A DNA stretch of 28,940 nucleotides, taken from positions 1 through 28,940 of IMG/VR virus record IMGVR_UViG_3300023049_000352. The stretch is one strand, 5' to 3'. Each line of letters begins with the position of its first letter. Positions within the stretch are counted from its first letter, which is position 1. Below are positions 1 to 28,940 of the stretch, piece by piece. Under the pieces are notes generated by a model. The model searched no databases and had not been told where the DNA came from. It was given only the letters and a program-made list of their open reading frames with translations. The translations under genes and the position numbers were made by a program. Source of the stretch: a virus.

Positions 1-858
1 AACAACTTCAACTTGAAATTCATCTAAGCCTCTATGCTCTGGCCTGTATTTAGTCGCGAAAGCATCTACTATTTGCCACTTCTCAATAGACTCCACATAT
101 ACCAGCTCGGTAGTCCCTTGAATCCCTATTTGAGTTAATCCTGTTGGTAGCTTTATCTGTTTATTTGAATCTGAATTTGTGTCCTCAGCGTTCAATCTTA
201 CGTCAAAATCAGAATTATTTATTAGGGTTATTCGCTTATAAACTGAAAAATCGAAACCGTTAACAATTGCCTGGGCGTTCGTGTTTGTGAATTGAATCAC
301 ATTTCCTGTAAGCTCTAGGTTGTTGTAGTTACCTCCAGAGTCTATTATTTGCTCTTTTTGAAGATTTAAAGCCTCCAACTTTGTCTTTAAAAGATCTGTA
401 AAATCATTTGTAGACAATTCTTTTCCCTCAACTTTGTCAACTTTATTATTTAGGGCGTCTTGCAGGCCTTGTATATAGGCTATGCTTTCAGAATTAGGCT
501 TAACATAATTCACAAGATCTTTAAGCTTATTCTTTTCTTCTAGGCTAAAGTTCTCATCGCTCAAGGCCTTTCCTAAGACTTTATCTACTTTGTTATTTAG
601 TGCACTTTGGAGACCGTTAATAAAGCTTATTCCTTGACTAAGTGGCAACTTAGGTATACGCACCGCATCATTAGCTATTAATGCAACCCCGTTTGTAAAA
701 CTGAGTATAATCTCTTCATCATTTTCTGTAATACTATCTAATATCCTACCCTCAGATTTATGCCAAAAGCTTTCTAATAAATTGTAATACTTGTTTTTGA
801 CCGCGGGGTCTTCACAAGTCATGTAATCGCGTAATATCTCAATTGTTTGTATCGCCAT
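1..858 (-). CDS. Tail fibre-like structural protein, C-terminus off the window
   Basis: The frame stays open from an ATG at 858 to the window edge, giving at least 286 residues; the 3' end is missing. About residues 80-145 contain two copies of a module of roughly 40 residues: GLQ(S/D)ALNNKVDKV, then GK-(A/E)-LS, then a K-x-KL segment. Modules of this GLQxALxxKVDKVxGKxLS type are common in tail-fibre and collar proteins of Bacteroidota phages, where they form trimeric shafts. The rest is rich in N, D, S and T and looks beta-structured. Its start overlaps the stop of the LysM-like gene (TAATG), so it belongs to the tail operon. Its place after the spike gene matches the fibre region of Mu. Fibre identity is inferred from the repeats and position; the receptor-binding part is not visible. 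Confidence 0.7.
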   Translation of the reverse strand, partial: MAIQTIEILRDYMTCEDPAVKNKYYNLLESFWHKSEGRILDSITENDEEIILSFTNGVALIANDAVRIPKLPLSQGISFINGLQSALNNKVDKVLGKALSDENFSLEEKNKLKDLVNYVKPNSESIAYIQGLQDALNNKVDKVEGKELSTNDFTDLLKTKLEALNLQKEQIIDSGGNYNNLELTGNVIQFTNTNAQAIVNGFDFSVYKRITLINNSDFDVRLNAEDTNSDSNKQIKLPTGLTQIGIQGTTELVYVESIEKWQIVDAFATKYRPEHRGLDEFQVEVV

Positions 859-1142
859 TATTCAAATAATTTGCAGTAGTTACAGCCATCATCTGGCACT
901 ATATCGGTGTTACCAGCATTGAATCCTGTTGCTGGTTTAATCTTATTCCTTTCGTAATATCTTACAATTGCCATCCTTGTAATAGAGAGCTCTGGCGTAT
1001 TTATTTCAGCTCCTGTATCTAGCTCATCGGTGACGCTCAAGTCATTCTCCAATGCCATATCAATCACCGCTTCTATCGATCCATAACTTTGTATAGATAG
1101 ATCAAAAAGACTTTGATTTTTTAAGACTCGTACTACTTTCAT
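858..1142 (-). CDS. LysM-like tail/baseplate protein
   Basis: This 94-residue protein resembles a LysM-type module: a start of the form VLKNQSLFDLSIQSYGS, then a helix with A-I-D-MA-END-LSVTDEL and a G-x-E-I turn. In phages such modules (compare tail protein X and T4 gp53) occur in baseplate components that hold the hub or touch peptidoglycan. It lies between the membrane-anchored coiled-coil protein and the fibre gene and overlaps both by one to four bases, so translation is probably coupled. The C-terminal 30 residues (ending NYCKLFE) match nothing I recognise. The domain call rests on pattern only. Confidence 0.6.
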   Translation of the reverse strand: MKVVRVLKNQSLFDLSIQSYGSIEAVIDMALENDLSVTDELDTGAEINTPELSITRMAIVRYYERNKIKPATGFNAGNTDIVPDDGCNYCKLFE

Positions 1143-1528
1143 GTTCTCTCTTTATACTTATTCTGCCAGTAACTCAACTTTTGTGAGAGGCTGTTTATTT
1201 TCCTATTTAAACCTTCAATCTCACTGTCTTTCTCCTGGCGTATCATTTCTACTTTTCTCTCAAAACTGAGTCTTACATCTTCATGCCGTCTTGTACTTTC
1301 TTCTTTGAGATACTCAAATCGGTTTTCATAGCGTTTTTGCAAATCGTCGAGAGCGTCTTGATATTGATTCATAATGCTCTTAGATCTATCAGATTTTAAA
1401 TTGGCGATTTCCGCTTCTTTTATCTCAAGCTCCACCTTCTTGGTTTTACGAGTGAAAAAGTAACCACCACCGCCTCCTATAAGGGCAGGAATCAAGTATT
1501 CTAGTAATTGTTTTAAGATGTCTTCCAT
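1139..1528 (-). CDS. Membrane-anchored coiled-coil protein of unknown function
   Basis: This 129-residue protein starts with a hydrophobic segment (about residues 5-25, containing LIPALIGGGGGYFF). A basic TRKTKK stretch follows, then a long charged heptad-like helix from about residue 33 to the end. This looks like one N-terminal membrane anchor with the charged part on the other side. The gene overlaps its neighbours at both ends (shared TAATG-type junctions), so it is made with the baseplate proteins. It could be a virion protein active during DNA ejection, or a lysis-related membrane protein. The sequence does not decide, and no family is recognised. Confidence 0.6.
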   Translation of the reverse strand: MEDILKQLLEYLIPALIGGGGGYFFTRKTKKVELEIKEAEIANLKSDRSKSIMNQYQDALDDLQKRYENRFEYLKEESTRRHEDVRLSFERKVEMIRQEKDSEIEGLNRKINSLSQKLSYWQNKYKERT

Positions 1529-1731
1529 TACTGTATTATTGTTGTTGCAATTGCGCCATCACTTGTAGTGCCTATAGTTTGTCTACCTATCACAAACAAA
1601 GCGACCGCCTCTGCTAGTTTGTTAGCCAATAGTTGCCTAGCCACTTCTGGATCTTGCTGCTCTTGGTCACTAACATTGTCCAGGGCTTCTTTAATTAAAC
1701 CCGCTAAGACTGTTTGGTTTATTACTGCCAT
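1528..1731 (-). CDS. Small phage protein of unknown function
   Basis: This is a 67-residue protein with an amphipathic helical N-terminal half (LAGLIKEALDNV, then QDPEVARQLLANKLAEAVALFV) and a small-residue C-terminal tail. It has no signal peptide or cysteines and no motif I recognise. It sits between the spike gene and the coiled-coil protein and shares a one-base overlap with the latter. The tight packing supports it as a real gene of the tail operon. A small virion or baseplate component is possible but unproved. Confidence 0.55.
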   Translation of the reverse strand: MAVINQTVLAGLIKEALDNVSDQEQQDPEVARQLLANKLAEAVALFVIGRQTIGTTSDGAIATTIIQ

Positions 1732-1736
1732 TTAAT

Positions 1737-2213
1737 CTATTTTAAAACGGTGTTTAACCGCAGTTTAATTGCTTCTACTGCAGGGATGTTTATTGTTGTC
1801 CCCACAACAACAGATATCTTATTAACCTCTGTCATAAAGTCATTAAGTATACTTTTTAGGTCTTCATTGCCTCTAGCCAGTTGATGCCCATTTTCATCAA
1901 TATCCAGAGCTGTAGTGCCTATCTTCAATTTTACTTTATTTAGCTTTGAGTACTGTACAACAAACATTTGATTGATGTCGTCATTGAGCAAAGCCACAAG
2001 GACAGAACTGCCTACTTCTGGCAATACTAGCAAAGCATCGCTTTCACTTTCACTAGCTACAAGCCTCACGTCTGTATAGTCAAGCTCTCCATCGTTGACC
2101 GTGCAAGTGCCTTTAGCTGCATCTACGCTCACCACATCACCAGAGAAAACCCCTGGCATTTCTTTTTTACCTAGTCTTTTAAGACCTTCCTGTAAGTCAG
2201 TTTCATAACTCAT
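1737..2213 (-). CDS. Baseplate spike protein, gpV/Mu gp45-like
   Basis: This 158-residue protein has the layout of the small contractile-tail spikes (P2 gpV, Mu gp45). About residues 20-95 look like an OB-fold: G-x-VVSVDAAKGTCTV, then the LPEVGSSVLVALLNDD region and MFVV. A beta-rich tip and a helical end follow. The spike tips the tail tube and pierces the outer membrane. It lies directly after the hub gene, as in P2 and Mu, and overlaps it by four bases (ATGA). The protein is shorter than Mu gp45, so the needle is probably short. No metal-binding H-x-H tip motif is seen. Confidence 0.7.
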   Translation of the reverse strand: MSYETDLQEGLKRLGKKEMPGVFSGDVVSVDAAKGTCTVNDGELDYTDVRLVASESESDALLVLPEVGSSVLVALLNDDINQMFVVQYSKLNKVKLKIGTTALDIDENGHQLARGNEDLKSILNDFMTEVNKISVVVGTTINIPAVEAIKLRLNTVLK

Positions 2214-3178
2214 AATCGGTTGCTTATTTCAGTGGTTCTACGTGCGCCGTTCATGCCATACTTAGTCACTACTTTAGGAATAAAGTACAAACCATCACGA
2301 GACGGTCTGGTCTCATCTACCAGTCTGGCAGACATTCCTCGAGAGGCAAATGGCACTAGAAAACTCTTTATGTTGCCATCGTAGCCGTCATATTTTAACT
2401 TCTTAAGCTGCGCCTCTGCCATTTCTTTGAGCTTGGATGGATCTTTAACTGTGGAGGTGTGATATGTTCTTACCTCGCCATCTTCATCTCCAAACTCCAG
2501 TTCTGTTTTCTTATTCTTTTCGTCTATAAAGACATATTTTATCTTGATTTTTCGGTCTTCAGAAGTCCTATATTCTAGGTTATTTTCAACAATATTGTAG
2601 TTGAGATCATAAAGTACCTCTTGCCCTGCATTGTTGGTTTGTTCTAAGCCTGCAAACAGATCATTATTATCATCTATGTAGATGGTGAGGCCCATATCGC
2701 TTTTTATCTTCTCAAGAACCTGCGCAGCATTGGCATTCTTTATGGTGTACTTTCCCAGCTGTATATCTGGGATGTTTCTAGCAAGGCTCACTCCACTTCC
2801 AGACATGAGATCCTCTAGCAATGTTTTAAGATCTACTCCCTCATTGTAAGCCTTGCTTATTGGTTTACGCTTCAAGAGCCAGAAGGCATCTTCACAGATG
2901 ACCTCGAGTGGCACTTTAGGGTTAATCTTTGCGACATAACCACGAAACTCTTCACCTTCATAAACATCTGTATAACCAAGCTTTACTATTACTGTATCGC
3001 CAACCTTAAGAGCTTCCTCACTGAAGAGCTCCTGGTTGTCATTTCTTACTTTGAATTTGTTAGGCATAGTGATCGTACAGGTGTCTGCAAGCAAATGCAC
3101 AGACTTCGCCACCTCCACGCTGGTGATGGATTGAAATCTGTAGTTTCCTATCTGTATGTCTGCCTGTAGCCTGTACAT
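2210..3178 (-). CDS. Tail hub protein, P2 gpD/Mu gp44-like
   Basis: This 322-residue protein has the features of the hub family (P2 gpD, Mu gp44, T4 gp27). It starts with a beta-barrel that carries GNYRFQSITSVEV and a TITMPNK strand. A G-D-x-V-x-V-K-LGY segment follows (about residues 60-75), then an inner domain with LLEDLMSGSGV and VLEKIKSDMGLTIYIDD. The C-terminal part has the FASRGMSARLVDETRP turn near residue 285. The hub is a trimer joining tail tube and spike. The gene shares one base with the DUF6046-like gene and four with the spike gene, giving the usual tape measure, middle protein, hub, spike order. Confidence 0.75.
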   Translation of the reverse strand: MYRLQADIQIGNYRFQSITSVEVAKSVHLLADTCTITMPNKFKVRNDNQELFSEEALKVGDTVIVKLGYTDVYEGEEFRGYVAKINPKVPLEVICEDAFWLLKRKPISKAYNEGVDLKTLLEDLMSGSGVSLARNIPDIQLGKYTIKNANAAQVLEKIKSDMGLTIYIDDNNDLFAGLEQTNNAGQEVLYDLNYNIVENNLEYRTSEDRKIKIKYVFIDEKNKKTELEFGDEDGEVRTYHTSTVKDPSKLKEMAEAQLKKLKYDGYDGNIKSFLVPFASRGMSARLVDETRPSRDGLYFIPKVVTKYGMNGARRTTEISNRL

Positions 3179-3771
3179 TAGTTCAATAGATTGTTGAGTT
3201 CGTCATCTTCCACCAGGTCAGCAAAGAAATCTTGCTCACTCTTGGCACGTATAGTGTATTTCTGGACGCCTTGCTGGCCTTCCATTTCGTCCCAGGACAA
3301 TTCCTTAAAGATCACATTCCGTATACCGAACAGCTCAAGAAAGCGGTTGTCCACCACTTCAATGGCCTCATTGATCTCAAATAAGCGGATAACTTCCGCA
3401 ATTTGATCACTCGGGTATTGGTCTGGGTTCTCTGGGATCATGCAAAGCCCTCTCAACGTGATGTTATAATCTTCGGTCGTGATGTATTCGTTGACCGTTC
3501 CTTTCCGCTTGTTGCCCACCGTTGGTGTCTCTACAATCCGCTTTTTGGAGCTGAGACTGATCAGTGGCTCGTTGGGCAGTTTGTAAGTCTGTCCATTATG
3601 AGAAAATTCGAGCGTCGTGAAATACTGGCGACCTCTCAAGAGCTCAAATGTGATGTCCTTCAAGCTTGGAAACACTGCCAAATCACCTACACCTCCAGCA
3701 AAGGTGGGGAAGGTTGCTCCAACGTAGTTGAAGGCAAGGGCTGTTATTTCTTTAATATCGAATGTGGACAT
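3178..3771 (-). CDS. DUF6046-like tail protein
   Basis: This 197-residue protein resembles DUF6046, a family I know from Mu-like phages of Bacteroidota. Visible marks are the KKRIVETPTVGNKRKGTVNEY stretch (about residues 77-96), the TTEDYNITLRG strand and the final SEQDFFADLVEDDELNNLL. It takes the place of Mu gp43 between tape measure and hub, so it probably acts at the tail tip, capping the tube or contacting the hub. It overlaps the tape-measure start and the hub start by one base each. Positional analogy with gp43 does not prove homology. Confidence 0.65.
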   Translation of the reverse strand: MSTFDIKEITALAFNYVGATFPTFAGGVGDLAVFPSLKDITFELLRGRQYFTTLEFSHNGQTYKLPNEPLISLSSKKRIVETPTVGNKRKGTVNEYITTEDYNITLRGLCMIPENPDQYPSDQIAEVIRLFEINEAIEVVDNRFLELFGIRNVIFKELSWDEMEGQQGVQKYTIRAKSEQDFFADLVEDDELNNLLN

Positions 3772-5681
3772 TAGCTTGTTTGTAAATTGTTAACTGAATT
3801 TATTGCTCTTAGTAGTATTTCCTGCACCTTATCGCCAAGCTGGTCGAGACCAGACTCGGTATCGTTTACAAATATTTTAGTATCGTCCTGGAGCTTTCCT
3901 ATGGTTATATTTATGTTTGTTCGCTTAGATCCTCCACTTATCGTTGAGTCAGCTTTAGAGGATCCTGAGCCACTTCCTTCAGTTTCATCACCTTCTGCAG
4001 TAGGATCTCCAAGAGCATCGAAAAGAGCAGACCTTTTTTGCTTTTTACGTTCTGCTTCTGGATTGCCTTTTTCTATGGCATCTATAGTTTTAGGCTTAAA
4101 GCTCTCTATGCCTTTATTATAACCTTCACCGTATTTTGCAAATGCTTTTGCCCCAGATTTTAAGGCTTCTTCTGCCGAGTTATTGCCCATAAGATCTGTT
4201 GCAGCATTTTTGCCAATCTCCCAGGCTTTTTTAAAGTCGCCCTTAAAGAAGGAAACTAAAGCTTTTCCAATGCCAGTGACGCCCTCCAGCAATTCTAAGA
4301 AACGGTTAACCAAATAATCTTTTATAACTGTCCCTAGACCTTTTATGACTTCCCAAACGCCCATGATCATACCACGGAACCAGTCAAAACGATTCCACAA
4401 ATACACTATAGAAGCGATAAGAGCCGTAATAGCTAAAATAACTAAGCCAATAGGATTCATATTCAAAACAAAGTTCCAGGCTTGAGTTGCTATTGTAACT
4501 ATTTTAGTGGCAAATGTTATTGCGCCCAAAGCAATACTGTAGCCCCAGATAACTGCATTGGCAATAACAAAATTGGCAGCTATAGTCGCTATGATGCCTC
4601 CAAAAATGATCATAAGAGGTATTGACCCTGTAATGATATTATAGATATCTCGCATATACCTTAAAAATGGAAGGATGTTCTCAGCAACTGTAATTCCAAA
4701 GCTGATAACTGGTTTAATCAATTCGGCAAAACGTTTACCTATAACCATAACTGCATAGCTGAGTTCGCCAAGTAAGGTTGACATTTTACCACCAGCAGTT
4801 TCAGCCATATCTTCACTCATACCATTAAACTTACCTCCTTCAGATGTTGCAAGTCTAAAAGCTTCAGAAAGCATGTCCGAGCTTATCATACCTGCTTCCA
4901 TCTGCTTTCTAAGCTTACCCATGCCAATACCGGTATTTTCTGAAATAACAGATAACGGGTTAAAACCTTGTTGCACCATTTGTAGTAAATCCTGACCCAT
5001 TAATCTACCAGTTGCTGAAGCTTGGGAAAAAGCAAGACTTAAAGAGTTAAGTTTATTGGCATCTCCCATAGCAATATCGCCAAGCATGGCAGTATTCTCC
5101 ATAATCTTCTCCTGATCAACGCCAAAGGCTAGCTGTAACTCTGCAGATTTTATGACAGATTTATTGTCATAAGGAGTGAAATTAGCATATTCATTAAGGC
5201 TTTTAATCATGCTTTTGGCTTTCTCAGCAGAGCCCAAGAGCACCTCAAACTTAACTTCCATTTGCTCGAGCTCTACGCCTTTATTGAATACAGATTTTAT
5301 AGCATTCCAACCTGCCAAAGCCACTGCAAAACCACCAGCCAAACCAACAAGACCTCCCATCTGTGAGCCAATGTTTCTAAGCCGGTTAACAAAAGTTGGC
5401 TTTGGTAAATTATCTAGCTTGGTTAGCTCTCTTTGGGTTCCTCTTATATTCCTATTAAGATCTTTAATCTGTGAGATAGAAGTCGTCGCCCCTCTTTGCC
5501 TGTTAAGCACCTCCAAACGCTGTTGCAAGCTATTAATAGAGGTTGTTGTCTCGTTAAATTTCCGTTTAGAGGCATTATTGGCTTGCTCAACTTTTCTCTG
5601 CATACTATTAAGCGAGCTCACAACCTTATTAAGCTTGGAGCTTGCAAAATCCTTCATAAATATGTCGAAGCTGTATGCCAT
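3771..5681 (-). CDS. Tape measure protein
   Basis: This is the longest late gene, 636 residues. The first 85 residues are coiled-coil. Residues about 135-330 match the tape-measure N-terminal domain, with GVELEQMEVKFEVLLGSAEKA, LQLAFGV and GRLMGQDLLQMVQQGFNPL. Hydrophobic membrane-like segments follow around residues 350-435. The end is S/G-rich with a short helix. The protein sets tail length and is ejected ahead of the DNA; the hydrophobic segments could help cross the inner membrane. At about 1.5 angstrom per residue it would give a tail near 95 nm, close to Mu. The ATG directly follows the stop of the chaperone frameshift product (TAAATG), which is the standard arrangement. Confidence 0.85.
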   Translation of the reverse strand: MAYSFDIFMKDFASSKLNKVVSSLNSMQRKVEQANNASKRKFNETTTSINSLQQRLEVLNRQRGATTSISQIKDLNRNIRGTQRELTKLDNLPKPTFVNRLRNIGSQMGGLVGLAGGFAVALAGWNAIKSVFNKGVELEQMEVKFEVLLGSAEKAKSMIKSLNEYANFTPYDNKSVIKSAELQLAFGVDQEKIMENTAMLGDIAMGDANKLNSLSLAFSQASATGRLMGQDLLQMVQQGFNPLSVISENTGIGMGKLRKQMEAGMISSDMLSEAFRLATSEGGKFNGMSEDMAETAGGKMSTLLGELSYAVMVIGKRFAELIKPVISFGITVAENILPFLRYMRDIYNIITGSIPLMIIFGGIIATIAANFVIANAVIWGYSIALGAITFATKIVTIATQAWNFVLNMNPIGLVILAITALIASIVYLWNRFDWFRGMIMGVWEVIKGLGTVIKDYLVNRFLELLEGVTGIGKALVSFFKGDFKKAWEIGKNAATDLMGNNSAEEALKSGAKAFAKYGEGYNKGIESFKPKTIDAIEKGNPEAERKKQKRSALFDALGDPTAEGDETEGSGSGSSKADSTISGGSKRTNINITIGKLQDDTKIFVNDTESGLDQLGDKVQEILLRAINSVNNLQTS

Positions 5682-6142
5682 TTATTCTGAAGCTTTTTTC
5701 TCTTTTTGTCTTATGTCGTTAAGTATGGCGATTTTCTCGCCCCATTCTTCATCGGTGAGATCCTGTGGATCTATCCCGAGGTAATACTGTAGTAGTGTGT
5801 CGTAGTAAGCAATATAGTTGGACTCAAAGTCGCCTTTAGAGTCCTCTATAACTTTTTTATCTCCGCGCTTTTTACCTCCATCACTTTCTCGAGCTGTGCA
5901 GATGCGCCCAAGAAGTAGTCGTCGTCTGTCTTCACATCGGCGTCACCGCCTAGAAAGCAGTTATTGAGTATAACTTCAGCAAAGCCCAGAGGATTAGTCT
6001 GTGCTTTAGTCATCGCCAGAGACAACACTTTACGGTCTGGTTTCTTCAGGAAGACTTCTTTACCATCTTCAAAATCTATCTTAAAGATGTCGCCGTGTTT
6101 TTTCTTCCAGGCATCGATTTGTTTTTGATCTACTTTAGCCAT
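5682..6142 (-). CDS. Tail assembly chaperone, -1 frameshift long form (gpGT-like)
   Basis: The predicted product is 153 residues: 97 from the upstream frame and 56 from the -1 frame. The -1 frame runs open from the slippery site to TAA at 5684-5682 and has no ATG, GTG or TTG, so it needs the frameshift to be made. Its residues (for example ESNYIAYYDTLLQYYLGIDP, then LTDEEWGEKIAILNDI, ending RQKEKKASE) resemble the T domains of other tail chaperones, which bind the tape measure. It ends against the tape-measure ATG. Production of a minor long form by slippage is well established for lambda gpG-T and many tailed phages. Here it is inferred from the sequence. Confidence 0.8.
5846..6142 (-). CDS. 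Tail assembly chaperone, short form (gpG/Mu gp41-like)
   Basis: This 98-residue acidic/basic helical protein lies between tail tube and tape measure, the position of lambda gpG and Mu gp41. Such proteins bind the tape measure and keep it soluble while the tube polymerises, and are absent from the virion. Recognisable parts are KKHGDIFKIDFEDGKEVFLKKPDRK, split here as residues 14-38, and LSLAMTKAQTNPLGFAEVILNNC after it. The frame ends TTA TAG just after a slippery AAAAAAG, so a fraction of ribosomes should continue in the -1 frame. The start is the ATG at 6142, preceded by an A-rich leader with two AACCCAAATAC copies. Confidence 0.8.
   Translation of the reverse strand: MAKVDQKQIDAWKKKHGDIFKIDFEDGKEVFLKKPDRKVLSLAMTKAQTNPLGFAEVILNNCFLGGDADVKTDDDYFLGASAQLEKVMEVKSAEIKKL
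5852..5858 (-). promoter_or_regulatory. Programmed -1 frameshift site A AAA AAG
   Basis: On the minus strand the zero-frame codons are ATA AAA AAG TTA TAG, so the heptamer A AAA AAG is in the X XXY YYZ phase, the same heptamer as E. coli dnaX. The zero-frame stop is one codon further. A GGAG lies two bases upstream and a GGAGG about 14 bases upstream, which could act as Shine-Dalgarno-like stimulators. No strong downstream hairpin was found by eye. Confidence 0.8.
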
Positions 6143-6143
6143 T

Positions 6144-6165
6144 GTATTTGGGTTGTATTTGGGTT
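6144..6165. repeat. 11-base tandem repeat in the chaperone leader
   Basis: Two exact tandem copies of GTATTTGGGTT (plus strand) at 6144-6154 and 6155-6165, directly before the chaperone ATG on the minus strand. In the mRNA this reads AACCCAAATAC twice, then AATG. It is A-rich and unstructured, as expected for a Bacteroidota leader. Confidence 0.7.
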
Positions 6166-6184
6166 ATAGGTTATAATAAGTTCC

Positions 6185-6208
6185 CTGGAGAGCTTGGAAG
6201 CCCTCCAG
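6185..6208 (-). other. Intergenic hairpin after the tail tube gene
   Basis: CTGGAG and CTCCAG arms, with a weaker inner GCT/AGC pairing, form a hairpin in the 74-base gap between the tail tube stop and the chaperone start. No T-run follows on either strand, so it is not a standard terminator. It may stabilise the abundant sheath/tube message or reduce read-through to the chaperone, which is needed in smaller amounts. Confidence 0.45.
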
Positions 6209-6216
6209 AGAAATAC

Positions 6217-6636
6217 TTAGTCTTGTCTCTTAACGTCCAGGAACATAATAGGAAGTTCTACCTCCATATTGGTTGCTCCCTGAGCCATTGTCTTGGTGAC
6301 TTCTGTGAACTCTACATTCTTAAGAATGTCCGTCACAATCTGCCCGTCGTTGTCTCTTGGCGTGTAAGCCACAACAATGTCGAAGGATAGATTGGTGATG
6401 TCCTTGTCTTTAGCATCTTTGGTCATGGCCTCGAGTTCAGACTGCCACACCTTAATCTTGCCCTCGTAATTCTTATTGCCGTGGACGATAGCGTGAGGTT
6501 TTGCCCCTCTGCCGTACAAGTATTCCTTTTCTTTGGTTTCCTTGTATTCCACCTCCATAACGCCCTCCAGTATTCTACCACCGTAAGAGATCGTCATGTC
6601 GGCCCAGCCGTATTGTTTGCTTGAAAATGTTGCCAT
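6217..6636 (-). CDS. Tail tube protein (Mu gpM-like)
   Basis: This 139-residue beta-rich protein has the look of a contractile-tail tube subunit. It opens with SYGGRILEGVMEVEYKETKE, followed by LYGRGAKPHAIVHGNKNYEGKI, typical of tube proteins in Bacteroidota Mu-like phages. The second half carries FDIVVAYTPRDND and a last beta strand, ELPIMFLDV. Subunits stack as hexamers inside the sheath. The gene sits three bases after the sheath gene and before the chaperones, as in Mu (L, M, gp41). High expression is expected from its role. Confidence 0.8.
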   Translation of the reverse strand: MATFSSKQYGWADMTISYGGRILEGVMEVEYKETKEKEYLYGRGAKPHAIVHGNKNYEGKIKVWQSELEAMTKDAKDKDITNLSFDIVVAYTPRDNDGQIVTDILKNVEFTEVTKTMAQGATNMEVELPIMFLDVKRQD

Positions 6637-6638
6637 GA

Positions 6639-7805
6639 TTAGTTGATGTTTGTTGTGAATCCAATGTTAACCTGTATCATTTTCGCATAGCCAACAGGTT
6701 GTAGGCTAAGTTGCACGATGATCTGGTCGCTCTGCAACACGTTTTGATTAACGTCGATAAATGCTCTTACAGCACTTAGTTTACCCTCTGCAACCATTCT
6801 CTGGTTGATGTCGTTCTCGATCTTACCCTGCATGGATTTGATGATCGCAGGATGGATCTGTCCAGCTTCATTCACTGGCACTTCATCGCTCAGCTCTTCG
6901 GTCAATGTGTTGTTGGCCAGGATCACCGCCTCGTCCATCACCATGCCTCTGGCAAGTGATGAGAAATCGTTGGTAGGAATTACCAAGGTTGGATCATCTG
7001 TAAAGAAATAACCCGCACGACCAGGGAAGGATCTTAAAAATATATAGCCTTTGTCGTGGATAGCATCCCAGGCATCTGTATAAGATTCGATGGTCTTACC
7101 ATCTGTGAGGTAAGCCTCTAGCACTTCTATAGGTCCGTCTTTTACTCTGGCGATACTTCGCTGAGTAGGAATAGCTGCTATTCTACCCAAAGCCAAACCT
7201 ATGCTTGCTTCTGGAGCTCCGTCGTTGTTTGCCAGGAACATGGACACTCTATCGAATGATCCTTCGGTGTAGTCGTTAAGATCTGCAACCGTTCCATTAA
7301 AGGAATTACCCGAAATGATCGTTCTAAAGGGCATGTATTTACTGGCAAAATTCTCAGCCAGCTCTTGAAGTTTAACCACGCCAAGGTTGACGTCTTCATC
7401 AATACCATCAACAATTGTTGGTGCTGCCGGCTCTTCTTTTAAGAGTCCAAGAATTCGTATTCTACCTCCTGCGTCTTCCACCAATTTCTTGGCATAAGGC
7501 ATGGTATAATCTGCCATGTCCTGGTAGGTTGTGGCATCCGATACCAGCATAAACCAAAGCTCTGCACCTTCCTCAGCTTCTCGGTAGAAGTCAGAAATAT
7601 GCTTATAAGCCAGTGGATTGTCTGCCTGGGTGATCCCTAAAGCTTCTGCTGCTGTAAGGGAAAATACTTGTTTGGATTCGCCTAGTTGAATATTATCAAC
7701 CACACTAGATCCTGTAATGACAAGACCAGGTACTTTTTGAACGCCATCTCCTGCAAGAGCAAGACCATTCTCGGCAACGTTAAAGGTGATTTTAGGAAGT
7801 CCCAT
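6639..7805 (-). CDS. Contractile tail sheath protein (DUF2586-like)
   Basis: This 388-residue protein matches the DUF2586 sheath type of Bacteroidota phages. The start has NVAENGLALAGDGVQKVPGL and an ITGSSV strand. A middle alpha/beta domain contains ELWFMLVSDATTY and MPFRTIISGNSFNG. The C-terminal sheath-core region includes RSFPGRAGYFFTDDPTLV (about residues 254-271), an R-G-MVMDEAVI helix, and a late KMIQVNIGFTTNIN strand. Sheath subunits wrap the tube and contract on adsorption. The gene is followed by the tube gene three bases on. It supports a myovirus-type virion. Confidence 0.85.
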   Translation of the reverse strand: MGLPKITFNVAENGLALAGDGVQKVPGLVITGSSVVDNIQLGESKQVFSLTAAEALGITQADNPLAYKHISDFYREAEEGAELWFMLVSDATTYQDMADYTMPYAKKLVEDAGGRIRILGLLKEEPAAPTIVDGIDEDVNLGVVKLQELAENFASKYMPFRTIISGNSFNGTVADLNDYTEGSFDRVSMFLANNDGAPEASIGLALGRIAAIPTQRSIARVKDGPIEVLEAYLTDGKTIESYTDAWDAIHDKGYIFLRSFPGRAGYFFTDDPTLVIPTNDFSSLARGMVMDEAVILANNTLTEELSDEVPVNEAGQIHPAIIKSMQGKIENDINQRMVAEGKLSAVRAFIDVNQNVLQSDQIIVQLSLQPVGYAKMIQVNIGFTTNIN

Positions 7806-8324
7806 CTATATGATTTTAAATTTTGTTAGTATAATACCAGCGATTAAGCCAATCGCCAACGCTCCTGCGCTGGTGTATATCAGTCTAAAAGTGCTTACGC
7901 CTCTTTTAATGTTTTGTGAGTTTGAGGTGTCGGACTCGTCCGTTTCCTTAATAAGTGTCTCTTTTATTTTGGCAGCAATGGCCAGAGAGTCACATCCTGC
8001 ATTAATGCGTAAGAAATCGCCCAAAAGGTTGCCTTTTACAAAGGCATCTCCATTGTTTGCACTATAGTCTGGTGTAGGAGTTTTTGAAGTTGTTTTGGGC
8101 TTGGATTTCTTAGCGCCTTCATAATCTGCACACAATTGCCGTACATTAATACTGAGCTCTGTTTGCTGTCCTGGTACCTTAAGTATGGTATCTCTAAAAG
8201 TTTCTACAACAGATCGAGTAACAGTCCTATTTGATGAACTCTCCACAGTCTTCTGGCGTGAACCACAACTAAGGAGAGCGATCAAAATACAACCAGTCCA
8301 AAAAAGTTTAAATAAGCTATGCAT
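7806..8324 (-). CDS. Candidate unimolecular spanin (lipoprotein with C-terminal membrane anchor)
   Basis: This 172-residue protein starts with a lipoprotein signal peptide: MHSLFKLFW, a hydrophobic stretch and a lipobox ALLSC with Cys20. It ends with a clear membrane helix (about residues 146-172, LIYTSAGALAIGLIAGIILTKF). A hydrophilic periplasmic part joins them. Lipid anchor in the outer membrane and C-terminal helix in the inner membrane is the layout of u-spanins such as T1 gp11, which fuse the two membranes at the end of lysis. It overlaps the DUF5675 gene by eight bases. The function is inferred from topology; no sequence homology to known spanins is claimed. Confidence 0.65.
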   Translation of the reverse strand: MHSLFKLFWTGCILIALLSCGSRQKTVESSSNRTVTRSVVETFRDTILKVPGQQTELSINVRQLCADYEGAKKSKPKTTSKTPTPDYSANNGDAFVKGNLLGDFLRINAGCDSLAIAAKIKETLIKETDESDTSNSQNIKRGVSTFRLIYTSAGALAIGLIAGIILTKFKII

Positions 8325-8745
8325 GTGCGCTTTTTATGATGTTGAGATCAAAAGCTGTGGGCATGATGTCCAGAAGCTTTTGCATTGTATTTACAGAATC
8401 GGTTACATCCAGTAGTCCGTCTCTATTGATATCTGTGAGATCGGCACCAACCAGTATGCAACCTTCGATGTCTGTATAATAATTTCCTTTGTGAATTAAG
8501 ATCCAAGTCCTGCCTTTTACATCGGTAATGTGAAAGTGGTGCTTGAACCTTTTGCTGTAACGCTTCACCACCTTGTACTTTCCTTCCGGAATGCAAGAGA
8601 TAGAATTGGCATTGTTAAGCCAGGGCAACTCTAAACTGTGACAGTCAAAGACTGATGCCTTGAGTCTACCCAGGGCAAACAATCTCCCTATGGTCTGCTT
8701 GTCGCCATAGGTCTGTCTTTCAATTAATAGCTCCTCCGCTTTCAT
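8317..8745 (-). CDS. DUF5675 protein, candidate lysis enzyme, with an EF-hand-like loop
   Basis: This 142-residue protein resembles DUF5675, found in many Bacteroidota phages. Conserved-looking parts are IPEGKYKV (residues 52-59), WILIHKGN with His85, and EGCILVG with Cys96. The His/Cys pair recalls L,D-transpeptidase-type active sites, so a peptidoglycan role is plausible but unproved. Residues 105-116 (DINRDGLLDVTD) fit the DxNxDGxxDxxD calcium-binding loop of dockerins and EF-hands exactly. Linkage to the spanin-like gene supports a role in lysis. No signal peptide is seen, so a holin or other export route would be needed. Confidence 0.65.
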   Translation of the reverse strand: MKAEELLIERQTYGDKQTIGRLFALGRLKASVFDCHSLELPWLNNANSISCIPEGKYKVVKRYSKRFKHHFHITDVKGRTWILIHKGNYYTDIEGCILVGADLTDINRDGLLDVTDSVNTMQKLLDIMPTAFDLNIIKSAHA

Positions 8746-9084
8746 CTACTCAGCTTCTTTGGTGAGTTCTTCGACTCGCTCGTCGTAAGCTTTTTTGACG
8801 GTCTTGCGATCGTCTTCAGCAAAGACCTCGATGTCGGCCACCTCAGTTGCTTCTTTGATAAGTGCAATAGAGTCGGCAGCGTTGAGCTCACTGAGCTCTT
8901 CTGCTTTCGTCTTCTCTGCGCTGGTCGCAAACTTGGTTATCTTCTTATCCTCAAGACCTTTGGCGTGCACTTTTGCAAATGCATCACTCACGAATAGGAA
9001 GCCGTCGCTGGTAGCGAACACCTCTTTTGCTTCATTGCGCTCAAGGTAGTCTTGAGCGCGTTCTTTGATTGTTTTCTTTGCCAT
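8746..9084 (-). CDS. Head-region protein of unknown function (Mu gp35-position)
   Basis: This 112-residue, charged, largely helical protein lies directly after the major capsid gene. It starts MAKKTIKERAQDYLERN, followed by a short beta segment (EVFATSDGFLFVSD), and ends in an acidic, A/E/K-rich helix. Mu has small head proteins (gp35, gp36) at this place, and the FATSDGFLFVSD/A-x-x-HAKGL pattern recalls small Mu-type head proteins, but I do not recognise the family firmly. The stop lies next to the DUF5675 start (adjacent TAG/ATG). A capsid accessory or head-tail protein is possible. Confidence 0.5.
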   Translation of the reverse strand: MAKKTIKERAQDYLERNEAKEVFATSDGFLFVSDAFAKVHAKGLEDKKITKFATSAEKTKAEELSELNAADSIALIKEATEVADIEVFAEDDRKTVKKAYDERVEELTKEAE

Positions 9085-9086
9085 GA

Positions 9087-10100
9087 TTATCTGATTGCTC
9101 CTAAGAATTTAGGACTGTTAGCTCTAATGACGCCTAGCAAGGCTCTCTGTGCATACGATAAGATATCGGCTTGTAAACCTGCATCTCTAAGCGTTGCATA
9201 TAGCTCTACATCTCCAAAACATCTGAAGACTTCATCTGTATTCCAGAAGAAAGATGCTCTCGTGTCTCCAGCTTCCTGGACTGCTCCAAAAGGCTTTTTA
9301 ACACCTGCACTAGTAAACAATGGAGCTTGTGAATACTCAAAGACATGAAATCCGTACATGTTACGATCGTTCATAATATCCTTAAACAACTGCTTATCTT
9401 CTTTACGGATTCTAGCCATGTGATCTGGAGTTAAACAGATATTCATGTTTTCAGTCTTATCTTTTTCTCCGTAAAACTTTCTCATGTCGATGATGGCATC
9501 TAGAATACTATCTGTTCCGAGTTCTAAAACATTGTTGTCTGTTCCAGAAGTTCCAGGTGTCCAGGCGTGAGCTGCTCTTTTACCTAAGTTCTTTGTTAGT
9601 GAGTTTCTGTGCCTGTTGATAACCGACTGTCTACGATTGTAAGCCAGCTCGATCTCTTGCAGATCTCTGTGTCTGGTCTGGTCTGTAGAATAAGTCCTAA
9701 GCACGACCTCATTTGGAATGTCTGGAGTTGTAGCGATTGGTAGTGGATCTTCATTGCCAGCGAAGTAATCCTCATTTACGCCTGGATCTACGCCCGCCTC
9801 TGCAAGATGCAATTTGTTGTTTTCCACATATTCACTCATATCGGTGGATGCAGCAACAAAGGAGGTATTGGGCACGGGATTCTCTTTAATGCCTGCGACC
9901 CAGACTTCTTTTTGTAGGCCAGCCATAAGCTTGCCCGAAAAGATGCCAGGGGAAAAATATTCGATTGATGCAGATACGGCCGTGATGGCTACTGCGGTCA
10001 TCACAGGATTGATCTCTATGAAGGTAGAGAAGGCAAAACTGATCATTAAAGCCAAAATAAAGTTGATGGCTAAACTTGCGATTGAAAGATGTCGTTTCAT
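9087..10100 (-). CDS. Major capsid protein
   Basis: This 337-residue protein is placed after the protease/scaffold gene, as in Mu. From about residue 59 it reads MAGLQKEVWVAGIKENPVPN, then STDMSEYVENNKLHLAEAG, and in the middle NRHRNSLTKNLGKRAAHAW, a pattern I associate with capsid proteins of Bacteroidota Mu-like phages. The end has FWNTDEVFRCFGDVELYATL, typical of the final strands of an HK97-type fold. Residues 5-50 are strongly hydrophobic with two possible membrane helices, which is odd for a shell protein. An in-frame ATG at 9926 would give a 279-residue form without it. The ATG at 10100 is kept because the frame is otherwise untranslated and the gap to the scaffold gene is normal. Confidence 0.75.
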   Translation of the reverse strand: MKRHLSIASLAINFILALMISFAFSTFIEINPVMTAVAITAVSASIEYFSPGIFSGKLMAGLQKEVWVAGIKENPVPNTSFVAASTDMSEYVENNKLHLAEAGVDPGVNEDYFAGNEDPLPIATTPDIPNEVVLRTYSTDQTRHRDLQEIELAYNRRQSVINRHRNSLTKNLGKRAAHAWTPGTSGTDNNVLELGTDSILDAIIDMRKFYGEKDKTENMNICLTPDHMARIRKEDKQLFKDIMNDRNMYGFHVFEYSQAPLFTSAGVKKPFGAVQEAGDTRASFFWNTDEVFRCFGDVELYATLRDAGLQADILSYAQRALLGVIRANSPKFLGAIR

Positions 10101-10125
10101 TGTTCTTGTTTTCTGGGGTTTGGGT

Positions 10126-10632
10126 TTAGTTTTTGGCTGGTGTCCAGCGTTTGCCTTTAGCGTACTCTTGGGCGAGTCTCACGTATTCAGCATTGTTATT
10201 GTCCTTTAGCTCACGAAGCTTTTCAGGATCGTTTTGCTGGAGGTAGTCAAACGATAGTTCGACGCCACCTTCAGCACCTTGGCCACCGCCTACGATCTTA
10301 CCGATAGCAGTTTGGGTGTGGTCTTTTTTGACTGTCTTTTCAGCTTCAGTGATCAATCCTGAAAGCAATACTTTCTGGTTGTCAAAATCAGCTTCCAAAG
10401 CTTTTAATTGAGATTCTTTAAGACCTTCAGGGATCAACTTCAACTCAACAGCTTTAGTCACCAATTGATTTGCCTCTGCATCTCTTATGGCTTTTAGTTG
10501 TGACCGTAAAGCCTCTTTTTCGGTGTCAGCATTCTCAGCAGATAGCTTGATCTCTGATACTTTCTGAAGCACCACTTCAGGTTTTGTTTCTGCATCTAAG
10601 CCTAAGGCTAATGCGATTTGCTTAATATTCAT
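10126..10632 (-). CDS. Possible nested scaffold start (Mu gpZ-like)
   Basis: An in-frame ATG at 10632 begins MNIKQIALALGLDAE, which looks like an independent N-terminus, and would yield a 168-residue scaffold. The bases before it (ACCCAGAAACA then ATG) resemble those before the capsid ATG (CCCCAGAAAACAAGAACA then ATG), which supports use as a start. Mu and several other phages make scaffold this way. No direct proof is visible in this window. Confidence 0.4.
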   Translation of the reverse strand: MNIKQIALALGLDAETKPEVVLQKVSEIKLSAENADTEKEALRSQLKAIRDAEANQLVTKAVELKLIPEGLKESQLKALEADFDNQKVLLSGLITEAEKTVKKDHTQTAIGKIVGGGQGAEGGVELSFDYLQQNDPEKLRELKDNNNAEYVRLAQEYAKGKRWTPAKN

Positions 10633-11100
10633 TGTTTCTGGGTTTTCGGTGTTAAGTGGCTGTAGATTTAGCTTTAAGGGACTCGCTGCACTTAGCTTAA
10701 GTGCATTATCATTCCCGCCAAGATCCACAATGGAGATCTCCCTAAGCTTACACTTGGTGACCGTCTCAAATAGTTGTCCTGGGAGGATGTCCTCCTCTGC
10801 ATTGGAAGTGGCTTCTGGAGTGGCGAATATGGAAGCCATACGGATAAAGCCTCTTTCGACTTTTCCAGCTAGATCTGCTGCGTCTTCGTCTTCCATATCA
10901 AACTCGATGTCTGCCATGAGTTTGCCGTTTTCCTTATAAAGCTTCATTGCTTTGCCAACGACGTCTTTGGCTTTGCCTCTGGTGTGTAGAAATAATACCA
11001 GCGGATTGCGCTCATATTGAGTGATATTGATTCCATCGGTCATGACACGGTAGCCGTATTCGTTGATGATGGATTCGTCTGAAACTACAAAAGTGTGCAT
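10126..11100 (-). CDS. Prohead protease with C-terminal scaffold (Mu gpI-like)
   Basis: This 324-residue protein has two parts. Residues 1-135 look like a phage prohead protease: His39 in LFLHTRGKA, Ser90 in FIRMASIFATPE, and KLREISIVDLGGN (residues 118-130) as the third-strand motif. Residues 157-324 are a helical, charged scaffold with MNIKQIALALGL at its start and a coiled-coil from about 180 to 250. In Mu, gene I makes the protease plus scaffold and an internal start makes the scaffold alone (gpZ). This is the first gene of the minus-strand late operon, with its ATG at the edge of the divergent control region. Confidence 0.75.
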   Translation of the reverse strand: MHTFVVSDESIINEYGYRVMTDGINITQYERNPLVLFLHTRGKAKDVVGKAMKLYKENGKLMADIEFDMEDEDAADLAGKVERGFIRMASIFATPEATSNAEEDILPGQLFETVTKCKLREISIVDLGGNDNALKLSAASPLKLNLQPLNTENPETMNIKQIALALGLDAETKPEVVLQKVSEIKLSAENADTEKEALRSQLKAIRDAEANQLVTKAVELKLIPEGLKESQLKALEADFDNQKVLLSGLITEAEKTVKKDHTQTAIGKIVGGGQGAEGGVELSFDYLQQNDPEKLRELKDNNNAEYVRLAQEYAKGKRWTPAKN

Positions 11101-11135
11101 AAGCTATAAGTGTGCGTTGTCAATAATGTTGGGTA

Positions 11136-11166
11136 CAAAATTGGACGACTTTACACTCACTGCAAA
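11136..11166 (-). promoter_or_regulatory. Candidate late promoter for the capsid/tail operon
   Basis: On the minus strand TTTG (11166-11163) is followed after 19 bases by CAATTTTG (11143-11136), seven of eight matches to the Bacteroidota -7 element TAnnTTTG at the accepted spacing. The ATG of the protease gene is 36 bases downstream. A weak -7 is consistent with a promoter that needs an activator. Confidence 0.45.
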
Positions 11167-11193
11167 ATCCCGTATCTGCCACTATAACTGAAA

Positions 11194-11223
11194 TGTTGAA
11201 GCCTTAAACATTTTTGTTGAAGC
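11194..11223. promoter_or_regulatory. Direct repeat TGTTGAAGC, 21-base period
   Basis: Two exact copies at 11194-11202 and 11215-11223, two helical turns apart, upstream of the minus-strand promoter candidate and between the divergent operons. Spacing of 21 bases places both on the same face of the helix, as expected for activator binding sites. Confidence 0.4.
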
Positions 11224-11272
11224 TGTGATTTGCGATTCTTATTAGGTCATGTGAGTTGCGAAATTTGTACAC

Positions 11273-11566
11273 ATGAAAGACATCTTGCTAGACGAAAACA
11301 ACGACTTGTTGATAACTAATGGCGACTTGACCATAGGCGACTCAGACAAGCAAAACCAGAAGCTTATCCTGAACACCTACAAAGGGGAATGGAAAGCCAA
11401 TCCAGAACTTGGTGCAGCAGTCCAGGACATGCTGAGCGATGACAATTTCTCCAGGTACATCATTGAAGCCAAAAAGCAACTCGAGTACGACGGGATGAAA
11501 GTAGATGATATTCGCCTGGAACGGGACCAACTAATTATTGACGGTAAATACAAACAAAATGGCTAA
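11273..11566 (+). CDS. Baseplate wedge protein, gp25/gpW-like
   Basis: This 97-residue protein resembles the small gp25/gpW baseplate family. It starts MKDILLDENNDLLITNGDL, followed by QNQKLILNTYKGEWKANPELG (residues 28-48) with the conserved-type K-GEW-x-x-P-x-x-G turn, and ends with a beta hairpin (IRLERDQLIIDGKY). In contractile tails this protein belongs to the wedge that triggers sheath contraction, next to a gpJ-type protein. Here it is the first gene of the packaging operon, far from the other baseplate genes, and overlaps the small terminase gene by eight bases. Related sequences are, to my recollection, sometimes mislabelled oxidoreductase. Confidence 0.6.
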   Translation: MKDILLDENNDLLITNGDLTIGDSDKQNQKLILNTYKGEWKANPELGAAVQDMLSDDNFSRYIIEAKKQLEYDGMKVDDIRLERDQLIIDGKYKQNG

Positions 11567-12032
11567 AGGTAGAATGACATCGACCGAGCGGGATTATCTC
11601 ATCTCGCAAGGCACAGACTTATACAGCAAAGGCTTCTCCATCCAGAACATTTCTGAATTGATTGGCGTAGGACTTAAGACCCTTTACAAGTGGAAAGAAG
11701 ACTACAAGTGGGAAGAGGCAAAGGAGCTGAACATGATCCGCCCTTCTGAAATCAAGAAGATGATCCTCCAATATGTGGTAGCCATTAAGAATGGTGAAGT
11801 GCCACTCTACAAAGCCGATGACCTAGCAAAGATCTCCGCAGCCTTTGATCGGTTAAATGACAGCCGTAAAAAAGCCGTCCACACAATGGAGAGCTTCGAT
11901 GCTTTCTCCAGCTACATGATGACCAAGGCAGGCCAAAGCAAAGGCAAGAAGAGAGACGAACTTTTGAAACTGACTAAAGACATCCGGGTCCATTTTGATG
12001 GCTACGTTACAGAACTATTGAGCAATGAATAA
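11559..12032 (+). CDS. Small terminase subunit (Mu gp27-like)
   Basis: This 157-residue protein has an N-terminal helix-turn-helix at about residues 20-50 (SKGFSIQNISELIGVGLKTL, then YKWKEDYKWEEAKEL), followed by helices with MILQYVVAIKNGEV and AKISAAFDRLNDSRKKA. This HTH plus helical oligomerisation layout is typical of small terminases, which choose the DNA and regulate the motor. I place the start at the ATG at 11559 (MAKGRMTSTERDYL), inside the end of the upstream gene, rather than at the TTG at 11538. It overlaps the large terminase start by eight bases. Confidence 0.75.
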   Translation: MAKGRMTSTERDYLISQGTDLYSKGFSIQNISELIGVGLKTLYKWKEDYKWEEAKELNMIRPSEIKKMILQYVVAIKNGEVPLYKADDLAKISAAFDRLNDSRKKAVHTMESFDAFSSYMMTKAGQSKGKKRDELLKLTKDIRVHFDGYVTELLSNE

Positions 12033-13575
12033 AACAGAACTCAAAGAAGCCAGGGAGCGCTATTTTGCGTTATCCAAGATGATCAAGTCCGCCTCTGCCG
12101 ACAAGTTGATCAAGGAGACCACGACCCAACAAGAGGAGCGAATCAAACGCCTGCTACAACCTAAGAACTACTTAGATTTCTTTGAGTTTTATTTTGGGGT
12201 GAAGTCTGGACTCCCTTTGGCAGATGCCCCCTCGGCTCAGTTTCATCTGGACTCTTATCTAAGCCTATACGGTGACGTGTATTGCAAGCAGTTTCGGCGG
12301 TGGTTTCGTGGTGCTGCGAAATCCATCCATACCAATGTTGGCAATTTGCTTGCCCTCAAGCAGTGCGACGAGGTCAACTTTGCGCTCATCATCGGCCGAA
12401 ATCAAAACGCTGGTAAGATCTTAATTCAAGATATACAGGCTCACCTGGAGAGTAACGAGATCTTTAGAAAAGACTTTGGATCACAAATGAGTTATGGCTC
12501 ATGGGCAGACGGTGAGTTTGAAACCAACGACGGAAAACACTTTAAGGCTTTAGGGCTTAATCAACCTTTCAGGGGTTTACGTTTTGGAGCTGCACGTCCA
12601 GACTTTGCCAGTGTGGATGATGTGGAAGACAGAGACGCAGCCAAGAACAAAGACCAGGTGCGCAAATACGGTGACAAGATCGTAGGTGACCTGGGGAAAG
12701 CTTTCCACCTGAGAAGAGCCAGAATGGTATTTGCCAATAATTACATTGTGAAAAACGGGATTAACGACTACGTCCTGAAGAAATACAAAGACAACAAACA
12801 CCTCGATGTAAGCACCATCAATTTGACTGATGAGAAGGGCAACCCTATGTGGCCAGAACGCTACAGCAAAGCAGATACAGACGCCATCATCGAGAATGAC
12901 GACTATTACACCAGCCAGCGAGAAGACTTCAACAACCCCATAGAAGAGGGAAAACTCTTTAAGGCTGAGAAGATCATCAAGCGATCGGTACACGGCAATG
13001 AGATCTTTGACGGCTTTCTGTCGCATTGGGATTTATCCTATACCAGCGCAGGCGACTACAAAGCAGGCGTATTGCTAGGCATAAAGGATCTGGAACTTAC
13101 AGTTCTGGAAGTGTTCTGCCAGCGTTGCGACATCAACTCCGCTATGGAGGTTCACTTCCAATGGCAGGAGAAGTACAGAAATAAGAGTGCATTGCCTTTG
13201 TCCTTCTACGATGCAACGGCAGCACAACAAGCCGTTTATGCTCCAATTATTCAACAGTGTGCAGAAGATAGCAGGTCGCCTTATGTGCCTATGCCTATGC
13301 ACCAGGGCGGAGACAAACACAACAAAATAGAAGCTACCATCCTGAGTGTGTTACACCGTGGTATTTTGTTTTGGGATGATGCTCTGGAGGGCAAAGACTT
13401 CGACGAGTTTATGGACCAGATCCTGTCTTTTGAAAAGGGTACCTCTGGCAATGACGATGCCCCAGATACACTCACGCATGCCATTATCTATGCTCAACTG
13501 TATTATGGCTACAGCAAGGAGAAAGACAGTAGAAAGCCAACCATAGGCAAACGCAAGAAAAACCGTAGAGTATGA
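12025..13575 (+). CDS. Large terminase subunit (Mu gp28-like)
   Basis: This 516-residue motor protein packages DNA. The ATPase part has a Walker A-like FRGAAKS (residues 94-100) and a Walker B-like FASVDDVED (194-202). The nuclease part begins about residue 330 with LSHWDLSYTSAGDYKAGVLLG; Asp336 is the likely first metal ligand, followed by LSFYDATAAQQ, and by DAPDTLTHAI near residue 485, which carries the last acidic ligand. In Mu-like phages the enzyme cuts in host DNA beyond the prophage ends, giving host flanks in the virion. It overlaps the small terminase gene and the next gene (ATGA). Confidence 0.85.
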   Translation: MNKTELKEARERYFALSKMIKSASADKLIKETTTQQEERIKRLLQPKNYLDFFEFYFGVKSGLPLADAPSAQFHLDSYLSLYGDVYCKQFRRWFRGAAKSIHTNVGNLLALKQCDEVNFALIIGRNQNAGKILIQDIQAHLESNEIFRKDFGSQMSYGSWADGEFETNDGKHFKALGLNQPFRGLRFGAARPDFASVDDVEDRDAAKNKDQVRKYGDKIVGDLGKAFHLRRARMVFANNYIVKNGINDYVLKKYKDNKHLDVSTINLTDEKGNPMWPERYSKADTDAIIENDDYYTSQREDFNNPIEEGKLFKAEKIIKRSVHGNEIFDGFLSHWDLSYTSAGDYKAGVLLGIKDLELTVLEVFCQRCDINSAMEVHFQWQEKYRNKSALPLSFYDATAAQQAVYAPIIQQCAEDSRSPYVPMPMHQGGDKHNKIEATILSVLHRGILFWDDALEGKDFDEFMDQILSFEKGTSGNDDAPDTLTHAIIYAQLYYGYSKEKDSRKPTIGKRKKNRRV

Positions 13576-14054
13576 CCAGTAGAAAACGTTTATTTCTGGA
13601 CGTCCAGAACCAACTGAAGACCGTCACAGAGCTAGAAGTGATCGACTACCATCGCAACCAGTTTGCTGAGGGTGTTAACCAATATCCGAACCAGTACACC
13701 GCTGCATTGATCAAAATAGATGTGACCGATTATGCCTCGATGACTGAAGGGATCAAAGAAGGATCTAATGCTATCGTGGAAATTCACCTGTACATCAAAG
13801 ACGGCTGGATGGATCAACACCAGAACACTTCAGATCCTGAAGGGGGTTTGATAGAAATTGACTTGATCGATAAGATCGAGGAAGCCCTGGAGAACCTAAC
13901 AGGAAATGACTACAGACCGCTAAAGGTCATTCAGGAAGACGAGATCCCCAACGAGGGTGAGCCTATTATGGGCTTTATCATCAAGTTTGGTACTAAGATA
14001 TTTAAGCGTATTAATTACGGCTACACGAAGACAGCCATACAAATAACAACCTAA
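13572..14054 (+). CDS. Possible tail terminator/connector protein
   Basis: This 160-residue protein starts MTSRKRLFLDVQNQLKTVTEL and contains NAIVEIHLYIKDGW and a helix LIDKIEEALENLTGND. Helix, strand pair and two-strand end (GFIIKFGTKIFKR) resemble small tail-terminator/Mu gp37-type proteins that cap the tail tube for joining to the head. The gene lies between large terminase and the DUF1320 protein with four- and one-base overlaps. The assignment rests on size, fold impression and position. Confidence 0.45.
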   Translation: MTSRKRLFLDVQNQLKTVTELEVIDYHRNQFAEGVNQYPNQYTAALIKIDVTDYASMTEGIKEGSNAIVEIHLYIKDGWMDQHQNTSDPEGGLIEIDLIDKIEEALENLTGNDYRPLKVIQEDEIPNEGEPIMGFIIKFGTKIFKRINYGYTKTAIQITT

Positions 14055-14485
14055 TGTTTCTAACTCAAGCAGAACTTAAGACCGTTTCCACTGTGGAAAA
14101 CATCAATCTAATCGTTAATAACGATGAAGAGATTGTTAATACCATCATCCAGGAGTGCATAGATGTTATGCATACCTACCTTTTTAAGTATTATGATGCA
14201 GATGCCATCTTTGCAAAAGAAGGTGAACAACGCTCTAGAATTATAATAAAGTACCTTAAGGATCTATCCATCTACGAGATCTATATGAGGCGAAGTAAGC
14301 AAGCCAATGCGGTGGTAGAGAAAAGACAAGAAGAGGCTATGATCTGGCTAGAGAAAGTGGCCAAAGGCGAGATTGTTCCAGATTTACCAAAAAAGATGAT
14401 CGATACAGATGGGGATGGCGAAGTAGATGCCGCCACACCCTTTATGAAGCTTGGCTCACGGAAGAGCTATAAAAATCACTTTTAA
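14054..14485 (+). CDS. Head-tail connector protein, DUF1320/Mu gp36-like
   Basis: This 143-residue protein starts MFLTQAELKTVSTVENINLI, followed by a helical bundle with IIQECIDVMHTYLFKYYDADAIF and RIIIKYLKDLSIYEIYMRR. This is the pattern of DUF1320 (Mu gp36), an adaptor that sits under the portal. The C-terminal 35 residues are extended with IDTDGDGEVD, a second, partial calcium-loop-like motif. It is joined to both neighbours by TAATG overlaps. Confidence 0.65.
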   Translation: MFLTQAELKTVSTVENINLIVNNDEEIVNTIIQECIDVMHTYLFKYYDADAIFAKEGEQRSRIIIKYLKDLSIYEIYMRRSKQANAVVEKRQEEAMIWLEKVAKGEIVPDLPKKMIDTDGDGEVDAATPFMKLGSRKSYKNHF

Positions 14486-14973
14486 TGGCCAAGCTCGGTG
14501 ACTTAGAACGAAAACTGAGGATGGCAGTTAGAAAGCTTCCAGAGCAAACCTTAAGAATTATAGAGGTGGAAGGTCTTGCCTCTATCAACAAAAACTTTAG
14601 GGATGAAGGTTTTAACGATGGAGGACTGCAGAAGTGGAAACCAAGAAAAACCACCGATAAGCGAGGCCGAGACATTACACGCTATAAGACCAATCGAGTT
14701 GGCAGAGCTGGAAATCTGACTCGCTACGGACGCAAGAACCAGGGGAGAGCCATTCTTACAGGTCATGCGACGGGAGGAAACAAACTAAGGAACTCATTTA
14801 CCAGTAGCAGAAGCAAAGTAAAGGTGAGATTTAGAACACATAAAGACTATGCCCAGGTGCATAATGAAGGTGAGGGCAATATGCCACAACGCCAGTTTAT
14901 AGGAAGATCGCGAACACTAGAGAACAACATCAAAAAGAAATTAACCAAAGAGCTGGATAAGCTCTTGAAATAG
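14485..14973 (+). CDS. Virion morphogenesis protein, Mu gpG-like
   Basis: This 162-residue basic protein matches the gpG/P2 gpS type (phage virion morphogenesis family). It has the RIIEVEGLASINKNFRDEGF helix (residues 25-44), followed by a KWKPRK turn, GRAILTGHATGG and LRNSF, then the YAQVHNEGEGNMPQRQFIGR stretch (about 124-143) that is the family's best mark. It helps complete tails and join them to heads. The ATG overlaps the previous stop (TAATG); the portal gene follows after six bases. Confidence 0.8.
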   Translation: MAKLGDLERKLRMAVRKLPEQTLRIIEVEGLASINKNFRDEGFNDGGLQKWKPRKTTDKRGRDITRYKTNRVGRAGNLTRYGRKNQGRAILTGHATGGNKLRNSFTSSRSKVKVRFRTHKDYAQVHNEGEGNMPQRQFIGRSRTLENNIKKKLTKELDKLLK

Positions 14974-14979
14974 TATACA

Positions 14980-16212
14980 ATGGCAGATAAAAAAACACCT
15001 GGTAAAATCATAGAAAGCGAAGTTAAGCTAAGCGGTAATGCTATGAAAAACGTCCAACTCAGTGGATCGAACACCAAAGACATCAAGAAGATCACCAACC
15101 TTATGGTGGATGTCATTAGACGCCAGCGACGACTCTGGAAAAAAGAAATAAGCGACTGGCAACACGCCAGATTTGCCCTCTACAGATCGGACCAGCCAAG
15201 AACTTATCCCATGCAGGAGTTGTATGAGGATGTAATGATGGACGGCCACCTTACGGGTATTACAGGCAATAGAACCTTAAGAACAACAAACAAAGACTTT
15301 TGTATTGCCGTGGACGGAGTCAAGGATGAAGAGCTCACCAAGTACATTGACGGCAAGCAATGGTTTGAACACGTCATTGAGGAGGCTCACAAATCCACTT
15401 ATTATGGGTATTCTCTGGTGTGGATCAAAGACTACCAGGAAGGTGAAATCAAAGAAGTGGAGTTAATCCCTCGAGGTCTGGTGATTCCTACTGAAAAGAT
15501 TCTGCTCTATCAACTGGACGGGATCAAAGGTCTGGACTATTCAGAAATTAAAGACATATTGCTGTATGCTCAGTTTTACGATCATGTAGGACTGTTGGAG
15601 AAAGCTGCGGTGTATACGATCTTAAAACGACACTCCTGGGGCTCATGGGATGAGTTTGAGGAACTCTTTGGCGTACCGATGCGTATTGCCAAGGTGGCCA
15701 GCCAAAGCGAAACCGTAAAGAATGAAGTCGCAGGCTGGCTTGAGGAGATGGGCTCCGCTGCTTATGGGGTGTTTCCTATTGGTACCGAAGTCGAGATCAA
15801 AGAGAACTCCAAGACCGACGCCTTCAATGTCTTCCACCAGAAAATACAGGCACTAGATCGTGAGCTGTCCAAATTGGTACTGCACCAAACCATGACCACC
15901 GACAACGGCTCCAGCAAAGCCCAAGGAAGTGTCCACGAGCACACCTTGCAGGAGTTGATCTATGCCGACGAAAAGAAGATGATGGCGTTTCTCAACGACA
16001 CGCTCTTGCCAGCCATGAAGAGCCTGGGGTATAACTTGCCAGACGATGCTCGATTTATGGTAGAGAAGACGGTAGACGTTCAAGACCAGATCAAGATCGA
16101 TGGTGTTTTTATGCAAAATGGGTACACCTTGAAGCAAGACTACCTGGAGCGCACCTATGGTGTGGAGATTGAGTCCATGCCCGCCAAAGGCTTTGAAGCG
16201 GGAAAGCCTTAA
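14980..16212 (+). CDS. Portal protein, DUF935/Mu gp29-like
   Basis: This 410-residue protein matches the Mu gp29/DUF935 portal type. Visible marks are YPMQELYEDVMMDGHLTGI (about residues 73-91), followed by a helix-rich wing, the KRHSWGSWDEFEELFGVPMR stretch near residue 220, and a C-terminal HEHTLQELIYADEKKMMAFL helix. Twelve subunits form the ring through which DNA enters and leaves the head and to which terminase docks. Unlike in Mu, where terminase is directly followed by portal and gpF, here three small connector genes come first. The gpF gene follows. Confidence 0.85.
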   Translation: MADKKTPGKIIESEVKLSGNAMKNVQLSGSNTKDIKKITNLMVDVIRRQRRLWKKEISDWQHARFALYRSDQPRTYPMQELYEDVMMDGHLTGITGNRTLRTTNKDFCIAVDGVKDEELTKYIDGKQWFEHVIEEAHKSTYYGYSLVWIKDYQEGEIKEVELIPRGLVIPTEKILLYQLDGIKGLDYSEIKDILLYAQFYDHVGLLEKAAVYTILKRHSWGSWDEFEELFGVPMRIAKVASQSETVKNEVAGWLEEMGSAAYGVFPIGTEVEIKENSKTDAFNVFHQKIQALDRELSKLVLHQTMTTDNGSSKAQGSVHEHTLQELIYADEKKMMAFLNDTLLPAMKSLGYNLPDDARFMVEKTVDVQDQIKIDGVFMQNGYTLKQDYLERTYGVEIESMPAKGFEAGKP

Positions 16213-16223
16213 GCCTGCTTAAG

Positions 16224-17015
16224 TTGCATTACCGCACACAGTGTTGCGGTACAGATCCCATCAAGCTGGATCTGGAAGACTACAACTTAAGCGGGCTGAT
16301 CTCGCAATACATACGTGAGCTGTTTGAAGACCGAGTCATCGACGAGGCCAAACGCTTACAACTGATTGAGAAGTACTCGCAGATCCTTACTGAAGCGATC
16401 ACAAAAGGCTACCCGATCACCAGTGAGTTTTATGATGCAGATCTGGCCAAACAACTGAAGGAAAATATCACACGCTTTTCTGCCTTTAAAGAGACGAGCT
16501 TTAAGAACAGCATTGAAGGGATGCTGACGGAAAACGGGAAGCTCTTAAGCTTTAAGGAATTTAAAAAACAAGCCCTGGAGGTTTCTGAAGACTACAATAA
16601 ACGCTGGCTTAGGACTGAATATGACCAGACGGTGAGCTCGGCCAACATGGCCAATAAATGGAAGTCTTTTGAAGCCAATACAGATCTTTATCCAAACATC
16701 CGCTACCAGACGGTAGGCGATGGGAGAGTGCGAGAAAAGCACCAGCAATGGGACGGCACGGTATTACCGTTTGATCATTCGTTTTGGAACACACATTTAC
16801 CACCTAACGACTGGGGGTGTAGATGCACCATAATGCAAACCGATGCACCTGTAAGCAAAGGGGTAGCCTCTGGACGTGTGAAAAAAGGATTCAATACCAA
16901 CTCAGGGAAAAAAGGAGAGATCTTCAAGGAGTCGCCCTATGAGGAAACCTTGAGCAATGCCGAGCGACGCAAAGCTGAAGCTATGGCCGATAAACTAAAA
17001 AAGCAGACTAAGTAA
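16224..17015 (+). CDS. Minor head protein, Mu gpF-like
   Basis: This 263-residue protein is of the Mu gpF (SPP1 gp7) head-morphogenesis family. The clear block is residues about 158-205: NIRYQTVGDGRVREKHQQWD, then LPFDHSFWNTHLPPNDWGCR and CTI. The family joins early prohead assembly and remains in small numbers. No ATG is available; the TTG at 16224, 11 bases after the portal stop, is the best start, and a CTG lies nine bases earlier. The stop codon TAA lies inside the stem-loop of the terminator that ends this operon. Confidence 0.8.
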   Translation: MHYRTQCCGTDPIKLDLEDYNLSGLISQYIRELFEDRVIDEAKRLQLIEKYSQILTEAITKGYPITSEFYDADLAKQLKENITRFSAFKETSFKNSIEGMLTENGKLLSFKEFKKQALEVSEDYNKRWLRTEYDQTVSSANMANKWKSFEANTDLYPNIRYQTVGDGRVREKHQQWDGTVLPFDHSFWNTHLPPNDWGCRCTIMQTDAPVSKGVASGRVKKGFNTNSGKKGEIFKESPYEETLSNAERRKAEAMADKLKKQTK

Positions 17016-17026
17016 GTCTGCTTTTT
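16997..17026. terminator. Bidirectional terminator between packaging and early regions
   Basis: GCAGACT (17003-17009), loop AAGTA, AGTCTGC (17015-17021), flanked by an A-run and a T-run, so it works on both strands. It ends the plus-strand gpF operon and the minus-strand unit coming from 17249. Confidence 0.85.
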
Positions 17027-17034
17027 AAATGCTT

Positions 17035-17050
17035 GTTAATTGGTACTTAA
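17035..17050. repeat. 16-base repeat, copy 1 (pair at 28823-28838)
   Basis: GTTAATTGGTACTTAA occurs exactly here and at 28823-28838 near the left phage end. Each copy has GTGGTTAAT at or beside it. It may be a protein-binding site (transposase or repressor), but the AT-rich sequence makes chance a real alternative. Confidence 0.4.
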
Positions 17051-17057
17051 TTAGTGG

Positions 17058-17249
17058 TTAATGTATTGAATAGACACCGTCGCCTCTTAGTATATGTTCT
17101 ATGGTTTTGGGAGCCAGAAAGAACTCCTCTGCTACTTCCTTGATCCACTCGCTGTGTCTCCACCGCGGTTGCTTTTTCTGTATGTCTGCAAAAGCTTTAC
17201 GGATGGCTGTGTTACGCCGTTGGATTCTGTCTGAGCGGTGAATAGGCAT
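17058..17249 (-). CDS. Small HTH protein, candidate late-gene activator
   Basis: This 63-residue basic protein reads RNTAIRKAFADIQKKQPRW, followed by EWIKEVAEEFFLAPKTIEHI and LRG, a plausible helix-turn-helix (about residues 34-55). Small proteins of this pattern are common in Mu-like phages of Bacteroidota. In Mu the Mor and C activators lie at the same place, between early and late genes. A role in switching on the late promoters at 11.1-11.3 kb is therefore a fair guess, though it is much shorter than Mor or C. It starts 18 bases after the lipoprotein stop and ends before the bidirectional terminator. Confidence 0.55.
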   Translation of the reverse strand: MPIHRSDRIQRRNTAIRKAFADIQKKQPRWRHSEWIKEVAEEFFLAPKTIEHILRGDGVYSIH

Positions 17250-17267
17250 AGAGGGTTTTATACAAAT

Positions 17268-17654
17268 TTAATTATATTTTTCAAGAACACCCATTTCAAT
17301 TATATCCAAACCATCTGTGTAAATCTTATTATTGTAAGGCATGATATATAAACCATGCTGAGGCTTATCTTCTATGATTTTACGTAAATACCTCAAATTT
17401 GAGAATCTATATTCTGAATAACTTTCAGCATCAACACTATCTTGGTGGAAGAAAAAATAAAAAGTTGTGTAATCATCTCGATTATACATCCTTGCATATT
17501 CTTCCAAGTCTTTAATCGTGTTTTCTGAAGTGTATTGAACAACGAAATATTCAGAACCATTGTAATTTTGCTGTGTTAGCCTATCAACACCTTTTGTGCA
17601 AGACATTAAACTAAGTGTAGCTACTAGAATTGTAATTAAAGTAATTGTTTTCAT
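17268..17654 (-). CDS. Lipoprotein of unknown function, possible lysogenic conversion gene
   Basis: This 128-residue protein starts MKTITLITILVATLSLMSC, a lipoprotein signal with Cys19. The mature part is acidic and aromatic-rich (YFVVQYTSE, TTFYFFFHQD) with no family I recognise. It is separated from the upstream gene by a terminator at 17680-17710 and may have its own promoter, which fits an accessory gene expressed in the lysogen, for example to alter the cell surface or block superinfection. That role is inference. The local sequence is more AT-rich than the packaging genes. Confidence 0.6.
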   Translation of the reverse strand: MKTITLITILVATLSLMSCTKGVDRLTQQNYNGSEYFVVQYTSENTIKDLEEYARMYNRDDYTTFYFFFHQDSVDAESYSEYRFSNLRYLRKIIEDKPQHGLYIMPYNNKIYTDGLDIIEMGVLEKYN

Positions 17655-17679
17655 GATAAATAATTTTTGTTAAATATAT

Positions 17680-17710
17680 AAAAAACCCCAATGTTACCAA
17701 AGGGGTTTTT
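17680..17710. terminator. Bidirectional terminator upstream of the lipoprotein gene
   Basis: AAAAACCCC (17681-17689) pairs with GGGGTTTTT (17702-17710) around a 12-base loop. T-runs follow on both strands. It should end the minus-strand KilA-N/61-residue unit. Confidence 0.75.
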
Positions 17711-17749
17711 ATTAAAGCCGATCTTTAAGTAACTATTTGTTTGGCGACA

Positions 17750-17935
17750 TTAGTGTGGTTGTAGATCGTCTGGTGTAGGCAACAAACCTTTTGCTGCTCT
17801 ACAGGCGTAATAGATTTCATCTATATCTAAAAAATCTTCGTTTTGTTTACCAATAATAGAAAGTATGGCATGAGCCATAAGTAGATTATCCTCTAAGCCT
17901 TCGTTTTTTGGTTTTATAGATTTTACGACTAACAT
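17750..17935 (-). CDS. Small protein of unknown function
   Basis: This is a 61-residue acidic protein (MLVVKSIKPKNEGLEDNLL, then AHAILSIIGKQNEDFLDIDE and CRAAKGLLPTPDDLQPH). It overlaps the end of the KilA-N gene by seven bases, so the two are probably co-transcribed and end at the terminator at 17680-17710. No motif is recognised. It could act with the KilA-N protein. Confidence 0.55.
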   Translation of the reverse strand: MLVVKSIKPKNEGLEDNLLMAHAILSIIGKQNEDFLDIDEIYYACRAAKGLLPTPDDLQPH

Positions 17936-18525
17936 AGGTTCATTTTTAATTGATTAGACGCATTTCTATAATCATAGTAGCCTTTTAAAAGCTCTAAGTA
18001 AGTGTCGGTTACAAAATTGCGCCCATAGATCAATAAAAACTGTTGTGGGTGTCTTGCTTTACGATCTGTAGCTCTCGGATATTTTACCTTACCTAAGACC
18101 TGACAAGATTCTCTAAATGGGAACATAGCTTTTCCTTTGTGTACAATTCCTTCAATACCGTATTTAACAGGGGCAGAGACTTCCAAAGCTTGTTGCGCTA
18201 TTAATTCTTTAATTTTAGTATTACAGGCTAGATAAAACTTTGGAGACAACCATTGGGCAAAGAATAAGGCAACATCTTCCTGAAACCAGGTACCTTGGTT
18301 TTTACCACCTCTCGTAACTACTTGCAAATCAGTCGAGGTACATTTATGCACTTCGCAAACAGTTTTAATTAAATCCTGTGCTTGGTCTGTACGAAGCCAT
18401 TGTACAGGTCTCTTATTGAAAGATTTTGCCATCTGTGTGGCGTTTACCATCATTTTGCCTTCAATGTTTTGAAAGGCAATGTTTTTACCGTGAAATTGCA
18501 TCACAGTCAAATTTTCATTTGTCAT
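17929..18525 (-). CDS. KilA-N domain DNA-binding protein
   Basis: This is a 198-residue protein if it starts at the ATG at 18525 (MTNENLTVMQFHGKNIAFQN). A longer 225-residue reading from 18606 would begin inside the predicted control region and is less likely. The KilA-N domain spans about residues 8-115: MVNATQMAKSFNKRPVQWLR, then DLQVVTRGGKNQGTWFQEDV and ALFFAQWLSPKF. Such proteins bind DNA and often act as antirepressors or regulators in phages. The C-terminal part (about 125-198) resembles the ORF6N/KilA-C-like tails only loosely. A palindrome lies upstream, and a decayed KilA-N fragment lies 500 bases to the right. Confidence 0.75.
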   Translation of the reverse strand: MTNENLTVMQFHGKNIAFQNIEGKMMVNATQMAKSFNKRPVQWLRTDQAQDLIKTVCEVHKCTSTDLQVVTRGGKNQGTWFQEDVALFFAQWLSPKFYLACNTKIKELIAQQALEVSAPVKYGIEGIVHKGKAMFPFRESCQVLGKVKYPRATDRKARHPQQFLLIYGRNFVTDTYLELLKGYYDYRNASNQLKMNLC

Positions 18526-18570
18526 ATCTGAAAATATTATACACAAAACCCATCGATCGGTTGTGACAAA

Positions 18571-18585
18571 CATTCCTAAGGAATG
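18571..18585. promoter_or_regulatory. Perfect inverted repeat upstream of KilA-N
   Basis: CATTCC TAA GGAATG is a 6-3-6 palindrome. A TTTG lies directly beside it on the minus strand (18570-18567) and a TATAAT-like stretch about 26 bases further on, so the palindrome overlaps the upstream edge of a possible promoter. It looks like an operator, perhaps for KilA-N itself. Confidence 0.4.
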
Positions 18586-18642
18586 GATTAGGGCTATCAC
18601 TAGCACCTACAACGTAACAATGGGCTTCGCTTATTGTTAATT

Positions 18643-18668
18643 AAAAAAATCTAAGGTTTGAGCCTTAG
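18643..18668 (-). terminator. Terminator of the early operon
   Basis: On the minus strand CTAAGG, a six-base loop and CCTTAG are followed by A and a run of seven T. It lies downstream of the last early gene (stop at 18861) and upstream of KilA-N, separating the two units. Confidence 0.7.
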
Positions 18669-18750
18669 GCAATGTTTGTCGAGGTAAATATACAAAAATA
18701 TTTATAAGTTGTTTTTTTAGTCATAATTATTTTATGATTTTTTAAATTAT

Positions 18751-18773
18751 CATATCCCTGCTTTAAAACTATT
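18751..18773. repeat. 23-base direct repeat, copy 1
   Basis: CATATCCCTGCTTTAAAACT plus ATT; 22 of 23 bases match the copy at 18862-18884. On the minus strand it repeats the codons for NSFKAGI and stop that end the 92-residue gene. The period between copies is 111 bases and the KilA-N relic lies between them. Confidence 0.7.
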
Positions 18774-18776
18774 ATA

Positions 18777-18851
18777 TTACTGAAACCAAGTTACTGGATT
18801 ATTCCCTCCACGTCTAACTACTAGCAAATCAGCCGAGGGGATTATATTCAC
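18777..18851 (-). pseudogene. KilA-N domain fragment (relic)
   Basis: The minus strand reads VNIIPSADLLVVRRGGNN then PVTWFQ and a stop. This aligns with residues of the intact KilA-N protein (EVHKCTSTDLQVVTRGGKNQ, GTWFQ). At DNA level 18781-18840 matches 18281-18340 at about 44 of 60 positions without gaps, at an offset of exactly 500. Only the centre of the domain is left, so it cannot be a working KilA-N protein. It does not look like a recent copy, given the divergence. Confidence 0.65.
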
Positions 18852-18860
18852 CTCGGATCT

Positions 18861-19139
18861 TCATATTCCTGCTTTAAAACTATTTGACATCATGTTAGCT
18901 ATGATCTCACTAAGGTAGCTTATGTCTTTAATTAACATTTCATCAAGCTGATGTTGTTTGATTTTAATTCCATTTAAAACCAACAGCTCTAGCATAAGCA
19001 TTTTAAGAATTATAATAGAGTCTCCATTGCTTTTTTCCATAGCCTTGAAAAAATGAATACCTTTTCCTTCTAAAATATCAACTTTGCCAATAGCAAGATC
19101 CACTGTAGCAAATACCTCTTCTTTTGTTGTTTTTTTCAT
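18861..19139 (-). CDS. Early protein of unknown function
   Basis: This 92-residue helical protein starts MKKTTKEEVFATVDLAIGKV; the rest is amphipathic helices with hydrophobic stretches (IIILKMLMLELLVLNGIKI) but no clear membrane anchor. It overlaps the next upstream gene by four bases and is the last gene of the early operon before the terminator at 18643-18668. Its last 23 coding bases are duplicated 111 bases downstream. No family is recognised. Confidence 0.55.
   Translation of the reverse strand: MKKTTKEEVFATVDLAIGKVDILEGKGIHFFKAMEKSNGDSIIILKMLMLELLVLNGIKIKQHQLDEMLIKDISYLSEIIANMMSNSFKAGI
18862..18884. repeat. 23-base direct repeat, copy 2
   Basis: CATATTCCTGCTTTAAAACT plus ATT, the end of the 92-residue gene. 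It differs from copy 1 at 18751-18773 by one base. Confidence 0.7.
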
Positions 19140-19342
19140 CTTTTTTTAAATTTCGGTTTTCTAATTGCTTTGTAATGTGTCGCTCTTGTTAACTGTAACC
19201 CGTAAGGATCGTGTAGGTTGTAATAATAAAAGTTACGAGACGAATAGGTTGCTAAAACAATATCTTGCCTTATAGAATCAAAAACCCAATACAAAGCATC
19301 TTCCTTAATATTTGCGTACTCCCAGCTGGTTATTTCTTTCAT
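19136..19342 (-). CDS. Small early protein of unknown function
   Basis: This 68-residue basic, tyrosine-rich protein (EYANIKEDALYWVFDSI, then YNLHDPYGLQLTRATHY and a KPKFKKR end) overlaps both neighbours by four bases, so it is translated as part of the early operon. No motif is recognised. Confidence 0.5.
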   Translation of the reverse strand: MKEITSWEYANIKEDALYWVFDSIRQDIVLATYSSRNFYYYNLHDPYGLQLTRATHYKAIRKPKFKKR

Positions 19343-19527
19343 CTTTTTCGGTTTAAGTCTTTTAGTATTTGACGTTCTTTTTTACGTCTGCGTCCCCTGT
19401 TATAGGCTTTATGAGCCTTATTGGTCTTAATGAGGTTTTCTGCTCTGCGGTGCTCTAAATACCTGTTAACGCCAATAATAATGGCGACAGCTACTATTAT
19501 TACAAAAAAAATATAGATCACTTTCAT
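19339..19527 (-). CDS. Small membrane protein
   Basis: This 62-residue protein has one N-terminal membrane helix (about residues 3-20, VIYIFFVIIVAVAIIIGV), followed by a strongly basic tail with RRAENLIKTNKAHKAYNRGR and RRKKER. The positive tail should stay in the cytoplasm, giving an N-out orientation. Single-span basic proteins in phage early regions can affect host membrane or exclusion functions, but nothing here shows which. It is in the early operon with four-base overlaps on both sides. Confidence 0.55.
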   Translation of the reverse strand: MKVIYIFFVIIVAVAIIIGVNRYLEHRRAENLIKTNKAHKAYNRGRRRKKERQILKDLNRKR

Positions 19528-19916
19528 TTTACGGATATTTTATATTTAAAGTCCTCTAGCTCTTGCCACAACTCCGAGCTATAGCTTTCATCTTGGTCGA
19601 AGCTCTGGTCGAGATGCCAGGACCCTGTAGGAGCGTTCCAAAAGACTCTTTGTCTAGATCTGACCATCACTCCATCCACAACAGTTTGATCGCCTATATT
19701 GTCACCATCGTAGATCTCTTCATTGCTAGTGTCTGTAAAGCCTGTAAATTCATTTAAAACTCCGTTTCTATCTGTACAAATAGGATTGTTCTTACGGCCA
19801 TCAAACAAGCTCCAATGTGCGTTATTTATTTTTAAGTGTAGCTCAGATATTTGATTATTGGATAGGTAGTAAATTTCGTTTTTGTGAATTACTCTCAGTT
19901 TTATAAGTTTGCTCAT
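19524..19916 (-). CDS. YopX-like protein
   Basis: This 130-residue protein resembles the YopX family of phage proteins. The key stretch is FTGFTDTSNEEIYDGDNIGD (residues 58-77), of the family's F-TG-x-D-x-x-G-x-x-I-Y-E-GD-I type. The end carries FWNAPTGSWHL and an SELWQELEDFKY segment, also usual. The biochemical role of YopX-like proteins is not known; they are frequent in early and accessory phage genes. It is followed by the small membrane protein gene with a four-base overlap. Confidence 0.65.
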   Translation of the reverse strand: MSKLIKLRVIHKNEIYYLSNNQISELHLKINNAHWSLFDGRKNNPICTDRNGVLNEFTGFTDTSNEEIYDGDNIGDQTVVDGVMVRSRQRVFWNAPTGSWHLDQSFDQDESYSSELWQELEDFKYKISVK

Positions 19917-19945
19917 AGTCTATTATCTATTAGTCTTTGCTCTAA

Positions 19946-20395
19946 TTAGTGTATAGAGTCAAAATCATCTTCCCATCTTTTTTGATTGATATAGGCTTCT
20001 GGGTTGGCCTGTGCGACTCCTTTACGCTTCAAATACCCTTTGTAGGCCTTTATCTTCTGCAGTGCAAGAATCTTATTGGCTTTGTTGAGTTTGTTCCAGG
20101 CGGTCTCTGCTTTGGTCTTCTTGATCTTGTTGCCATAGACATTGTAAAAGTTCTCGAAGCTAAGATCTGGCTCGCCAACGGTGACCTCAAAGTTTTTCTT
20201 GAGCTTCTGCATCCAGACGTTTTTCATCACATTTTCGTTGGCGGGAAAGTTGCCTCTAGAGAAGAGCCACTCCATCTGTGTGCCTGTAAGTTTACCCTCC
20301 AGGATCTTGTAGGACTTGAGACTTCCGTCTAGATCATACTTAAACTCCCAGACGTATTTGTCTTTTCGACTTTTAACGGTGTAAGTTGTGTTCAT
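19946..20395 (-). CDS. Replication-module-like protein of unknown function
   Basis: In this 149-residue protein the first 75 residues are mixed strands with FSRGNFPANENVM. The second half reads FENFYNVYGNKIKKTKAETA, W-NKL, ALQKIKAYKGYLK and AYINQKRWEDDF. This Y-x-K-x-x-AW-x-KL ... YL-x-x-x-RWEDD pattern is common at the C-termini of phage replication and DnaD/O-like proteins, so a protein-contact or DNA-related role is plausible. It overlaps the upstream gene by four bases. I do not recognise a full-length family. Confidence 0.55.
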   Translation of the reverse strand: MNTTYTVKSRKDKYVWEFKYDLDGSLKSYKILEGKLTGTQMEWLFSRGNFPANENVMKNVWMQKLKKNFEVTVGEPDLSFENFYNVYGNKIKKTKAETAWNKLNKANKILALQKIKAYKGYLKRKGVAQANPEAYINQKRWEDDFDSIH

Positions 20396-20730
20396 GCTAG
20401 TTTCTGGTTTAGCGCATCTTTAAAGCTGTTTACGAGACTATTTCGATATTCGTTAACATCTGGAATATTTTCCAATAGTTCAGTAATTATTTGCTCAAGA
20501 GCCCAAGCTTCGTGATACTTTAGAGAAATTGATATCTCCTTATTTTTACAGAGTTCTGATTTTTTTATGATGTTTTTTGCTTTTAGACCTATCTTCTCCG
20601 AAAGATCATAACCAATAGATTTATAGACATTTTCTCTCTTATCTGTACTCACTGGTAGATCCCAAATCATCTCTAGTAAGCGATTAAGAGCAAGTATAGT
20701 ATCAGTCTTTGTAGTTAATTTTACTTTCAT
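20392..20730 (-). CDS. Early protein of unknown function
   Basis: This is a 112-residue protein if it starts at the ATG at 20730 (MKVKLTTKTDTILALNRLL); an ATG at 20763 is further inside the upstream gene and less likely. It is almost entirely helical, with KSIGYDLSEKIGLKAKNIIK and EAWALEQIITELLENIPD. It overlaps the upstream gene by 29 bases and the next by four. The bases are more AT-rich than those of neighbouring genes. No family is recognised. Confidence 0.5.
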   Translation of the reverse strand: MKVKLTTKTDTILALNRLLEMIWDLPVSTDKRENVYKSIGYDLSEKIGLKAKNIIKKSELCKNKEISISLKYHEAWALEQIITELLENIPDVNEYRNSLVNSFKDALNQKLA

Positions 20731-21001
20731 AGATGTAATTTTTATGGATAAAATAATATTCATACCTGGTTAAACTTACGCTCGAAGTAATGCTTAGGCC
20801 ATCAATATGGAAGCTAACTTCTACACCGTTGTCACGGTAGATGAAGAAGGTGTTTTCCTGCATGATGGCTTTTGCTATTAGGCACATTCGGTCTTTGGTG
20901 TATCTAGCCATAAACCGCACCCAGAACACACCGAAACGGTGGTCTCGCAATTCACTTTGGCGCTTATCACCAGAGTTTGTGGTCTTAGGTTGCAGTGGCA
21001 A
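20702..21001 (-). CDS. Early protein of unknown function, uncertain start
   Basis: This 99-residue frame has no ATG near its beginning; the best start is the TTG at 21001 (PLQPKTTNSGDKRQ follows). The body has GVFWVRFMARYTKDRMCLIA, a FFIYRDNGVEVSF hairpin and a tyrosine-rich end. The frame is continuous with DUF4406 upstream except for that gene's TAG stop and eight codons, so read-through could produce a fusion. No family is recognised. Confidence 0.45.
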   Translation of the reverse strand: MPLQPKTTNSGDKRQSELRDHRFGVFWVRFMARYTKDRMCLIAKAIMQENTFFIYRDNGVEVSFHIDGLSITSSVSLTRYEYYFIHKNYIYESKINYKD

Positions 21002-21025
21002 GGGTTGGGAGCTGGGGTCATATAG

Positions 21026-21358
21026 CTAGTGGTTTTCATTGGCATAGGCTTTAACTTGATCCATTGACTGAAATACCCGTATGCCTAGATTCTTGGCGAG
21101 TTGATATTCTACAAGCGCGCCTTTACTTTGCTTTGCGTCTGGGAGTAGTAAAATGCAGTCACAAAGCAATAAGCCTCTTAAACAAATGCGCATGGCGTCT
21201 TTCCAGTTGGTTTCTGGATTCTTGACTAGATCCATAGGGTTGAGTGTTCCTAGTCCTAAATCTGTAATGCTGTCCTGAGCAGTTTTAAACTTCTTGAGGG
21301 TTTGCGTTCTGTCCAGTCCTGTGACTTTCCCTGCGATGTAGATAAGTGCTGTATTCAT
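21026..21358 (-). CDS. DUF4406, nucleoside deoxyribosyltransferase-like protein
   Basis: This 110-residue protein starts MNTALIYIAGKVTGLDRTQT, followed by FKTAQDSITDLGLGTLNPMD and RGLLLCDCILLLPDAKQSKG (residues 60-79) and an LVEYQLAKNLGIRVF end. This is the DUF4406 pattern, a compact relative of nucleoside 2-deoxyribosyltransferases. Members are frequent in phage early regions and may act on nucleotides or modify bases. Glu84 in ALVEYQLA is the likely catalytic-type residue by comparison with that superfamily. The stop is TAG; four bases overlap the GemA-like gene. Confidence 0.75.
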   Translation of the reverse strand: MNTALIYIAGKVTGLDRTQTLKKFKTAQDSITDLGLGTLNPMDLVKNPETNWKDAMRICLRGLLLCDCILLLPDAKQSKGALVEYQLAKNLGIRVFQSMDQVKAYANENH

Positions 21359-21765
21359 TTTACAAGCATTTGCTCCATTGCGTAGATCACTTTGGAGGTT
21401 TCCTCCTTAGTCATTGCGTTTAATGGCTTTTTAACTGGTGATTTTGCACTTCTTAACCACTGGTTAAGTCTGGGCATGTCTGGCTTTTTTCCAAACTTGG
21501 ACATGGCACAAGGCGATGTCCATTGGAGCTGATGCATCAAGCTTAAAATATAGCAGTGTTGCTTTTTGAGCTTATCGAACTTTGCCCAGTCTTGTTGCAA
21601 GTGGCGTATAAGCTCATCTGCTTCACGCTCGGAAAGTTCCAGACTGGTTTCGGTTCTGAACTTGCTAACTTGCTGTACAAGTAGCTTCTTGACGTCTGCG
21701 TCGTAGTGGCATAGCTGGTGTATGAGTTGACGCTGTTTTGGGGTGGACTGTGTTGTAGCGACCAT
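21355..21765 (-). CDS. GemA/Mu gp16-like protein
   Basis: This 136-residue helical protein has the end seen in the Mu gp16/GemA-type family (DUF1018): FDKLKKQHCYILSLMHQLQW (residues 63-82), followed by LNQWLRSAKSPVKKPLNAMT and a KEETSKVIYAMEQML helix. In Mu, GemA modulates host gene expression and DNA topology in the early phase. The N-terminal half has QRQLIHQLCHYDADVKKLL. It overlaps DUF4406 by four bases. The family call rests on the C-terminal half. Confidence 0.65.
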   Translation of the reverse strand: MVATTQSTPKQRQLIHQLCHYDADVKKLLVQQVSKFRTETSLELSEREADELIRHLQQDWAKFDKLKKQHCYILSLMHQLQWTSPCAMSKFGKKPDMPRLNQWLRSAKSPVKKPLNAMTKEETSKVIYAMEQMLVK

Positions 21766-21766
21766 G

Positions 21767-21958
21767 TTATACTGTTTTGTGGGTTACGGGGTGTTGGTGG
21801 TATTCTTTGGAAGCCATTTCGGCTGCGATATGCTGTTGAAATTTGCTTACTTCCTGGGTCGTCATGGTGGGATCTCCTATCCAGTTCCCTTCCATGTCTT
21901 TACGGACTAACTTACCGTTTATCTGGTACTCTCTTTCTCCTGTTTTTTTAATATCCAT
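21767..21958 (-). CDS. Small early protein of unknown function
   Basis: This is a 63-residue protein with a short strand pair (YQINGKLVRKDMEGNWIG) and an amphipathic helix (TTQEVSKFQQHIAAEMASKE). It ends one base before the GemA-like start and overlaps the small membrane protein gene upstream by 40 bases. No family is recognised. Confidence 0.5.
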   Translation of the reverse strand: MDIKKTGEREYQINGKLVRKDMEGNWIGDPTMTTQEVSKFQQHIAAEMASKEYHQHPVTHKTV

Positions 21959-22068
21959 TTTTGTATATTTATAATTAGTAAATTGATAATTGCGTAGATG
22001 AAGCCAAGTATTGAAAATATTCCTATAGCTAAGGCTATCCAGTAAGCTGTTGTTTCTAAAAAAGTCAT
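21919..22068 (-). CDS. Small membrane protein
   Basis: This 49-residue frame starts MTFLETTAYWIALAIGIFSI, followed by LGFIYAIINLLIINI and a charged end (KKQEKEST). It has one long or two short membrane helices. The ATG overlaps the previous stop as ATGA (22068-22065), the same junction used elsewhere in this operon, which argues that it is real. It overlaps the next gene by 40 bases in another frame. The function is unknown; too little is visible to call it a holin. Confidence 0.5.
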   Translation of the reverse strand: MTFLETTAYWIALAIGIFSILGFIYAIINLLIINIQKWILKKQEKESTR

Positions 22069-22268
22069 TGTTCTGTTTTTGTGGTTTCTAATTCCTTGAG
22101 GTAAGCTGAGACGCTTCCAAAGAAGTTGATCAGTTTCTGGTGCTGTCTTTTGCTTTTGGAGGTCTTCTTGTACTTCAAGCTTTCCTGGCAGTCTTCAAAA
22201 TTGACCTCGCAATCTGCGATGAGATCCTCGAGGTCTAGTTTTTTGAAGTTGGCTTTATCCTTTCCCAT
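22065..22268 (-). CDS. Small early protein of unknown function
   Basis: This is a 67-residue protein from the ATG at 22268 (MGKDKANFKKLDLEDLIAD); that start forms a TAATG junction with the DUF3164 stop, so it is preferred over the ATG at 22304. The rest is a charged helical hairpin (CQESLKYKKTSKSKRQHQKL, then FFGSVSAYLKEL). No family is recognised. Confidence 0.5.
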   Translation of the reverse strand: MGKDKANFKKLDLEDLIADCEVNFEDCQESLKYKKTSKSKRQHQKLINFFGSVSAYLKELETTKTEQ

Positions 22269-22930
22269 TATAAGCTTGAAAATTGAAGTGAGACATCTTT
22301 CCATTTGCCTTTGGCATCACGTACGTGCAAACGGCAATAGAGTGAAGAGCCTGAAACTTGCTGGCATTCGTCCAGCTTGTCAAACTCGTTGATCAAGTTA
22401 TCGTCGCCCAGCTCTCGGACTTGTCGGCGAGCCTTAGCCAGTAACTTAGGATCGTACTCCATCTTGGTGTTTTTGATCAGCAAACCGTCAAGGATGTTGT
22501 ACAGGCCTTTATTGCGGGCTTCAAACTTCTCCTTGAAGATTTCACGTATAGCGGTGATATGAACCATTGCCTCGTCGGTGAATTCAAACTTCTCCTGGCG
22601 ATCTACTGTCACCTTGATCGTGTCGGCTCTATTCTTAAGTGAAAAGCTGTTGACCTCTTTTGGCGTTTTGCCTTCTATGGAGTACATACGCTCATACAGC
22701 TTATTGGCTTCTGCGATGCTGTATTCCTTCAGCTCCTTCATTTCGTTGTGGATCTGGGTGAACTTGGAAGCGGTGTGATCCAGGAACGACTCCTTGTCGT
22801 TGAAATACAGCTTTTCGGCTTTCTCCTGGGCTTCTTTTTTGGCTTGCTTGCGTCTTGCGATTTCCGCTTCAAGCTCCTTCTCGCTTAATGTAGCGAGGTC
22901 TAGTGTTGGGGTTTCAGTTTGTGTGCTCAT
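22268..22930 (-). CDS. DUF3164-like early protein
   Basis: This 220-residue protein matches the DUF3164 pattern of Mu-like phages. A K-rich coiled-coil spans about residues 15-50, followed by LDHTASKFTQIHNEMKELKE, NRADTIKVTVDRQEKFEFT and a C-terminal YDPKLLAKARRQVRELGDD, with GSSLYCRLHVRDAKGKWKDV at the end. Homologues lie in the early operon of many Mu-like phages and are sometimes mislabelled sulfate transporter; the true role is unknown. It overlaps the next upstream gene by four bases. Its base composition is richer in G and C than that of the genes at 18.8-20.8 kb. Confidence 0.7.
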   Translation of the reverse strand: MSTQTETPTLDLATLSEKELEAEIARRKQAKKEAQEKAEKLYFNDKESFLDHTASKFTQIHNEMKELKEYSIAEANKLYERMYSIEGKTPKEVNSFSLKNRADTIKVTVDRQEKFEFTDEAMVHITAIREIFKEKFEARNKGLYNILDGLLIKNTKMEYDPKLLAKARRQVRELGDDNLINEFDKLDECQQVSGSSLYCRLHVRDAKGKWKDVSLQFSSL

Positions 22931-23142
22931 TGTACTCTTATTTTTGTGTTGTGGGTTAAATGAATGGTTAAGGCTACTCCCGATCGTTTGACTTCAAACT
23001 CGAATTGTAAAAAGGCGAGTCGAATCGCATCGTCTGTTGTGAATTTCTCTACACCTGTGATGTAGCCTGTAGTTTCTTTGGTCTTGTCAATTTGGACTGA
23101 CTTTCCAAAGTAGTTTTCTACTTTCTTGATCTTGTCTTGCAT
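22927..23142 (-). CDS. Small early protein of unknown function
   Basis: This is a 71-residue protein with a lysine-rich start (MQDKIKKVENYFGKSVQIDK) and a beta-rich end (LAFLQFEFEVKRSGVALTIH). It is linked to DUF3164 by a four-base overlap. The ATG at 23142 follows AAAATACA, a leader like those of other genes here. No family is recognised. Confidence 0.5.
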   Translation of the reverse strand: MQDKIKKVENYFGKSVQIDKTKETTGYITGVEKFTTDDAIRLAFLQFEFEVKRSGVALTIHLTHNTKIRVQ

Positions 23143-23157
23143 TGTATTTTGAGGTTT

Positions 23158-23346
23158 TTAAGTGAGTAAAAGGTTGTTGGCGTCGTCTATGAGGTCATCG
23201 TATTGCTGGAAGATGCTGTCGTGTACATCTTGCCACTCCACAAGCTCTGCACGTTCATAAATGTTGAGGATCTCGGTCTGGTTATCGTTGGCGATGGCCA
23301 GCTTTAGGTCTTTGTTGATCTGTCGGGCTTGCTGTGCGTTATTCAT
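23158..23346 (-). CDS. Small early protein of unknown function
   Basis: This 62-residue acidic helical protein (QARQINKDLKLAIANDNQTE, then WQDVHDSIFQQYDDLIDDAN) overlaps the upstream gene by eight bases. It has the look of a small helical-bundle adaptor, but no family is recognised. Confidence 0.5.
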   Translation of the reverse strand: MNNAQQARQINKDLKLAIANDNQTEILNIYERAELVEWQDVHDSIFQQYDDLIDDANNLLLT

Positions 23347-23638
23347 TGTCCTGAGCTTTCATTTCAACAATCATTCGGTCCACCTTTAGCCTTAGTCTCT
23401 TGTGAAGAGTATATCTAGGCTGTGAGGGTTCGCCAATCTCAATGTTGTTAGCAGATTCTATCCTTGAAGATATTTCTTGATGAATCAAGGCCCGCTGAAA
23501 CCAGGTGAGATCTTCTGGATAGTTGAGACGTTGAAACTTGAGAAGATCAAACAGATCTGTCCAGCGTTGCAGGTGCATTTTTCTTTGAATGTGGAGGGCT
23601 TCCTCTTTGGTGATGTTTTTAGTTGGCTCTGTATTCAT
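23339..23638 (-). CDS. Early protein of unknown function
   Basis: This 99-residue helical protein contains ALHIQRKMHLQRWTDLFDLL, WFQRALIHQEISSRI and a basic end (HKRLRLKVDRMIVEMKAQDN). It overlaps the upstream gene by 20 bases and the downstream one by eight. No family is recognised; the basic helix could touch nucleic acid. Confidence 0.5.
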   Translation of the reverse strand: MNTEPTKNITKEEALHIQRKMHLQRWTDLFDLLKFQRLNYPEDLTWFQRALIHQEISSRIESANNIEIGEPSQPRYTLHKRLRLKVDRMIVEMKAQDNE

Positions 23639-23948
23639 AATTTTTTGTATTAAGTGCTTTTTTGATTAATGGTTTTGAGAAGTATTGACCGATGTGAATC
23701 GTCATGCTGTTGTAGAGATCCCACATGGCATCTTTGTCGAGTTCGTAGTATTGAGCGACTTGGATAAAATCGTATTCCAGGACGTCGTACACGCTTTTCC
23801 AGTAATGGAAGAGCTTCGTGTTGGCCATCAGCTTTTGGAGATCTGCATTGTCTTCAGCAAAAGCTTCACACCAGACCATGTAGGTGTCTAGCAAATACAA
23901 GCTGTGCTCGTTCGGTGTTATCTTGAGTGTTTGTGCTACTGTTTTCAT
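23619..23948 (-). CDS. Early protein of unknown function
   Basis: This 109-residue aromatic-rich helical protein contains LYLLDTYMVWCEAFAED, LFHYWKSVYDVLEYDFIQVA and MWDLYNSMTIHIGQYFSKPL. No signal peptide or membrane segment is seen. It follows the RecA-type ATPase by four bases and may be its partner. No family is recognised. Confidence 0.5.
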   Translation of the reverse strand: MKTVAQTLKITPNEHSLYLLDTYMVWCEAFAEDNADLQKLMANTKLFHYWKSVYDVLEYDFIQVAQYYELDKDAMWDLYNSMTIHIGQYFSKPLIKKALNTKNYEYRAN

Positions 23949-23952
23949 AGTC

Positions 23953-24579
23953 TTATTTTATTTCGTTCCAGTATTCAGCTGCGCCTTCGTTCCAGATGGT
24001 GTAAAGCTCACCACCTCCAAATCTTGAGAGTATAGAAGCTCTAAACCCTTCAATATGTATCTTCACGTCAGCATCATACCTAACGTGCTTTGCTGCTCTG
24101 CCTTCCGGTTCTCTGCCTTCGGCATGGCTAGTGAAAATGACCAGCTTTTTATGTTTAATCACATAGGCTTTAAATGCTTTGTACTCTGGTTTGCTCATTG
24201 CTGCGTATTGGTAGCTGTCAAAAAAATAGAAGTCTGGGCTTTTAGGCTTTGCCATTCTTATTTTGAGATCTTCCACACTTTCAGAAAGGATCACAAACCG
24301 CTTTTTGACCAGGTGCATCTGGTTACGCTGTAAGGCTTGTCGAAAAGACTTTCTTGCGCCTTCCTCCAGCGTATTGTAGGCGACCTTTTTGAACTTGCAC
24401 AACTCTCTTGCTAATTGCATGCTGAAACTTGTTTTTCCATTTCCAGACTTGCCCCAAAGAATCCAGATGCCTGTTGCTTCTGGAATTCCGATAGATTCTT
24501 TCCAAACTCCTTCAAAGTCAATTTCCTTGAAGTTCATTTTATAGATCTGATCTATGCTTATAGCTCGGTTAAGGCTCAT
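23953..24579 (-). CDS. RecA-fold ATPase of the early operon
   Basis: This 208-residue protein has a Walker A motif WGKSGNGKTS (residues 42-51) and a Walker B-like DFYFFDSY with Asp121, plus an Arg-rich HAEGREPEGRAAKHVRYDAD loop (about residues 155-174). Layout and length fit a minimal RecA/DnaB-type ATPase core, as found next to MuB in Mu-like phages of Bacteroidota. It may load or move proteins on DNA during replicative transposition. This is inference from fold and position. It begins 24 bases after the MuB stop. Confidence 0.7.
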   Translation of the reverse strand: MSLNRAISIDQIYKMNFKEIDFEGVWKESIGIPEATGIWILWGKSGNGKTSFSMQLARELCKFKKVAYNTLEEGARKSFRQALQRNQMHLVKKRFVILSESVEDLKIRMAKPKSPDFYFFDSYQYAAMSKPEYKAFKAYVIKHKKLVIFTSHAEGREPEGRAAKHVRYDADVKIHIEGFRASILSRFGGGELYTIWNEGAAEYWNEIK

Positions 24580-24603
24580 TAACTGGTGTTTACTGGTTGT
24601 TAT

Positions 24604-25461
24604 TTATTGTTGTTTTGATTTCTTGATCTTCATAGCGTGGATCATACGCTTAACCCGTCTCAGGTCGTTCTCGGAGTCTGTAATGATCTTCTTGATGTCG
24701 TTGCGGTCTTCGATACCGTTGGCCACACATACCTGAGTGATGTCGGTAGTGCCAACGCCCTTAAGTTCAATACACTTGCGACCTATACGGCTGTAGATTT
24801 CCTTATAGCCTTTCTTGTTGAGGCGAAGGCCTTTTTTAAGGCGTTTCTCCAGGTGATCTGTTGCTGCTAAGACAATCCCGCAGTGGTCCTCCAGTTGGTT
24901 GAAAATGGTAATGAAGAAATACAGTACCTGGTCGCTCAGCTTGTCGGCTTCGTCCATGATGATGAGTGGACTGTCTTGCTTCTTAAGTTGCCTGGTCACT
25001 TCCATCATCATTTCGGCAACGGTGAGACCAGAGTAATCTCTTCCCATTGCTTGCAGGAGTTCTGCGAGAAAGTATTTCCTGTTCCAGTACTCGTTGCATT
25101 GCAGCAGGTGGGCTCTTTTGTTGTTTTGTGTATAGTGACGGATCGCCAGAGACTTACCGCTTCCTGCTTCGCCTACAATAGCAAATACATTGTGAAACTG
25201 CTGAGCGTCTGAAAGGAGGCTGGACATGATCTTGTAGTCTCGAGTCTCCACGACTTGCCATTGGTCTTTTGTAAATCCAGTTTGTGAAGCGATGTTTCTC
25301 CACATGTCGTCCGAGATCTTCTCCCAGTTGTCATTGATCACTTGAGAGATCAATGCGCCAGATACACCCTTAAGTGTTCTTGTTGCCTGGTTCTGCGAGT
25401 CGTAGCGAGCGCAGTAGTCTTGCAGTTGATTTTTAATTTTTGTTTTGTCTTGAATAGTCAT
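24604..25461 (-). CDS. MuB-like transposition ATPase
   Basis: This is a 285-residue protein from the ATG at 25461 (MTIQDKTKIKNQLQDYCARY). A longer reading from 25509 would run through the intergenic hairpin and is rejected. The N-terminal 60 residues form an HTH-like domain (NQATRTLKGVSGALISQVIN). The AAA+ core has Walker A GEAGSGKS (residues 97-104), Walker B LIIMDEADKL, and a sensor-type IVLAATDHLEKRL. MuB binds target DNA, stimulates MuA and confers target immunity. It follows MuA directly. The C-terminal part (IKKIITDSENDLRRVKRMIH) fits the AAA+ lid. Confidence 0.85.
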   Translation of the reverse strand: MTIQDKTKIKNQLQDYCARYDSQNQATRTLKGVSGALISQVINDNWEKISDDMWRNIASQTGFTKDQWQVVETRDYKIMSSLLSDAQQFHNVFAIVGEAGSGKSLAIRHYTQNNKRAHLLQCNEYWNRKYFLAELLQAMGRDYSGLTVAEMMMEVTRQLKKQDSPLIIMDEADKLSDQVLYFFITIFNQLEDHCGIVLAATDHLEKRLKKGLRLNKKGYKEIYSRIGRKCIELKGVGTTDITQVCVANGIEDRNDIKKIITDSENDLRRVKRMIHAMKIKKSKQQ

Positions 25462-25490
25462 AACTTTGGGTTTTGGATTATTAATAGATT

Positions 25491-25520
25491 GCCCGTGCTT
25501 AAGCTCCACGGGCTTTTTTT
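25491..25520 (+). terminator. Hairpin with plus-strand T-run between MuA and MuB
   Basis: GCCCGTG (25491-25497) pairs with CACGGGC (25507-25513) and seven T follow on the plus strand. The flanking genes run on the minus strand, so as a terminator it would stop antisense transcription from the right end of MuB. On the minus strand no T-run follows, so the hairpin could instead separate MuA and MuB message levels. Confidence 0.6.
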
Positions 25521-27528
25521 ACATCATATCGTAAGGATCGTACTCATCGCTGTTGCTAACTTCTTTCTGAAATTGTGCGAGTTCCAATTCTTTCTTTTTA
25601 ACTGGCTTAGGCTTATTTAGTTTGCTTTTTTGGCGTCTGGAAGACTCTACTCCCTTAATGTTTGGAGATCTTAAGCCTTGTTGGTGTGCTGCACCTCCGT
25701 GAGCTTCGAGAATGTCTTCAGTAGCGTTTCTCATGTCTACACGCAGATCTTTGTTGCGTTGGATGATGTCTCTTAAGAAATCCTCTTCAAACTCTGTGAT
25801 CTCCTGGCGAGCTCTGGAGACTTCGACCTTAGTTTCGGCAGCCGTCACAAATCGAAGTCCGAGCGGTGTGTCTTCATAGAGGTAGATCATTGTCATATCC
25901 TCAGGATCAAACTTGATGTGGAACTTCTTATCGATAGACTTTCTGTGGAAGTTCATATCGGCTCTGCGATCTTCATCGTAAACCAGATATTCGTACTTAG
26001 CGCCTTTCTCTGTGAATGAAAGTCCAGAAGCATTGTAAGTGACAGGCTTATCACGTAAAATCCAGAAGAGATCCACCATGTCAAACATGCTTAGCTCTGG
26101 AGCTTCAGCATTTGTACTTTCCAAATACATGGATATGCGTGGCTTTCCTGTCTTGTGGTGAGTCGCTTCGTTCCATTCCTTACGTCGCTTAGCGTATGTG
26201 GCTTTGATTTCGTCCAGACTTGGCAGATCGCGTTGATTTGCCAGGATAAACTCCATATTTGCCTTAGATTCTTGTTTTTTGGTGGTGATGTTCTGGCCTG
26301 TAAAGAACCAATCACGCTTTAAAAACTGCTGTTGGAATCTTCCAAAAATGCTTTCAATGGTCTTGGATTTACCATTATAAGGCTGTGTTTTTATACTTAG
26401 CCTGGCTAACTTGGTTAAAAACTCCCCAGATTGTAGTTTTTTATGTCCTCCTTGGCCATCAAACCCAATTTGATAAGGTCTATGTCCAGAAGTTTTCGCA
26501 GCCATCTTATAAGCGAAGTATTGAGCTTCGTAGTCTTCAGTTTTACTTATATGGTAACCTAGTAATACCTCCGAGAAAGTGTCAATCACTTCATACACCT
26601 GGCAAGTCTGCATTTTTCCATTTTCGTCCTGGTAGTAGTAATTGAGCTTAGTACCGTCACTATACCATAGGCTATCACGCTGTGAAGGCATTTTGGTCTT
26701 AAGGTGCATGGTATATTTCTCTTTGGCGGTGACCTCTCCAAATCTGTGTCCATACCAAAGGGGTTTGATATCCTCCTGGTGTAGATAGTTGTAGATGGTT
26801 TGCTCAGATTTCAGTTTCTTCCAGCCTTCGTCTTTAGCCAGTTTATTGTATTCGGCAAAAAGCTGCATAGTATTGGCAATCTTGTTGACTTGATCTGCCC
26901 AACGAGATACGAGCCACATTTTGGCATTGTCGTTGATTTTCTCGGAGTTCTTGTTACAGAAATTACCATGCACCAGGCTGTCAAAACCTTCGGTCTTGAA
27001 TTGGTTGTATTTCTGCTTAAGTCTGCGGTGGTTAGATGGTAAAGAATGAGGCCATTGATTGAAGGTTAGTTCACTTACTACTTTAGCCATCTTTTGCCAA
27101 ACTTGCGTTTTTGCAACTCCAAGAGCTCTACGCTTAGCAAGCTTATTATTTATCATTACATCAATAGTGGTAAGAATGGAAGCATTTGCGGTGTATTCGT
27201 TGATGTTTTTCTCTGGAAGGGCTTTATCGTCATTGGTGACGTAGTTCTGGAAGTATTTTTGCGCCTCGAGGTTGGTGTTTAGATAATCGGTAAAAACGAT
27301 GTGCTTGGTTTTCTTGTAAGGATCACCAGCAATTTGAACAATTTTAGATTTTATCCTATCCGGAATAGATTCAAACTCAATAAGTGCTTTAACTGATCTG
27401 CATCCTCTTCGTATGACGTTGATGTTTCCAGCAGAAGCGTGGTAATGATAGTTATTTCGATTAAATATCTTTCTATCAATTAGCCAGCTGGACTCAACAC
27501 AAAGGGTATCGTTGTAAAATTCAAACAT
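25519..27528 (-). CDS. MuA-like DDE transposase
   Basis: This 669-residue protein is the phage integrase and replicative transposase. The N-terminal domain (about residues 1-75) has SSWLIDRKIFNRNNYHYHAS and INVIRRGCRSVKALIEFESI, the DNA-binding domain that is also encoded separately just upstream. Two further DNA-binding segments follow to about residue 280. The catalytic triad is Asp291 (WYSDGT), Asp357 (IGFDGQGG) and Glu392 (KTIESIFGRF); Asp357 and Glu392 are 35 positions apart. The Mu triad is D269, D336 and E392. The C-terminal end is basic (RRQKSKLNKPKPVKKKELE), as needed for MuB contact. The ATG is one base after the stop of the domain copy. Confidence 0.9.
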   Translation of the reverse strand: MFEFYNDTLCVESSWLIDRKIFNRNNYHYHASAGNINVIRRGCRSVKALIEFESIPDRIKSKIVQIAGDPYKKTKHIVFTDYLNTNLEAQKYFQNYVTNDDKALPEKNINEYTANASILTTIDVMINNKLAKRRALGVAKTQVWQKMAKVVSELTFNQWPHSLPSNHRRLKQKYNQFKTEGFDSLVHGNFCNKNSEKINDNAKMWLVSRWADQVNKIANTMQLFAEYNKLAKDEGWKKLKSEQTIYNYLHQEDIKPLWYGHRFGEVTAKEKYTMHLKTKMPSQRDSLWYSDGTKLNYYYQDENGKMQTCQVYEVIDTFSEVLLGYHISKTEDYEAQYFAYKMAAKTSGHRPYQIGFDGQGGHKKLQSGEFLTKLARLSIKTQPYNGKSKTIESIFGRFQQQFLKRDWFFTGQNITTKKQESKANMEFILANQRDLPSLDEIKATYAKRRKEWNEATHHKTGKPRISMYLESTNAEAPELSMFDMVDLFWILRDKPVTYNASGLSFTEKGAKYEYLVYDEDRRADMNFHRKSIDKKFHIKFDPEDMTMIYLYEDTPLGLRFVTAAETKVEVSRARQEITEFEEDFLRDIIQRNKDLRVDMRNATEDILEAHGGAAHQQGLRSPNIKGVESSRRQKSKLNKPKPVKKKELELAQFQKEVSNSDEYDPYDMM
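27449..27501. repeat. Exact 53-base repeat, copy within MuA
   Basis: This stretch is identical to 27690-27742, at a distance of 241 bases. It lies in the core of the duplicated N-terminal domain coding region. Outside it the copies differ mainly at silent positions. Confidence 0.85.
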
Positions 27529-27529
27529 C

Positions 27530-27769
27530 TTAAGTATTTTTAATATTAGTCATCTTGTAAGGATCACCAGTCATCTCTACAATCTTATATTTTAGCCTAT
27601 CTGGAATAGACTCAAATTCGATAAGAGCCTTCACATTTCTGCAACCTCTTCTTATCACATTGATATTACCAGCTGAAGCGTGGTAGTGGTAGTTATTTCG
27701 ATTAAATATCTTTCTATCAATTAGCCAGCTGGACTCAACACACAATGTATTTTCGTGATATTCAAACAT
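27530..27769 (-). CDS. Stand-alone copy of the MuA N-terminal DNA-binding domain
   Basis: This 79-residue protein is a tandem duplicate of the transposase N-terminus. Of the first 75 residues about 63 match MuA, and residues 8-44 are identical. Over residues 8-58 I count about 18 codons with silent differences against one amino-acid change (S45N), which shows selection on the protein in both copies. The homology ends at GDPYKMTN; the last residues (IKNT) come from the leader of MuA. It lies between the Ner-like gene and MuA, one base apart from each. In Mu, the MuA N-terminal domain binds the operator/enhancer and is related to the repressor. This protein could therefore regulate early transcription or transposition by competing for those sites. 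The function is inference. Confidence 0.75.
   Translation of the reverse strand: MFEYHENTLCVESSWLIDRKIFNRNNYHYHASAGNINVIRRGCRNVKALIEFESIPDRLKYKIVEMTGDPYKMTNIKNT
27690..27742. repeat. Exact 53-base repeat, copy within the domain gene
   Basis: Partner of 27449-27501. The duplicated unit of 241 bases also includes the short leader with ATTTAGAATG here and ACTTAAGATG before MuA. Confidence 0.85.
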
Positions 27770-27770
27770 T

Positions 27771-27962
27771 CTAAATATTTATGATGTTATTGATACGAGC
27801 ACTGATTCTTTTGTACTCTTCTGAGATCTTTTGAGCGGTTTCAGAGGTTCTTTCACCATTTATACTATAAATGACCATTCTTTCTGAAACTTGATATTTA
27901 CCAGCAAGCCTAGAAACAACTTGCTTGATATATGTATTCTTATTTTTAGTAGATTTGTTCAC
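27771..27962 (-). CDS. Ner-like small HTH protein
   Basis: This is a 63-residue protein if it starts at the GTG at 27962. A TTG at 27992 would give 73 residues, but that codon overlaps the -7 box of the early promoter and so would not be in the transcript. The HTH is VVSRLAGKYQVSERMVIYSI with NGERTSETAQ after it. Mu has Ner, a small regulator, as the first gene of the early operon before A. The position and size fit, although sequence homology is not claimed. Its stop is one base before the ATG of the MuA-domain copy. Confidence 0.55.
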   Translation of the reverse strand: MNKSTKNKNTYIKQVVSRLAGKYQVSERMVIYSINGERTSETAQKISEEYKRISARINNIINI

Positions 27963-27989
27963 TTTGTATGTTTTGTTCTTGTCTCTGAA

Positions 27990-28022
27990 CAAATGTAAAC
28001 CATATAATCTAAATTAGGCAAA
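27990..28022 (-). promoter_or_regulatory. Early promoter, Bacteroidota type
   Basis: On the minus strand TTTG (28022-28019), 21 bases, then TACATTTG (27997-27990), a perfect match to the -33/-7 consensus TTTG and TAnnTTTG. The expected transcript starts near 27985 and reads into the Ner-like gene, the MuA-domain copy, MuA and MuB. Confidence 0.7.
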
Positions 28023-28054
28023 CATAATTAGAGTATATATCAAATTTTAACATT

Positions 28055-28405
28055 ATGATAGTAGACAGAGTTTTTAAGTACCTGAAACACAAAGGGATTA
28101 ATAAATCCGAATTTTACAGGCAGACTGGTATGTCTAATGGTTATTTAGATAAAGTCAAAGATGTTGGTGTGTCTAAAGTCAATTTGATATTAGATACTTA
28201 TCCAGATCTTTCTGAGTTATGGTTAATCAAGGGGGAAGGTTCTATGATTAAGAGTAAGGATCAGCCGCCAGACAATGGTTTAAACATATATCTAATAGAT
28301 GTACAGAAGAAACTCATTAACAAATTAGAGGAGGACAACGAACGTTTAAAAAAGCAAATCAAACGCGGAAACGGTCATCAATACGTTGCTGAAGCTGACA
28401 ACTAA
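28055..28405 (+). CDS. HTH phage repressor without protease domain
   Basis: This 116-residue protein has an N-terminal HTH: VFKYLKHKGINKSEFYRQTG, then MSNGYLDKVKD, and LILDTYPDLSELWLIKGEGS. This is the usual pattern of Bacteroidota phage repressors with WL-x-x-GEG-x-M at the domain end. The C-terminal part is a coiled-coil (VQKKLINKLEEDNERLKKQI), not an S24 peptidase. It lies divergently from the early operon, 62 bases from the early promoter region, as the Mu c gene does. It probably keeps the early promoter closed. Release of repression would not depend on LexA-type self-cleavage. I saw no clear plus-strand promoter. Confidence 0.75.
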   Translation: MIVDRVFKYLKHKGINKSEFYRQTGMSNGYLDKVKDVGVSKVNLILDTYPDLSELWLIKGEGSMIKSKDQPPDNGLNIYLIDVQKKLINKLEEDNERLKKQIKRGNGHQYVAEADN

Positions 28406-28586
28406 CTAGCAACCATCACACACTATCAACCTTCATTTTTTGTAATCCTTTATGAAACAAGGCTTTACTCCTTTACTGTTAATAAATTTAAGGAATTAAC
28501 CCCCTTTCTATCTTGTATTTTATAACCATTTACTCTAAATAATTGGAATTAAATACCTTCGCATTGTGTGAGTATTTTTGTTAAAA

Positions 28587-28622
28587 ACTACACCCAATAC
28601 TACACCCAATACTATACCCATT
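28587..28622. repeat. 12-base tandem repeat
   Basis: ACTACACCCAAT twice exactly (28587-28598, 28599-28610), then ACTATACCCATT. It could be a protein-binding array near the phage end; it is too short to be a CRISPR. Confidence 0.6.
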
Positions 28623-28792
28623 CCATTTTTGAGTGATTCGCGCAGCATCCAAATCAAATTGTACAATTCTGCCTTATTTAGTTTAAATACGACCAATAGA
28701 ACTAACTCAAATAAAGGCTTTAGAGCCTGTTTACATTGATATTCTGGTATATAACTGTATATTTGATTGCTCAGTAGAACCTGAGGGAAAGC

Positions 28793-28811
28793 AAACGGTA
28801 TTTAACCGTTT
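28793..28811. other. Hairpin AAACGGT/ACCGTTT
   Basis: Seven-base stem with loop ATTTA; two further T follow on the plus strand before TAAA. It might be a weak terminator after the repressor gene, though 390 bases away, or part of a binding site. Confidence 0.4.
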
Positions 28812-28822
28812 TTAAAGCGGTG

Positions 28823-28838
28823 GTTAATTGGTACTTAA
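28823..28838. repeat. 16-base repeat, copy 2
   Basis: GTTAATTGGTACTTAA, identical to 17035-17050. Confidence 0.4.
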
Positions 28839-28869
28839 AAGTAAAAAATGTACAATTTGAAAAACGCAT

Positions 28870-28896
28870 AAAAAAAGCGCCTACAAGTGTAAGCGC
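28870..28896 (-). terminator. Minus-strand terminator, probably of a host gene
   Basis: On the minus strand GCGC, a one-base mismatch, TACA, AC-type loop, TGTA and GCGC form a stem followed by seven T. It would end transcription coming from the right edge. Confidence 0.55.
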
Positions 28897-28902
28897 CCTA
28901 TT

Positions 28903-28940
28903 TTATTGACCTTTTGACCTTTTTACTATTATTTCTTTAT
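28903..28940 (-). CDS. Possible 3' end of a host gene
   Basis: One minus-strand frame reads KEIIVKRSKGQ and stops at 28905-28903, just before a minus-strand terminator. Only 11 codons are in the window, so this is suggestive at best. If right, the phage end lies to the left of about 28870. Confidence 0.25.
   Translation of the reverse strand, partial: KEIIVKRSKGQ

Follow-up and report, generated by a model that had tools for sequence, protein, structure and literature searches.

Why should a transposable phage carry, directly in front of its transposase gene, a second and free-standing copy of the transposase's own N-terminal domain? This question is raised by the IMG/VR record IMGVR_UViG_3300023049_000352, a 28,940-nucleotide stretch of DNA (hereafter the window) from a Mu-like phage related to phages of Bacteroidota. 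The original prediction held that the copy is a separate domain protein, long conserved, which could bind the same sites as MuA. Our results indicate that the small gene is real, selected in its clade and rare in the sample, and that it has probably evolved more than once.

The small gene and its place in the early operon

The early operon lies on the minus strand, in the order ner-like gene, 79-codon gene, muA and gene for a MuB-like ATPase, and the repressor candidate runs in the opposite direction (Table 1). A single base separates the ner-like stop from the start of the small gene, and another single base its stop from the muA start, so that the small gene is probably co-translated with both neighbours. 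The ner-like reading frame is open further up, from a TTG at 27992; in a model of this long form, helices are predicted at residues 23-32, 37-45 and 51-72, and the first 20 residues have a mean pLDDT of about 51.

Table 1. Positions of the small gene, its neighbours and related features in the window
Feature	Coordinates	Strand	Remarks
MuB-type ATPase	24604..25509	-	PHROG 296 DNA transposition protein, E 4e-59
MuA-type transposase, 669 aa	25519..27528	-	PHROG 310 transposase, E 3e-70; ATG at 27528
MuA N-terminal domain, residues 1-75, paralog of the small gene	27304..27528	-	
53-base block inside muA, counterpart of that in the small gene	27449..27501	-	
Small gene: separate copy of the winged-HTH domain found at the transposase N-terminus, 79 aa	27530..27769	-	TAA stop included
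53-base block inside the small gene	27690..27742	-	identical to muA codons 10-27
Ner-like HTH protein	27771..27962	-	GTG at 27962 favoured by alignment with relatives
Palindrome TTTGTTC-N8-GAACAAA upstream of the ner-like gene	27972..27993	.	present in immunity types 1-3
Divergent HTH repressor candidate	28055..28405	+	HTH_26 (E 0.08) and PHROG 8 transcriptional regulator (E 0.004), both weak

The muA product has the family profile and the DDE residues of MuA/TnsB transposases. Its family profile retrieved TnsB (E 3.6e-7) and Mu transposase (E 0.005) from the PDB, and D291, D357 and E392, which from the motif we take to be the DDE triad, are invariant among 12 sequences; its Pfam matches fell below the Pfam cut-offs. 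The repressor candidate, as had been predicted, does not share the MuA N-terminal domain: its HTH matches are weak, neither Pfam nor PHROG revealed the domain in it, and a domain profile run over the whole record (E up to 0.1) found exactly two such domains, the small protein and the front of MuA.

Residues 1-75 of the small protein are identical to the MuA N-terminus at 63 positions and replaced at 12, a likeness beyond chance (E 1e-43). The start of the small gene lies 241 bases from that of muA, and an exact 53-base block, corresponding to codons 10-26 plus two bases, is common to both genes. Over codons 8-58, 18 codons carry silent differences and one a replacement (codon 45, N/S). A recount thus returned the same values as those first given for the length of 79 residues, the match, the block, the offset and the silent and replacement codons. 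In all, the copies differ at 39 of 225 bases (9, 4 and 26 at codon positions 1, 2 and 3). Because of these differences, and because the same arrangement is found in three related loci (L005, L006 and L008), an assembly artefact was rejected and the duplicate is taken as real.

The small protein was modelled with AlphaFold2 from 96 related domains (mean pLDDT 91, pTM 0.78). The predicted fold is a winged helix-turn-helix (E3-5, E8-12, H13-18, H24-33, E38-40, E49-51, H57-67, H70-73), with the order of HTH helices, the two-stranded wing and the C-terminal helix of the Mu class. When 893 chains were re-aligned structurally, the top two, both at Z 5.2, were the DNA-binding domains of the Mu repressor (1qpm, over 64 residues) and of MuA (1tns, over 67 residues); as a Z of 5.2 is middling, this ranking is the stronger part of the fold evidence. 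Foldseek alone gave no match below 0.001, with 1tns at rank 38 and 1qpm absent among the 50 matches listed. With hhalign, E values of 2.1e-4 (probability 46%, 39 columns) against a seven-row Mu-family MuA/c alignment, 0.0024 (60 columns) against Mu c alone and 0.012 (40 columns) against Mu A alone were obtained. Searches of Pfam, NCBIfam, PHROG and PDB sequences with the small protein returned no convincing family, the matches to PHROG 35161 (E 0.07) and to a ryanodine receptor (E 0.27) being taken as chance, and among the matches listed for the 96 domain members (25 of 32 rows) there was no Mu-type Pfam family. From the model and these alignments the small protein is read as a remote member of the Mu winged-HTH class, in line with the kinship to the MuA and c DNA-binding domain that had been proposed. 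The recognition helix is identical in the two copies of the window, and across the clade the small protein and MuA hardly differ in the predicted recognition helix (residues 24-33) and wing (38-51).

The palindrome upstream of the ner-like gene is a candidate operator or enhancer site. It overlaps a TAnnTTTG motif before that gene, which we take to be the Bacteroidota -7 consensus, and of 200 related loci, 12 have a TTTGTTC-N7-10-GAAC pattern ahead of muA. A tie between palindrome and domain copy was rejected, as the palindrome occurs in loci with and without the extra domain. Near the right edge of the window, TTGTACAATT at 28659 and TGTACAATTT at 28849 may be MuA end-binding sites, and TTGTACA or TGTACAA is found at seven further places of the window.

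Immunity types, mosaicism and selection

A scan of viral contigs with the small protein yielded seven close loci, and a scan with a type-2 copy returned this set of contigs again. The repressor and ner sequences sort these relatives into three immunity types. In type 2 the small gene is intact in L006 and L008, and L007, cut by the contig edge, keeps its last 66 codons; in type 3 it is intact in L005. Type 1 includes the window, which has the small gene, and L003 and L004, which are without it, one of the two being 97% identical to the window. Absence from close relatives, which the original prediction had named as evidence against itself, is therefore observed in two of the seven loci; the gene is present in four, and in the seventh, L009, the contig edge falls inside the domain. 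L009 (IMGVR_UViG_3300012030_000102) begins at codon 10 of muA or of the domain, exactly where the 53-base block begins; a start at the shared repeat suggests an assembly break there or the coexistence of single and double forms.

In L003 and L004 the single muA opens with the first residues of the window's small gene (MFEYHENT) and continues with MuA sequence. An assembly short-cut through the 53-base repeat was considered and rejected, since two contigs that differ elsewhere share this join, and the single-copy form is taken as real. The small gene may have been lost from these relatives through recombination, or else acquired by the window.

Codons 1-26 of the window's small gene are identical at the DNA level to muA of L003, codons 27-58 show no difference from the free-standing gene of type 2, and the front of the window's muA (71 codons) is itself identical to that of type 2. 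As the differences are unevenly spread and the halves match different sources, the comparison indicates that the window copy is a recombinant, in which a MuA front has been joined to a type-2 copy. Identity profiles reveal strong mosaicism on both sides of the region. When positions 27300-28500 are compared with L003, L004, L006 and L008, the repressor-ner segment differs in blocks, its flanks are similar, and the change-over lies near the first muA codons.

This mosaic changes how the 18 silent codons and one replacement are to be read. With a front half derived from MuA, the count mixes recent exchange with old divergence, and the ratio within the window, put forward in the original prediction as a sign of long selection, does not on its own count as evidence of it. 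Since the exchange, codons 59-71 have acquired two replacements and no silent change relative to type 2, numbers too small to judge.

Evidence for selection comes instead from the orthologs of types 2 (L006) and 3 (L005), which differ by about 35 silent changes over 44 silent sites, so that silent sites are saturated, and by 8 replacements over 170 sites. Within codons 1-26 there are 14 silent and 5 replacement differences, and here the two small genes have residues in common that differ from those of MuA (SIWVINQNILKRKN vs SSWLIDRKIFNRNN); conversion from muA can thus not account for the low replacement in this part. About 80% of changes would be replacements under neutrality, and binomial tests on the raw counts, uncorrected for saturation or transition bias, give 2e-17 for the whole gene and 2e-7 for codons 1-26. 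On this single pair of ortholog types, the small gene appears to be under purifying selection in its clade, the MuA-unlike half included. The claim of a separate domain protein kept by protein-level selection therefore stands through types 2 and 3. On the same pair a decaying duplicate was rejected for the clade; for the window copy decay stays a rival.

Occurrence in other phages and in bacterial genomes

Short proteins matching only the MuA front, next to muA in Mu-like phages, had been suggested as a check, and such proteins were found. MuA scans provided the sample: the best 80 of 351, of 162 and of 290 viral loci, and the best 80 of 182 genome loci. The 348 loci with MuA comprised 231 distinct cores, 208 of them with the domain start and more than 300 upstream bases, and 207 once L189, a re-fetch of L061, had been removed; L004, which has no copy, is represented by another locus of the same core sequence, and L007 falls below the upstream limit. 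A clear extra domain lies directly upstream of muA in five of these 207 distinct loci (L005, L006, L008, L041 and L060), the other 202 having no clear copy beside muA.

L041 and L060 thus join the loci of the window clade. The L041 copy, seen in one contig, is 36% identical to its own MuA front and is located 19 bases after a ner-like gene and 13 bases before muA. The copy of L060 and L061 is 54% identical to their own MuA domain and likewise placed before muA. In L060 it follows a Ner-like protein without a break, as an in-frame fusion of 157 codons that is open up to the contig edge and whose stop and the muA start overlap in a TAATG. The Ner part shares 57% identity with the free Ner of L079, and in some relatives of L060 ner stands immediately before muA. 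This fusion is carried by two contigs that are identical over it, with a contig edge close upstream. The extra domain and the MuA front have diverged from each other in their DNA-contact region in both L041 and L060, and the idea that copy and MuA bind the same sites consequently fits the window clade best.

The tree of the 96 domains, built on few columns and with a long L041 branch, requires no fewer than three state changes for the small copies, all forced by supported branches. Three origins of the free-standing domain are the simplest reading of this tree, although the same pattern could result if the resident muA had overwritten an older copy.

Fainter signals were also met. Three Bacteroidales Mu-like loci (L169:1522-1707, L290:1460-1639 and L303:1545-1763) have frames of 60-73 residues with a weak domain match (E 2e-4 to 4e-3), 0.8-1.3 kb upstream of muA. 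The match of L259, weak (E 0.001) and covering part of the domain only, was dropped. In annotated phages, tblastn with the small protein gave one place per record in 23 records and no second domain place.

Among Bacteroidota genomes, a domain match was obtained in 8 of 397 (E 1e-4) and, at E 0.01, in 43 of 393, 9 of 395 and 26 of 299, some genomes recurring between searches. In most genomes 14 or 19 from among the first-look candidates were scored, and no two domains lay within 1 kb among the matches listed. Twelve bacterial regions were fetched, short frames in G721, G436:C20, G1237:C46 (contig ends), G641, G790:C73 and G509, among others, being left out. As free-standing domains, L381 and L384-L387 were rejected as contig-end cuts, and L379, L380, L388 and L389 as broken muA; in L380 and L388 the bacterial muA is interrupted, its front of 151 or 243 codons forming a separate frame. 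L382 has a weak 72-residue frame, the domain profile gave no match in L383, and the bacterial contig L378 contains a lone severed domain fragment without muA.

Possible role of the small protein and known systems

The explanation that we moderately favour is that the small protein is a trans-acting DNA-binding regulator, a free-standing copy of the MuA winged HTH that competes with MuA. It would be made second in the early operon, between the Ner-like regulator and MuA. With a recognition helix and wing close to those of MuA, it should bind the DNA bound by the MuA front domain, and would most likely compete with MuA at those sites and at the early promoter; on the simplest view, a co-expressed copy of this part of a transposase acts where the transposase itself binds. 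The outcome could be less early transcription and transposition, or a later transpososome assembly; the negative sign of this effect is a guess on our part. The small protein would thereby fill, for a phage whose repressor lacks the domain, the role of InsA in IS1 and of c in Mu. As the repressor candidate is without the domain, cross-talk of the kind seen between repressor and transposase in Mu would most plausibly be provided by the small protein, and the Ner fusion of L060 ties the domain to early-operon regulation. The absence from L003 and L004 indicates that the gene is dispensable, at least in evolution.

An unlikely alternative is that the small gene is a by-product of recombination: the swap of an immunity module (repressor and ner) with a breakpoint in the first muA codons would leave a severed muA front, translated but roleless and later lost by recombination through the repeat. 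The mosaic of L003 muA and type-2 small gene in the window, the variable presence of the gene inside one phage group and the mosaic identity profiles are all in agreement with such a history. The junction of L003 and L004 is the product expected from recombination in the 53-base block, a severed domain fragment without muA is known from L378, and any duplicate of the muA front made in tandem would come to lie between ner and muA anyway. However, it is difficult to reconcile with purifying selection between types 2 and 3, also at residues not shared with MuA, with an L041 copy that is intact despite its distance from its own MuA domain, and with the changes on the domain tree. Intact frames are moreover improbable under drift: in simulations without selection the frame stayed open in 2-5% of the runs for 0.5-1 substitutions per site, and in 9-13% for 0.25.

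We consider it improbable that the domain is a positive cofactor, which would sit on an enhancer-like site, or bridge it to MuA-bound ends, and so aid transpososome assembly. Its fold is that of the MuA front domain, its sites would probably be the same too, and an operon shared with muA would make it present at the onset of transposition; yet the 202 sampled loci without a clear copy beside muA manage without it, and the small protein lacks the remaining MuA domains. Least credible is a stretch of DNA whose protein is unimportant, either a cassette giving homology for the exchange of MuA fronts, with the hybrid muA front of L003 and L004 as one product, or a coupled leader ORF setting MuA translation, as the one-base spacing in the window and the TAATG overlap in L060 might suggest, since saturated silent sites with kept amino acids between types 2 and 3 point to selection on protein rather than on DNA.

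The regulator reading can be extended, tentatively and with rather less confidence, to a wider scenario. Bacteroidota Mu-like phages with a repressor unrelated to MuA may repeatedly have split off the transposase front as a dedicated early regulator, in one case joined to Ner, and have rebuilt a c-like cross-talk in this way; each immunity type would have a version of its own, and immunity modules would pass from phage to phage by recombination inside the domain.

In Mu, the repressor c shares its DNA-binding domain with MuA and is held to compete with it. The closest solved folds to the small protein are those of Mu c and of MuA domain I-alpha (1qpm and 1tns), and the likeness to Mu is that the same phage makes a non-catalytic relative of its transposase DNA-binding domain. 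Mu c, however, is a 196-residue protein transcribed away from ner and A, whereas the small gene is co-directional, lies within the early operon between ner and muA, ends after the domain and is close to its own MuA front. A described case of a free-standing MuA front domain was not found among the titles and abstract beginnings listed from the open-licence PMC literature. The Bacteroides hankyphage, a Mu-like phage of Bacteroidota, has a CI-like repressor, and the portion of its description available to us makes no mention of a free-standing MuA front domain (PMC12135933).

A worked precedent for such a mechanism is offered by IS1. There, one gene region gives both InsA and InsAB' through a -1 frameshift, InsA being the DNA-binding part made from the transposase gene itself, whereas the domain of the window is a separate, duplicated ORF with its own stop. 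InsA also belongs to a protein family different from that of the small protein. According to the available part of its description, InsA, which has its DNA-binding domain in common with the transposase, is both a repressor of the promoter and a competitor of the transposase for the ends (PMC12428005). Transposable phages need to restrain transposition, and here the front domain itself has become a gene, which appears selected in at least one clade, the arrangement having probably arisen on three separate occasions. Through a protein of 79 residues, the role of the MuA front domain outside Mu becomes directly testable, and a competing regulator would show that transposable phages can reach an InsA-like arrangement by gene duplication.
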